From Metabacillus niabensis (GTDB lineage: Bacteria > Bacillota > Bacilli > Bacillales > Bacillaceae): 53,583 bases of DNA. Below the pieces are notes generated by a model. The model was not told where the DNA came from. It did not search any database and saw only the letters and a list, made by a program, of their open reading frames with translations. Position numbers and translations under genes: made by a program. The stretch's first letter is position 1; each line of letters starts with the position of its first letter. Shown piece by piece: positions 1 to 53,583 of the stretch. Location: assembly GCF_902829255.1 (NCBI RefSeq), contig NZ_CADEPK010000051.1, forward strand, positions 1 through 53,583, read 5' to 3'.

Positions 1-63
1 ATTGTTGGTAATATATAAGTACAAATATGAATGAGTAAATATTGTAACAGGGCTGGTGACTTA

Positions 64-828
64 ATGATTAAGGAAACTCGAATTAATAAGATTGAAGAGT
101 ATATAAAAGAAAATAAATCAGTATCCTTGGATGAATTAATGGAGGTATTTAGCGTTTCGAAAAACACAATCCGCCGAGATGTTCAGGAGCTGGTTGAAAG
201 AGGTGATTTTAAAAAGGTCTATGGGGGTGTTGCGGTAAATGATGATAGATCAGCAAAATTAGAATCCTTCCAAGATAGACAAGTCCGCAACAAAAAAGAG
301 AAGGAACTGATAGCAAAAGTAGCGGCTCAATTTATAGATGATGGGGATATTATTTTTGTTGACTCGGGAACGACAACAATTGAGCTTATTGAATTTATTA
401 AAAATAAAAGCGTAACGATCTTAACGAATAGCTTGAATTTTATCGTACATGCCATACCATATGAAAATTTAAATGTTATTTCAACAGGTGGGATTCTTGA
501 AAGAAAAACAAATTCCTTTGGGAGCATTAAATATATTGATTTGCTAAATGCGTATAATATAAAGAAGGCATTTATGGCTTCTACAGGAATCTCATTAACA
601 AATGGAGTAACAAATGCATCCCCATTTGAAAGCGAGCTCAAAACAGCTGTTGTGAATAGAAGCTTGGAAACATATTTGTTAATTGATCATGACAAATTTG
701 ATAAATATGGGCTCATGACTTACTGTACTTTGGATAAAATTAATTTTCTTATTACAGATGCAAAGCCGGAGCAAATTTACTTAGATTATCTTAGAAATCA
801 TAACATTAAGCTTATTATCCCAGATTAA
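64..828 (+). CDS. iolR: DeoR-family transcriptional repressor IolR
   Basis: Represses inositol catabolic genes; in B. subtilis the inducer is the pathway intermediate 2-deoxy-5-keto-gluconate 6-phosphate. The N-terminal 55 residues form a DeoR helix-turn-helix (VSKNTIRRDVQEL), followed by the sugar-phosphate-binding DeoRC domain with the typical DSGTTT segment. I start at the ATG at 64 (254 aa, IolR-like length, MIKETRINKI) because GGTGA lies just before it; the ATG at 31 has no ribosome site. TTGTTGGTAAT at 3-13 resembles the IolR half-sites found elsewhere in the window, so autoregulation is likely. The identification rests on family features plus the adjacent iol genes. Confidence 0.88.
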   Translation: MIKETRINKIEEYIKENKSVSLDELMEVFSVSKNTIRRDVQELVERGDFKKVYGGVAVNDDRSAKLESFQDRQVRNKKEKELIAKVAAQFIDDGDIIFVDSGTTTIELIEFIKNKSVTILTNSLNFIVHAIPYENLNVISTGGILERKTNSFGSIKYIDLLNAYNIKKAFMASTGISLTNGVTNASPFESELKTAVVNRSLETYLLIDHDKFDKYGLMTYCTLDKINFLITDAKPEQIYLDYLRNHNIKLIIPD

Positions 829-847
829 TTTTTTATCCATATTAAAG

Positions 848-873
848 GGCGAATGTTATTTTAGACATTCGCC
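848..873 (+). terminator. Hairpin downstream of iolR
   Basis: GGCGAATGT (848-856) pairs with ACATTCGCC (865-873), giving a 9-bp stem just after the iolR stop. The following stretch is only weakly T-rich (TAAAGCTTT), so this may be a weak terminator or an RNA-stabilising hairpin between the convergent genes iolR and iolH. Confidence 0.5.
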
Positions 874-921
874 TAAAGCTTTATAACAAAAATTCCTTCT
901 TAATTCCTCATGCTCTAACAC

Positions 922-953
922 AAAAAGGGAATGCAGCATAAACTGCTCTTCCC
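922..953 (-). terminator. Terminator of iolH
   Basis: On the minus strand GGGAAGAGCAG pairs with CTGCATTCCC and is followed by TTTTTGTG, about 20 nt after the iolH stop. This has the form of a rho-independent terminator. Confidence 0.7.
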
Positions 954-972
954 AATTAGTTAACTTTGTTTG

Positions 973-1836
973 TTATAGTCGAAGTCCTTCTTTTATCGAT
1001 TTCAAAGTTATTTCATTTGACCACTCAGGTTTATCTGGATAAGCGAAAACAGCATTAGTGACAATTCCATCAAACTTGATTTCTCTTAGCTTGCTATACA
1101 AAGCATCAAAATTGATTTCACCTTCACCAGGATTTAAATGTTGGTGGATCGTTACATTAGCTCCTGGTGGATTAACGATATAACGCAATCCAAATGCAGC
1201 TTTATGATTCATCGTATCAGCAATTAAAACATGTGCTAGCAAATCACCTGCTTCATCTATATGCTTTGCTACATCACCAATCCCATCATCATAGAAAAAG
1301 GCATGTGGTACGGAATAGACGAGCTTAATCCAATCTTTGTCAAGCGCACGAATCATCCTAATTGCTTCGATATTCAATTCAATAAAATCATTTGGATGTG
1401 ATTGAATATTTAGCTTAATCCCTTCCTTTTCAAAAACCGGAAAAAGCTCATCCATTGATTTTAAGAAGGCAGCTTCACTTTCGACTGGACGGCTTTTGTC
1501 TCCACTGAACTCAGTATTCATTAAGTCTACTTCTAACTCAGAAGTAATTTCAATACAGCGTTTCCAATTTTTCACGGCTGCTTGGCGTTCGGTTTCATCT
1601 GGCGAGGACCATTGCTGAACAGGGAGCACTGAAGAAATCTTAACACCAGCATCTGCACAATATCTTTTTAAATCTTTGATAAGCTGTTTATCAACTTTAG
1701 GATATTCATAAAACCAAATAAAATCTTTTCGTGGTGATAATTCTACCCATTCATATCCTAATCGAGCAACTGCATCAATCGTATCTTTTAAATTCGTATT
1801 ATCACGATAATGTGATGGATCGTACGCTAATCGCAT
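973..1836 (-). CDS. iolH: IolH-type sugar-phosphate isomerase/epimerase (TIM barrel)
   Basis: A 287-residue TIM-barrel protein of the xylose-isomerase-like (AP_endonuc_2) family. It opens with [12 protein letters not shown] and contains [16 protein letters not shown] and [10 protein letters not shown], which I recognise from B. subtilis IolH; that recognition is from memory. IolH is non-essential for inositol use in B. subtilis and its reaction is unproven. The ATG at 1836 is preceded by GAAGGAAGTG. It is a one-gene unit behind its own cre/IolR promoter, separated from iolI by about 250 bp. It could instead be an uncharacterised epimerase acting on an inositol-derived ketose. Confidence 0.68.
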
Positions 1837-1897
1837 TAGATTTTCACTTCCTTCTTATAAATATAGTTTCATATAATCTTATAAACAAAATGTAATG

Positions 1898-1919
1898 TAT
1901 TGATTAACTTTTGGTGATA
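1898..1919 (-). promoter_or_regulatory. Tandem 11-bp IolR-type operator (iolH)
   Basis: Two 11-bp direct repeats, TATTGATTAAC and TTTTGGTGATA, lie from about +5 to +26 of the predicted iolH transcript. They match the repeat form and spacing seen upstream of iolE and iolA. Assignment to IolR is by context and by resemblance to B. subtilis IolR sites (CCAA-rich tandem repeats on the other strand). Confidence 0.65.
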
Positions 1920-1930
1920 TGTATGCCTCG

Positions 1931-1959
1931 ATCATAATATCAAAAACGCTTACAGTCAA
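1931..1959 (-). promoter_or_regulatory. Sigma-A promoter of iolH with cre-like site in spacer
   Basis: On the minus strand: -35 TTGACT (1954-1959), 17-bp spacer, -10 TATGAT (1931-1936). The spacer carries TGTAAGCGTTTTTG (1941-1954), a CcpA cre-like sequence. The leader to the iolH start is about 90 nt. Confidence 0.75.
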
Positions 1960-2089
1960 TATTTTCTGAAAAATCCAATTAGAAAAGCAGTTTAATAGAT
2001 TTTAAATATTATTAATACGAGCTAAACAATAGAATGACCAAGAAGAATATAAAGGAAAACTCTTTTTGAGTTACCCATACTTTTAGTAT

Positions 2090-2947
2090 TTATCGGCTTA
2101 TTCCAACTGATCCAATCTCAAAATATTTTGAAACGACATTAAGGGTTGTTTCTTTTGCTTTTTTAATCGTTTCTTCAGCTTCTAATTGATAATATTCAGG
2201 ACGGAATAATTCGATTGATACAACATCTGAAAAGCCTATTTCTTTCAATGTTGATAATATGCCATCTAAATCGATAGCACCTTGCCCTGGCCATAAACGA
2301 TCCTCATCTGTTAAAAAGCCAATAGGGAAATCCTCAGTATCATCAATATGCAAAATAAAGATTTTCGAGGAATCTGCCTTTTTTAAATCCTCTATATTTG
2401 AACCCATTGCATGGAAATGGAAACAATCAAGAACAAGACCTACGTTATCGCGATTTACCGCTTCTACAATCTCATATGCTTGAGCAAATGTATTAACTGT
2501 ACATTTTGGGTGTCCGACAAATTCTAAAGCAATTTTTATTCCATACGGCTCTGCTAAGCTTGATAATTCAGTAAGAACCTCTAGACAGCTGGTTTTTATA
2601 TCCTCTTTAAGAATTTTCTCTTCGGTAACTAGTGGAACCGCAACTATATATTTAATACCTATTTTCTTACCTAATTCCAACATCTCAGTAAATTGTGAAA
2701 TAATTTCCTTATATCCCTCTTCATCGCGATTATTAAAAAATACAAGGGCATTAAGCGCTAATGGCTTTATGTGATGGGTTTGAAAGTAAGTTACTAACTC
2801 TTCAATAGAATGCTCCTCTAAATATTCAGGTAATTTATCCATTGAGCGAATTTCAATAAAATCGTATCCATGTTTTTCGCAATATTCTAGGTCTTTTATA
2901 AGGTTGGAATTTTCTAAAGTAGTCGCTTGATTAAAGCATAATTTCAT
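2090..2947 (-). CDS. iolI: Inosose isomerase IolI
   Basis: Interconverts 2-keto-myo-inositol and 1-keto-D-chiro-inositol, letting D-chiro-inositol enter the pathway. The TIM-barrel protein closely matches B. subtilis IolI (for example NNRDEEGYKEII, EFVGHPKCTVNTF, DDTEDFPIGFLTDEDR). The four metal-ligand positions of the IolI fold are present: Glu142, Asp174, His200 and Glu246. I chose the ATG at 2947 (285 aa) because GGGG lies 9 nt upstream and the protein then begins MKLCFNQATT as in IolI; a longer frame to 2968 adds seven unlikely residues. About nine extra residues extend the C terminus. It is the last gene of iolE-T-G-I. Confidence 0.92.
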   Translation of the reverse strand: MKLCFNQATTLENSNLIKDLEYCEKHGYDFIEIRSMDKLPEYLEEHSIEELVTYFQTHHIKPLALNALVFFNNRDEEGYKEIISQFTEMLELGKKIGIKYIVAVPLVTEEKILKEDIKTSCLEVLTELSSLAEPYGIKIALEFVGHPKCTVNTFAQAYEIVEAVNRDNVGLVLDCFHFHAMGSNIEDLKKADSSKIFILHIDDTEDFPIGFLTDEDRLWPGQGAIDLDGILSTLKEIGFSDVVSIELFRPEYYQLEAEETIKKAKETTLNVVSKYFEIGSVGISR

Positions 2948-3008
2948 CTCAATCATCCCCAATTCCATTTTTTCTCATAACTGCTTTCCGTTTTTTAATC
3001 CTCATTTA

Positions 3009-4112
<1,104 letters not shown>

Positions 4113-4118
4113 TTACTA

Positions 4119-5567
4119 TTATAAGTTAGGATTTTCCACCTGTTCATTAACAGCTGGTTTAAGCTTATTCGATTTGTAAGTTCTAAAGTATTGTTCGAGC
4201 TGTTCAAGCGATTTTCCTTTTGTCTCTGGTAAACATTTAAATACAAATGTAATAGCACCAATACCAAATACTGCAAAAATAAAGAATGTTGTGGAAAGAC
4301 CAACTGCATTAAGTAGGATAGGAAATGAAAACCCCACGAGAAAGTTTGTAATCCAAAGACAGAAAACCGTAACTCCCATTCCTATCCCTCTTAACCTTAA
4401 TGGGAAAATTTCAGATAACATTAGCCATGTAACAGGTGAGATTGCTCCTTGTTGAAATGTAAGGAATGTAACGGTCAAACTTAATACGACAATAGGAAGT
4501 ATTGCCGAACCATTTAATACAAATGAGAATACTCCTATAAGTGTTAATGCTATAGTAGTCCCAATCAAGCCTACAATAAGCATTGGACGCCTTCCAACCT
4601 TGCCTAGTAACCAAATACCAACAAAAGTAGCTAAAACTGAAATGACCCCATTTGCAATATTCGCTATTAAGGCAGCATCTGTTGAAAAACCTGACTCTTG
4701 TAAAATTTGCGTACCGTAATACATTATCGAGTTAACACCAGTTATTTGCTGAACAATCGCAATTCCGATACCAATCAACAAAATTCTTCGGACCCACGAT
4801 ATATTTAAATCTTTAAAGGTTGCTTGAGAAATATTTGATTCCTGTGCAAGATTATCTTGAATTTCTTTAAGCTCAGATTCCGCCTTATCCGCCTGACGAA
4901 TTTGTTGAAGAACGCGAAGTGCCTCACCAATTTTCCCCTTTGATGCGAGCCAACGGGGACTTTCTGGAACAATTCTCATTCCAAACCATAATAAAACAGC
5001 AGGTAATGAAGCAATTACAAGCATCCAACGCCAAACATTAGCAGATTCTTGACCAATTGTATTACCAAGAATTGCATTAAACGTAAATGCTAACAATTGA
5101 CCGGTAACAATCATTAGCTCATTTTGGGTAACCATTCTCCCCCGATTCTCAGCTGGTGACATTTCCGCTAAAAAGGCTGGGACCATAACTGACGCCGCTC
5201 CAACAGCTAACCCTAGTAAAAAGCGACATATAATCATTACTGTTGCTGTAGGTGAAATTGCACAACCTATCGTAGCGAAGAAAAATAGTAACGCAAGATT
5301 AAGAATCATTTTACGGCGACCAAATCTATCTGATAATCTTCCACCAAAAACTGCTCCAAATGCTGCTCCAAAAAGCAATGAACTTGTAACAAGTCCTTCT
5401 ATTACAGGTGTAAGATTCAGTTCATCTGGCCGTGCCATAAAAGGTAATGCACCATTAATTACACCTGTATCATATCCAAAAAGTAATCCTCCGAATGTTG
5501 ATATAATCGTTATTTTACGTAATGCCCTTTTTTGTTCTCCTTTATTAACTCCGATTTGATTATTCAT
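4119..5567 (-). CDS. iolT: Major myo-inositol transporter IolT (MFS, sugar porter)
   Basis: Proton-coupled inositol importer of the sugar-porter branch of the major facilitator superfamily, 482 aa with about 12 membrane helices. Signatures include GGLLFGYDTGVINGA near residue 26, the RFGRR loop between helices 2 and 3, PESPRWL in the central loop, and PETKG near the C terminus. It reads as a close match to B. subtilis IolT (for example VPAFLAEMSP, FPLRLRG). In B. subtilis iolT lies outside the iol operon; here it sits between iolE and iolG, so uptake is co-expressed with the first two enzymes. GGGGG and AGG precede the ATG. Confidence 0.92.
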   Translation of the reverse strand: MNNQIGVNKGEQKRALRKITIISTFGGLLFGYDTGVINGALPFMARPDELNLTPVIEGLVTSSLLFGAAFGAVFGGRLSDRFGRRKMILNLALLFFFATIGCAISPTATVMIICRFLLGLAVGAASVMVPAFLAEMSPAENRGRMVTQNELMIVTGQLLAFTFNAILGNTIGQESANVWRWMLVIASLPAVLLWFGMRIVPESPRWLASKGKIGEALRVLQQIRQADKAESELKEIQDNLAQESNISQATFKDLNISWVRRILLIGIGIAIVQQITGVNSIMYYGTQILQESGFSTDAALIANIANGVISVLATFVGIWLLGKVGRRPMLIVGLIGTTIALTLIGVFSFVLNGSAILPIVVLSLTVTFLTFQQGAISPVTWLMLSEIFPLRLRGIGMGVTVFCLWITNFLVGFSFPILLNAVGLSTTFFIFAVFGIGAITFVFKCLPETKGKSLEQLEQYFRTYKSNKLKPAVNEQVENPNL

Positions 5568-5594
5568 TCCTTTATCCCCCCAAGGAGCACTTTA

Positions 5595-6509
5595 TTAATT
5601 ACTCATTAATGCATTGTTCTTGATGCTCATTAACTTTTCATCAATATATCCCCGGGCCATTAAAGCATACTCTAAAGGATGTGCGATCTGTGGGTCTTGT
5701 TCAGCTTCAACGACAATCCAGCCATGATAATTTGAATTTATTAGCTTTTTATATACCTTTGTAAAATCAATACATCCATCTCCAGGTACAGTAAACATTC
5801 CAGCCAAAAAGGATTGTTGAAATGATTTCCCAATTTTTTCACATTGTTCTTTTACATTTTGACGAACATCTTTGAAATGGACGTGCTTGATCCGTGTAAT
5901 ATGCTTATCAAGTATTGCTAAATAATCACCATCAGATACAAAAATATGACCAGTATCATACAATAAATGCACATACTGTGAATCGGTATTTTCCATTAGT
6001 CTATCAACCTCTTCTTTTGTCTGGATTCCTGTTCCCATATGATGGTGATAAACTAATTTTAAATCATACTGATTTGCAATTTTCCCTAATTCATTTAAGC
6101 CCTCACATAGACGTTCCCATTCTTCATCAGTAAAACAAGGCTTGTTGGCAAACACATTCTGCACTGTCCCTTGAACACTGTATGTTTGCTCTGATACAAC
6201 CGCAACATTTGCATGAACCTCTTTTAAATACTGACAATGCTCATGGAACAATTGAGACACACTTACTAAACCGTCTCGAATAATAAAACTACTAAACCAT
6301 TTCCCGGCAATTTTTAAGTTTCGAAGCTTTAATTCCTTGTTAAGAACTTTAGGTTCAGGAAAAAAACCACCAACTTCTGTTCCTTCAAAACCAGCAACTA
6401 CAATGTCACTCAATAAATGTGAAAGTGTATTTCCTGCACCGATTTCTGGGATATCATCATTTCTCCAGCCAATTGGAGCAATTCCCCATGTAATCCTCTG
6501 TTTACTCAA
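5595..6509 (-). CDS. iolE: Inosose dehydratase IolE (TTG start)
   Basis: Dehydrates 2-keto-myo-inositol to 3D-(3,5/4)-trihydroxycyclohexane-1,2-dione. The sequence matches IolE throughout ([63 protein letters not shown]) and belongs to the xylose-isomerase-like TIM barrels. I place the start at the TTG at 6509 (304 aa): GGGGGAGG lies 5 nt upstream and the protein then aligns with the B. subtilis N terminus. The ATG at 6569 would add 20 residues absent from the family and has no ribosome site. First gene of iolE-T-G-I. Confidence 0.92.
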
Positions 6510-6683
6510 TGCAACCTCCCCCTTCGATTTAGTATAAGTGCTTTCAAATTGCGGAATTATTTTTTTCAAAGTTTGAGATAAGTAGCATCTTATGTAATAA
6601 GCTTTTAATCTATTTTTCCTTTCGTTATTTTTTTCAATACCTCCATTCCTATTTTAGTTTAATATAGTTAACATTTTATTAGT

Positions 6684-6705
6684 TGTTGGTTAACTATTGG
6701 TTATC
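6684..6705 (-). promoter_or_regulatory. Tandem 11-bp IolR-type operator (iolE)
   Basis: TGTTGGTTAAC (6684-6694) and TATTGGTTATC (6695-6705) are adjacent 11-bp repeats covering about +3 to +24 of the iolE transcript. A further AGTTAAC element ends at 6672, two 11-bp periods away, so the array may be longer. Confidence 0.72.
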
Positions 6706-6714
6706 TATGTGTAA

Positions 6715-6743
6715 ATAATAATATTAAAAACGCTTTCAGTCAA
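6715..6743 (-). promoter_or_regulatory. Sigma-A promoter of iolE-T-G-I with cre-like site
   Basis: Minus strand: TTGACT (6738-6743), 17 bp, TATTAT (6715-6720). The spacer carries TGAAAGCGTTTTTA (6725-6738), a near-consensus cre for CcpA. The leader to the iolE TTG start is about 200 nt. Together with the terminator below, this fills most of the gap between iolE and the MFS gene. Confidence 0.78.
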
Positions 6744-6847
6744 TTATTTTTTTGAAATTCGTTCAAAAAAATTACTCAACTTTTACTCAACAAGCACCAT
6801 TGCAATTCTCAATTCTTCATCAAACTAGATTATTTCTTGCATGTAAA

Positions 6848-6881
6848 ACAAAAAACTATTCTCCACGTTCAGAGAATAGTT
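6848..6881 (-). terminator. Strong terminator of the iolA unit
   Basis: AACTATTCTC (6854-6863) and GAGAATAGTT (6872-6881) form a perfect 10-bp stem, followed on the minus strand by TTTTTTG. It lies 9 nt after the MFS gene stop. Confidence 0.9.
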
Positions 6882-6889
6882 ATATTCCA

Positions 6890-8095
6890 TCAGCTTTTTG
6901 ATTCTGTTCGTGAGGATATGAACTCTTTTGAATAGACCATCCGCTTGCTTGGACTCCATTGCCAAACTAAATACGTGGCGATCAAGCCTAAACATCCGAC
7001 AAAGTAAAACCCTACTTTCATACTAAATAGCGAATTGACAATTCCAGTACATAACGGCCCTAAACAAATACCAATTGCATATATTGCCTGATAAGCACCC
7101 ATTGCGGTAGCTCTCTTTTCTTTCGCAATTTTTTCAATTGCTAGCCCTAGTAATAGCGGAAAAATAATTCCAAGGAAAAATCCTTTTACCCCCTGAACAA
7201 CTAGAAATATCCCCTTCGATTCGATAAACGGGATGATGAACGTTGTAGGTGCTGCATAAAGAAATGCCAGCTGTAATGCCCGCCATTCTCCTATCCGAGG
7301 AATAAGAATTCTCCCCATAAAAAGCGTGGCAATAGCATGTGGAATCATAAATACGATGACATTCCAGGTTATTTCACTTGTACTAAATCCAATTGACAAC
7401 GCATAATTAGAAGTAAATCCAAACACTGTAGAAAAAATCATACTATGTGCCAATATTGAAAGCACTGAAACTTTCAACAAAGAAGGCTCTTTAATAATAG
7501 CAATAGCATCCTTTAAACTGAATGCTTCCATAGTTATGGCATTTTTATATTCTGTAATGAAAAAGGAAAGTATCATACCGACTAAACTAAATATGCTACC
7601 AATTATAAAAGGCGCCCTCCAGCCCCATTCATCTACAAGATATCCACTAAAGCTCATTCCTAATAATTGAGCGAGCACAACTATAAATGAAATCGTCCCC
7701 ATCGCTTTATGAACGTGTTTATCGTCATAAAAGGTTGGAAATAAGACGGTAAACACTACCCAAGAGGAAGCTGATAATCCTGCTAAAGAACGCGCTAAAA
7801 AGATCATCCAAAGATTTTCAGTAAGAAGATAAATTAGACAACTAAGAAAGCTCGAAAACATTCCAAAAATAATAAAAGGCTTTCTATATTTCACAAGGTC
7901 TGATATGATTCCAATCGGCAGTCTGCACAAAAGTTGTAATAATCCATAGCTGCTTAGTACGATTCCAATAAAGGAATATTGCCCTCCAATTGATTCCATA
8001 TAAGGTGATAAAATAGGAACATAAATAAAATGAGGAAACCATAATAAAAAAGAGATGATGATAAATAAGTATTTAGTCGATTGTTTTCTTTCCAA
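6890..8095 (-). CDS. MFS transporter at the end of the iol operon
   Basis: About 401 residues with around 12 predicted membrane helices, from the major facilitator superfamily (drug:H+ antiporter-like; RLPIGIISDLVKYRKP in the helix 2-3 loop). I propose the TTG at 8095 as start (GGAAGTG about 8 nt upstream); the frame is open to a TTG at 8116. It occupies the position where B. subtilis has the minor inositol transporter gene iolF, but I cannot match it to IolF, so no symbol is given. It lies between a terminator after iolJ and a stronger one after itself, with no clear promoter of its own, so expression probably depends on read-through. Substrate unknown; inositol isomer uptake or efflux of an intermediate are both possible. 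Confidence 0.75.
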   Translation of the reverse strand: MERKQSTKYLFIIISFLLWFPHFIYVPILSPYMESIGGQYSFIGIVLSSYGLLQLLCRLPIGIISDLVKYRKPFIIFGMFSSFLSCLIYLLTENLWMIFLARSLAGLSASSWVVFTVLFPTFYDDKHVHKAMGTISFIVVLAQLLGMSFSGYLVDEWGWRAPFIIGSIFSLVGMILSFFITEYKNAITMEAFSLKDAIAIIKEPSLLKVSVLSILAHSMIFSTVFGFTSNYALSIGFSTSEITWNVIVFMIPHAIATLFMGRILIPRIGEWRALQLAFLYAAPTTFIIPFIESKGIFLVVQGVKGFFLGIIFPLLLGLAIEKIAKEKRATAMGAYQAIYAIGICLGPLCTGIVNSLFSMKVGFYFVGCLGLIATYLVWQWSPSKRMVYSKEFISSRTESKS

Positions 8096-8125
8096 CCTGT
8101 CATCACTTCCAATCAAGATGCATAC

Positions 8126-8163
8126 AAAAAAAGAGAGTGAATGCCTTAATCGCTAACACCCTC
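8126..8163 (-). terminator. Terminator between iolJ and the MFS gene
   Basis: On the minus strand GAGGGTG pairs with CACTCTC (one G-U pair) and runs into TTTTTTT, starting about 8 nt after the iolJ stop. It should separate, at least partly, the iolA-J messages from the MFS gene. Confidence 0.68.
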
Positions 8164-8170
8164 ATCTAGT

Positions 8171-9040
8171 TTATGCTTTATGATTTGATCCAAATTCCCT
8201 AATCTTAGCTTTAACCGTTTCCTTTACTGCTTCTTTTCCATGTATCATAATTGAACGAGCATCATATATGTCTTGATCATTTTCTAAAACATTTCGTATA
8301 GCCGCAGTCCACGCCTGTAAGCATTCTGTATTTACATTTATTTTGGCATGACCAAGCTCGATTGTTTTTTGGATTTGGTAAAGAGGAATTCCCGATCCAC
8401 CGTGCAGTACTAAAGGTATATTGATTAAATCAGCTATTTCCTTCATTTCTGCAAAGCCTAATTTTGGTTCACCTTGGTATGGTCCATGGACGGATCCAAG
8501 CGCCGCTGCTAACGCGTCTATTCCTGTTTCTTCAACAATCCGGCTACAATGAACCGGATCAGCATATTGAATTCCACCGATCATTCCATCCTCATTTCCG
8601 CCAACTGTACCAACCTCTGCTTCAACAGATACTCCACGAGGTCTTGCATATTCAACGACTTCCTTTGTCATAGCAATATTTTCTTCTATTGAAAAGTGCG
8701 AGCCATCAATCATAACAGATGTATAACCAGCATCAATTGCTTCCTTACATCTTTCTACACTTGTACCATGATCCAGATGCAAGGCAACTGGAACTGTAAT
8801 CCCTTTATTCTCTACAAGTTGACGAACAACGGTAGAAATAAGATGAAATCCACCTAAATAGTCTACAAGTCTATCAGATGATGCAACAATAACAGGTGCC
8901 TGCTCTTCCTGTGCCGCTTCTAATATAGCCTCCACCCATTGGAAGCTATTCATATTAAATTGACCGATCGCATACTTTCCTTCTCTTGCTTTAGTGAGCA
9001 TCTTTTTCATTGATACTAGCTTCGTAGATGTTGTTAACAT
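8171..9040 (-). CDS. iolJ: 6-Phospho-5-dehydro-2-deoxy-D-gluconate aldolase IolJ
   Basis: Class II aldolase that cleaves 2-deoxy-5-keto-D-gluconate 6-phosphate to dihydroxyacetone phosphate and malonic semialdehyde. The 289-aa protein has the class II fructose-bisphosphate-aldolase fold: Asp90 and zinc ligand His91 (HLDHG), the VEAEVG acidic segment at 139-144, zinc ligands His185 (SVHG) and His213 (LHGGSG), and NVNTE for phosphate binding. Position within iolABCD-J and resemblance to B. subtilis IolJ (GQFNMN, DRLVDYLGG) separate it from a glycolytic or tagatose aldolase. Confidence 0.9.
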   Translation of the reverse strand: MLTTSTKLVSMKKMLTKAREGKYAIGQFNMNSFQWVEAILEAAQEEQAPVIVASSDRLVDYLGGFHLISTVVRQLVENKGITVPVALHLDHGTSVERCKEAIDAGYTSVMIDGSHFSIEENIAMTKEVVEYARPRGVSVEAEVGTVGGNEDGMIGGIQYADPVHCSRIVEETGIDALAAALGSVHGPYQGEPKLGFAEMKEIADLINIPLVLHGGSGIPLYQIQKTIELGHAKINVNTECLQAWTAAIRNVLENDQDIYDARSIMIHGKEAVKETVKAKIREFGSNHKA

Positions 9041-9067
9041 GTAAATTCATCACCTCGCTTTTCTCAT

Positions 9068-10978
9068 TTAATATTGCTTTGCAGTTTGTAGCATTTTCTT
9101 TCTACTATCATTCGCCTTTTGAATGCTTTCCTTTTGAGAAACTTCTGCAACCCCAACATTCCACCAGCTTTCATAGCCGTCAGTCATTGTTTTTGGTAGC
9201 ACTTTAATATCAATTAATGTTGATACACTTTGCTTTTTAGCATCCTCAAGGGCTGCCTTCAATTCTTGAACTGTATGAACCTTATAAGTTTTTGCACCAT
9301 ACCCTTCTGCAACCTTTGCATAATCAATATTCATTATTTTATTGTCATGTGTTCTAAATTCACAGAAGTAGCTTCCACCACCGTGATCCATTTGGAGATT
9401 ATTAATACATCCAAACCCTGAATTATCAAAAAGGACTACATTAATTTTGTAGTTATATTGAATAGCAGTTATTAGCTCAGAGTGCAGCATGAGAAAGCTT
9501 CCATCACCAACAAGTGAATATACCTCTTTATCAGGCTCCGCCAATTTAATTCCTAGTGCACCCGATACCTCATATCCCATACAGGAATATCCATACTCAA
9601 CATTATACGTATTAGGAACAGTCGGATTCCAAATACGTTGAACATCACCAGGTAGCGATCCTGCTGCGGTAATGATTGTACTGTCTGGTGCAATGACATC
9701 ATTAACTGTGATTAATGCAGTCGTTTGCGCCAATTCAGTATTTAACTGATCTGCATATTCATTCAATATTTCTTGTGAAAAGTGATTTTTTACCTCAGGC
9801 TCAAACCCTTCACGTTTAAATTGAATGTTGCTTAGACGCTCTCTTTCAGCTGTCCACTCTTCTTTCAATTCAAAAATGGTTGACCCGAATTCACTTACAT
9901 ACCCCTCTAATAATGGTGCCAATTGTTCCAAGGTCACCTTGGCATCTGCAACTACTTGGAACGCATCCAGCTTATAGGCATGAAGACGGCTAACGTTTAT
10001 ATTTAAAAATTTCGCATTGTCAAAATTAAAGGCCGTTTTAGAAGAGGTTGCAAAATCTGTATATCTTGTTCCAATTCCAATAATTAAATCAGCTTGACGG
10101 GCAGCCTTATTTGCTGCTAACGTACCAGTAATTCCCAAACCACCTAGATTATTTTTAAACGTACTTTCGACCGTTGCTTTACCAGCTTGTGTTTCAACTA
10201 ATGGGATGTGATGTTTTTCAGATAAAGAGACTAATATATCACGAGCCTGTGAATATTTAGCTCCTCCCCCAACAAGAATAACAGGTCTTTTACTGTCCTT
10301 AATTAATTTTGCTGCCCCTTCTAACTCACGTTTAACAGGTTCTTTACGGTCTAAATAATGCACCCTTTTTTCAAAGAACCTTTCATCATAATCAAATGCC
10401 TCTCCTTCAACATCCTGAGCAATACAGATGGTCGCTGGACCTGCCTTCCCCGGATCTGTCATTACTTCAAAGGCGCGAATTAAGCTTGACATTAACTGCT
10501 CGGGGCGAGTAATACGATCCCAGTAGCGAGAAACCGGCTTTAATGCATCATTTGTTGTGACAGCTAAACTATATTCATGCTCTACTTGCTGTAATACTGG
10601 ATCTGGCTGTCTTGTGGCAAACGTATCTCCAGGTAAAAGCAAAACTGGTATATTATTAGCTAATGCTGTTCCTGCGGCTGCAGCTAGATTTGCTGAGCCT
10701 GGTCCAACAGAGGTTGTAACAGCATAGATTTTTTGTCGAAGCATTTGTTTACTATAAGCAATTGCTGCATGTGCCATTCCTTGTTCATTTTTACCTTGAA
10801 TGACTTTTAAATGACCTGCATCTTGTTCAAGCGCTTGCCCAATCCCTAATACATTTCCATGGCCAAACACATTAAAAACACCTTCAACAAAAGGGAATTC
10901 CTCTCCATCTACATTAATATACTGCTGATTTAAAAATTTGATTAAAGCTTGTGATGTGGTTAATCTAATTTTCCCCAT
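9068..10978 (-). CDS. iolD: 3D-(3,5/4)-trihydroxycyclohexane-1,2-dione hydrolase IolD
   Basis: Thiamine-diphosphate enzyme that opens the ring of the diketone made by IolE to give 5-deoxy-glucuronate. At 636 aa it is the normal family length. N-terminal pyrimidine-binding domain with VEGVFNVFGHGN (glutamate near 32), central domain, and C-terminal cofactor-binding domain with GDG at 491-493 and DNS at 518-520. The PTVPNTYNVEYGYSCMGYE segment is typical of IolD rather than acetolactate synthase. The ATG at 10978 follows AGAGGTG; iolC lies 13 bp upstream, so the genes are cotranscribed. Confidence 0.93.
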   Translation of the reverse strand: MGKIRLTTSQALIKFLNQQYINVDGEEFPFVEGVFNVFGHGNVLGIGQALEQDAGHLKVIQGKNEQGMAHAAIAYSKQMLRQKIYAVTTSVGPGSANLAAAAGTALANNIPVLLLPGDTFATRQPDPVLQQVEHEYSLAVTTNDALKPVSRYWDRITRPEQLMSSLIRAFEVMTDPGKAGPATICIAQDVEGEAFDYDERFFEKRVHYLDRKEPVKRELEGAAKLIKDSKRPVILVGGGAKYSQARDILVSLSEKHHIPLVETQAGKATVESTFKNNLGGLGITGTLAANKAARQADLIIGIGTRYTDFATSSKTAFNFDNAKFLNINVSRLHAYKLDAFQVVADAKVTLEQLAPLLEGYVSEFGSTIFELKEEWTAERERLSNIQFKREGFEPEVKNHFSQEILNEYADQLNTELAQTTALITVNDVIAPDSTIITAAGSLPGDVQRIWNPTVPNTYNVEYGYSCMGYEVSGALGIKLAEPDKEVYSLVGDGSFLMLHSELITAIQYNYKINVVLFDNSGFGCINNLQMDHGGGSYFCEFRTHDNKIMNIDYAKVAEGYGAKTYKVHTVQELKAALEDAKKQSVSTLIDIKVLPKTMTDGYESWWNVGVAEVSQKESIQKANDSRKKMLQTAKQY

Positions 10979-10991
10979 ACCCTTTCACCTC

Positions 10992-11987
10992 TTACTTATT
11001 TTGGTAAACTGCTTCCCTCTCTGCTATTAGCTGTTCAATTTCTTTCACTGTAGGCATCGCCTCAGATGAGCTATGCTTACTAACGACAATTGCAGCAGAA
11101 GCACTGCCATATTTCAATGCAGTATCAATATCCATTCCATTTATCAGTGCATATAGAAAAGCAGAGGCATATGAGTCACCCGCACCAAATGTTTTTAATA
11201 CCTTAGTTAAATATGCTTTACCTTTGAATATTTCTCCTGTTTTCGCATATGCATAAGACCCCTCAACACCATGTTTGATCACAATTAGCTTTGGAGAATG
11301 CTTAAATAACTCATGAATTGTTGCTTCATTACTTCCATTTTCACGATTTTCCAGCACATCAAATTCGTCTCGAGTACCAATTACAACATCTGATTGCTGA
11401 GCAACAAGTGTATAATAGATAGAAGTTTCTAATTGAGATTCCCACGTATAACCGCGATAGTCCAATTCAAAAAATACTTGAACATCATTTTTCTTTGCAA
11501 GATGAACAGCCTTCAGTACAGCCTCACGAGAAGGACTTTTCGCTAAGGCTGTGCCTGATACAAGAAGCACCTTTGCCTTTCTTATATACTCCTCACTTAC
11601 TTCAGAGGGATTTAAATAAAGATCTGCCACTTCATCTCGATACATTAAAATGCTGCATTCCTCAGGGCTTTTAATTTCCGTGAAAGCTAAGCCTGTTTTA
11701 TGTCCATCATTATCTATAGGCATTTGTGATGTATCAACACCGACTTCCGCCATGTAATTTTTTATAAATCGGCCGTGCTGATCATCTGCTAGCTTCCCAA
11801 TAAATCCTGTCTTCAAGCCTAATTTTGATGCACCAATTGCGATATTTGCCGGAGAACCGCCAACATATTTTTTGAACGTCATCGTTTCTTCCATCGGTCT
11901 GTTATACTCCACTGCATTTAAATCGATACATGCTCTACCGATTGCAATCATATCGAACTCAGCTTTAGGATTAAACTCCAATTTCAA
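10992..11987 (-). CDS. iolC: 5-Dehydro-2-deoxygluconokinase IolC (TTG start)
   Basis: PfkB-family kinase that phosphorylates 2-deoxy-5-keto-gluconate at O-6. The product also serves as IolR inducer in B. subtilis. The N-terminal GRACIDLNAVEYNRPMEET and GGSPANIAIG motifs and the C-terminal FGAGDSYAS motif with the catalytic aspartate are intact. I place the start at the TTG at 11987 (331 aa): GGGAG sits 9 nt upstream and the product aligns residue for residue with the B. subtilis N terminus. The ATG at 11996 abuts the GGGAG and is too close to it. Confidence 0.93.
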   Translation of the reverse strand: MKLEFNPKAEFDMIAIGRACIDLNAVEYNRPMEETMTFKKYVGGSPANIAIGASKLGLKTGFIGKLADDQHGRFIKNYMAEVGVDTSQMPIDNDGHKTGLAFTEIKSPEECSILMYRDEVADLYLNPSEVSEEYIRKAKVLLVSGTALAKSPSREAVLKAVHLAKKNDVQVFFELDYRGYTWESQLETSIYYTLVAQQSDVVIGTRDEFDVLENRENGSNEATIHELFKHSPKLIVIKHGVEGSYAYAKTGEIFKGKAYLTKVLKTFGAGDSYASAFLYALINGMDIDTALKYGSASAAIVVSKHSSSEAMPTVKEIEQLIAEREAVYQNK

Positions 11988-12009
11988 AATGAACATCTCC
12001 CTTACCTTT

Positions 12010-12828
12010 TTATTTTCTCTCTAAGATCCATTCATGCGCACGTTCGTTATGGAATTTCCAAATACGTTTAGGACCGGCCATAATATTTAAGTAATAAGAA
12101 TCATAGCCGTCAGGAACAGCAACTGGATGATATCCTTTCGGCACTATGACAACATCTCCGTTTTCCACTGCCATTGTTTCATCTAATGTGCGATCATCTG
12201 TATAAACGCGCTGAAAGACAAAGCCTTGCTTTGGATTCATCTCATGATAATACGTCTCTTCTAAGAAAGATTCATATGGCAGGTTATTCTGATCATGTTT
12301 ATGTGGTGGATAGCTAGACCAATTGCCACTATCAGTGAATACTTCAACAACGAGCAAGCTATTAGCAGCAGGATTTGAATCAGGTAAAATATTATGAACT
12401 AATCGTTTATTGCTATATTTTCCGCGATATTCAATTTGATTATCTTCTGCTTTAATTAGCTTTGTCGGCAATTGCTGTTGTGATGGAGAATAACAGAGAA
12501 CTACTCTTGCCTGACTATTCGCTTCAATTTGAAATTGCTGATTATTTGAAACATACACACTATCAGTTGGCTTCTTCTCAAATACACACTCTCTTGTCCC
12601 GATATTTTCAAACGTTACTTGTTGATCAGAAACAGTAATTTTACCAGTTAAAGCAACAATACAACATTCTACCTTGTCTAAATCTTCTGTATATGTAGCA
12701 CCAGGATTCAAATCAATGACCTTCATTCCAACGAACTCCAATAATGAACTATCTGTCATGACATCATGTATGAGTGTTACACCTGGCGATATTTCAACTG
12801 CTTTTGGTTTTCGGAGTAATTTACTCAT
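12010..12828 (-). CDS. iolB: 5-Deoxy-glucuronate isomerase IolB
   Basis: Converts 5-deoxy-glucuronate to 2-deoxy-5-keto-gluconate. A 272-aa bicupin: the C-terminal cupin carries SYPPHKHDQ (metal-binding histidines) followed by EETYYHEMNPKQGFVFQRVY, both typical of IolB/KduI-like isomerases. AGGAG precedes the ATG by about 10 nt. It follows iolA after an 89-bp gap that holds a long hairpin, and lies 22 bp before iolC. Confidence 0.92.
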   Translation of the reverse strand: MSKLLRKPKAVEISPGVTLIHDVMTDSSLLEFVGMKVIDLNPGATYTEDLDKVECCIVALTGKITVSDQQVTFENIGTRECVFEKKPTDSVYVSNNQQFQIEANSQARVVLCYSPSQQQLPTKLIKAEDNQIEYRGKYSNKRLVHNILPDSNPAANSLLVVEVFTDSGNWSSYPPHKHDQNNLPYESFLEETYYHEMNPKQGFVFQRVYTDDRTLDETMAVENGDVVIVPKGYHPVAVPDGYDSYYLNIMAGPKRIWKFHNERAHEWILERK

Positions 12829-12867
12829 TGTATGTGCGCTCCTTTTGTTTAAGTTAAAATGAGAATT

Positions 12868-12903
12868 GCTATTATCCTATAAAACTCCTATAGAGATAAT
12901 AGC
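12868..12903 (-). other. Long hairpin between iolA and iolB
   Basis: GCTATTATC+CTATA (12868-12881) pairs with TATAG+GATAATAGC (12889-12903) through 14 bp with a single bulged A and a 7-nt loop. It starts 14 nt after the iolA stop. No T-run follows directly, so partial termination or an mRNA processing/stability element is more likely than a full terminator. Confidence 0.65.
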
Positions 12904-12917
12904 GGAGGGTTTTCATT

Positions 12918-14393
12918 TCATTCAAAAGTTGGTGCTTTATAGTTAGCTGTTACTACCTTTTTACGCGTATAGAAATCAACACTATCCTTACCATTTGCAT
13001 GTAAAGTACCATAGAAGGACGATTTCCAGCCAGAGAATGGGAAGAATGCCATTGGTGCCGGTACACCTAAGTTTACTCCCAACATACCTGCATCAATATT
13101 TTCACGGAAGTAACGGATGGAAGAAGCATTTGATGTATAAATGCAAGCACCATTTGCAAATTCTGATTTATTTGTTATTTCAACTGCCTCTTTTAAATTT
13201 TTCACACGTATAATTGATAAAACTGGTGCAAAAATTTCGTCCTTCCAAATGCTCATATCTGTTGTTACCTCATCAAAAATTGTTGGTCCAACAAAATACC
13301 CTTCCTCAGGTACAGACTGACGACCATCACATACTAATTTAGCACCTTCATTAATTCCTTTTTGAATATATTCTAAAGTTCGTTGTTTATTTTGCTCGCG
13401 AATAACTGGACCTAAAAATACACCTTCATCAAGTCCATTCCCAATTTGTACTTCTTTTGTTTTCTCTATTAATCTTTGTAAAAACGCATCTGCAATATCA
13501 TCTTCAACAGCTACAACAGAGCAAGCCATACAGCGCTCACCTGCTGAACCAAATGCTGAAGCAATCACATTTGTCGTTGCATGCTCTAAATCAGCATCCT
13601 GTAAAACGATTGAGTGGTTCTTTGCCCCAGTTAACGCTTGAACACGTTTTAAATTTGCACTTCCTCGTTTATATACATACTCACCAACTGGCTGTGAGCC
13701 TACAAATGAAATCGCCTTTACCTCTGGATGATCCAATAGACCATTTACAACATCATGTGCACCATGTACCATATTGAATACACCTTTTGGAAGACCAGCT
13801 TCTTCTAATAGCTCTGCTAATTTTTCAGCTAGCATAGGAGTTCTTTCAGATGGTTTAAGAACAAATGTATTTCCTACCGCAATCGCCATTGGGAACATCC
13901 AGCAAGGTACCATCATCGGAAAGTTAAAAGGTGTAATACCTCCAACAACTCCAATTGGATAACGGTAATTCGTAATCTCAACATCTGTTGCAATTGTAGT
14001 TAAGGAATCCCCCATCATGAGAGTAGGTGCTCCTGTAGCAAATTCTACATTCTCAATTCCGCGTCCAACCTCACCTAATGCTTCCGTAAGGTTTTTACCA
14101 TTTTCAAGTGTAATAATTCGAGCTAGCTCCTTTTTATTATTTTGCAAAAGCTGTTGGAAGTTAAATAAAACTCTAGCCCGTTTTTGAACTGGAACATTTC
14201 GCCATTCCTTAAATGCCTTTGCAGCAACTTCTACCGCATAATCAACTTCTTCTTTTGTTGAAATAGGCACTTGAGCAATTATTTCATTTGTAGCAGGATT
14301 GTAAACATCTTCATATTGAGTCGTTTTACTTTCTACCCAATCACCATTTATAAAGTTTTTTAGCTTTTTAACCCTCGTGATTACTTCAGACAT
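12918..14393 (-). CDS. iolA: (Methyl)malonate-semialdehyde dehydrogenase, CoA-acylating (IolA/MmsA)
   Basis: Last step of the pathway: malonic semialdehyde plus CoA and NAD+ gives acetyl-CoA, CO2 and NADH. It can also act on methylmalonate semialdehyde from valine. The protein is 491 aa with the aldehyde-dehydrogenase fold: [16 protein letters not shown] at 148-163, GSQPVG (232-237) where hydrolytic relatives have GSTxxG, and the nucleophile Cys288 in GERCMA. Retention of CMA after the arginine marks the MmsA subgroup. AGGAGG lies 8 nt before the ATG. First gene of the iolABCDJ unit, behind a leader of about 290 nt. Confidence 0.93.
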
Positions 14394-14469
14394 TTCAACT
14401 TCCTCCTTAGCGATTTCCCCTAAAGTAGGGCCATTTTTATAACATTGTTGCTATTTAAGTAGTTGTGGC

Positions 14470-14540
14470 AAGCAGTAAAGTCAACCTTCACATTGGTGCT
14501 GCTCGTTTTCTGTGGAGCATGCAGTTCACTCCTACTGCTT
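14470..14540. repeat. Imperfect hairpin/dispersed-repeat remnant in the iolA leader
   Basis: AAGCAGTA (14470-14477) and TACTGCTT (14533-14540) bracket a 55-nt interior with the GCTCGTTTTCTGTGGAG and TTCACTCC wording of a common intergenic repeat of Bacillaceae. It lies inside the predicted untranslated leader of iolA. Matching to the repeat family is from memory and the copy is degenerate. Confidence 0.4.
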
Positions 14541-14660
14541 CGATTAATTTGAAATAGTTTTCCTTTATTAAATTTGTACTAGAGAAGAGCATGAGTGAAG
14601 GTCCTATTGCCGCCTGTAAATCTAGCGATAACCTTATGTCATTATTTATAGATTATTATA

Positions 14661-14682
14661 TTTTGGTTATCTTTTGGTTATG
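14661..14682 (-). promoter_or_regulatory. Tandem 11-bp IolR-type operator (iolA)
   Basis: TTTTGGTTATC (14661-14671) and TTTTGGTTATG (14672-14682) are adjacent repeats identical at 10 of 11 positions, lying at about +3 to +24 of the iolA transcript. This is the cleanest copy of the operator in the window. Confidence 0.78.
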
Positions 14683-14691
14683 TCTGACTCT

Positions 14692-14720
14692 ATCTTAATA
14701 CTAAAAACGCTTTCAGTCAA
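14692..14720 (-). promoter_or_regulatory. Sigma-A promoter of iolABCDJ with cre-like site
   Basis: Minus strand: TTGACT (14715-14720), 17-bp spacer, TAAGAT (14692-14697). The spacer holds the same TGAAAGCGTTTTTA (14702-14715) as in the iolE promoter, so CcpA would block both by occupying the promoter. Confidence 0.78.
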
Positions 14721-15283
14721 TTATTTTTCTATGTTTTTTATATTTTCATGGGTAATTCTTGAGAATTATCTTATGTTCATTATTACTAGCTCAATTAATA
14801 TGCATGTATACATACTTATAGACGTTTCTGTAATACTTTGTTGTTGATTTCAGCAAGAGGCACGCCCTTGGTGGTTCTTAAGCTTAGTTTATTAACGTCT
14901 GGAAGGTTTCCCTTTGCCATAATTATCTAAGCAGGAGCCTCATGCATCTGTTCAAATTTAAACAGTGATATCCTTATAGAAAAAGAGGAAGGTAATTTAT
15001 TAAAATGTAAGATTAGTAGGCTACTATATAAATGGTTTAAAGGTACAATGAATTGGGATATTTCAGAAAAAGGAAAGGTCTGCTCTGATTATTCCAGTAC
15101 AGACCTTATAGAAGTATTAAAAAATGGTTTTAAATCCTTTTCATAAAGTTTAGCTATCAATATATCTGTTTGAGGTGGCAAAAGTCATATTAGATTATTT
15201 TTAGATGTGTCTTATATAAAATGAAAAATTGTTCTTTCTATAAAACATGGAAATATCTCACCATAACAATCAATATAGGGTTA
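14721..15283. other. Long region without a convincing gene
   Basis: About 560 bp between the iolA promoter and the tautomerase stop. It contains TTGTTGTTGATTTC at about 14840, the opening words of a dispersed Bacillus repeat. It also holds a minus-strand 34-codon frame (14816-14920) without a good ribosome site, a plus-strand open stretch ending at about 15146 without a start codon, and an 8-bp inverted repeat AAGGTCTG/CAGACCTT (15075-15107). It looks like decayed sequence; I cannot name what it came from. Confidence 0.4.
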
Positions 15284-15673
15284 CTATAGCTGTCCTAATA
15301 AAAATTGTGCTTCACCAAATCCAAAGCTCCAGTCTGCTGCTCCATTTGTTACGATCGATATCATAATATTATTAGATGTTATCCCACAGCTTTTCTCTAG
15401 CTCTTCAGCAACTAATTGATAGAACTCCTTCTTTTGTTTCGTGCTTCTTTCAGTACTTGTTACGCTAATCACAACAACATCCTTGCTTCTTTCAAAACCT
15501 AAGCCTGTGTCTTGGATGATTAGTTCATTTGCTGGATGCTGGCTAACAATTTGGTAACGATCTCTTTCAGGTACGTCAAATGCTTTTACAACAGCTCGGT
15601 GAATCGCATCCAATAATTCTTTTAGAGACCTTTCATCACGGCCCTCTACTACATCAACTCTTATCAACGGCAT
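15284..15673 (-). CDS. Tautomerase family protein (catalytic Pro1)
   Basis: A 129-aa member of the 4-oxalocrotonate tautomerase superfamily, larger than the roughly 60-residue classic form. It begins [13 protein letters not shown], so removal of Met exposes the catalytic amino-terminal proline. The start at 15673 is set by that proline and by GGGGG 7 nt upstream. Such enzymes interconvert keto and enol acids; the substrate here is unknown. Its promoter is overlapped by a tandem IolR-type site, which suggests a role linked to inositol or a keto intermediate, an inference only. It is a single-gene unit. Confidence 0.82.
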
Positions 15674-15703
15674 TTTAAAACCCCCTAACAAAATGATAAA
15701 GTA

Positions 15704-15734
15704 ATTATAATATCTTGGTTAACTTTTGGCAATA
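15704..15734 (-). promoter_or_regulatory. Promoter of the tautomerase gene overlapped by IolR-type repeats
   Basis: Minus strand: TTGCCA (15727-15732), 17 bp, TATAAT (15704-15709). The 11-bp repeats TCTTGGTTAAC (15713-15723) and TTTTGGCAATA (15724-15734) cover the -35 and spacer. Their form equals the iolA, iolE and iolH operators, but here they sit upstream of, not after, the start point, and no cre is present. Confidence 0.65.
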
Positions 15735-15758
15735 TTTTTGTTTTTATTCCATAAACAA

Positions 15759-15837
15759 AACGCTTGGTTATTTGAACCGCACCTCCAATTGTTAGATATT
15801 CTCCAACAATTGGCTGCAGTTCAATTATCCAAGCGTC
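15759..15837 (-). terminator. Long two-tier hairpin after fadE
   Basis: Outer arms starting ACGCTTGG (15760) and ending CCAAGCGT (15836) pair over about 22 bp with three mismatches. Inside, CCAATTGTT/AACAATTGG pair around an 11-nt loop. On the minus strand the structure ends in GCGTTTTGTTT, so it can terminate the fadN-A-E message just ahead of the tautomerase promoter. The length is unusual for a simple terminator. Confidence 0.65.
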
Positions 15838-15858
15838 TTTGCTTAAGTCTCTTGTTAT

Positions 15859-17643
15859 TTATGCTAAATAAGCATTTTTCTCAATCAACACTTTGGCAAT
15901 CTCACGTTTTTTACTAATAACATTTATCGGTGTATGACGTGTAAATTTTCGTAATGCCGAAAGCATCATCCGTAACGAATCACCTGTTTCTACGGCAATT
16001 AGTGTCTCTTTTGCGTGTGCTTCAATTTCATTGAAGGCCTCCTGACAATATACTTCGGTGTAGAGAAGCTTTTGCTTGTTCTTTTCCTCTCCAGTGCGAG
16101 CAATTGCTTTTTCTGTTCGGAGGATAGCTGATTCCATTGCATAAATATTGCTTACAATATCTGCAATATTGACAAGAACCTCTTGCTCCTTCTGAAGGTC
16201 TTTCCCATATTTTTGTGCAGCAAGCCCCGTGATTAAAATAGCAATTTTCTTCGCATTTTTCAAAAGATGCTTTTCTTGCTCTAATGTCCCATCGCCTACC
16301 TCCTCAGGCATAAGCATCATTAATTCCTCCTGTAAGCTTTGTGCTTTTTGGAATAATGGTAGCTCTCCTTTTAATGCTTTCCGTAAATAAGTTCCAGGGA
16401 CTAGGAGGCGATTTATTTCATTTGTTCCTTCAAAAATCCGATTAATTCGTGAATCACGATAAATTCTTTCTACTTCATATTCAGCCATAAATCCGTAGCC
16501 GCCGTGGATTTGCACTCCTTCGTCTACGACATAATCAAGTGTTTCAGAACCAAACACCTTGTTCAAAGAACACTCTATTGCATACTCTGCAATAGCGCTT
16601 GCTACTTCTTTTCCATCCTGTAATTGTTCAGCTGTTAAACGACTCATTCGATCTTCGAATAATCCTACAGTTCGATAAACAGAGCTTTCCATAACGTATG
16701 TTTTCACTGCCATATTCGCTAATTTTTCTCCAATTAACGAAAAGCGAGAAATCGGTGTTTTGAATTGCTGGCGCTGATTTGCATATTGGACAGATAGATC
16801 AATTACTCTTTTTGCGCCGCCAATTGTACCGACCGCTAATTTATAACGACCAATATTAAGAATATTAAAGGCTATGACGTGACCTTTACCTAGTTCACCT
16901 AATAAATTTTCCTTTGGAACCGCGACATCTTCAAGTATTAATGTTCTTGTAGAGGAGCCCTTAATTCCCATTTTCTTTTCTTCAGGTCCTGTCGACACAC
17001 CTTTAAATTCCTTCTCAACAATAAATGCAGAAAAATGTTCACCATCTACCTTTGCATATACGATAAATATGTCAGCAAAGCCGGAGTTTGTAATCCATTG
17101 CTTTTCTCCATTTAAAAGGTAATGAGTCCCTTCTTGATTTAGCTTTGCTACAGCTCTCGCCCCTAGCGCATCAGATCCGGAGTTTGGCTCAGTTAATGCA
17201 TAGGCTGCTAATTTTTCTCCAGTTGCAAGGTCTGGTAAATATTTTTGCTTTTGCTCCTCATTTCCGAATAAAACAATCGGTAGCGAGCCAATCCCAACAT
17301 GTGCCCCAAAAGATAAAGAAAAGCTTCCTGCACGGGAGATTTTTTCGGTAATTAACGCTGAGCTTATTTTATCAAGACCGATCCCGCCGTATTCCTCCGG
17401 TACATCGGCTCCAAGTAAGCCAAGCTCCCCTGCTTTTTTTAATAGTTTCACAGACTTATCAAATTGATGATTTTCAATATCATCAAGATGTGGCAATACC
17501 TCATTTACAACAAAATCCTCTGTCGTTTTTGCAATCATTTTATGCTCATCGGTAAAATCCTCTGGTGTGAAAATTTGTTCATACGTTAAATCCTCGATTA
17601 AAAAGCTTCCACCTTTAATAATTGCCTCAGCCGCTTTTGACAT
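15859..17643 (-). CDS. fadE: Acyl-CoA dehydrogenase FadE
   Basis: FAD-dependent enzyme for the first step of fatty-acid beta-oxidation. At 594 aa it is the length of B. subtilis FadE (YusJ), longer than classic acyl-CoA dehydrogenases because of a C-terminal helical extension. N-terminal helical domain, beta domain with YALTEPNSGSDA, then the C-terminal domain with RIFEGTNEINR (catalytic glutamate region) and VQIHGGYGFM. Third gene of fadN-A-E, 59 bp after fadA. Electrons would pass to electron-transfer flavoprotein, which is not in this window. Confidence 0.93.
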   Translation of the reverse strand: MSKAAEAIIKGGSFLIEDLTYEQIFTPEDFTDEHKMIAKTTEDFVVNEVLPHLDDIENHQFDKSVKLLKKAGELGLLGADVPEEYGGIGLDKISSALITEKISRAGSFSLSFGAHVGIGSLPIVLFGNEEQKQKYLPDLATGEKLAAYALTEPNSGSDALGARAVAKLNQEGTHYLLNGEKQWITNSGFADIFIVYAKVDGEHFSAFIVEKEFKGVSTGPEEKKMGIKGSSTRTLILEDVAVPKENLLGELGKGHVIAFNILNIGRYKLAVGTIGGAKRVIDLSVQYANQRQQFKTPISRFSLIGEKLANMAVKTYVMESSVYRTVGLFEDRMSRLTAEQLQDGKEVASAIAEYAIECSLNKVFGSETLDYVVDEGVQIHGGYGFMAEYEVERIYRDSRINRIFEGTNEINRLLVPGTYLRKALKGELPLFQKAQSLQEELMMLMPEEVGDGTLEQEKHLLKNAKKIAILITGLAAQKYGKDLQKEQEVLVNIADIVSNIYAMESAILRTEKAIARTGEEKNKQKLLYTEVYCQEAFNEIEAHAKETLIAVETGDSLRMMLSALRKFTRHTPINVISKKREIAKVLIEKNAYLA

Positions 17644-17702
17644 GAATATTCCCCCATTTTCATGTTTAATGTAAACACTAAGTACCCCTTACAATTACAT
17701 TC

Positions 17703-18878
17703 CTATATTAATTCAAATACTCCCGCTGCTCCCATACCACCACCAATACACATTGTTACTATTCCAAATTGTTCTTGACGTCGTTTCATTTCATGAATAA
17801 GAGTTAAAGTCAATTTCGTACCAGAGCATCCTAATGGATGACCTAGTGCAATTGCCCCACCATTCACATTCACCTTTTCTTCATCTAAGCCGAGCTCCCG
17901 AATGACTTGAATCGCTTGGGAAGCAAATGCTTCATTTACCTCAAATAAACCGATATCAGAAAGCTCAAGCCCGGCATATTTTAACGCTAATGGCACAGCT
18001 GCAACTGGACCAATCCCCATTATTTCAGGTGGAACTCCAGCGACAGCAAATGAGCGAAACTTTGCAATCGGTGTGTATCCTTCTGCTTCTGCCTTTTCAC
18101 GTTCCATTAATAGAACGGCTGCAGCCCCATCACTTGTTTGTGATGAATTTCCAGCAGTAACCGTCCCCGTTGTAGAAAAAGCAGGACGAAGTGAAGCTAG
18201 GACATCCAAATTTGTATTTACCCTGACCCCCTCATCCTGCTGGAAAATTTTCCGATTCTCCTGAAGCTTATGATCAGGTCCAACTGTTTTTATTACAACT
18301 TCAACTGGTACAATTTCTTCGGCAAATTTCCCCTCTTTTATTGCATTTGACGCCCTTTGGTGGCTTCTTACTGAAAATGCATCCTGCTCTTCTCTCGTAA
18401 TTCCATACTTTTTCGCTACCTGTTCTGCTGTATGTCCCATCCCCATATAATATTCAGGTGCTTCTTCTGCTAGCTTTGCATTTGGTCTAACAATATGCCC
18501 CATCATCGGGACTAAGCTCATGGATTCAACACCACCAGCAATCGATGTATTTGCATGACCTAGTATGATTTTTTCTGCCGCAAATGCAATGCTTTGTAAG
18601 CCAGAGGAGCAGTAACGATTAATTGTAATCGCAGGCACTGTATAAGGAAGGCCTGCAAGTGCACCGATATTTCTAGCCATATTTAAGCCTTGCTCTGCCT
18701 CCGGTGTTGCGCAGCCAATAATTAAATCATCAATATTTCCCTCGTAATCACCTGCTCGCTTTAACGTTTCTTTTACAACAATTGCCCCTAAATCATCAGG
18801 ACGCATATTTGCTAATGTTCCCTTCTTCGCTTTCCCAACTGGTGTTCTTGCTCCAGCGACAATGACTGCTTCCTTCAT
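17703..18878 (-). CDS. fadA: 3-Ketoacyl-CoA thiolase FadA
   Basis: Thiolytic cleavage of 3-ketoacyl-CoA in beta-oxidation. The protein is 391 aa with all thiolase hallmarks: nucleophile Cys90 in INRYCSSGLQ, NEAFASQAIQ, His347 in GHPLGCSG and general base Cys377 in CIGGGMG near the C terminus. It lies between fadN and fadE with short gaps, so it is part of one operon, matching B. subtilis yusL-K-J. Confidence 0.94.
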   Translation of the reverse strand: MKEAVIVAGARTPVGKAKKGTLANMRPDDLGAIVVKETLKRAGDYEGNIDDLIIGCATPEAEQGLNMARNIGALAGLPYTVPAITINRYCSSGLQSIAFAAEKIILGHANTSIAGGVESMSLVPMMGHIVRPNAKLAEEAPEYYMGMGHTAEQVAKKYGITREEQDAFSVRSHQRASNAIKEGKFAEEIVPVEVVIKTVGPDHKLQENRKIFQQDEGVRVNTNLDVLASLRPAFSTTGTVTAGNSSQTSDGAAAVLLMEREKAEAEGYTPIAKFRSFAVAGVPPEIMGIGPVAAVPLALKYAGLELSDIGLFEVNEAFASQAIQVIRELGLDEEKVNVNGGAIALGHPLGCSGTKLTLTLIHEMKRRQEQFGIVTMCIGGGMGAAGVFELI

Positions 18879-18942
18879 AACTCCAACCTCCCCTTTGTTT
18901 CCGATCGTTACAAAACATTTGCTGAAATTAATTTATCGTTCA

Positions 18943-21327
18943 TTAATTTCTGAGCGGTTTCCCTTTTAAAAGCATATGCTGCATACGCTGCTGGGATTTC
19001 GCCTCAGCTACTAAACTTAAAAACGCTTCTCTCTCTAAATCTAATAAATATTGTTCATCAACCTCTGTTCCAAACGGGACTCTTCCTCCAGCTATAACAA
19101 AGGCTAGTTTTTTGGCAATCTTTAAGTCATGGTCTGAAATAAATCCAGATAAATGCATCGACTGTGCACCAAGGAGCATTGTCGCATACCCCGTTTCACC
19201 TACAACAGGTATTTTTTTACGAATTGGCGGTAGATAGCCATTATCATGGAGCTCAATGACTCGTTGCTTTGCATCATATAATAGATGATCACCATTTATG
19301 CTAATGTTGTCGTGTTGATTTAGAAAAGAGTTTTTCCTTGCTTCTGCAGCAGAGGTGGATACCTTTGCCATCGCAATTATCTCAAATACTTTATTTGCGA
19401 CCGACTGTAAATCAAAGTCTACATTTTGTGGCATACTGCTTAGATGTTTAATGTAGAGTTCTTTATTTCCGCCTCCACCTGGAATTACCCCGACTCCAAC
19501 CTCGACTAAGCCCATATAAGTCTCACTAGATGCTTGGATGCTGCTTGATGGTAAGCATATTTCAGCTCCACCACCTAAAGTCATCCCAAATGGGGCAGCA
19601 ACAACAGGCTTTTGACTATATTTCAGTTTCATCATGGCCTGTTGAAATTGTCTAATAACTAGATCAATTTCAAAATAATTATCATCCTGTGCTTCCATTA
19701 AAATCATTCCAAGGTTTGCACCAACACAAAAGTTTTTCCCTTGATTCCCAATTACAAGACCTTTATAATTTTTTTCAACTTCATCAATCGCATAATTAAT
19801 CATTTGAATAATATCAAAGCCAATCGCATTGCTTTTCGAATGAAACTCTAATAGTGCCACATTATCCCCTAGGTCAATTAAGCTTGCACCACTGTTTTTC
19901 TTAATGACACCATTTACTTCTTTATATGTTTTTAAGTTAATAGTCTTTGGATTTTCGATAATTTGACGATATTCACCATTTTTATAGTAAAATAGCACTC
20001 CATTCTCATTTCGATAAAAGCTCTCATTTCCTTTTGCGACCATTTCTAACACCCAATCTGGTGCTATGAAACCTTGGTTTTCTATTTCCTTTAGCACCTT
20101 TGAAACTCCGACTGCATCCCAAAGCTCAAATGGCCCTTGTTCCCAACCGAATCCCCATTTCATTGCACGATCAATCGCAACAATGTCGTCAGCAATTTCA
20201 CCGAGCATTTCCGCAGAGTATACAAGCGTTGGAATGATGATGCTTTTTAATAAAGATCCAGCCCGATCCTCTGAGGAGAAAAGCGCTTTCAACTTATTAG
20301 AGGCTCCCTTAGCTTGTTTCGCAAGTTCAATTGATTGTGCCTGTAATGTTTTTCTTTGCTCATATTCAAGTGTTGCAGGGTTTAATTCGAGAATTTCTTT
20401 TCCCTCTTTTTTGTAAAAGCCTTGCCCACTTTTGCTTCCAAGCCAATTGTTATCAAGCATCTTTGACATAAATGCAGGAATTTCAAAAACTTCCTTCTCC
20501 TTTCCCTCAACTTGCTCATACACATTGTTTGCCACATGTGCAAAGGTATCTAAGCCCACTACATCTAGAGTACGAAATGTTGCACTTTTCGGCCTTCCAA
20601 TTAAAGGTCCTGTTACTGAGTCAATTTCCCCAACGCTGTAGCCGCTTTTAAGCATTTCTTTTACCGTAATAAGCAAGCCATATGTGCCGATGCGATTGGC
20701 AATAAAATTCGGTGTATCCTTTGCCTCAACGACTCCTTTTCCGAGAATATCCTCACCAAATTTCTTCATAAAGGATAAAACTTCTTCAGCTGTATCCTTT
20801 GTTGGAATGACTTCCAATAGCTTTAAATATCGAGGAGGATTGAAGAAATGAGTTCCTAAAAAATGCTGCCTGAAGTCTTCTGATCTTCCTTCAGCCATTG
20901 CTTCGACTGAAATACCTGACGTATTTGAACTAATGATGCTTCCTTGTTTTCGGTATTTATCTATTTCAGTAAACACTTTTTTCTTTACATCAAGGTTTTC
21001 AACAACAACTTCAATAACCCAATCAACTTCTGAAATATTTGGTAAATCATCTTCGAGGTTACCAGCCTCAATTAATTTGCTATTTTCTTGTATTGTCAGT
21101 GGGGCTGGTTTTTGCTTTGTTAATGATTGAATGGCAGAGGTAGCAATTCGATTTCGAACGACTTTGTCAGATAATGATAGACCATTCTTCTTTTCATCAT
21201 CATTCAATTCATGAGGTACAATATCTAGAAGTAAAACAGGGATGCCGATATTTGCTAAATGTGCTGCAATTCCCGATCCCATTATTCCAGAACCAATAAC
21301 AGCAGCTTTTTTAATGCGTTTGATCAT
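18943..21327 (-). CDS. fadN: FadN: 3-hydroxyacyl-CoA dehydrogenase / enoyl-CoA hydratase
   Basis: Bifunctional beta-oxidation enzyme. Residues 1-190 form the NAD-binding domain (AVIGSGIMGSGIAAHLA), followed by two C-terminal 3HCDH domains (DTPNFIANRIGTYG; GWEQGPFELWD). From about residue 480 comes a crotonase domain (NFCVGANLGMI, GGGAEICLPS), an order typical of FadN/YusL and the reverse of E. coli FadB. I start at the ATG at 21327 (794 aa) with AAAGGGGG upstream; the frame stays open to 21384 but would run through the FadR operator. First gene of fadN-A-E. Confidence 0.93.
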   Translation of the reverse strand: MIKRIKKAAVIGSGIMGSGIAAHLANIGIPVLLLDIVPHELNDDEKKNGLSLSDKVVRNRIATSAIQSLTKQKPAPLTIQENSKLIEAGNLEDDLPNISEVDWVIEVVVENLDVKKKVFTEIDKYRKQGSIISSNTSGISVEAMAEGRSEDFRQHFLGTHFFNPPRYLKLLEVIPTKDTAEEVLSFMKKFGEDILGKGVVEAKDTPNFIANRIGTYGLLITVKEMLKSGYSVGEIDSVTGPLIGRPKSATFRTLDVVGLDTFAHVANNVYEQVEGKEKEVFEIPAFMSKMLDNNWLGSKSGQGFYKKEGKEILELNPATLEYEQRKTLQAQSIELAKQAKGASNKLKALFSSEDRAGSLLKSIIIPTLVYSAEMLGEIADDIVAIDRAMKWGFGWEQGPFELWDAVGVSKVLKEIENQGFIAPDWVLEMVAKGNESFYRNENGVLFYYKNGEYRQIIENPKTINLKTYKEVNGVIKKNSGASLIDLGDNVALLEFHSKSNAIGFDIIQMINYAIDEVEKNYKGLVIGNQGKNFCVGANLGMILMEAQDDNYFEIDLVIRQFQQAMMKLKYSQKPVVAAPFGMTLGGGAEICLPSSSIQASSETYMGLVEVGVGVIPGGGGNKELYIKHLSSMPQNVDFDLQSVANKVFEIIAMAKVSTSAAEARKNSFLNQHDNISINGDHLLYDAKQRVIELHDNGYLPPIRKKIPVVGETGYATMLLGAQSMHLSGFISDHDLKIAKKLAFVIAGGRVPFGTEVDEQYLLDLEREAFLSLVAEAKSQQRMQHMLLKGKPLRN

Positions 21328-21341
21328 GCTTATTCCCCCTT

Positions 21342-21359
21342 TGAATGAATACTCATTCA
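21342..21359 (-). promoter_or_regulatory. FadR operator upstream of fadN
   Basis: TGAATGAATACTCATTCA is a palindrome with 7-bp arms (TGAATGA/TCATTCA) and fits the B. subtilis FadR consensus TGAATGA-MTAN-TCATTCA as I recall it. It lies 15 nt upstream of the fadN start. Long-chain acyl-CoA would release the repressor. The core promoter around it is not clear enough to mark. Confidence 0.9.
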
Positions 21360-21509
21360 TTTTCCTGATATAAAAAAATGACACCTTTATTTGAGTATCT
21401 TACTATTAATATAAAAGATTTCCATTATTTCTTCAATACATTTCCTCCTAATTTTCAAATAATTACAGCTTACGTTGGTAACGATATGTATTTAGGAGGT
21501 GATGAACTC

Positions 21510-21659
21510 ATGGCTCGACTTAAAAAGAATCCTTCTAAGGCTGGAGTAAGTGCAGCAAGTGTAAAAGGTAATGCAGGTCCTACAGTAGAACGTGCTGGCG
21601 GTGGCAAGCGAACAAGCCAAAATCAACAATACAAACAACATAATATGGGTGACGAATAA
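21510..21659 (+). CDS. yuzL: YuzL-family small protein
   Basis: A 49-aa basic, Gly/Ser-rich protein with the conserved segments KNPSKAGVSAASVKG and SQNQQYKQHN, recognised from the YuzL family of bacilli. The ATG at 21510 has a strong AGGAGGTGA 7 nt upstream; an open frame reaching back to 21378 is not used. Divergent from fadN. Function unknown. Its composition resembles small spore proteins, but that is only an impression. Confidence 0.75.
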   Translation: MARLKKNPSKAGVSAASVKGNAGPTVERAGGGKRTSQNQQYKQHNMGDE

Positions 21660-21674
21660 TAAGAGAAGAGTAAG

Positions 21675-21743
21675 CGCCTTTTTCAGCGGAGGTCAAAAAA
21701 GGCGAATCAGAATTGAAGGTGTTTTTTACCTTTAATTCTGATT
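21675..21743. terminator. Two tandem hairpins between yuzL and the proline dehydrogenase gene
   Basis: CGCCTTTTT (21675-21683) pairs with AAAAAAGGCG (21695-21704). Next, AATCAGAATT-GAAGGT (21705-21720) pairs with ACCTTT-AATTCTGATT (21728-21743). The second is a long stem with a T-rich loop. They can stop transcription from both convergent genes. Confidence 0.65.
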
Positions 21744-21830
21744 TGTCTTGTGACCTCGAGGAGCCAGATAAAAACTAGCTCCTTCAGCATAAATTTTACC
21801 CTTTCCTATCTCCATTATAAAAGCTAAGCA

Positions 21831-22748
21831 TTATTTTCTAAACATCCCCTTTAGGACAAAGGCAACATTTGCTGGTCGTTCCGCTAATCTTCTCATAAAA
21901 TATCCATACCAATCTGTCCCGTACGGAACATAGACACGCATTTTGTACCCTTCTTTGACAATTTCAAGCTGTTTTTCAGGTCGTATACCATATAGCATTT
22001 GAAATTCGAATTGCTCAAGTGGAATGCGATGAGTCTTCACTAATGTTTTCGTATATTGAATAATCGCGTCATCATGTGTCGCAACAGCTGTAAAGTTTCC
22101 ATTTAGTAAATGCATTTTGATGATCTGCATGTAATTTTTATCAACAGTCTTTTTTTCTGGAAAAGCGACCTTATGGGATTCCTTATATGCACCCTTCACT
22201 AAGCGTAGACTCGCATTATACTCATTCAGCTCCTCGATATCTTTCACTGTTCTGTATAAATAAGCTTGAAGAACCGTCCCAATATTTGTATATTCTCTTC
22301 TTAATGTTTTGAAAATCTCTAATGTCTTTTCACAGCGTGAGTAATCTTCCATATCTATTGTTACAAAAATTTGATGACGTTTTGCTGCGGTTAAAATTCT
22401 CCTCATATTTTGCAGGACAACTTCTTCCGAAATATCCAACCCCATCGAAGTTAATTTTAAAGAAACCTGTGATTGTAATCGATGGTTTCCGATCGCTTCA
22501 ATCGCTTTAATACAGTTATCGGCCATTTCATTTGCCTCTTGAACATCTTCAATAAACTCCCCTAAGTAATCGAGCGTAACATCTAAACCTTTACTATTTA
22601 ACTCCTTGATAACGTTAATTGCATGGTCAATCGTATCACCTGCTACAAATCGCGATGCCCCAAATCTTAATCCGTATCTCTTTGCTAATTTGGTCATCAT
22701 TTTATTTCTAGATAAAAACATGAAAGAGTTTCGAAGTATTTTTTCCAA
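21831..22748 (-). CDS. fadM: Proline dehydrogenase (PutB/FadM type)
   Basis: FAD-dependent oxidation of L-proline to delta-1-pyrroline-5-carboxylate. A 305-aa TIM barrel with LDYLGEFIEDV, SLKLTSMGLDIS, RLVKGAYKE and ATHDD, ending in YMRRLAERPANVAFVLKG, all PRODH signatures. The start is a TTG at 22748 preceded by GGAGGG. It sits next to the fad genes as yusM (fadM) does in B. subtilis, where it belongs to the FadR regulon; I found no FadR palindrome directly upstream here. Another proline dehydrogenase may exist elsewhere. Confidence 0.88.
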   Translation of the reverse strand: MEKILRNSFMFLSRNKMMTKLAKRYGLRFGASRFVAGDTIDHAINVIKELNSKGLDVTLDYLGEFIEDVQEANEMADNCIKAIEAIGNHRLQSQVSLKLTSMGLDISEEVVLQNMRRILTAAKRHQIFVTIDMEDYSRCEKTLEIFKTLRREYTNIGTVLQAYLYRTVKDIEELNEYNASLRLVKGAYKESHKVAFPEKKTVDKNYMQIIKMHLLNGNFTAVATHDDAIIQYTKTLVKTHRIPLEQFEFQMLYGIRPEKQLEIVKEGYKMRVYVPYGTDWYGYFMRRLAERPANVAFVLKGMFRK

Positions 22749-23031
22749 TAAAAACCCTCCTCATGCATAAGATAGTAATGACATAAAGGTATTCCCTTCC
22801 TTTTGACACAAGTGCTTGTGAAGCTAAGGACAAGCCTACCTTTTCATATGAGATACATTCCATTTCAACTTACTCAAGTTTATTCGAATAGGATGGCTGA
22901 TATGTCCTTAAGCTATATTACTTACCTGTTCGTTTTTTCAACGAAGCATTTAACAAAAAATAGAAACGGAATGAATGAAATAACTATTAAGTGGGAAAAT
23001 AAGGTTACTTATTATGAGGAGGGTTAAGTTT

Positions 23032-23298
23032 ATGCAAGAACAAAATATTGAGCAGCAAGGTACGATGCAACAGCCACCAAGCATTGTGTCAACAAAGGAT
23101 CAAATGTATTTAACAGATATGCTTTCTTGGAACCTGTTAGCAATGAAAAAGGCACATTTTTTTGCTGGCCAATGCCAAAATCAAGAGATTAAAAATCAAT
23201 TGGAACAGGTCGGGCAAATGCACAACAGACACTATCAAAAAATTTTAAATCATTTACAAATGCATCAGCAATCATCCGCTGGAACACAGCTTCAATAG
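23032..23298 (+). CDS. CotF-like spore coat protein (YusN type)
   Basis: An 88-aa, Gln-rich protein: a disordered N-terminal 25 residues, then a helical region (KDQMYLTDMLSWNLLAMKKA, HNRHYQKILNHL) typical of the coat protein F family. The ATG at 23032 follows GAGGAGGG by 8 nt; an ATG at 23014 overlaps that ribosome site and is not used. It is followed 10 bp later by a second CotF-type gene. The position after fadM matches B. subtilis yusN. Likely expressed in the mother cell during sporulation. Confidence 0.8.
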   Translation: MQEQNIEQQGTMQQPPSIVSTKDQMYLTDMLSWNLLAMKKAHFFAGQCQNQEIKNQLEQVGQMHNRHYQKILNHLQMHQQSSAGTQLQ

Positions 23299-23308
23299 GA
23301 GTGAAAAA

Positions 23309-23650
23309 ATGATGAATAATAACCAAAAAATTACGAACCCTGAAACACAAGTACAAAAAGGTCCACAAATGAATGACCGTGATTTTATTAATGATTTATT
23401 AGCAACAGAAAAATATTTAACAGCATCCTATTCAACAGCATTAAATGAAGCAAGCCATGAGGACCTTTATCAAGATATATTAGCAATTTTCAATGAAACC
23501 CAACAGTCTCAACGTGATATGTATAACCTCATGTTTAAAAATGGCTGGTACTCACTTGAAGCTGCAGACGGACAAAAGTTACAACAATCACATCAGCAAT
23601 TTACAAATTATATCAATGAGCAGTCTCCATATGGAAATATGACTCAATGA
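23309..23650 (+). CDS. CotF-family spore coat protein
   Basis: A 113-aa helical protein with MNDRDFINDLLATEKYLTAS and SQRDMYNLMFKNGWYSLEAA, the core words of the coat F family. The ATG follows AGGAGTG. It pairs with the preceding smaller coat-like gene in one transcript and ends before a strong terminator. It is probably a structural coat component; no enzymatic residues are seen. Confidence 0.85.
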   Translation: MMNNNQKITNPETQVQKGPQMNDRDFINDLLATEKYLTASYSTALNEASHEDLYQDILAIFNETQQSQRDMYNLMFKNGWYSLEAADGQKLQQSHQQFTNYINEQSPYGNMTQ

Positions 23651-23715
23651 TGTCCGTATAGTAAAAACCAATTCAGCTCTGACATGGTGTGATAAATACT
23701 AAAGCATTCTAAATC

Positions 23716-23753
23716 AAAAAAATCAGCTTTCATAAGGGAAGCTGATTTTTTTA
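23716..23753. terminator. Bidirectional terminator
   Basis: AATCAGCTT (23721-23729) pairs with AAGCTGATT (23739-23747), flanked by AAAAAA on the left and TTTTTTT on the right. It serves the coat genes on plus and the yusU unit on minus; it overlaps the yusU stop codon. Confidence 0.88.
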
Positions 23754-24005
23754 ATCTTTATTTTTATTTGCCCGATGCTGTTCATTTAGTTGTTTAATTT
23801 CACTAATTAAAGCCTTCATTTCATCTTTTGCATCCGGGTATGTTGCATTCCAGTGCTTTGCTAATGGGGGCATTGATTTTGCAATATGTGTATATAACGC
23901 CCAGACCTTTACTTTTTCGATTAACTCCTCAGATGCATCTCCTAAAAGGAGCTCCGTATATTTTTCGCATAATCCATCAAATTGCTTGCGAAATTCACTT
24001 TCCAT
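23751..24005 (-). CDS. YusU-like protein (DUF2573)
   Basis: An 84-aa soluble, mostly helical protein without membrane segments (FDGLCEKYTELLLGDAS, KVWALYTHIAKSMPPLAKHW). It resembles YusU of B. subtilis, which also lies beside the siderophore ATPase gene yusV. It follows the reductase gene by 18 bp and so is likely in the Fur-controlled transcript. Function unknown. Confidence 0.7.
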   Translation of the reverse strand: MESEFRKQFDGLCEKYTELLLGDASEELIEKVKVWALYTHIAKSMPPLAKHWNATYPDAKDEMKALISEIKQLNEQHRANKNKD

Positions 24006-24023
24006 TTTACAGCCCCCTAGTAC

Positions 24024-24770
24024 TTATTTTTTGCATTCAATTGGGCATGTTGAGCAACGATCACGACTGCTAGATGTTAAATAAAATAAACAACACGTTT
24101 TCCGCATTCGAATATTGTCTTGCTTCGGAAGATAAAATTGTGTTATTGGGTTTCTTGATTTCGTTGCAAAAAGTTCTGGTACTGCCTCATGAATGATGAA
24201 TTGAAAATCATCTTCAATTTTCGCTTTCATCTCATCCGATAAGGAGGCATCCTCTAATAATGTTTCATACATCCAAAAAATATAAGTAGCTGTATTCTCC
24301 CATAAAATCGCCTTTGAGACCTTCAACTGCTTCGAAATGGAGGTAATCACTCTTGAAAAGTTTTCAGTAAATAGCAATTTCACAACATCGCTCCGCCACT
24401 TATCACGATAACCAGCATCAGGTGTCGTGACATTAAGGTTGTAAAAATAAAAGCTTGGTAACCAGAACGGTCCTGAATCTTCTGTTTGAATAGATATATT
24501 CTCAAGCGAACTATCCAATCCTTTATCAAAAACACTCATAGAATGAAGGACAAGGGCAGCTAAGAAGGCATAGCTTTTTACAATCATCGATCCTATAACC
24601 GACTGCTTATCTGTATTTAGCTTTGCCTGCAAATAATTATCTATCAGTATTTGTAGACGAGCTGAATTTATAAGCTCAAGACCTGTTAATGTTAAATGAT
24701 TTTCGCTTTTCTTTGCACTAAAACGAAATTTCATTAATGCTTCAATTTCATTATGTGTCAATTTAGCCAT
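24024..24770 (-). CDS. Siderophore-iron reductase-like protein with C-terminal [2Fe-2S] motif
   Basis: A 248-aa protein ending in Cys226, Cys227, Cys239 and Cys242 (CC...CSTC). This is close to the C-terminal CC-x10-C-x2-C iron-sulfur motif of FhuF-type ferric-siderophore reductases, though here 11 residues separate the two pairs. The rest is helical and cytosolic. It overlaps the ABC ATPase gene by 8 bp and shares its Fur-boxed promoter, so release of iron from an imported siderophore by reduction is the likely role. The family assignment rests on the cysteine motif and context. Confidence 0.72.
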
Positions 24771-25581
24771 TTAAAACTCCTACTTTATTCAATATTCGTC
24801 TACCTTTTCCATGCGGAATACAAAGTGGTGTTCCAAACAACGGATCATCTGTAATTGTACAGTCCATATTAAAAACATCTTGGACAAGCTTCGTACTCAT
24901 AATTTCTTCAGGTCTTCCTTGAGCATATACCTTTTGCTCCTTAAGGGCAACAAGGTTATGTGCGTAACGACAGGCAAGATTTAAATCATGTAAGACCATT
25001 ACAATTGTCCGTTTTTCCCGTTCATTTAATTCAAATAATAAATCCAATATTTCAATTTGATGTGTCATATCTAAATAAGTTGTCGGTTCATCGAGTAAAA
25101 TGATTTCTGTTTTTTGTGCAAGCGTCATCGCAATCCAGGCACGTTGCCTTTGTCCTCCTGAAAGGGCATCGACTGGTCGAGCAGCAAGCTCGGACATCCC
25201 TGTTGCTTCAAGAGCATTTGCAACAGCAGCCTCATCTTCTACTGACCATTGCTTTAACCAGCTTTGGTGTGGATATCTTCCCTGCTTGACTAATTGGTGT
25301 ACTGTTAACCCTTCAGGAGCTACTGGGCCTTGGGGCAATATTGCTAATCTTTTTGCTACTTCCTTTGTCGGAAATGCCGCAATTTCATGTCCATCAAGAA
25401 TAATCGCCCCTTGCTTTGGTTTTAACAGCCTTGCTAAGGAACGCAGCAACGTTGATTTTCCACAGCCATTGCTTCCAATGAATACTGTAATTTCCCCTTT
25501 AGGAATTTCGATATTTAATTCGTCAATTATTGTCGTATCGCCATAAGACAAGGTGAGATGATTTGTTTCAAATGCATACAT
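24763..25581 (-). CDS. yusV: Iron-siderophore ABC transporter ATP-binding protein (FecE/YusV type)
   Basis: ATPase subunit for ferric-siderophore uptake, 272 aa. Walker [10 protein letters not shown] at 36-44, Q-loop at LPQGP, signature ALSGGQRQR, Walker [14 protein letters not shown], and the switch histidine in MVLHDLN. In B. subtilis YusV is shared by several permeases encoded elsewhere, and likewise no permease or binding-protein gene is adjacent here. A Fur-box palindrome lies about 70 bp upstream. First gene of the three-gene iron unit. Confidence 0.88.
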
Positions 25582-25651
25582 ATATTTATCGCTCCTACCA
25601 CGAAATTTACCGATATTAGTTGTGCCTTTATTTTATCAAAATACAGTGACT

Positions 25652-25668
25652 TTGAAAATCATTTTCAA
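25652..25668 (-). promoter_or_regulatory. Fur box
   Basis: TTGAAAAT-C-ATTTTCAA is a perfect 8-1-8 palindrome and matches the core 7-1-7 Fur box (TGATAAT-N-ATTATCA) at 13 of 15 positions. It sits in the divergent gap between the ATPase gene and the ZIP gene, 71 bp from the former; control of the iron unit is the simplest reading. Confidence 0.85.
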
Positions 25669-25772
25669 TTACACTTTTACACCTATCGAATTTCCATTTT
25701 ATTCCTCACTCGTGAAATTCCTGTTTATTCTGACTTAATTGGGGAAAATACAGGTTGGAAGGTGGTGATATA

Positions 25773-26498
25773 ATGCTTCAGGCAGCATTTTGGGGAGCTT
25801 TTGCAGGTTCCTCTATTTTACTAGGTGCTATCTTGGGAATGTTCAAGCAATTATCAAAGTTAACGACTGGTCTCATCATGTCCTTCGGTACGGGAGTTTT
25901 AATTGGGGCAGCTTCATTTGAGCTATTAATCGAATCAGTGAGTAAAGGTGGGTTATTACCAACAACAATTGGATTCCTTTCAGGGTCAATTATTTTTACT
26001 GTTTCAGAACTAATCATCTCCCACCGTGGTGGTCATGAAAGAAAGCGATCAAATAAACGAAAGGGGAAAAGCTCTGGACTAGCTATCCTTATTGGTACGA
26101 TTATTGATGCTATACCTGAATCAGTCATTATTGGGGTTAGTCTGCTTGAACACGGAACAGTTAGCTATTTAATGGTGATTGCCGTATTTATTAGTAATTT
26201 TCCTGAAGGACTATCAAGTACAATTGGCTTAAAGCGGGATGGGTATCAAAATAAAACCCTTCTTATGATGTGGAGTATCATTGTTTTACTCGCTTCGATT
26301 AGTTCATTATTAGGCTATTTATTTTTAAACAATGCGTCTCCTAACGTCACCGCATTCATCTCTTCATTTGCAGCTGGAGGTATTATCGCAATGATTATTA
26401 CAACGATGGTTCCTGAGGCATTTGAAGATGGCGGACCAATTGTAGGGTTTATTTCCTCTCTTGGTTTAGTATGCTCACTCATTTTATCTCATATATAA
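25773..26498 (+). CDS. ZIP-family metal transporter
   Basis: A 241-aa membrane protein with about eight hydrophobic helices. GTIIDAIPESVIIGVS and SNFPEGLSSTIG are the paired metal-binding helix motifs of ZIP (ZupT-like) transporters. A charged cytosolic loop (HRGGHERKRSNKRKGK) lies between helices 3 and 4, where ZIP proteins often have a His-rich loop. The ATG at 25773 follows GGAAGGTGGTGAT; a TTG frame to 25755 is not needed. The substrate (Zn, Fe or Mn) cannot be told from sequence. The shared intergenic Fur box would be compatible with iron control but is closer to the other gene. Confidence 0.82.
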   Translation: MLQAAFWGAFAGSSILLGAILGMFKQLSKLTTGLIMSFGTGVLIGAASFELLIESVSKGGLLPTTIGFLSGSIIFTVSELIISHRGGHERKRSNKRKGKSSGLAILIGTIIDAIPESVIIGVSLLEHGTVSYLMVIAVFISNFPEGLSSTIGLKRDGYQNKTLLMMWSIIVLLASISSLLGYLFLNNASPNVTAFISSFAAGGIIAMIITTMVPEAFEDGGPIVGFISSLGLVCSLILSHI

Positions 26499-26504
26499 CA
26501 AAAG

Positions 26505-26534
26505 AGGGTCAGTCCCCTAAAGGTGTCAGACCCT
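26505..26534. terminator. GGGTC-type stem after the ZIP gene (dispersed element copy 1)
   Basis: AGGGTC (26505-26510) pairs with GACCCT (26529-26534), with an inner CCT/AGG pair. It sits between convergent genes, 6 bp after the ZIP stop and just before the RCK gene's stop. One of five related stems in this window. Confidence 0.55.
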
Positions 26535-26538
26535 AATG

Positions 26539-27195
26539 CTACATACCTACTTCTTCAAAATGAACGATATCTTTGTTTTTTCCGATAATCAGTAATACAT
26601 CCCCCATAACGATTTTTTCATTCATGCTAGGCGAAACACAAATTTCCTCACCTCGCTGAATTCCTACGACATTACAGCCATATCTTGTTGCAATATCCAA
26701 GTCAGAAATTGTTTTATTATAAAGTTTTTTCGTCGCAACAATTTCTACTAGACTATATTCCTTCGAAAGCTCAATATAATCGATCATTTTTTCTGAAATA
26801 ATATGATGAGCAATCCGCTTTGCCATATCACGTTCCGGATGTATAACACGATCAACACCGATTTTATCTAATACCTTTTGGTGATAATCATTTTGAGCCT
26901 TTGCCCAGACCTTTGGAATCCCAAGCTCCTTTAACAGAAGGGATGTTAAAATACTCGCTTCAATATCATCACCATACGATACAAAGGCATGATCAACGTT
27001 TTTAACACCTAATTTTTTTAATGAACGCTCATCAACTCCATTTGCTCTAACCGCATGTGTCGCATATTGGGCATATTGTTGGATTTTCTCCTCACTTTTA
27101 TCAATAGCAAGCACCTCAATGCCTTGCTTATAAAATTCCTTAACTAAGCTACCACCAAAGCGTCCTAAGCCAAATACAGCAAATTGCTTTTTCAC
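26539..27195 (-). CDS. Ktr-type potassium uptake regulatory subunit (RCK protein)
   Basis: Cytosolic gating ring subunit for a KtrB/KtrD-type potassium channel, 218 aa. RCK_N domain with the nucleotide-binding Rossmann motif FGLGRFGGSL (8-17), acidic end of beta-2 (AIDKSEEKI), KAQNDYHQKVLDKIGVDRVIHPERDMAKRIA, and an RCK_C domain from about residue 135 that in B. subtilis Ktr proteins binds cyclic di-AMP. It could be KtrA or KtrC. No membrane subunit gene lies beside it, which favours the stand-alone KtrC arrangement. Confidence 0.87.
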   Translation of the reverse strand: MKKQFAVFGLGRFGGSLVKEFYKQGIEVLAIDKSEEKIQQYAQYATHAVRANGVDERSLKKLGVKNVDHAFVSYGDDIEASILTSLLLKELGIPKVWAKAQNDYHQKVLDKIGVDRVIHPERDMAKRIAHHIISEKMIDYIELSKEYSLVEIVATKKLYNKTISDLDIATRYGCNVVGIQRGEEICVSPSMNEKIVMGDVLLIIGKNKDIVHFEEVGM

Positions 27196-27289
27196 AAAAA
27201 ACTCCTACCTTCTTCTGTTTTAATCTCTTACATTATTGTTTGATAAATGGACATAAATCATCCGTTACACTTATCATCGTCATTTTTAG

Positions 27290-27324
27290 CAAAAAAAAAT
27301 GACTCTGGACTATTGCCAAAGTCA
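27290..27324 (-). terminator. Terminator of tatA
   Basis: On the minus strand TGACTTTGG pairs with CCAGAGTCA (one G-U) and is followed by TTTTTTTTT. It starts about 8 nt after the tatA stop. Confidence 0.87.
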
Positions 27325-27331
27325 GTAAACG

Positions 27332-27511
27332 TTATTGTTCCTTTTTCGTAGTAGCCGTATCTTCTTCATCGTCCATTAGCCCTTTTGTAGCTCTTTTAAA
27401 CTCTCGTAACGTTTTTCCTGCAGCTTTCCCTAGTTCTGGAAGCTTTTTCGGACCAAAGAGCAATAAAGCGACAAACACAATTAGCATGATTTCTCCGAAA
27501 CCCAAGTTCAT
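27332..27511 (-). CDS. tatA: Twin-arginine translocase subunit TatA
   Basis: A 59-aa protein, [20 protein letters not shown] followed by [20 protein letters not shown] and an acidic-polar tail. This is the TatA layout: a short amino terminus, one membrane helix, the [10 protein letters not shown] hinge and an amphipathic helix. It would form the protein-conducting part of the Tat export system. No tatC is adjacent, as in lone tatA loci of other bacilli. The ribosome site is weak (AAAGAAGTG). A good promoter lies 40-70 bp upstream. Confidence 0.92.
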
Positions 27512-27552
27512 GTGTATACACTTCTTTCGTCTAATAATCGAAATCTTCCTAA

Positions 27553-27581
27553 ATTATACTTGAACGTTGTTATATATGCAA
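27553..27581 (-). promoter_or_regulatory. Sigma-A promoter of tatA
   Basis: Minus strand: TTGCAT (27576-27581), 17 bp, TATAAT (27553-27558). It lies between the carboxypeptidase stop and tatA, so tatA can be transcribed on its own. Confidence 0.7.
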
Positions 27582-27598
27582 AGAAGAATTTATGACAA

Positions 27599-28768
27599 TT
27601 AAATCTTTCTTGTTTGTTTGAAGAAAAATGCTGCAATGAGAAAAGAAATAATGAGGGAAATCGGAATGATAATCCGAAGATGCTGCTCCCTATTATCATC
27701 TGTTTGGTAGATAGTTTCATTCTTAATTTGCTGCTTCTCTTTTTCCTTATTTGTTACTAATTCAAGCTTTTTCTCAACAAGCTTTCTCCCGTCTTCACCT
27801 TTTATGACAAGTTTCCCTGAAGTTGTTACATCTTCTTCAACAATTTCGCCTATTTTTTTCGTGTAATAAATATTCTCAACGGTTTTATACTGATTATCCT
27901 CACTGTCTACAAATTGGCTATTCATATCTATAGTATCTGTTTCATAATGCTGAAAACCATAATTAAACAATTTTGTTGTATCCTCATACACTTGATTATC
28001 GTACATTGTTTTCATCGTAACCGCTATTAAGCTTATATTTTCTTGATTTGCCGTGGTTACTAGGGTAAAACCTGCTTCAGTGACGAAGCCGTTCTTCCCC
28101 CCAGTAACCCCCTCATAGGAACCGTCTCTAACCATTACGTGATGATTGATAAGCGTTGTATCCCACGTTTCCCCATCCCATGGCAGCTCTTTTGTACTAA
28201 AAATTTCACGGAAGGTTTCATTTTTCATTGCATATTGAGTAATTTTCGCCATATCTTCCGCTGTCGTTACATGGTCTGGGTCATATAGGCCGTGTGGATT
28301 AGTAAAATGTGTGTTTTCCACACCAATCACTTCTTCTAAATAACGATTAAAATCAACGACAAACTCATCAACTGAACCTGATAAATGTTCAGCAATCGCA
28401 ACTCCTGCATCATTTCCTGAATTTATTAATAGTCCTTGAACGAGCTTAAGCAAGGGAACCTGTTCACCTGCTTCTAAATATACTTTTGTTCCCTCTGCAT
28501 TCCTCGCATTTTCACTAACCGTTACAATATCATCTAAATTGCCATTTTCAATTGCGTAAATGGCAGTTGCGATTTTCGTAATACTTGCTGGTGGTAATTT
28601 TTCTTGACTGTTCTTTTCATATAATACTTGCCCTGATTGGGCATCTATTAAAATAGCTGCTTCGCTATATAATTCAAGTTGTTCATTCGTATTCGCACTT
28701 ATTATTGTTGGAAATAAGAATAAGCACAACACTATAATTATCGCACTCGATACTTGTTTTTTTAACAT
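27599..28768 (-). CDS. D-alanyl-D-alanine carboxypeptidase (DacF-like, S11 family)
   Basis: Trims the terminal D-alanine from peptidoglycan pentapeptides. The 389-aa protein has a signal peptide (to about residue 25), SxxK at Ser62-Lys65 (SITK), SGN at 117-119 and a third motif at 225-227. A PBP5-like C-terminal domain and a C-terminal membrane helix (about 370-385) with a basic tail follow. The third motif reads KNG (GGKNGF) where KTG is usual. The family includes vegetative and sporulation forms (DacA, DacB, DacF); I cannot choose between them. Confidence 0.87.
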   Translation of the reverse strand: MLKKQVSSAIIIVLCLFLFPTIISANTNEQLELYSEAAILIDAQSGQVLYEKNSQEKLPPASITKIATAIYAIENGNLDDIVTVSENARNAEGTKVYLEAGEQVPLLKLVQGLLINSGNDAGVAIAEHLSGSVDEFVVDFNRYLEEVIGVENTHFTNPHGLYDPDHVTTAEDMAKITQYAMKNETFREIFSTKELPWDGETWDTTLINHHVMVRDGSYEGVTGGKNGFVTEAGFTLVTTANQENISLIAVTMKTMYDNQVYEDTTKLFNYGFQHYETDTIDMNSQFVDSEDNQYKTVENIYYTKKIGEIVEEDVTTSGKLVIKGEDGRKLVEKKLELVTNKEKEKQQIKNETIYQTDDNREQHLRIIIPISLIISFLIAAFFFKQTRKI

Positions 28769-28889
28769 ATTTTGGCTTACTCCTTATCTTTATCAATCAA
28801 CTTATAGAATAACAAGGGACATGGTTAAAAAGCAATGTCAGTAATTAGCAATAATAGGACTATTGTTCTATTTTCAAAAATTAAATTGA

Positions 28890-28937
28890 TTGACGAAAGA
28901 AAAACGTCCCTATACACTAAAAACTGACGAACGTCAG
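28890..28937 (+). promoter_or_regulatory. Promoter of the TetR-SMR operon with palindromic operator
   Basis: TTGACG (28890-28895), 17 bp, TACACT (28913-28918). The expected start point falls in CTGACGAACGTCAG (28924-28937), a palindrome with perfect 6-bp arms around AA. A related spaced pair, TGACG...CGTC, lies in the promoter spacer. This is the likely autoregulatory operator of the TetR protein. Confidence 0.68.
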
Positions 28938-28949
28938 GAAGGTGAGAAA

Positions 28950-29540
28950 ATGTCTGCGACAAAAATTAAGCAAGCTGCACTTATCCAATTTGCTAACGAT
29001 GGATATGATGGAACAGCTTTAGCAAGCATCGCAAGTGCAGTTGGGATAAAAAAGCAATCGATATATACTCATTTTGCTAATAAAGACCAATTATTCCTTA
29101 CTGTCTTGCAAGAAGTGCTAGATAGAGAAAAAAAGTCATTAGCAACTTTCTTTCAACAAACTGAAGACCTTAAATTTGACGAGGCTCTTTACCAATTTAT
29201 TAATCGGTATAATATTCAATATGAGGTAAATCCTGATACTAAGTTTCTGTTAAGAATGTGCTATCTTCCTCCTTCTCATTTATACGAAAAAGTTATGTCT
29301 TCTATTTATAAATACTTCGATGAGATTGAGGAAATTATGACAAAGTTTTTTCTTAATAAGGCGAAAGGGCTATCTGTTCCAATTAAAGAAGCAGTTATCG
29401 CTTATATCGGATTAATCGATTCAGTATTAGTCGAACTACTCTATAGCGGAAGAGAAAGGTTTGAAAGAAGACTAGCCGCTTGTTGGAAAATTTATTGGCG
29501 TGGAATTAGTGAACGTGTGGAGGAAAATAGAAATGAATAA
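28950..29540 (+). CDS. TetR-family repressor of the SMR pump
   Basis: A 196-aa regulator with an N-terminal TetR helix-turn-helix ([35 protein letters not shown]) and a helical ligand domain. I start at the ATG at 28950, with GGAAGGTGA upstream; a TTG frame from 28890 would run through the promoter. It overlaps the first SMR gene by 8 bp, so repressor and pump are translated from one message. Inducers are probably cationic compounds expelled by the pump. Confidence 0.88.
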
Positions 29541-29874
29541 AAATTGGGTACTTATATATATCGCCGCAGTATTTGAGGTTAGCTGGGTGTCAGGATTAAA
29601 GCATGCTGCTGATCCGCTTGCTTGGACAGGAACAATTTTTTCTATTGTAGCAAGCTTCTATTTATTATTAAAAGCAACAAATGTATTACCTGTCAGCACA
29701 GTTTATGCTGTATTTACTGGTCTGGGAGCAGCAGGAACCGTTCTTGCAGAAATAATCTTTTTCCATGCTCCATTTAGCTGGATAAAAATATGTTTATGTG
29801 CAGTGCTCATTACAGGTGTAATTGGCCTTAAGGTAGTAACTGGTGAACATGAAGTTCCGAAAGAAGAGGTGTAA
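29533..29874 (+). CDS. ykkC: SMR efflux subunit, YkkC-like
   Basis: A 113-aa four-helix small-multidrug-resistance protein. It carries the proton/substrate-binding glutamate in helix 1 ([14 protein letters not shown]), [16 protein letters not shown], and a C-terminal charged tail. It resembles B. subtilis YkkC strongly along helices 1-4. The ATG at 29533 has GGAGG 9 nt upstream. It is the larger partner of a heterodimeric pair with the next gene. YvdS of the TetR-linked yvdTSR cluster is an alternative orthologue. Confidence 0.83.
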
Positions 29875-29878
29875 GATA

Positions 29879-30196
29879 ATGGGCTGGATTTTTCTTATTT
29901 TAGCTGGTTTTTGTGAGATTGCAGGTGTTGCAGCAATTTCTAAATTTAATGAAAAAAAGACATTTTTGCATTTTCTCTATCTAGTAGCAGGCTTTATTCT
30001 TAGCTTCTCCCTTCTTTCATTAGCAATGAAAACAATCTCTATGGGAACGGCCTATGCCGTATGGACTGGGATTGGCACGGTAGGCAGTGCAATTATTGGG
30101 ATTCTATTTTTCGGGGAATCGGCAGGATGGAAGCGATTATTATTTATTGCGATGATTATTTGTGCCACAATTGGATTAAAATTTATTCCGTATTAA
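29879..30196 (+). CDS. ykkD: SMR efflux subunit, YkkD-like
   Basis: A 105-aa four-helix SMR protein with the conserved glutamate in GFCEIAGVAAISKF and MGTAYAVWTGIGTVGSAIIG. It is the shorter partner of the YkkC-like subunit, starting 4 bp after that stop codon with AGAGGTG as ribosome site. Paired SMR proteins insert in opposite orientations. YkkCD-type pairs export guanidinium or quaternary ammonium compounds; the substrate here is unproven. Confidence 0.83.
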   Translation: MGWIFLILAGFCEIAGVAAISKFNEKKTFLHFLYLVAGFILSFSLLSLAMKTISMGTAYAVWTGIGTVGSAIIGILFFGESAGWKRLLFIAMIICATIGLKFIPY

Positions 30197-30287
30197 AATG
30201 GAGGGTTTCATTTCCCCATTTCAAAGTGGTGGCGTTGTGATTAAATAATTAATCACAACCTTATTATAAAATAACAGCGGATAAAAT

Positions 30288-30323
30288 AAAGGGGACAGCC
30301 ACCTTAATGGGGACTGTCCCTTT
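30288..30323. terminator. GGGGACAG-type stem (dispersed element copy 2)
   Basis: AAAGGGGACAG (30288-30298) pairs with CTGTCCCTTT (30314-30323), with a second GGGGAC inside. It lies downstream of ykkD and 18 bp from the stop of the small YjcZ-type gene, so it can serve both. Confidence 0.6.
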
Positions 30324-30340
30324 ACTCTCTACTTTAATTC

Positions 30341-30442
30341 TTAGTATCCGCCACCAACGTAAGCAGCACCTACGATGATTAACAAGATGAACAAGACAAC
30401 AATTAGTGCAAAGCCTCCTGCATATCCACCTTCATAACCCAT
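30341..30442 (-). CDS. YjcZ-family small sporulation protein
   Basis: A 33-aa peptide: a glycine/tyrosine start ([10 protein letters not shown]), one hydrophobic helix ([18 protein letters not shown]) and a GGGY end. This is the layout of the YjcZ/SscA family of very small sporulation or spore-coat proteins. The ATG at 30442 has AGAGGTGA 7 nt upstream. Confidence 0.85.
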
Positions 30443-30700
30443 TCTGTTCACCTCTTTCTGTATTTTTTCACAATACATAAACACTATATGAAATAGTACT
30501 TCGGAATGTTTGAGCTATATGCCTATTCATTCAAGTTTTACCTTTGATAGCTTAAATCAAGAAAATACTAGGTTTACCGTGTCTAATATTCTTATTTTGT
30601 TGTGCCTTTTAGTAAGGGTTTAGTCCAAATATCCCTATACAAAAAGGCCGATAGAATCAATACTATCAGCCGCTTTAACAACATATGTACCCTTCTTTGC

Positions 30701-30901
30701 TTATTCTTTTTTAGGCATTCTTTCTGATGTATGAACATTTTCTTGCATCATTCCATCAACAGTTCCTTCCATATAATCATCTGATACTTGCTCATGTGTT
30801 GTAGCTAACCCAGATGATATGGAATCTTCTCTGTTATAGTCCTCAACCTCATAAAAACGACCAGCAATTTTTGTGTTGTTTTCATTAGATTTTTTCTCCA
30901 T
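30701..30901 (-). CDS. YozQ-like small protein (DUF4025)
   Basis: A 66-aa hydrophilic acidic protein with FYEVEDYNREDSISSGLATT and HEQVSDDYMEG, which I recognise as the YozQ/DUF4025 family. The ATG at 30901 lies 8 nt after AGGAG. A GTG at 30910 overlaps that ribosome site. No function is known; expression in the forespore or mother cell is a guess from its neighbours. Confidence 0.75.
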   Translation of the reverse strand: MEKKSNENNTKIAGRFYEVEDYNREDSISSGLATTHEQVSDDYMEGTVDGMMQENVHTSERMPKKE

Positions 30902-30968
30902 TTGAATCACTCCTTTCTCTCATTACTATTTGCTAATAAAAGACATACTACTCATCAAGAAATATAAT

Positions 30969-31121
30969 TTATGAAGGATCGACCTCATCTAACGATAATC
31001 TTACAACCTTTGTGGATTCGCCCCGTTCAATTTCTGATTGTGAGGCAGATTGATTTAATTCCTCTTGATCATCCATTCCAGGTGCGATTTTATCATTCTT
31101 GTCATCTTGAAATTTTTTCAC
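30969..31121 (-). CDS. Small hydrophilic protein, unassigned
   Basis: A 50-codon frame from a GTG at 31121 with AAGGGGTGA about 5 nt upstream. The product is polar and acidic (DDQEELNQSASQSEIERGES) and ends in VVRLSLDEVDPS. It lies 59 bp before the YozQ-like gene, on the same strand. I do not recognise the family. The good ribosome site and tight placement support a real gene. Confidence 0.62.
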   Translation of the reverse strand: MKKFQDDKNDKIAPGMDDQEELNQSASQSEIERGESTKVVRLSLDEVDPS

Positions 31122-31247
31122 TATTATCACCCCTTTTCTTTAGTATTTCCTAGATATATGTTGATTATTTAATAAAGGAAATGTTAAACAGTCATGTTGA
31201 ACTTTCCTTATTATGAGCAGTTGGACATGCAAAGCTTGAAACGTAAA

Positions 31248-31285
31248 AAAACGTCGTCTCAAAGGGGGATTTGAGACGACGTTTT
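31248..31285. terminator. Strong hairpin terminator after htrB
   Basis: AAAACGTCGTCTCAAA and TTTGAGACGACGTTTT form a 16-bp perfect stem around a 5-nt loop, flanked by A and T runs on both sides. It ends the htrB message about 60 bp after the stop and could work in both directions. Confidence 0.88.
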
Positions 31286-31347
31286 AAAAATCTATATAAA
31301 AGAGTAACGGTAATTCCAAGTATTGTAAGTAGCTAACCTAACAATTA

Positions 31348-32607
31348 TTATGCATTTGTTGCATCGCGGTTTGTCAGCTTTAATGTGACATCCATTTTTT
31401 TGCCATTACGATAAACTGTTAATTTTACTTGTTCACCAATTTTCGTTTCAGTGTAGAGATATTTTCTTAATTCACTTGCGCTGGAGAGGGCTTCTCCATT
31501 CATCGCAACAATTACGTCTTGTTGTTTTAATCCTGCTTCATCCGCTGGGGAGCTAGGTGAAACATTTCCAACAATGACTCCTTCTTTGACATTTTCAGGA
31601 AGGTTCATATTTTCACGCAAATAATATTCTGGTACTTCACTCATCTCAACAAGACCTACGCCAATGAACGGTCGCTGAATTTTACCATTTTTCATCAGCT
31701 CTTCAGCAATTGGAATGACATCGTTACTCGGGATTGCAAAGCCTAAACCTTCAACTCCACTTTCAGAAATTTTCAAGCTGTTAATACCAATTACTTCTCC
31801 GCTCATATTGATGAGAGGGCCACCGCTATTTCCTGGGTTAATCGCAGCATCTGTTTGAATAACATTTAATGCCCAATTTCCGTCTGATGTTGTGACATCA
31901 ATTGTTCGATCAACACCACTAATGATTCCTTGTGTTACTGTTCTAGTAAATTCTTCACCTAATGGATTTCCGATCGCTATGACATCCTCACCTGTGCGGA
32001 GGGCTGCGGAATCTCCTACATCAGCTACTACTGTGACATGCTTAGCATCAATTTTTAATACAGCAATATCAGTTAAAGCATCGGCACCTACTAGCTCAGC
32101 CTCTACTTTATCGCCATTAAACAATGTTACTTGAATTGATTCTGCACCCTCAATGACATGGTTGTTTGTAAGAACATACCCTGCATTACCTTCTTTTTTG
32201 AAGATTACCCCTGAGCCTGTCCCACTCTCCACACTTTCACTATCAGACCTTTGTGAGAAGTTCCCAAAAATGTCTCCACTATTTTGGGATTGCAGATTTG
32301 TTATTCCCACAATCGCTGGTGATACACTATCAACAATATCGGCGATCGAATTTGAACTAGCTGACAATTTCTCAGTAGAAACAACAGCTGAATCTGGATC
32401 GTCAGTTTGTTCAAATGTTTCAACAGATGCATTATCAGTTGATACCTTCGGCTCCTCTTGCTGATTCGTATATGTTGTAACACCAAGAACTAAAGCTCCA
32501 CCAACGACACCGCTTAATAATGAAGTGAAAAATGGCTTGATACTTTTCTTTTGTTTCGTTGGTTTTACATGTTCCCGAGTCAAATCTGTTTCATCATAAT
32601 ATCCCAT
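31348..32607 (-). CDS. htrB: HtrB-type membrane-anchored serine protease (DegP/HtrA family)
   Basis: Quality-control protease for exported proteins, 419 aa. Short cytosolic amino terminus, one membrane helix at about 29-45, a Ser/Asp-rich linker, then a trypsin-like domain with His150 (TNNHV), Asp180 (LTDIAVL) and Ser261 (GNSGGPL). A C-terminal PDZ domain follows from about residue 315. AGGAGGTAGTAATT precedes the ATG. It is divergent from cssRS, the arrangement of htrB in B. subtilis, so CssR control of secretion-stress induction is likely. HtrA or HtrC are alternatives; context favours HtrB. Confidence 0.88.
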   Translation of the reverse strand: MGYYDETDLTREHVKPTKQKKSIKPFFTSLLSGVVGGALVLGVTTYTNQQEEPKVSTDNASVETFEQTDDPDSAVVSTEKLSASSNSIADIVDSVSPAIVGITNLQSQNSGDIFGNFSQRSDSESVESGTGSGVIFKKEGNAGYVLTNNHVIEGAESIQVTLFNGDKVEAELVGADALTDIAVLKIDAKHVTVVADVGDSAALRTGEDVIAIGNPLGEEFTRTVTQGIISGVDRTIDVTTSDGNWALNVIQTDAAINPGNSGGPLINMSGEVIGINSLKISESGVEGLGFAIPSNDVIPIAEELMKNGKIQRPFIGVGLVEMSEVPEYYLRENMNLPENVKEGVIVGNVSPSSPADEAGLKQQDVIVAMNGEALSSASELRKYLYTETKIGEQVKLTVYRNGKKMDVTLKLTNRDATNA

Positions 32608-32627
32608 AATTACTACCTCCTATGAAG

Positions 32628-32720
32628 TTATGCTTGTGTGCTCACATACCCTCCAATAACAATTAAAGCAATTAATAAAGACAATCCTGTAAACAAAACA
32701 GCTCTCATATTAACATTCAT
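32628..32720 (-). CDS. Predicted 30-aa membrane peptide upstream of htrB
   Basis: A 30-codon frame starting at an ATG at 32720 (another ATG at 32723) with AGGGATATG-type ribosome site just upstream. The product has a short polar start, one hydrophobic helix (AVLFTGLSLLIALIVIGGY) and a STQA end. Its stop lies 20 bp before the htrB start, inside the htrB leader. I do not recognise it. It may be a small membrane protein or a translated leader; the membrane-helix coding argues against chance. Confidence 0.55.
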   Translation of the reverse strand: MNVNMRAVLFTGLSLLIALIVIGGYVSTQA

Positions 32721-33036
32721 CATATCCCTACTTTCTTAAAATTAATAAGTAAGAAACATTTTTTATCATTCATTTTAAATTAACTTATTTTTAATTTATC
32801 TCCTCTACATGTCTTACTATACAAAATAAGTTTGGGATAAAAATGAAAGAATTATGGGAAATTGTGAAAAAGAAAAATTAAGCTAAATCAAAAAAGATAG
32901 TGTTCTTGCCTTCAGCATTATGTTTTAGTTTATGACCTCGTGTGACAAGGAGTTTGTTCTACATACTAAATCAAATTTTCTTGCTCACATAAAAGAATAG
33001 AACGTTGTATAATAGCCTTTGAAAGGATGTGAAAGC

Positions 33037-33702
33037 ATGACTTACACCATTTATTTAGTTGAAGACGAAACGAATTTAAACGAATTATTAACGATGTACT
33101 TAAAAAATGAAAGCTGGGCGGTTACTTCTTGTTCAACAGGAATGGATGCAAGAGGTCTTATTAATCAACCACCTCATTTATGGATACTAGATATCATGCT
33201 TCCAGATATAGACGGTTATCAATTAATAAGAGAGATTAAAGCTGAGACACCAGATGTCCCCGTTATTTTTATTTCTGCACGAGATGCTGACATTGATCGT
33301 GTATTAGGGCTTGAATTAGGTAGTGATGATTATATTTCAAAACCATTTTTACCTAGAGAATTAGTAATTAGAGTCCAAAAGCTATTATCAAGAACATATT
33401 CTGAGGAAGCAATCGGAATGATTAGCATCCCTCCCTATCAAATTGATGAACAGATCCGTACTGCCTACTTGGATGGAAAGGAAATTAATTTAACGTCAAA
33501 AGAGTTTGACCTGTTACACTTATTTCTCCATAACCAAGGACAGGCATTTTCAAGAGAGCAAATTTTAGAGAACTTATGGGGCTCTGATTACTTTGGTACG
33601 GATCGGGTTGTTGATGATTTAGTTAGACGGTTACGAAAAAAAATGCCTGACCTTAAATTAGAAACGATTTATGGCTTTGGGTATAGGATGCTAAAAGGAT
33701 GA
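33037..33702 (+). CDS. cssR: Secretion-stress response regulator CssR
   Basis: OmpR-family regulator, 221 aa, that activates htrA/htrB when CssS senses misfolded exported protein. Receiver domain with Asp9-Asp/Glu pocket, phospho-acceptor Asp52 (LDIMLPD) and ISKPF lysine; winged-helix domain from about 130 with GTDRVVDDLVRRLRKK. It matches B. subtilis CssR almost word for word (IYLVEDE, PHLWILDIMLPD, FISARDADIDRVLGLELGS). The ATG at 33037 follows GAAAGGATG; TATAAT at 33008-33013 is the probable -10. It overlaps cssS by 4 bp. Confidence 0.93.
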   Translation: MTYTIYLVEDETNLNELLTMYLKNESWAVTSCSTGMDARGLINQPPHLWILDIMLPDIDGYQLIREIKAETPDVPVIFISARDADIDRVLGLELGSDDYISKPFLPRELVIRVQKLLSRTYSEEAIGMISIPPYQIDEQIRTAYLDGKEINLTSKEFDLLHLFLHNQGQAFSREQILENLWGSDYFGTDRVVDDLVRRLRKKMPDLKLETIYGFGYRMLKG

Positions 33703-35057
33703 AAAACAAATCACTCGCATTTCAAATTTGGGCTGTTTTTTCGGGGATCCTCATTGTCATTTCCTTATTATTACTCATTCTGTTTCCAACAACGTTAAGA
33801 GATTTCTTTACGAAGGAAATTTATAAAACGATCGAAAATCAGCAGCTACTTTTATTAGATTATATGAATACAGGAAGTTATCCTTTTTTTGAAAATGGGA
33901 AAAAGCAGGGTCAGTCCGTTAGTCATTTAGGTATTCCACTTTATGATCAGTTTATTGATGAAGATAATCCTGAATTATCACGTGAATTTATAAGACAAAC
34001 CCAGGAGCTTGCGCAATTACAATCCCGTAGTGTTGCCCGATATGAAAAAAATCTTGATAATCAAACACTTTTTTTCGTCATTAGAAAGGACATCTCATAT
34101 AAAGGAGTGGATTACTATATTCTTTCTTATTCATGGGATACGTATCGAAATGATTTAGTTTACACATTGTTCCGCCAATTAATGATCGTTATGTTTTTTG
34201 TTTTTATACTAAGCTGGATTCCATCGATTTGGCTTGCGAGATATTTATCTAAGCCTCTCGTAAAGCTTGAAAAGCATGTAAAGAAATTTTCCGAACAAGA
34301 GTGGTATGAACCAGTTGAAGTTGACCGAAATGACGAAATTGGTCGTCTCGGGCATACAATTGAAAAAATGCGACAGCATCTCATTCGCAAAGATGAAGCA
34401 CAGCAAACTTTATTGCAAAATATTTCACATGATTTAAAAACACCGGTAATGGTCATAAGAGGCTACGCACAATCAGTAAACGATGGCATCTTTCCTAAAG
34501 GTGATTTAACAAGTACGATGGATGTGATTGAAGAGGAATCCGAAAAGCTTGAGAAAAAAATTAAAGACTTACTTTATTTAACAAAGCTTGATTTCTTATC
34601 AACACGAAAACCGCTTAAAGCCGATTTTTCCCTTGATCAGTTAATATATGAAGAAGTTGATCGGATTAAATGGGCAAAGCCTGAGCTTAATTGGGATTTA
34701 AACTTAGAGGAGGCAACAATTCTAGGTGATGCTGAGCAATGGGAAAAGCTTATCGAAAACCTCTTAGAAAACTCTTTACGCTATGCAAAAACAATTATCT
34801 CGATTTCAATTACAAAATCTCAGGATAAATTTGTCCTCCGCTTTTGGAATGATGGGCCAATGCTCGATGAAGCATTAAAGGACAAGCTATTCGAACCATT
34901 TGAAAAGGGACAGAATGGAGAATTCGGAATCGGGTTAAGCATTGTGAAACGGATCGCAAACATACACGGAGCTAATGTATGGGCAGAAAACGAAGATGAT
35001 GGTGCTGCGTTTTATGTGGAAATCCCTAATATCGAGAGTCCTGTTAAACGATCATAA
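33699..35057 (+). CDS. cssS: Secretion-stress sensor kinase CssS
   Basis: Membrane histidine kinase, 452 aa. Two membrane helices (about 10-30 and 160-180) enclose an extracellular sensor domain of roughly 130 residues, followed by a HAMP linker, the H-box ISHDLKTPV with His244, and an ATPase domain with N box (ENLLENSLRYA) and GIGLSIVKR. It starts inside the last codons of cssR (4-bp overlap), giving coupled translation. It senses secretion stress in B. subtilis. Confidence 0.92.
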   Translation: MKNKSLAFQIWAVFSGILIVISLLLLILFPTTLRDFFTKEIYKTIENQQLLLLDYMNTGSYPFFENGKKQGQSVSHLGIPLYDQFIDEDNPELSREFIRQTQELAQLQSRSVARYEKNLDNQTLFFVIRKDISYKGVDYYILSYSWDTYRNDLVYTLFRQLMIVMFFVFILSWIPSIWLARYLSKPLVKLEKHVKKFSEQEWYEPVEVDRNDEIGRLGHTIEKMRQHLIRKDEAQQTLLQNISHDLKTPVMVIRGYAQSVNDGIFPKGDLTSTMDVIEEESEKLEKKIKDLLYLTKLDFLSTRKPLKADFSLDQLIYEEVDRIKWAKPELNWDLNLEEATILGDAEQWEKLIENLLENSLRYAKTIISISITKSQDKFVLRFWNDGPMLDEALKDKLFEPFEKGQNGEFGIGLSIVKRIANIHGANVWAENEDDGAAFYVEIPNIESPVKRS

Positions 35058-35060
35058 AAA

Positions 35061-35095
35061 AGTCGGACCCCTCTCGATATCGTTGGGGTCTGACT
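35061..35095. terminator. Stem after cssS (dispersed element copy 3)
   Basis: AGTCGGACCCC (35061-35071) pairs with GGGGTCTGACT (35085-35095) with one mismatch, 3 bp after the cssS stop and 19 bp from the stop of the convergent symporter gene. A-rich and T/A-rich flanks make it a likely bidirectional terminator. Confidence 0.68.
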
Positions 35096-35114
35096 ATTAT
35101 GGACAAGGAGAAGA

Positions 35115-36506
35115 CTAAGCCTTTCCTACATTTACTGCCCGTTCTTTTAACGCATTCAAAATTTTTGAATGCTTTTTTTCATCTAAATTATAAAAATTAA
35201 TATCAACCAAGGCTAAGATTAACGTGATAGCTGGTATAACAGCTGTTGCAATAAGAATACCTGTTAAAGCATATGGCGTTTGTGCTTCGTTAGCAACATA
35301 TCCAAATTGTGAAAGGACAACACCAGGAATTGCTCCACCTAAGGCCATCCCACATTTAAAGAAGAAACCAATAATGGCATATATTAATCCACTTAAACGT
35401 TTTCCAGTTACATATTCACCATATTCTATCGTTTCCGGAACTAACGCCCACATAAATGCCCCTGCAGTCAATGTCCCTAAAGCGGTTACAACACGAGATA
35501 TTAAAATCAAGCTTACCATACTAGCTGGAATAACTAATAGGGAAAGTGTCCCGATAATACTTAAAATTAGTGATAGATTTAATAGCATCTTTTTCCCTAA
35601 TTTTTTATTGAGAATTGGGATTAGTGGAATACAAATAAATGCAGGTAATGAACCTAAAACTGTATATAAACCAACTAAGTCCTCTCTCCCCATATTGTAC
35701 GTAACATAGTAAACGCCTATTGAACTGCTTATCGAGTTCACCCCAAAGATAAGGACAAAGAAAATACTTAATACAACAAGCGGACGGTTTTTTCTAAACT
35801 GCTCGAAAATATCTGAGAACTTAATCTTTTCTTCGTTAATTGGTTTAACCCGCTCCTTTGTACTAAAAAAGCAGAATAAAAGTAATAATGCACCTACTGC
35901 TCCAATAATCCCCATTGTCAGCTGCCAGCTTCTTGACGGACTTGTAAATTCCGCAAAAAAATTTGATAAGTAAGGGACGAAATAAGAAACGATAACTCCA
36001 CCTAAATTTGCAAATATCATTCTTACCGATGTTAAACTAACAATCTCTGTATTATTAGCCGTTATTGCAGGTGTTAACGCTGCATATGGAACATTTACAA
36101 ACGTATAAACGATTGATAATCCAACATAAGTAACATAAGCATAGATTAATTTTCCACCTTCAGAAAAATCCGGTGTTGTAAAGCAGAGAAAAGCTAAGCC
36201 TGCAAATGGAATAGCCCAAAATAATAAATAAGGTCTAAATCGCCCAAATCTAGTATTTGTCCGATCTACTAATGTACCAACCAACGGATCACTAATTGCA
36301 TCGATTATTCGAACAACAAAGAACATTGTTGCAGCCGCACCTGCAGAAATCCCATAAATATTCGTGTAAAAAAATAATAAGTAGATTGAGATTGTTTGAT
36401 AAATCAAATTACTCGCCAAATCCCCTGAAGCGTAACCAACTTTTTCAATCATTCCGATTTTTGCGTTTTGTTGTAATGAGGCTTGCTTTTGAACGCTTTG
36501 CATCAT
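35115..36506 (-). CDS. GPH-family sodium/proton:pentoside symporter (XynP-like)
   Basis: A 463-aa transporter of the glycoside-pentoside-hexuronide:cation symporter family with 12 hydrophobic helices. N-terminal EKVGYASGDLASNLIYQ, DAISDPLVGTLVDRT and RFGRFRPYLL are the family's helix 1-3 words. AAGGAG precedes a double ATG at 36506/36503. It is divergent from xylA and its promoter carries a XylR-type operator, so xylose, xylosides or xylo-oligosaccharides are the likely substrates. In B. subtilis XynP is paired with a xylosidase gene (xynB); none is present here. Confidence 0.82.
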   Translation of the reverse strand: MMQSVQKQASLQQNAKIGMIEKVGYASGDLASNLIYQTISIYLLFFYTNIYGISAGAAATMFFVVRIIDAISDPLVGTLVDRTNTRFGRFRPYLLFWAIPFAGLAFLCFTTPDFSEGGKLIYAYVTYVGLSIVYTFVNVPYAALTPAITANNTEIVSLTSVRMIFANLGGVIVSYFVPYLSNFFAEFTSPSRSWQLTMGIIGAVGALLLLFCFFSTKERVKPINEEKIKFSDIFEQFRKNRPLVVLSIFFVLIFGVNSISSSIGVYYVTYNMGREDLVGLYTVLGSLPAFICIPLIPILNKKLGKKMLLNLSLILSIIGTLSLLVIPASMVSLILISRVVTALGTLTAGAFMWALVPETIEYGEYVTGKRLSGLIYAIIGFFFKCGMALGGAIPGVVLSQFGYVANEAQTPYALTGILIATAVIPAITLILALVDINFYNLDEKKHSKILNALKERAVNVGKA

Positions 36507-36674
36507 ATGTCACTCCTTATGTGTGATAAACATTAGAATATAAAAAGAAATTTTAATATTACCCTCTAAATAAAGGGCTTTCAAAATTAACTCTGTATTT
36601 TCTCCGACATCTTCAAAAAATACGATCGGATAAAAAAGAAAGATCACTAAGATGAAAAGAGTAGATAAAACAAA

Positions 36675-36688
36675 TTAAAGCGCATTCA
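36675..36688. promoter_or_regulatory. cre-like site in the symporter leader
   Basis: TTAAAGCGCATTCA matches the cre core (TGNAANCGNNNNCA) except for the second base, and lies about 120 bp after the predicted symporter start point. A roadblock-type CcpA site is plausible. Confidence 0.45.
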
Positions 36689-36798
36689 TTTCACTTCTAA
36701 CAATCTAGCGAAATAAGGGTCAAGTAACTTCTACGAATTCTCAACGATTCAGTAGAGAATAGTTTATTTACATAGAAAAAAGATCCTACAGCTCAAAC

Positions 36799-36829
36799 TT
36801 AGTATAGTGAGTAAACTAACTTAAATCAA
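36799..36829 (-). promoter_or_regulatory. Symporter promoter overlapped by a XylR-type operator
   Basis: Minus strand: TTGATT (36824-36829), 17 bp, TATACT (36801-36806). TTAGTATA-gtgag-TAAACTAA (36799-36819) resembles the arms of the B. subtilis xyl operator. The leader to the start codon is about 290 nt. Confidence 0.68.
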
Positions 36830-36830
36830 A

Positions 36831-37150
36831 ATTAACATAAATTTTAAACTATTACAATCAATAATTAGAAAAAAGATTATATTTTGTTATATAAATAAAA
36901 TATTCTATTCAGCAAATCCCAACCACTATACATCCTTAACTATCATCTATACCTTTAAAACGAAACAGTTTTATTAGGTTCATAACTTTTTTTAGTCGGC
37001 ACAATTCAACATCATTATCTATCTATTATTATTTTTAATAAATAAGTTTTTATTAAAAAATTTTCCTTATTTTCTTTTTATCTTGCTGTCTATGTCCGCA
37101 AGATGCTTAACATTTATTAATAAAAAAGCAAAACAACCATTAGCCTTCAT
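36831..37150. other. AT-rich intergenic stretch without gene
   Basis: About 320 bp between the two divergent xyl promoters. Very AT-rich with runs such as TTTTTATTAAAAAATTTT. I see no ribosome site with a supported frame and no clear structured RNA. An upstream A/T-tract element or simple spacer is likely. Confidence 0.4.
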
Positions 37151-37160
37151 TGAAAAAAAC

Positions 37161-37202
37161 TTAGTTTATTCAATAGACAAACTAAGTTCAACTTGTTATA
37201 CT
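37161..37202 (+). promoter_or_regulatory. xylA promoter with XylR operator
   Basis: TAGACA (37174-37179), 17 bp, TATACT (37197-37202) with an extended TG before the -10. The arms TTAGTTT (37161-37167) and AAACTAA (37179-37185), extended to ACTTAGTTT/AAACTAAGT, form a palindrome like the B. subtilis xyl operator and cover the -35 region. A weaker cre-like TGTAACCGCTAGAA lies at 37232-37245. Confidence 0.8.
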
Positions 37203-37306
37203 AGCAATTGTTACAGAGATTTTTCAAGTTTTGTAACCGCTAGAAACGGAAGAGATCACACATTTAGGTTAGTTTTTACTATCAAATTTTCTCGGAGGTC
37301 AATAAT

Positions 37307-38626
37307 ATGAGTTATTTTAAAGAGATTAATAAAATTCAATATGAAGGTGCTGGATCTAAAAATCCTTTATCTTATAAGTATTATAATCCTGAAGAAGTCA
37401 TTAACGGTAAGACAATGGAAGAGATCCTTCGTTTCTCAGTTGCATATTGGCATACTTTTAATGCAGATGGTACAGATCAATTTGGAGTTGGAACCGCTAT
37501 TCGACCTTGGAATCATTTGACTGGCATCGATTTAGCAAAAGCACGTGTAGAAGCTGCATTTGAATTTTTTGAAAAGCTTAATGTTCCATTCTTCTGTTTT
37601 CACGATGTCGATATTGCACCAGAAGGATCAACTTTAAAGGAAACGTATCAAAACTTAGATATAATTGTTGCAATGATAAAAGAGTATATGAGTACTAGTA
37701 AAACAAAACTATTATGGAACACTGCAAATATGTTCACTAATCCTCGTTATGTACATGGTGCAGCTACTTCCAATCATGCAGATGTTTTTGCTTATTCTGC
37801 TGCTAAAGTGAAAAAGGGCTTAGAGGTTGGGAAAGAGCTTGGTGCTAAAAACTATGTATTTTGGGGTGGACGTGAAGGATATGAAACACTTTTAAATACA
37901 AACATGAAATTAGAGCAGGACAACTTAGCTCGCTTCTTCCATATGGCTGTTGATTATGCAAAGGAAATTGGTTTTGATGTACCTTTCCTTATTGAACCGA
38001 AGCCAAAAGAACCAACAAAGCATCAATATGATTTTGATGTGGCAACTGGTCTAGCTTTCTTACAAAAATATGATTTAACAGACCATTTTAAATTTAATAT
38101 TGAAGCAAATCATGCGACACTTGCTGGTCATACGTTTGAGCATGAACTACATGTAGCACGTATCAACAATATGCTAGGTTCTGTTGATGCAAACCAAGGA
38201 GATGTATTACTTGGCTGGGATACAGATGAATTTCCAACAGACTTATATTCTACAACACTAGCAATGTATGAAATCTTGAAAAATGATGGATTAGGCAGTG
38301 GCGGACTTAATTTTGATGCAAAGGTACGTCGCGGCTCATTTGAAGTAGAAGATCTTTTCCATGCACATATCGCGGGAATGGATAGTTTCGCCATTGGATT
38401 AAAAGTAGCGAATAAGTTATTAGAAGATAAAGTATTAGAAAACTTTATTGAACAGCGCTATAGCAGTTATACTGAAGGTATCGGTCTTGAAATTGTCGAA
38501 GGCAAAACTGATTTCAAAAAATTAGAAGAGTATGCATTACAATTAAACGAGATTAAAAACCAGTCTGGTAGACAGGAACGTTTAAAAATGCTTGTTAATC
38601 AATATATTCTTGAGGCGTTAGTATAA
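37307..38626 (+). CDS. xylA: Xylose isomerase XylA
   Basis: Converts D-xylose to D-xylulose, 439 aa, the class II (long) form with an N-terminal insert. [12 protein letters not shown] contains the catalytic histidine; later segments [34 protein letters not shown] and [10 protein letters not shown] supply the two-metal ligands (Glu, Glu, His, Asp). GGAGGT precedes the ATG. Unlike B. subtilis, no xylulokinase gene follows; the transcript ends at a strong terminator, so xylB and xylR must lie elsewhere. Confidence 0.95.
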
Positions 38627-38644
38627 GCGATTTTCCTATTATAT

Positions 38645-38685
38645 GCATGAAGAGGAATGGATGATCTTTCCTCCTCATGCTTTTT
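38645..38685 (+). terminator. Terminator of xylA
   Basis: GCATGAAGAGGAA (38645-38657) pairs with TTCCTCCTCATGC (38668-38680) with one mismatch, followed by TTTTT. Confidence 0.87.
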
Positions 38686-38697
38686 AAATTTAACTTT

Positions 38698-39219
38698 TTA
38701 GGAAAGCTGCTTTTCAAAACAAAGATATTCTTGATGTCCCTCAGGCTTTGTAGTGAAAAAGATATTACCTCGTAATTGATAACCGAGCTTTTTATATAAA
38801 CGTACTGCTTTTTCGTTTCCTAAATATGCATCCAATCGGATACTATCATACCCTTGATCAGAAGCAATCTGTTCACATCTTTTTACAAATTCTCCCCCAA
38901 GCCCTCCACCTTGAGCTTCTGGATCAATCATTAGAGAATGGATAATAAGTGGTTTATTCCCTACCCATGGGACAGCATTCCACTCTTCATCCTGGAACTC
39001 ATTAAGAACAACATGACCGAGAATTTCCTCGTCCCTTATAAGAACATACAACTCGTTTTTATCGATACATTGCTGAAAATACTCTTTATTAGGATACCTG
39101 TCATCCCATTGTAAGATGCCTTCTGCCTCTAATTGTTTCCGACACCTTATGTAAATGGAATTTATCGTTTCTAACATTGACTCTGTTGCTACGATTAGCT
39201 CTAATTGTTTTGTTTGCAT
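38698..39219 (-). CDS. GNAT-family N-acetyltransferase
   Basis: A 173-aa acetyl-CoA-dependent acyltransferase. HSLMIDPEAQGGGLGGEFVKRC is split over beta-4 and the pyrophosphate-binding loop (here QGGGLGG for Q/RxxGxG/A), and NEKAVRLYKKLGY is the typical motif B. The substrate is unknown. It has its own short unit, convergent with xylA. Confidence 0.82.
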   Translation of the reverse strand: MQTKQLELIVATESMLETINSIYIRCRKQLEAEGILQWDDRYPNKEYFQQCIDKNELYVLIRDEEILGHVVLNEFQDEEWNAVPWVGNKPLIIHSLMIDPEAQGGGLGGEFVKRCEQIASDQGYDSIRLDAYLGNEKAVRLYKKLGYQLRGNIFFTTKPEGHQEYLCFEKQLS

Positions 39220-39522
39220 TCAAATACTCCTTATGTTTCTACATTTTTATATTGGCGCTGTTATCCTTTGTTGCTTATTTCCTCTTGCAATGCTCGCTTT
39301 TCACATCACAAACTCCCCTTATAGTATGCTGCGGTTAAGGAATACTATGATAAAAACCATTCACCTTTAATAATTTTCTCTACTTCTTCTCTCCAACATT
39401 TTTATATGCCAACAAAATAGAGACCATATCATATTAGAGATATGGTCAAAAAACGTACGTTTTCTATACAATCCTTCTAAACCTATGTCTTTATTGATAC
39501 TCGCAATGCACTTATATTATTA
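39220..39522. other. Intergenic stretch with one hairpin
   Basis: About 300 bp with no supported gene. GACCATATC (39422-39430) pairs with GATATGGTC (39439-39447). The flanks (TCTATTTTG on minus, AAAAAA on plus) make it a poor terminator in either direction. It lies about 75 bp after the arylamine acetyltransferase stop. Confidence 0.45.
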
Positions 39523-40308
39523 TTAATGATATTTTATTCCAAACCGTTCATTCACGATTTTTTCAAAGTCTTCTGCTGAAATTTCCCGTTTACTTTCCTT
39601 CCCATTAACCCATTCTGTTAAAGAGGTATCAGTTAAGGTGACACTACCGTTATCTGTAAGACGTGTGACTAATGGTCTCTTATTAAAAGGAGAATTTTGA
39701 TGCTCGACAATGATCGTTTGCACTTCATTTAAATCCTCTATATTTTCATATTTAACAGTTGAATCAAATACATAGCCAATTTTCCAGTCTCTATCCTTAT
39801 GCTTTAATTTCATATGGAAAATATAATCACCTAATTCATTTTCAACCTTTTCAATTCTAAACTCCCCATTATCAGAAGTGACAACTTCACCGTTAAATGG
39901 GACTGGAGCTAATGGTAAATTTCCGCCAAAACCAGTATCAACAATGTAAAGCTGCCTATGATGTGTTAGCAATATTGCAACATGGGTCCTACCTATCGTA
40001 TTCCATGCCTGCTTCTCATGATTAAATGTAATGCCACGGATTAAAGAACAATTAAAACCATTTTCTTTTAAAAATAAATAAAGGATGGAATTAAGGTCAT
40101 AGCAAAGCCCACCACCTTGCTTATTGATGATTTTATTTATCAGGTATTCTTTAGTCAAACGAGTTGTTTCTTTGGCAATAATCGGCAAATTTTCAAAGGC
40201 AAGAGCTCTGGCAGTTTTCTCAAGAACCGTATTTAATGTATCGAAGGTTATAGCTACATTTTCCGCAAGGCCGATCCGTTGACGAAATTGTACATTCAAA
40301 TTACTCAT
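39523..40308 (-). CDS. nat: Arylamine N-acetyltransferase
   Basis: Transfers acetyl from acetyl-CoA to arylamines, hydrazines or related amines through a cysteine. The catalytic triad is visible: Cys69 (GGGLCYDLN), His109 (GRTHVAIL) and Asp124 (IVDTGFGG). The 261-aa length and LENLPI-like early motif (FENLPI) fit the NAT family. The usual RGG before the cysteine reads QGGG here. Physiological substrate in bacilli is uncertain. Confidence 0.88.
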   Translation of the reverse strand: MSNLNVQFRQRIGLAENVAITFDTLNTVLEKTARALAFENLPIIAKETTRLTKEYLINKIINKQGGGLCYDLNSILYLFLKENGFNCSLIRGITFNHEKQAWNTIGRTHVAILLTHHRQLYIVDTGFGGNLPLAPVPFNGEVVTSDNGEFRIEKVENELGDYIFHMKLKHKDRDWKIGYVFDSTVKYENIEDLNEVQTIIVEHQNSPFNKRPLVTRLTDNGSVTLTDTSLTEWVNGKESKREISAEDFEKIVNERFGIKYH

Positions 40309-40361
40309 TGATCATTCCTCCTCCAATTTAATGATAGCGAAGTTGTTGCTGGAATTACAAA

Positions 40362-42275
40362 TCATTCCCCTTCTCCATCCTCATATTGAATTGAAATATC
40401 TTCTACATATTTTCTGCTCATGAGCTTTTTCTTTTTTCTTATTTCCTTTTTCTCAAAAACCTGATCTAAATCATAGTTTTCAGGATATAATTCTTTAGCA
40501 TCAATAAATGGCTTCACACGCTTTTGATTGATCGTTATTTGTTTATTTTTTACGAGTAATTCCATCTCTCCCCTAGAATTCACTTCAGTTTTAATGATTC
40601 CCTTTGTTTGAAGATGTGGAATCCAAACTGCATCACCAATTTTGTACTGAGAAAGGCGATTGTTTTCCGATTTCTTTACTTGCTTCTTTTCATTTCCCAC
40701 TTTTACATTAGCTCTCGTCTTAGGAATGATCGATGTTTTTTCCTCCCGATGCTGTGAAAAGGAAATTTCCTTAGCCCTTTCAATAATCTCCATTGGTAAG
40801 CCTAGTCTTTGAGCAATTGAAAATGCTTGACTCTCTCCTCCCTTCCCAATGGTTAGCTTATAAAGTGGCTGTAATGTTTCAATATCAAAATCCATTGACC
40901 CGTTTTCAAACCCTTCTGCTTTTTCTGCAAAATCCTTCATCTCACTATAATGAGTTGTCGCAATTAACAAAGCACCTGATTGGTAAATGGCTTCTAATAT
41001 CGAAATCGCTAGACCCATTCCTTCTCTGGGGTCAGTCCCCGAACCAACTTCGTCGAGAATAACAAGCGTATCCTTTCTAGCCATTTTTAGAATTTCCTTC
41101 ACTTGTTGAATATGCGAGGAAAAGGTACTTAATGATTGCTCAATGCTCTGATGGTCACCAATGTCCACCAAAATATTTTTTACGATACAAAAATGACTGC
41201 TTGGATTAGCAGGTATATGAAGCCCTGACTGAACCATCATGGCGAGCAATCCGACCGTTTTCATCATAACGGTTTTTCCACCAGTATTTGGACCTGTTAT
41301 GACGAGTGCTTGATACTCCTTTCCAAGTGTCATCGTTAACGGCACTGCTTCAACTCCGAGCAATGGATGTCTTGCCTGTCTAATATCATAGCCACCATCT
41401 TGGTGAACTTGAACTTCATTTCCTCCGATAGATTTACTAAATTTTGCTTTAGCAAAAATAAAATCATATGCAATCATGCCTTCAATATTAATTAATAATT
41501 CCTGCTTATGCTGCTCTGTCATTTCTGCTAACTGACCAAGAATTTTTTGAATTTCTAACTCTTCTTCAACCTTTAAAAAGGTTAGCTCATCTTGCAATTT
41601 TTGTATATCATTCGGCTCCATATATACTGTTTGCCCGCTTGATGATTGGTCAATGATGACCCCAGCGAATTTTCGTTTGTATTCATTTTTAATTGGAACG
41701 ACATATCTTCCATTTCGTACACTTATCACTTGATCCTGCATGTAAGGTGAGGCAGATTTCATTATTTGAGCTAGCTTTGTTTTAAGCTTCTCTTCAATAG
41801 TAACGATTTTATTTCTTGTTTTCATTAACGCTCTTGATGCATAATCATCCACCTTGTTATTGCGAATGCATCGGGCAATTTCATCTGCTAGCTCGGATAA
41901 TTCAAAAAGAGAATACGCATACGAGCTTATCGTTGGTGCATGATATTCCTGCTTAAGCATAAACCGTTTTATTTTCTTTACAGCATCAAGAAAGGAGCCT
42001 AAAAAGCCAAATTGCTCAGCTGTTAGCAAATATCCTTTATCAACAAGGGCAACAATTTGCTCAACACCATGTAAGGAATGAACTGGAATGCTCGAAGATT
42101 TTTCAATGATTTTGCTCGCCTCTGTTGTTTCATTAAGCCACCGTTTAATCGTGCCTTCCTCATAAATAGGACGGAGCTCTCGTGCTCTTTGCTTGGCCTC
42201 TTCGCTCATTGCAAAGCTGCTTAATATCTCTAAAACCTTATGAAATTCTAAATTTTCAATTGCCGTTTTATTCAT
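40362..42275 (-). CDS. MutS2-family ATPase lacking the Smr domain
   Basis: A 637-aa MutS-type protein: N-terminal clamp/lever helices (FHKVLEILSSFAMSEEAK), RNGRYVVPIKNEYKRKFAGV, Walker A GPNTGGKT at about 328-335, Walker B ILDEVGSGTDP, then a coiled clamp-like tail and a basic C terminus. Full MutS2 (about 785 aa) continues with a KOW and a Smr nuclease domain; only a SH3/KOW-like stretch (IGDAVWIPHLQTKGII) is present and Smr is absent. The ATG at 42275 follows GGAGG by 8 nt. Probably a MutS2 paralogue acting on branched DNA or stalled ribosomes; role uncertain. Confidence 0.85.
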   Translation of the reverse strand: MNKTAIENLEFHKVLEILSSFAMSEEAKQRARELRPIYEEGTIKRWLNETTEASKIIEKSSSIPVHSLHGVEQIVALVDKGYLLTAEQFGFLGSFLDAVKKIKRFMLKQEYHAPTISSYAYSLFELSELADEIARCIRNNKVDDYASRALMKTRNKIVTIEEKLKTKLAQIMKSASPYMQDQVISVRNGRYVVPIKNEYKRKFAGVIIDQSSSGQTVYMEPNDIQKLQDELTFLKVEEELEIQKILGQLAEMTEQHKQELLINIEGMIAYDFIFAKAKFSKSIGGNEVQVHQDGGYDIRQARHPLLGVEAVPLTMTLGKEYQALVITGPNTGGKTVMMKTVGLLAMMVQSGLHIPANPSSHFCIVKNILVDIGDHQSIEQSLSTFSSHIQQVKEILKMARKDTLVILDEVGSGTDPREGMGLAISILEAIYQSGALLIATTHYSEMKDFAEKAEGFENGSMDFDIETLQPLYKLTIGKGGESQAFSIAQRLGLPMEIIERAKEISFSQHREEKTSIIPKTRANVKVGNEKKQVKKSENNRLSQYKIGDAVWIPHLQTKGIIKTEVNSRGEMELLVKNKQITINQKRVKPFIDAKELYPENYDLDQVFEKKEIRKKKKLMSRKYVEDISIQYEDGEGE

Positions 42276-42403
42276 TTTGAAAACCTCCAAATAATTTTAA
42301 AATTAAGGAAATGTTTAAATTTATCATTGATTTTCTAGACTCAGTTCAATAAAATAACCGACAGCAAAAATGCATAAAGGCATATTTAACAAAGCTAGAA
42401 GAT

Positions 42404-42439
42404 CAAAAAAAGGTGATGAACAATTCGTTGTTCATCACC
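42404..42439 (-). terminator. Terminator with 12-bp stem and TTCG/CGAA loop
   Basis: GGTGATGAACAA (42412-42423) pairs with TTGTTCATCACC (42428-42439) around a 4-nt loop, followed on the minus strand by TTTTTTT. It is the second of two minus-strand terminators after the GNAT gene. Confidence 0.82.
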
Positions 42440-42485
42440 TTCTCTCAAATAGCATACTACACCTAAAAAGGCATATTACACCCAT

Positions 42486-42512
42486 AAAAAAACGTGCTTT
42501 AAACAAAGCACG
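42486..42512 (-). terminator. Terminator downstream of the GNAT gene at 42.8 kb
   Basis: CGTGCTTT (42493-42500) pairs with AAAGCACG (42505-42512) over a 4-nt loop; TTTTTTT follows on the minus strand. Confidence 0.8.
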
Positions 42513-42771
42513 GATTAAATACGAGCATATGCAAAGAGATCACAAATGTGTATGATAACCGTTTTGTTCTTAACCTTCTACAGAACATACTCAAATAAAC
42601 CTTTAACCTCTTAAAAGTTTTTTCAGTTTATTCATGTAGATGAAGTATTTACTTCGATTAGTTAAGAACAGTTACCCTCACAAAAAACATCTCCTAAATT
42701 TTGTTACAAATAACATAACAAAGGACGACCCGGTTTGTCAATGTAAGTTTTGTTTATGTATGGATTACAAA
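42513..42771. other. Gap between terminator and GNAT gene, nothing assigned
   Basis: About 260 bp downstream of the GNAT stop. I see no supported frame. GTTCTTAAC (42566-42574) and GTTAAGAAC (42661-42669) are inverted but 86 bp apart, probably by chance. Confidence 0.4.
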
Positions 42772-43554
42772 TTAATCACCGTTTTTAATTTCCTTTATAC
42801 CTTTGCCACCGTAAAAAGCGTGGCCTGTCTTTATGACTGCTACGGTTTCAAATCCTGACTTTTGATACACCTTTTCAACCCTTTCATTAATTGGCATAAC
42901 CCAAAAGTTAGCAATTCCTCTTGCTTTGACTTCCTTTTGTAAATAAGCAATTAATTGACCAATAAGTCCTTTCCCACGATATTCCTTTAAAGTCGCAACA
43001 CTTTCTAGCCTTGCATCACGGCCATTTTGAAAAATACATGCTGTTGAGCAAGGAACACCATCATACTTTAAAACATAGTGAGTAAATGCTGGGTGGGCAA
43101 ATTCCTCTTCAAAAGCTTTTTCACGAATCGCCCCTCCCAATTCTTGAATTTGACATTCAATTTGAATCGCCTCATGCTTTGTTTCAGCTGTCACTTGCTC
43201 AATTTTTACTAGTGGATTTCCTTTGAGCTCTACATTCCTTTTCCAAAGTTGAACAGGACTGTCAAATGACTCGAACCGAAAGCCTCTTTCCTTCAAAACT
43301 TCTAAAAAATCCTGGTATCCTTCATTCAACGTAAGATAGAATCTCGGAACTAGATTTTTCTCTTGATAAAAGGTAATGACCTCAGCAATAATCTCTTCAT
43401 ATTGACCGGTAAAAGTTGAAATATATGCATGGTTTGCATCATAATAATCTGGCTGACGTTCATTATAAAAAAGATATCCCCAGCTTGTCTGTTGCATTGT
43501 TGAAAAGGTTGATACATACGCATTATCTAGCGCTTCTAAATCTCTATAATCCAT
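42772..43554 (-). CDS. GNAT-family N-acetyltransferase (two-lobe type)
   Basis: A 260-aa protein with a divergent N-terminal half and a C-terminal GNAT domain (LESVATLKEYRGKGLIGQLI, with the RGKG pyrophosphate loop, and VYQKSGFETVA). The layout resembles double-GNAT proteins in which only the C-terminal half keeps the acetyl-CoA site. The substrate is unknown. AGGGG lies about 10 nt before the ATG. Confidence 0.8.
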   Translation of the reverse strand: MDYRDLEALDNAYVSTFSTMQQTSWGYLFYNERQPDYYDANHAYISTFTGQYEEIIAEVITFYQEKNLVPRFYLTLNEGYQDFLEVLKERGFRFESFDSPVQLWKRNVELKGNPLVKIEQVTAETKHEAIQIECQIQELGGAIREKAFEEEFAHPAFTHYVLKYDGVPCSTACIFQNGRDARLESVATLKEYRGKGLIGQLIAYLQKEVKARGIANFWVMPINERVEKVYQKSGFETVAVIKTGHAFYGGKGIKEIKNGD

Positions 43555-43599
43555 AACTGCCTGACCCCTATTCGTTACTATTCTAGTAAAATCGTACCT

Positions 43600-44115
43600 T
43601 TATTCATGCACTCTTACAAGAAAAAATTGTAATTTCTCTTCCTTCAGCGCAAACTCAATCATAATTCCATTCTGTTTATCGAAATAACCAAGAGCTGTTA
43701 CTCCCCCCTCCTCACGCTCATAATAATGTTCCCCATAGCTTTCTATTATTCTTGTCTTTTTATCTCCAATTTTTACACCTTTAACAGTTTGAAAAGTAGG
43801 ATCTGCCACAAAATACTCAATTATCTTCCTTTGTTCATTCAATACAAACCTTAATTCTTCATTTTGATAGGATAGATGAGACACATTTGGTTGAACGATT
43901 TTTTCCAATTTCTCAGGCTTGCCAAATACATTGATAATTCGCTCCTCTGTTTGGCCAATCGCTATTTTGTTTATCGATTCAGTTGTTAAGTCTGTACTAG
44001 TAATCTTTTCGTAAAAGTCATCTGCTGTTTTTGCAAAGGGATCACACCCAATAACAAAGGATAACAAAAGAAAAATACTAGAAAACATGAGATATTTATA
44101 AATTCCTATTGGCAT
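43600..44115 (-). CDS. Lipoprotein, unassigned
   Basis: About 171 aa from the ATG at 44115 (AGGAG 4 nt upstream). An amino-terminal hydrophobic segment ends in FVIGC, a lipobox, so Cys24 would be lipidated. The mature part has two similar modules: KIAIGQTEERIINVFGKPEKL and GVKIGDKKTRIIESYGEH, each like the IGxTxxxVxxxxGxP element of BamE/SmpA-type or YjgB-type folds. Its start overlaps a decayed membrane-protein gene. Function unknown. Confidence 0.75.
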   Translation of the reverse strand: MPIGIYKYLMFSSIFLLLSFVIGCDPFAKTADDFYEKITSTDLTTESINKIAIGQTEERIINVFGKPEKLEKIVQPNVSHLSYQNEELRFVLNEQRKIIEYFVADPTFQTVKGVKIGDKKTRIIESYGEHYYEREEGGVTALGYFDKQNGIMIEFALKEEKLQFFLVRVHE

Positions 44116-44445
44116 ATTGCTCCTCATTCATTCTCGCTCCGATTCCATTTCTCAAGCAACCGCTTTGCTTTTACTTGCGAATAATTGTAAAACTGCCACT
44201 CATCAGAAATCGAACGCATTTCTGATGCTTTCTCCTTTAACAACTGATGAATATTTTCATTATCATAGTATAAGCGTCGGAATCGCGTCACTTAATAAGG
44301 TAGATAAATAATTTTTATCAAGCCTACCTGTTTCCTCATAACGCTCAAGATTTTTAACGACAATTAATTTGTTAATATTTAGATAATTCACGATTACATA
44401 ACCAGCTAAGCTTACAACAAACATTGCTCTCAATTTTTGTTTAAC
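44096..44445 (-). pseudogene. C-terminal remnant of a DUF4173/DUF4153 membrane protein
   Basis: Reading the minus strand from 44445 gives AMFVVSLAGYVIVNYLNIN, then a segment with LERYEETGRLDKNYL and LLSDAIPTLI before a stop at about 44268. The next frame continues with LYYDNENIHQLLKEKASEM, DEWQFYNYSQVKAKRLLEKW and ends at 44096. The words N-x-D/N-x-LI...N-x-ERY-x-x-TG-x-x-D-x-x-YL-x-x-LS-x-DA-x-P are those of the C terminus of DUF4173 proteins, as I recall them. The long membrane part is missing and one frameshift separates the halves. Confidence 0.72.
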
Positions 44446-44546
44446 AAGTAATTAAAAACACCCCCTCACTAATACAAATAAAAAAGTTTTTCCAAGTTTT
44501 ATCCACACAAACCATCCCTTCATACATAGAATTACTATGTAGTAAT

Positions 44547-44586
44547 GAAAAAAATTAGAAGCAGACTCTCCTAAAGAACTACTTCT
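44547..44586 (-). terminator. Terminator of the padR-HAAS unit
   Basis: On the minus strand AGAAGTAG pairs with CTGCTTCT (one G-U), followed by AATTTTTTT, directly after the HAAS gene stop. Confidence 0.72.
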
Positions 44587-44592
44587 ATTTGT

Positions 44593-45216
44593 TTACACAG
44601 AACGATGAACACCAATATGATAAAATAATTTACTAATCGGATAAATAAGAACAGTCATAATGACACAAATTGTAATAAATGATGGTGTTAAAATTGGCTG
44701 AAACCACTCAGTTGGTATAAAGTGAAACAGCGTCATCATCATAAGCAGCACATTTGGTATCAAACTAATAAATACAGTCTTTGAGAAAACCTGCTTCCCT
44801 AAAAGTCCATATTCCCTACCAATTTCGAAACCTAGCATCATCCAAAAGACGGTATATATAATGACAATCGTTAATGGAATTTGTGCTAACAGCCCCCATG
44901 CTTCAGAAAGAAGCGAATCCTCATAAAGATGGTAGCAGACAGTTAATAACGACCCGATAATAAAAAACATAAAGTTACAAAAGACAAAGTTGCGACTAAC
45001 AAATCGGACAGCAATCGGTTGTACCTCTTCGTATTGTTTAGCTATATCAAGCGGATCACCTAATTGTGTAATGATCTCGTCTATCGTTAAATGAGGCATG
45101 TCAATTCGCTTTTCTTCAATATGTATTTCATATTCGCGGATTACTTCCTCTTTATCAACCGAATTCGGTAATGCTTGTTTCAGCGTCTCAAGAAACTGTT
45201 CCATTATTTTAGTCAT
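44593..45216 (-). CDS. HAAS-domain membrane protein (DUF1700-like)
   Basis: A 207-aa protein. Residues 1-70 carry the HAAS fold ([23 protein letters not shown] and HIEEK, then [11 protein letters not shown]), typical of proteins encoded next to PadR regulators, followed by four hydrophobic helices. The ATG at 45216 overlaps the padR stop as ATGA and has GGGAGAG upstream; a longer frame to 45267 would overlap padR by 55 bp. Role unknown; partners of PadR in membrane-stress or transport control. Confidence 0.8.
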
Positions 45217-45545
45217 ATAGAATCTCTCCCAATGATTCCATTCATCATCGAGACAAATTTGCCCCATTCCTTCGTTTTCTCAGATAAAATAACTTTACCT
45301 TCTTCTTTAATTTTATAATATTTACGTGCAGGTCCCTTTTTTTGCTCCTGCCAATAGGTTTCAACATAGCCCTTTTTTTCTAGCTTGTGTAATGCAGGAT
45401 ATAGCGTACCCTCTTTCACTTCTAAGGCATTTCCGCTCCTTTTTTCCATTTCCTTCACTAATTCATAGCCGTACATATCCTTCTCATTTAACAGCTGCAA
45501 TAAAATTAATGACGTACTGCCCTTAATTAACTCTCTATCAAACAT
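45213..45545 (-). CDS. PadR-family transcriptional regulator
   Basis: A 110-aa winged-helix protein with [16 protein letters not shown], the [18 protein letters not shown] recognition region and [10 protein letters not shown] wing, all PadR words. The short form has only a brief C-terminal dimerisation helix. It is cotranscribed with the HAAS protein and preceded by a palindrome that is its probable operator. Inducer unknown. Confidence 0.88.
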
Positions 45546-45554
45546 AATTTCACC

Positions 45555-45573
45555 TACCTCGAATATTTAGGTA
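45555..45573 (-). promoter_or_regulatory. Probable PadR operator
   Basis: TACCT-cgaatattt-AGGTA is a 19-bp inverted repeat starting 10 bp upstream of padR. Autoregulation is usual for this family. Confidence 0.5.
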
Positions 45574-45731
45574 TATTCTATTTCCTTATTTTACATTGTA
45601 TTGAAGAAAAAACAAGTATCCCTTTTCTCTATATTTTCATTTTATTTTAGTAGGATATGTACATATATTTCGATAAGTGTTTACACCTAGTGAAACATGA
45701 TAATATGTGGAGGGAAAGGAAGTAGGAAATC

Positions 45732-46406
45732 ATGCATGTATTATTAGCTGAAGATGATCTGAAGCTTGGAGAGCTTACAACATATATGCTCTCAAAAAAA
45801 GCTAAATATGAAGTAGATTGGGTACAAAATGGTGAGGATGCCTACGATTATGCGATTGCTACCCACTATGATGTTTTAATTTTGGATTGGATGATGCCAA
45901 ATGGTGATGGTGTCGAGGTATGCCGTAAACTTAGAAAAGAGGGCTATGGTGGTGCTATCCTCATGCTAACAGCCAAAGATAGCATCCAAGATCGTGTATT
46001 AGGTCTTGATGCTGGTGCTGATGATTATCTTGTTAAGCCTTTTGAAATTGAGGAACTCCTTGCTCGTCTCAGAGCATTAACGCGACGAAACTTTTCACCA
46101 ATACGCGAAGAACAAGTAACAATTGATGGTATTATCATTAATCGCACAAGCCAAACAATAAGCAAGGATGCAAAAATCATTCAACTTACACCGCGAGAAT
46201 TTCAACTGCTTGATTTATTAGTAGATAATAAAGGACAGGTTTTAACGAGGGAGCTTATCTTTGAACGGATTTGGGGCTATGATACAGATGTATCATATAA
46301 AACAATTGATGCGACCGTAAAATTGCTTCGAAAAAAGCTTGCGAAATTTAGCAAGGGTACGTGGTTACAAAGTATTAGAGGAGTTGGGTATAAGCTTGAA
46401 ACGTAA
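45732..46406 (+). CDS. OmpR-family response regulator
   Basis: A 224-aa regulator: receiver domain with acidic pocket (AEDD), Asp52 (LILDWMMP) and VKPFE lysine; winged-helix DNA-binding domain from about residue 125 with LTPREFQLLDLL and TIDATVKLLRKKL. GGAGGGAAAGGAAG precedes the ATG. It overlaps the kinase gene. Downstream membrane protein and PspA genes suggest an envelope-stress system, an inference from gene order. I do not assign a named orthologue. Confidence 0.9.
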   Translation: MHVLLAEDDLKLGELTTYMLSKKAKYEVDWVQNGEDAYDYAIATHYDVLILDWMMPNGDGVEVCRKLRKEGYGGAILMLTAKDSIQDRVLGLDAGADDYLVKPFEIEELLARLRALTRRNFSPIREEQVTIDGIIINRTSQTISKDAKIIQLTPREFQLLDLLVDNKGQVLTRELIFERIWGYDTDVSYKTIDATVKLLRKKLAKFSKGTWLQSIRGVGYKLET

Positions 46407-47760
46407 AAAAACAAATGTCTTTCACCAAACAGAACGGACTTTGACCTTAAGGTACAGCTTTCTTATTCTATTATTCCTTTTCGTTTTTATTATTCTTTTA
46501 TATAGTATTGTTTATTTCTGGCTTACTGCTGATATAAAGAAAGAATTACGGGATAAAGCACAGCATGAATTACAGCCAGTTGAAAAATATTTAACTGGAA
46601 GAAATGATGGTCCTGATGATCGAAGAGGCGATCCAAAAGTTGCAGAAACGGATAGCGAACAATTATTTTACTATGTCACGAATACAAATGGAGATGTGAT
46701 TATTCAAGACGCACAGCTTCCCCTCTTGCATACAAGCTTTATTCACTTTATTTCAGAGTGGCAGCCAACGCGTGAGGAATTACGAAGGGAAGCCTTGATG
46801 ATTGATGAAAAGCTCCTTTTGAAGGATGATGCAGAGTTTGCAACCTATGTGCCCACTGAAGCAAAGCTGCAAATTTTTATGATTGCAAAGCCGATTTATG
46901 AACGTAATCAGCTTGTTGGGTATTTGTATATTGGCCATAATGCTACAAATCTATTTCAATTGCTTTCATCACTTCTTCAAATATTAGCTGTTATCGCATT
47001 TATCTTTTCAGGAATTGCTTTTTCTCTTAGTCGCATTATGTCAAAGCGCGCAATGGTGCCAATTAAACAGGCATTTGCAAGACAGCAGGAGTTTGTTGCT
47101 GATGCTTCGCATGAATTAAGAACGCCACTTAGCGTCATGCTTTCATCTATTGAGCTGCTTGAAATGGAAGAGCAGACAGAACAAGATAAAGAAATGGCCG
47201 TTAAAACCATACACAACTTAAAAGAAGAAGTGAAACGAATGACAGGACTTGTAAGTAACTTACTTACACTTGCAAGATCCGATTCAGCGCAACAAAATGT
47301 AACGATGGAAGCTTTTGATTTATATCAGGTCGCTAAGCAAACGATTCACACATTCGAAGCCCATGCCCATACAAAAAATATAACACTACAATTAAAGAGC
47401 CCTAACCCATTACAAATAATTGGAAATATAGAGCTGCTAACACAGCTGCTTTATATTCTCATAGATAATGCGATCAAATATTCAGAGTATAAAGGTACTG
47501 TTACGTTAGCAATCTCTAAAGAAGGCAATCAGCTCTTACTTACCGTTACCGACAACGGTGTCGGCATTGAGGAAAAGCATATTCCTCATCTATTCAAGCG
47601 ATTTTACCGTGTTGATAAAGCAAGAACCAGGCAGGAGGGCGGTTACGGCTTAGGACTTTCTATCGCAAAATGGATCGTCGATACCCATAATGGAACGATT
47701 AACGTTCAAAGTAAATTACATGAAGGAAGCACATTTATCGTAAACCTTCCACAAAAATAA
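46396..47760 (+). CDS. Sensor histidine kinase
   Basis: A kinase of about 455 aa. Two membrane helices (around 20-45 and 190-215) flank an extracellular domain of roughly 140 residues. The H-box FVADASHELRTPLSV holds His239, followed by N box (IDNAIKYS), G1 (DNGVGI) and GLGLSIAKW. I propose a TTG start at 46396 overlapping the regulator by 11 bp, with AGAGGAG upstream; the exact start is uncertain because the frame is open to an ATG at 46339. The cognate partner is the preceding regulator. Confidence 0.87.
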   Translation: MKRKKTNVFHQTERTLTLRYSFLILLFLFVFIILLYSIVYFWLTADIKKELRDKAQHELQPVEKYLTGRNDGPDDRRGDPKVAETDSEQLFYYVTNTNGDVIIQDAQLPLLHTSFIHFISEWQPTREELRREALMIDEKLLLKDDAEFATYVPTEAKLQIFMIAKPIYERNQLVGYLYIGHNATNLFQLLSSLLQILAVIAFIFSGIAFSLSRIMSKRAMVPIKQAFARQQEFVADASHELRTPLSVMLSSIELLEMEEQTEQDKEMAVKTIHNLKEEVKRMTGLVSNLLTLARSDSAQQNVTMEAFDLYQVAKQTIHTFEAHAHTKNITLQLKSPNPLQIIGNIELLTQLLYILIDNAIKYSEYKGTVTLAISKEGNQLLLTVTDNGVGIEEKHIPHLFKRFYRVDKARTRQEGGYGLGLSIAKWIVDTHNGTINVQSKLHEGSTFIVNLPQK

Positions 47761-47772
47761 GATAATTTTACC

Positions 47773-47817
47773 TTTGGGGACTGTCCCTCCAACTCGTTGG
47801 GGACAGTCCCCTTTTTT
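47773..47817. terminator. GGGGACTGTCCC terminator (dispersed element copy 4)
   Basis: GGGGACTGTCCC (47776-47787) pairs with GGGGACAGTCCCC (47799-47811), followed by TTTTTT. Each arm is itself nearly palindromic. It lies 15 bp after the kinase stop and is the best-formed member of the family. Confidence 0.82.
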
Positions 47818-47904
47818 ATCTTTTTTGAAACTCTCGCTTTTTTCACCGTCTTTTCACTAAACTTTATTATATTAATCACAAGAAAAGCACGAGGAGGTGA
47901 AAAA

Positions 47905-48405
47905 ATGAAACAGAGAAAAAGCCCTCTACTTTTGATAGGAATTGCGGTGATTGGACTTATTGTCCTTTCAATTTGCTTTTCAGCCCTTTGGCATTTCTTA
48001 ACACAGACTATTTTCTACTATCACATGGACTCACAACTCGGACATGGTCGAGATGTTTTTCAACCAAGAGGGGCAGGCTTTATTGGCCACGATTTCGGGT
48101 TCAGCTTTTCTTTCCTATCATTGCTAGTTAATATAGGCATCATCACCTTAGGCTGGTGGATTTTGAAAAAAGCAAATGGAGAAACCGTAAAAAAATGGGT
48201 AGGAATAATTCTTCTCCTCGGTGGATTATGGGCAATCCTTCCGAAGATTATTGCGATTCCACTAGTATTGATCGCTTTATACATCACATTTAGAGGATGT
48301 AAATCGAAGGAAACAATATTCGAGGAACAAGTGAATGCTACTTATCCGATATATAACACAGCTTCTCACAATATTCTTGATGAGTGGGAACGTAAAAACA
48401 ACTAA
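47905..48405 (+). CDS. Small membrane protein preceding a PspA gene
   Basis: A 166-aa protein with three hydrophobic stretches (about 8-30, 65-85 and 93-125, GIILLLGGLWAILPKI) and a polar C-terminal tail. The ATG at 47905 has a perfect GAGGAGGTGA; the frame is open upstream without a ribosome site. Its place before a PspA/IM30 gene resembles LiaI-LiaH, where the membrane partner anchors the phage-shock protein. No orthologue is assigned with certainty. Confidence 0.75.
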   Translation: MKQRKSPLLLIGIAVIGLIVLSICFSALWHFLTQTIFYYHMDSQLGHGRDVFQPRGAGFIGHDFGFSFSFLSLLVNIGIITLGWWILKKANGETVKKWVGIILLLGGLWAILPKIIAIPLVLIALYITFRGCKSKETIFEEQVNATYPIYNTASHNILDEWERKNN

Positions 48406-48420
48406 GGAGGAAATAAAATA

Positions 48421-49077
48421 ATGGGGATTTTTAAACGAGTAAAAAGAATTGCAGTAGCAGATATGAATTCAACGTTGGACAAGCTTGAAGAGCCTATCAG
48501 CATGGTTAAGCAATATATTCGAGAGCTTGAGGGTGAGATTGAAAAAGCACAATCAGCCTTAGCGAAACAGCTTTATTTTGAACAAAAGCATGAAGAGCAC
48601 ATTGAACAGGTACAAAAGATGATTGCTGATCGCAAAAGACAGCAGCAATTAGCAATAGATAAAAACAACGATGAGATGGCAAAACTAGCCATTCAAGACC
48701 GACTAGAAAACGAGAAAAAACTAGAGGTTCTTAAACAACAGCTTATTCGGATAAAAAATCAAACAGAACAATTAAAAGCACAGGTTATCAAATTACGTGA
48801 TGCTTATACTGACTTACAAAACCGAAAAGCAATATTATATTCTAGAGCAAATACTGCAAAAACTACTAATCGCATTAATCAAACACTTGCTTCCTCACAA
48901 TCTAAAAACATTATCAATGGTTTTGCGAGAATGGAAGATAAAGTGCTGCGCATGGAGGCTCATGCCTATGCTTATGACTATGTTAACGAAACAGAGCTTC
49001 AAAGCGCTAAAACCTTTTCACCAGAGGTTGAAGAAGAGTTTATGAAAGCAAAAGAAGCAACAGCAGCAAATCAATAA
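48421..49077 (+). CDS. PspA/IM30-family phage-shock protein (LiaH-like)
   Basis: A 218-aa, almost wholly coiled-coil protein beginning MGIFKRVKRIAVADMNSTLD, the N-terminal amphipathic start of PspA/Vipp1/LiaH, with heptad-rich helices to about residue 190. It would assemble on the membrane under envelope stress. GGAGG lies 12 nt before the ATG. Cotranscribed with the small membrane protein, and following a two-component system. It may be LiaH or another PspA paralogue. Confidence 0.88.
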   Translation: MGIFKRVKRIAVADMNSTLDKLEEPISMVKQYIRELEGEIEKAQSALAKQLYFEQKHEEHIEQVQKMIADRKRQQQLAIDKNNDEMAKLAIQDRLENEKKLEVLKQQLIRIKNQTEQLKAQVIKLRDAYTDLQNRKAILYSRANTAKTTNRINQTLASSQSKNIINGFARMEDKVLRMEAHAYAYDYVNETELQSAKTFSPEVEEEFMKAKEATAANQ

Positions 49078-49153
49078 GCTTTTAAACAGAAGCTTTCGTC
49101 TTAAACAAACGTTTTTCTCAAAATGTGTAAGTATACCCTTCGATAATATTATT

Positions 49154-49198
49154 GGAGTCTGTCAACTCCTCTACGCTTAAAGACAGACTCCATGTTTT
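49154..49198 (+). terminator. Terminator of the pspA unit
   Basis: GGAGTCTGTC (49154-49163) pairs perfectly with GACAGACTCC (49182-49191), followed by ATGTTTTT. Confidence 0.82.
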
Positions 49199-49207
49199 TC
49201 TTACAAC

Positions 49208-49414
49208 TTAAACGACATCATATCCTTGTTCTTCAATTGTCTCAACAATTTCCTCATTTGAAACTTTATCCTTCTCAAAGCTTACTTCAACTTCACCTTT
49301 ATCTAACAAAACTTTTACATGTTGAACACCTTGTAAATTCCCAACACTGCCTTCGACTGCATTGACACAATGTTGGCATGACATACCTTCTACTTTAAAT
49401 GTTTTTGTTTCCAT
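49208..49414 (-). CDS. copZ: Copper chaperone CopZ
   Basis: A 68-aa heavy-metal-associated (HMA) domain protein. GMSCQHC supplies the copper ligands Cys13 and Cys16; the rest has the ferredoxin-like beta-alpha-beta pattern (VKVLLDKGEVEVSFE, EEIVETIEEQGYDV). It lies 16 bp after csoR in one operon. The P-type ATPase gene copA that usually accompanies copZ is not downstream. Confidence 0.93.
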   Translation of the reverse strand: METKTFKVEGMSCQHCVNAVEGSVGNLQGVQHVKVLLDKGEVEVSFEKDKVSNEEIVETIEEQGYDVV

Positions 49415-49430
49415 TTTGATTTGGTGCCTC

Positions 49431-49754
49431 CTATTTTTTCATTAATCTTTGGACGGTTATTAACAACTCGTCGATAATTTCTTCGTCACCCTCTTGGATT
49501 CGTTCAACTACACATGTCCGTAAATGTCCTTCAAGCAATAACTTGCCGACACTATTTAAAGCCGATTGAGTTGCTGAAATTTGCGTAATGACATCATCAC
49601 AATACGTATCCTTTTCAATCAATGATTTTATTCCGCGAATTTGACCTTCAATTCGATTCAATCGAGTAATCAAGTTTTTCTTTACTTTATCAGAATGATG
49701 ACTCGTCCTGTGATGTTCATGCTTATGCTCATGACTATTTGGCTCATTACTCAT
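49431..49754 (-). CDS. csoR: Copper-sensing repressor CsoR
   Basis: A 107-aa four-helix-bundle repressor that leaves DNA on binding Cu(I). The ligand set is present: Cys52, His77 and Cys81. NRIEGQIRGI is the family signature. The amino terminus is His-rich (seven His in residues 8-20), an extra feature over the B. subtilis protein. It is first in csoR-copZ and has an operator-like palindrome about 100 bp upstream. Confidence 0.92.
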   Translation of the reverse strand: MSNEPNSHEHKHEHHRTSHHSDKVKKNLITRLNRIEGQIRGIKSLIEKDTYCDDVITQISATQSALNSVGKLLLEGHLRTCVVERIQEGDEEIIDELLITVQRLMKK

Positions 49755-49855
49755 AGAAACATCCCCCTTAATGAATACTAAATTTAATGTTCTTATATCT
49801 ATCGTTTATTTTTCCTAAATAGTCAAAAGAGACTATTGTGATTCACTGTTAAATG

Positions 49856-49875
49856 TACTATACCCCTCTATAGTA
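49856..49875. promoter_or_regulatory. CsoR-type operator
   Basis: TACTATA-CCCCTC-TATAGTA has perfect 7-bp arms around a C-rich centre, in the style of CsoR operators (TAnnCCCCTAnnGGGTA-like). It lies 102 bp upstream of csoR and 122 bp before the next plus-strand gene. Confidence 0.65.
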
Positions 49876-49997
49876 TATGATATTCTGCTAATTTTATCTA
49901 TCCTTTTGAATAATCGCTCTCATTCAGGAGAATAAACAAACATAAACATAATATATATATCATAATTGTTAATCGAAAGGAAATGGGGTAGTCATCA

Positions 49998-50315
49998 ATG
50001 CAAAAGCTTTTTGTAACGGTTCTCATCCTTTTTCTCCTATCAGGCTGTGGTACAGATTATCATTCTAATACGATTACTTTAGCTAGTCAAAACAAAGAAA
50101 AGGTAATCGAAACGGAAGCGATATACATCGGCTTGATTGATTCACACTCAATCGAAGTCTTCATCAACAAAGAGCCTTATGCACTCCAAATCAATGAAGC
50201 TCAACAGGAAATTGCTGAAAAACTCCCTACGAAAAAAAGGATTTCCATCAAGTATTATTATGATAAAAAAACAACACAATACCAATTATTAAGCATTCAA
50301 CAAAAAGGGGACTGA
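49998..50315 (+). CDS. Small lipoprotein
   Basis: A 105-aa protein with a signal peptide ending in the lipobox LLSGC (Cys17). The mature part is about 88 residues of mostly beta-type sequence (AIYIGLIDSHSIEVFINKEPYALQ, then KRISIKYYYDKK, YQLLSIQ). Its last codons and stop lie within a dispersed repeat stem, so its C terminus may have been reshaped. Function unknown. Confidence 0.75.
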   Translation: MQKLFVTVLILFLLSGCGTDYHSNTITLASQNKEKVIETEAIYIGLIDSHSIEVFINKEPYALQINEAQQEIAEKLPTKKRISIKYYYDKKTTQYQLLSIQQKGD

Positions 50316-50338
50316 CCCTAATTATTAGAGTTAGTCCC
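50306..50338. terminator. GGGACT-type stem (dispersed element copy 5)
   Basis: GGGACT (50308-50313) pairs with AGTCCC (50333-50338), with AGGGG flanks. It overlaps the stop codon of the plus-strand lipoprotein gene and ends 10 bp from the stop of the convergent one. Confidence 0.55.
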
Positions 50339-50347
50339 TATCAAAGA

Positions 50348-50881
50348 TTAAATTTCATTTTCAGTAGTTGACGATGTTGATTGGCTTTCCTGCAATTCGG
50401 TTTGAATTTCTTCTATCGTTTTGCCTTCAGTTTCTATACCGGCCTCTTCCGCTTGCTTTTTAACATCGTCCACATTCAATTTGCCACCGTCCTTACCCAT
50501 TTCAGGCATTGCTTCTCTTAATTCCTCTTGAATCTCTTCAATTGATTTTCCTTCCGTGTCAATTCCGGCTTGTTCAGCTCTTTCGATAATTTGTTCATCT
50601 GTCAATTTCTCGTTAGGATTTGGGCGTATTTCCTTCATTTCCTCTTCAATTTCCTCTATCGTTTTTCCAGCTGTATCAATTCCGGCATTTTCAGCCATCT
50701 CAATTATCTGTTCATCAGTTAGCTCTTCTTCAGCAAATCCCTGTCCACCATTTTGCTGCATTTCTGGATTCCCATTTGCCTCACTTGCTTCCTTAGATGC
50801 TTCACTTTCATTTCCACAGCCTGCTAGTAAGAAAATTGCTAGCATCGTGCTGCCAATTACTATATTTAATGAACGACTCAT
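50348..50881 (-). CDS. Lipoprotein with three tandem helical repeats
   Basis: A 177-aa acidic protein: signal peptide with lipobox LLAGC (Cys22), then a low-complexity linker, then three repeats of about 31 residues at 54-84, 93-123 and 135-165. Each follows LTDEQIIExAExAGIDT then xGKTIEEIxEELxE, predicting two short helices with a conserved Gly-Ile-Asp/Glu-Thr turn. The tail is Ser/Thr-rich. I do not recognise a named family. It probably sits on the outer face of the membrane. Confidence 0.8.
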   Translation of the reverse strand: MSRSLNIVIGSTMLAIFLLAGCGNESEASKEASEANGNPEMQQNGGQGFAEEELTDEQIIEMAENAGIDTAGKTIEEIEEEMKEIRPNPNEKLTDEQIIERAEQAGIDTEGKSIEEIQEELREAMPEMGKDGGKLNVDDVKKQAEEAGIETEGKTIEEIQTELQESQSTSSTTENEI

Positions 50882-51046
50882 TTAGCTCCTCCTTTATTCC
50901 TTGCTTATAAATGAATATACAGGGGAAATATGTCAGGAGGATGTCAGACTTAATAATTAGTAAATAACTGTATTGCAAAAAGAACTATTTTCGATAGGCT
51001 CCATCTATAACCGGCATGTTTAACAACAATCTCTTAGAAAAGGACT

Positions 51047-51093
51047 AAAAAAAGAGGTTGGTTCAAAGCATGTAGCTTTTCTTAACCAACCTC
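51047..51093 (-). terminator. Terminator of the DUF3817 gene
   Basis: GAGGTTGGTT (51054-51063) pairs perfectly with AACCAACCTC (51084-51093); TTTTTTT follows on the minus strand. It starts 10 nt after the gene's stop. Confidence 0.85.
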
Positions 51094-51103
51094 ATATCAT
51101 TCA

Positions 51104-51394
51104 CTAGCTTTTCGTTCTTAACTGTTTGTCTAAATAAAATGTCCCAAATGGAATAAATGATAAAAATACAGCCCAAATTCCCCATAAAATAGACCAGCGT
51201 TTTTGAAATTTGACAAAAGCTACAAGGATGACAAATGCAACAAATAGAAATCCATGTAAGCCACCAACGATTGTTACAGCGATCGGAAAATCAAAGAAAT
51301 ATTTTAATGGCATCGCAATAAGCAATAAAACTAAATACGAAATCCCTTCCAAAATCCCTGAAAAACGCAAAACTCCTACCGAACTGTTAAACAC
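51104..51394 (-). CDS. DUF3817 membrane protein (YdzA-like)
   Basis: A 96-aa protein from a GTG at 51394 (GGGG 8 nt upstream; a TTG at 51397 is nearly as good). It has three hydrophobic helices with LRFSGILEGISYLVLLLIAM, PLKYFFDFP, and GGLHGFLFVAF, words of the DUF3817 integral membrane family, and ends in PFGTFYLDKQL. The frame runs on to 51436 without a ribosome site. Function unknown. Confidence 0.82.
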   Translation of the reverse strand: MFNSSVGVLRFSGILEGISYLVLLLIAMPLKYFFDFPIAVTIVGGLHGFLFVAFVILVAFVKFQKRWSILWGIWAVFLSFIPFGTFYLDKQLRTKS

Positions 51395-51577
51395 CAAATC
51401 AACCCCATTTTCACATTTTATATGTTTATTATACAAGCTCCTAGCTAGCGAATAACGAAAATGTTTGACAATTTTGCTAATAACAAATAGTTTGCAACTT
51501 TTTCAACGGCTGTTTTCGTATACTTTGTTGTTTTTATTAGAAGTTGCTTTGATTATTAAGTATTGTCTCTGTTAAAC

Positions 51578-51688
51578 TTGCTGTTGATTTCAAACTGCAG
51601 GCGGTTCGTTCTCTGCTTTAACTCAACCGTCTGTTGGTCTCCCGATTCTCTATTCTGGAGTCTCACGCCCTCACTCCAATAAACGAAG
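51578..51688. repeat. Degenerate copy of a dispersed Bacillaceae intergenic repeat
   Basis: Begins TTGCTGTTGATTTC, then GGCGGTTCG, TTGGTCTCCCG, GGAGTCTCACGCCCTCACTC and ends CCAATAAACGAAG. These are the successive words of a non-coding repeat common between genes of many Bacillaceae, as I remember it. The copy has drifted and lost its long GC-rich stem. Confidence 0.5.
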
Positions 51689-51743
51689 TATTTATAAATT
51701 TAGAAAAGAGCTATACAATTAACAACTAGATGGATTGGTATAG

Positions 51744-51775
51744 TAAAAAATCAGCGAGAATTTGTCCCGCTGATT
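51744..51775 (-). terminator. Terminator of the chemoreceptor gene
   Basis: AATCAGCG (51749-51756) pairs with CGCTGATT (51768-51775), followed on the minus strand by TTTTTTA, 12 nt after the gene's stop. Confidence 0.83.
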
Positions 51776-51786
51776 CATTTTAACCT

Positions 51787-53583
51787 TTATTTTATTTTAA
51801 ATTTATTAATCGTTTCTTCTAATTCAAGGATCGTATTTGATAATGATGCTGCTAAATCGCCTAGTTCTTCGGCTGATGCTGCTTGCTCTTCTGTTGTTGC
51901 TGTTACTTCCTCTGTTGTTGCTGAAGAAATTTCTGCAACCTCAACCATTTCATTGATTGCGATTTCTACCTTTTCTTTATTTTGATTGATTTTTGCGATC
52001 GAGGCTTCAACATAATCGATTTCACTAATAATTGAATTGGTTCCTTCAAGAATATTTTCGAACGCATCCATCGTATGATGAATGGAATTTGTTTGTTCCT
52101 TAAATAAGGAGATCGTTGTTTTCACTAGCTCTACAGATTTTCGCGTTTGGGTTAATATACTAGCGATAACAGTTTCAATTTTTAATGAAGAGCTCTTTGT
52201 TTGATCTGCTAGCTTCCGTATTTCTGAAGCAACTACTGCGAATCCTCGTCCTGCTGCCCCAGCCCTTGCCGCTTCGATACTCGCATTTAATGATAAGAGA
52301 TTTGTTTCTTCACTAACGCTCTTAATCATTTCAACGATGTCTTTAATCTGGGCGATTTCACGGTTAAGTGCATCCATTGTTGTATCAACCTGTCCGATGT
52401 TTGTTCCCATTTCTTCATTTTTATCAGTTAATTCCTTAATCGTTTCAATCGATTGGCTACTAAGTTTTTTCGTTGTTTCTGTAATCGTTTGCACCTTTTC
52501 CATATTATGTGCAACTTCATTAATTTCACTAGATAATTCCTTCATTTCGCGATTCGTTCTTTCAGAGTAATCTACCTGGCTAACAGCACCCTTTGCAACT
52601 TCCTCTATCGCTGAAGCAATTTGCTCAGTTGCTGCTGCAGATTCTTCTGCAATCCTTTTTAAATCTACAGCACTCTTAACCGCATGTGTAGAGACTCGTT
52701 TATTTTCTTCAATCATATTCGTAATATTATCAATCATTGTATTGTAGCTTTTGCCAAGTTGTCCAACTTCATTTTTATATAAATAGTCAGCGCGATCAGT
52801 TAAGTCTCCTTTTTCCGCTTCCTTCATAATCGCAACAATTCGATTAATCGGTTTAATCATCCCTTTTGCTAATAGAATGCTAGCAAAGACAGATAAAAGA
52901 ACGAACAAAGCAATTATTCCATAAACGAGATAAATCACTTGATTAATTTCTTTCATTAAATATGCTTTGGATGTAGAAACGGAAACCTTCCACCCATTAC
53001 TGCTATCACTTACAGATACTAGGTGGCTATCTTTCTTATCAGATTTATACTCTGTTCCAACGAGCTTCTGATTATTACTTGCAATAATAATACCTTCATT
53101 ATTTATTACTGAAATCTCTCTTCCTGTATTCTTTTCTTCGACTCCTAATACATCGTTAAAAAGTTTGCTATCAGCCATAAGAATCAAAGTTCCGAGCCGG
53201 TCATATTCTCTATATAGATAAATATTTTCAAAGTCTTTTTCAACCCCTGAGCCCCAATAGACAGCTCCAGATAACTCCTTTACCTTTTCAGGGATGTCTG
53301 AATTTAAGTAGTTTTCTAATTTAAAATTGCTTGTCGAATCTGATTCACCATATAGCATACCTTCTTCATTGACAAAGAGCATGCCTCGTGCAAATTTATT
53401 TGTAAAAGTAATACTAGAAAAGTACTCCGTCGCCTCTCTTTCCTTCATGAGGATTTGAAACTCCGTTAACCCTTCATTGTCTTTAAGCGTTTCCATAAAA
53501 TCCATATTTGAAAATGGGACTATTGTTAAGTTCTCAAACTCTTTAAGCGAATTGTTCACATTTTTTGTCACTTGAGTTCCTAT
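51787..53583 (-). CDS. Methyl-accepting chemotaxis protein, 5' end beyond the window
   Basis: Partial chemoreceptor, at least 599 codons in frame to the window edge. The visible part has an extracellular sensor domain (dCache-like, [16 protein letters not shown]), a membrane helix ([20 protein letters not shown]), a HAMP domain ([19 protein letters not shown]) and a long methyl-accepting domain with the hairpin tip [21 protein letters not shown]. The first membrane helix is absent because the frame is still open at 53583; a GTG at 53571 is not the true start. Ligand unknown. Confidence 0.92.

Follow-up and report, generated by a model that had tools for sequence, protein, structure and literature searches.

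Beside an inositol cluster in the window (the whole 53,583-bp stretch of DNA analyzed here) lies a gene for a protein of the tautomerase superfamily, and its position raises two questions: is the gene controlled by IolR, and what would its enzyme contribute to inositol breakdown? One answer strikes us as quite probable from sequence comparison, namely that this is an MSAD-type (malonate semialdehyde decarboxylase) gene, IolK-like and orthologous to YodA, which belongs to the IolR regulon, is repressed by IolR, and decarboxylates malonic semialdehyde alongside IolA. An initial annotation of the locus appears, as far as sequence can tell, to have been right about IolR; its idea of the enzyme should, in our view, be replaced by malonic semialdehyde decarboxylation.

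The gene and its surroundings

The inositol cluster comprises iolR (by context), two xylose-isomerase-like genes (at 973 and 2090), iolG, a transporter gene, iolE, an MFS gene, iolJ, iolD, iolC, iolB, and iolA. Labels for iolA, iolB, iolC, iolE, and iolG come from NCBIfam models above cut-off, and those for iolJ, iolD, and the transporter from Pfam together with context. Past iolA come the gene studied here (15284-15673, minus strand; Table 1), fadE, and two more minus-strand open reading frames, which are taken as fadA and fadN with gene order as the sole basis. The MSAD-like protein starts at the ATG at 15673, and the TTG at 15691 of the mechanically derived reading frame is not the start; once the methionine is removed, proline is the N-terminal residue.

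Table 1. Positions of the MSAD-like gene, its control region, and related features of the window
Feature	Position	Strand	Basis
DeoR-family regulator, IolR by context	31..828	+	DeoRC 2.8e-44, HTH_DeoR 5.7e-18
Operator before the 287-aa xylose-isomerase-like gene	1896..1917	-	Tandem 11-mers, 11 bp apart
iolE operator	6682..6703	-	Tandem 11-mers, 11 bp apart
Class II aldolase, iolJ by context, would release malonic semialdehyde	8171..9040	-	PF01116 1.1e-99; IolJ role from the available part of PMC13130090
iolA, (methyl)malonate semialdehyde dehydrogenase	12918..14393	-	TIGR01722 8.5e-182, above cut-off
iolA operator	14659..14680	-	Tandem 11-mers, 11 bp apart
129-aa tautomerase-superfamily protein, MSAD group; coding sequence with stop	15284..15673	-	Pfam Tautomerase_2 8.6e-31; PDB MSAD 2aag 4.1e-37; active-site residues
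GGGGG, probable ribosome-binding site, 7 nt before the ATG	15681..15685	-	Sequence; inference
-10 hexamer TATAAT	15704..15709	-	Promoter scan
Tandem 11-mer operator TTGCCAAAAGT-TAACCAAGATA, best-scoring register, predicted IolR site	15711..15732	-	Matrix 17.4; in register with relatives' operators
-35 hexamer TTGCCA, doubling as start of the first operator repeat	15727..15732	-	Promoter scan
Weaker third repeat AAACAAAAATA, same 11-bp phase, ahead of the operator	15733..15743	-	Matrix 9.8 for the pair 15722-15743
Stretch with long hairpin after fadE, probable terminator dividing fad genes from the MSAD-like gene	15745..15858	-	-50.8 kcal/mol, z -8.8

The hairpin after fadE (15745-15858) is absent from the output of a simple terminator scan. 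Read-through from fadE into the MSAD-like gene was rejected because this strong hairpin lies in between. The MSAD-like gene carries a promoter and an operator of its own, and past its coding sequence come 890 bp (14394-15283) and a second operator before iolA; the corresponding gap is about 260-330 bp in loci L014, L015, and L016. A remnant gene or repeat in the gap was also rejected, since nothing beyond short repeats was recognized in the extra DNA. When the gap was searched against its own genome, the only matches were 26 bp on contig C9 and the iolE promoter, whose sequence is similar to that of the iolA promoter. These two promoter regions (6676-6751 for iolE and 14653-14728 for iolA) are 82% identical over 76 bp, operator and cre-like TGAAAGCGTTTTTA included, as if one had been copied from the other.

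Enzyme identity and likely reaction

The best solved relatives of the protein in a PDB search were MSADs (2aag, 4.1e-37; 3mjz, 1.9e-27). Identity amounts to 63/128 residues with the MSAD of Pseudomonas pavonaceae 170 (2aag, 2aal) and 50/127 with the FG41 MSAD, and because of this identity to solved structures the fold is clear enough. Counting the N-terminal proline as residue 1, the window protein keeps Pro1, Asp37, Arg75, Trp114, Phe116, Phe123, and Leu128, and thus all four members of the hydrophobic wall Trp114-Phe116-Phe123-Leu128; M1-P2 and Asp37 are invariant in 38/38 aligned sequences. The Pseudomonas enzyme shares Pro1, Asp37, Arg75, and the wall, but it has Arg73 where the window protein has Thr, and it serves 1,3-dichloropropene breakdown. 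The genome of the window also holds a second, distant tautomerase (G000:C320, L013; 30% identity), which we presume may be of the YusQ type.

Of the Arg73/Arg75 pair that marks the Pseudomonas-type MSAD subgroup, the window protein keeps Arg75 and has Thr at position 73. Across the 68 plain-length rows (out of 81, PpMSAD included), 14 others share this Thr, whereas 35 have Lys, 13 have Ser, and 5 have Arg at the position. The available text of PMC10606566, from which the list of MSAD residues is taken, describes the FG41 enzyme as likewise lacking the Arg pair; IolK, YusQ, YodA, and YrdN are listed there as MSADs that have been studied. Because FG41 lacks the pair, it is not family-defining, and we file the window protein in the MSAD family, outside the Pseudomonas-type subgroup.

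According to excerpts of PMC13130090, IolJ releases malonic semialdehyde and IolA converts it to acetyl-CoA; we therefore regard a decarboxylating side exit beside IolA as the best reading. The enzyme would decarboxylate IolJ-released malonic semialdehyde to acetaldehyde and CO2, an exit free of CoA and NAD, and the benefit could lie in disposal of a reactive aldehyde or in redox balance. Acetaldehyde is given as a product of L. casei BL23 in the accessible part of PMC8355322.

The initial annotation had proposed inosose, the cyclohexane dione, or 5-keto-deoxygluconate as the substrate. This proposal is not supported, since a protein in the MSAD group is likelier to act on malonic semialdehyde than on any of the three. 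In a broader form, the alternative would hold that the gene is an IolR target whose enzyme tautomerizes or isomerizes inosose, cyclohexane dione, 5-deoxyglucuronate, or DKG. The tautomerase families and Pro1 are compatible with such an activity, replacement of Arg73 by Thr, Ser, or Lys in 63/68 rows allows a changed substrate, and most proteins of each tautomerase subgroup are described as uncharacterized in the portion of PMC5818174 available. However, we consider this alternative unlikely given that the closest solved proteins by sequence are MSADs, that Asp37, Arg75, and the Trp114-Phe116-Phe123-Leu128 wall are kept, and that malonic semialdehyde is a product of the inositol pathway.

The further statement that a tautomerase stands outside the textbook pathway fits B. 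subtilis but overlooks L. casei IolK, a known precedent. IolK of Lactobacillus casei BL23 was described by Yebra et al. in 2007 and is reportedly the last gene of one long operon. Like the window gene, it specifies an MSAD-type enzyme in an inositol cluster with iolR and, as far as it is known by description, offers a second exit for malonic semialdehyde; unlike it, the window gene has its own promoter and operator. L. casei IolK is named as an MSAD in the available text of PMC10606566.

A predicted IolR operator on the promoter

The promoter TTGCCA-17-TATAAT spans 15732..15704 with 11/12 matches. As first described, it is covered by tandem 11-mers, which in the best-scoring register (15711-15732) overlap its -35 and spacer; on the plus strand, TCTTGGTTAAC lies at 15713-15723 and TTTTGGCAATA at 15724-15734. 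The repeats are spaced by 11 bp, the same as in the operators of iolA, iolE, and the 287-aa gene, so that the likeness in form to the three iol operators was correctly recognized. Without inositol, IolR would sit on the repeats over the -35 and spacer and block RNA polymerase; during inositol breakdown, the IolC product DKGP would free IolR, and the gene would come on together with the iol operons. Control by cre was rejected for this gene, as no cre was found within 1 mismatch nearby; cre-like sites were found next to the iolE operator (6725) and the iolA operator (14702). Among 82 distinct rows, the window's own included, only 2 have a cre-like site (at most 1 mismatch, 250 bp upstream), consistent with the absence of a cre reported initially.

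How well the site stands out depends on how it is scored. Against WRAYCAADARD, which we took as the IolR operator consensus, the site at 15711-15732 has 19/22 matches and 3 mismatches, a score reached by 4/60 resamplings of the 250-bp upstream region. Consensus sites with at most 2 mismatches number 89 in the same genome against 80 in its reversed control, and the gene's site has 3. A six-genome search at this limit (at most 2 mismatches) returned mostly noise in the window's own genome. Among G025, G022, and G048, the outcome was clearest in G025, where the three perfect 22/22 matches are the promoter of the MSAD-like gene and two sites in the iol divergon; in G048 the MSAD-like gene's site, with 2 mismatches, was among the matches listed, and in G022 no site was found at the MSAD-like gene. 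Because the consensus score is weak, the case for an operator rests on comparison.

We trained a matrix on 11 iol operators, of which three lie in the window and the other eight in iolA-iolR divergons of five Bacillus genomes, a set that holds no operator of an MSAD-like gene. With this matrix, the 15711-15732 site scores 17.4 and is the fourth best 22-mer of the window, after the three iol operators, which are themselves training sites; the next independent site, free of operator overlap, scores 10.5. The score of 17.4 was reached by 0/300 resamplings of the upstream region; these resamplings, like the others used for the consensus score and for the p values of the relatives, keep first-order transition frequencies on average only.

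The comparison drew on 57 loci with a relative and on further genomes, after removal of duplicates and of rows that fell below 44% identity or whose alignment did not begin at residue 1; the cut-offs used throughout (score of at least 16, E<1e-40, at least 60%, at least 75%) were set after seeing the data. Among 79 distinct upstream regions, the window's own included, 31 score at least 16, 35 have p<=0.01, and 30 have a score reached by 0/300 resamplings; many of the 48 without a site of at least 16 lie outside Bacillaceae or inside an operon. In loci L014-L045, such a site was found in 18/29 regions before the MSAD-like gene versus 2/243 before unlabeled reading frames of at least 150 aa, and one of those two is a divergent neighbor in L043 that shares its intergenic region with the gene's relative. 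Across 68 loci (L002-L012, L014-L070; 29 without any site), 96 sites score at least 16, overlapping ones counted apart. All but four (L021, L046, L053, L066) of these, 92/96, fall within 400 bp before iolR, iolT, iolA, iolE, iolG, iolD, the 287-aa gene, or the MSAD-like gene. Because the relatives share ancestry, the counts express conservation and not separate events, and they overstate independence. Column conservation appears to favor the operator only mildly: it is 0.92 versus 0.80 outside in nine rows of the B. subtilis group, a value equaled or exceeded by 25/149 sliding 22-column windows, and 0.86 versus 0.64 outside in nine rows of the window's group (14/104). Upstream of the gene in L017, L018, L019, L021, L024, L026, L027, L028, and L060, two overlapping sites of at least 16 lie 11 bp apart, and the operator in those nine loci is therefore three 11-mers in one phase.

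In the genomes that carry the gene and have no iolD match (G021, G073, and G077), the best sites score 9.1, 2.3, and -7.5 (p 0.05, 0.28, and 0.96), and none is an operator (0/3); G021 has an iolR-like neighbor at 51%. Extra gene copies in G056, G070, and G029 score -2.9, 7.5, and 8.0 and have no operator, and the other copy in G070 (L080) is also without its own site. The pattern is as expected of an IolR regulon member, with the operator present at orthologues (31/79 rows) and absent in 3/3 gene-bearing genomes without iolD. A chance match, or the site of another regulator with expression independent of inositol, could explain a 19/22 consensus score found in 4/60 resamplings and a genome not enriched in sites with at most 2 mismatches; this explanation is nevertheless very improbable in the face of the matrix result, the conservation, the in-register alignment with relatives, the missing operator in genomes without iolD, and a 17-nt stretch in G056 described below.

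The window operator can be aligned in register with its counterparts in N. vireti, C. citreus, and S. globispora, and the window protein forms a supported clade with theirs (100/96, in a tree of few columns). In these three the best-matching promoter (TTGACT-17-TATGAT or TACGAT) is situated further upstream, ahead of the operator. An operator placed over the -35, as the initial annotation had it, is found in the window and in some members of the B. subtilis group, though not in the closest relatives; overall, the best promoter match overlaps the site in 16 of the 31 rows with a site. In the window, the upstream stretch used for the promoter in those relatives is taken up by the fadE hairpin, and the -35 hexamer is created by the very two changes that set the first repeat apart from the common form (TAACCA to TTGCCA). 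One possibility is that, following a rearrangement, the window promoter was formed anew within the operator.

The comparison extends to B. subtilis, where the IolR regulon (iol operon, iolRS, and iolT) has tandem 11-mer operators like that of the window gene; the published descriptions, as far as their text was available, name neither yodA nor the window gene as a member. One gene copy in G056 is flanked by proteins of 112 and 202 aa that we take to be YodB and YodC, and on this basis the copy is taken, by inference, as yodA of B. subtilis 168. Its promoter region carries TAACCAAAAGTTAATCAACATA over TTGATT-17-TATGTT, and what seems to be new here is that this inferred yodA has an iol-type operator on its promoter. 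The 17-nt AACCAAAAGTTAATCAA occurs exactly twice in G056, at the yodA site and in the operator of the iolA-iolR divergon, against about 0.002 occurrences expected in such a genome, an expectation that ignores that the stretch was picked after seeing both sites share 17 nt. It occurs once, at the MSAD-like gene, in four further Bacillus genomes chosen for an alike site, and is absent from G032 and G058 (iolD, no close gene copy) and from G073 and G077 (no iolD). YodA and the window protein have 85/129 identical residues (L082), and their genes have the same kind of operator on the promoter; yodA differs in lying far from the iol genes and in having the operator on the opposite strand.

Published expression data bear on yodA as well. 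In the accessible part of a xylanase study, yodA was down 4.4-fold at 6 h, alongside the iol operon (3.5-7.5), iolT (6.6), and iolR/iolS (3.1-3.6) (PMC10633939). In the available text of PMC11656851, the 6-h log2 values under amylase overproduction are -1.47 for yodA, -1.70 for iolT, and -1.0 to -1.9 for iol operon genes; under xylanase overproduction they are -2.14, -2.70, and -1.8 to -2.9, respectively, and these xylanase values equal those of PMC10633939 and are probably the same data. In the parts available, both papers give yodA as unknown or similar to MSAD and name no regulator. This co-variation is support and not proof, because unrelated genes fall too. Among the papers listed by literature searches, none was seen to describe control of yodA or of a tautomerase by IolR. 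A prediction to this effect may nevertheless have been made before, and excerpts of PMC4670728 mention motif-supported IolR interactions.

On balance, we lean toward the view that bacilli, B. subtilis 168 included, possess a second exit in which an IolR-controlled MSAD (yodA) would make acetaldehyde from part of the malonic semialdehyde. If so, the textbook single exit via IolA and the list of IolR targets would both be incomplete, and yodA and its relatives in many Bacillaceae would gain a likely regulator, substrate, and pathway. It would also add a fate of malonic semialdehyde that is missing from the available portions of B. subtilis pathway descriptions.

Linkage to inositol genes among relatives

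The gene occurs in three arrangements. In Neobacillus, Cytobacillus, Robertmurraya, and similar loci, it is followed by iolA-iolB-iolC-iolD-iolJ, with operators before the gene and before iolA, like the window. In Metabacillus-type and Oceanobacillus loci, iolR precedes the gene in the same direction and the site lies before iolR, so the gene would be read together with iolR; the order in Metabacillus-type loci is iolR-gene-iolB, with no iolA adjoining. The site before iolR is found in 8/10 of the genus loci (L002-L010 and L012), with none in L002 and L007. In Enterococcus ureilyticus, moraviensis, and plantarum, too, the gene comes after iolR, and here a site lies between iolA and iolR. In the B. 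subtilis and licheniformis groups, finally, no iol genes lie near the gene, which has its own operator on the opposite strand.

A neighborhood search, which the initial annotation had proposed as a check on IolR control, found a core iol gene or iolR within the fetched 10 kb in 29/41 Bacillota loci: at least two core iol genes in 23, one in 5, iolR only in 1, and none in 12. Core iol genes were counted at 50% identity or more within the fetched flanks, and loci were assigned to the Bacillota by hand on the basis of their record titles. An operator is present in 6/12 of the loci without an iol neighbor; the other six are L022, L029, L045 (whose upstream region was not scored), L055, L063, and L067. 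Among the 16 other loci, outside the Bacillota list, 1 has a core iol gene near the relative. With operator conservation, this linkage supports well the claim that the gene, through its predicted site, is an IolR target.

The gene and the pathway also tend to occur in the same genomes. Within 21 genomes of the genus, the gene (at least 60% identity) and iolD are found in the same 10, a 28% match in G018 being left uncounted. A hand count of 80 family genomes (gene at E<1e-40, iolD at 75% or more) gave 30 with both, 3 with the gene alone, 7 with iolD alone, and 40 with neither. Hence iolD is present in 30/33 genomes with the gene versus 7/47 without (Fisher 4e-12, ancestry not corrected for), and 7/37 iolD genomes are without the gene. 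At the searches' own thresholds, 35 family genomes have the gene and 45 have iolD.

All gene-bearing genomes of the genus (10/10) also have iolA, and in 8 it lies on the same contig at a distance of 10-12 kb further along. It was likewise found in all 10 iolD-bearing genomes among 12 others checked, which were picked from the 57 loci. As iolA is present in every checked genome with both the gene and iolD, the enzyme would provide a parallel exit and not a replacement, and it fills no gap. A replacement of IolA by the enzyme, with inositol carbon released as acetaldehyde and not as acetyl-CoA, might be suggested by Metabacillus-type loci, where the gene is flanked by iolR and iolB and iolA is not adjacent, but this is extremely improbable and was rejected for the genomes sampled, iolA being present in all those with the gene and iolD.

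Two further features of the loci deserve mention. In G003 (L002, L012), there are two gene copies, one with a changed end, and the iolD matches are in pieces, some with a stop. The genome of the window was placed in one genus with Metabacillus-type genomes, and its gene order and MSAD-like protein group with Neobacillus and Cytobacillus; the inositol cluster (973-15673) may have been exchanged.
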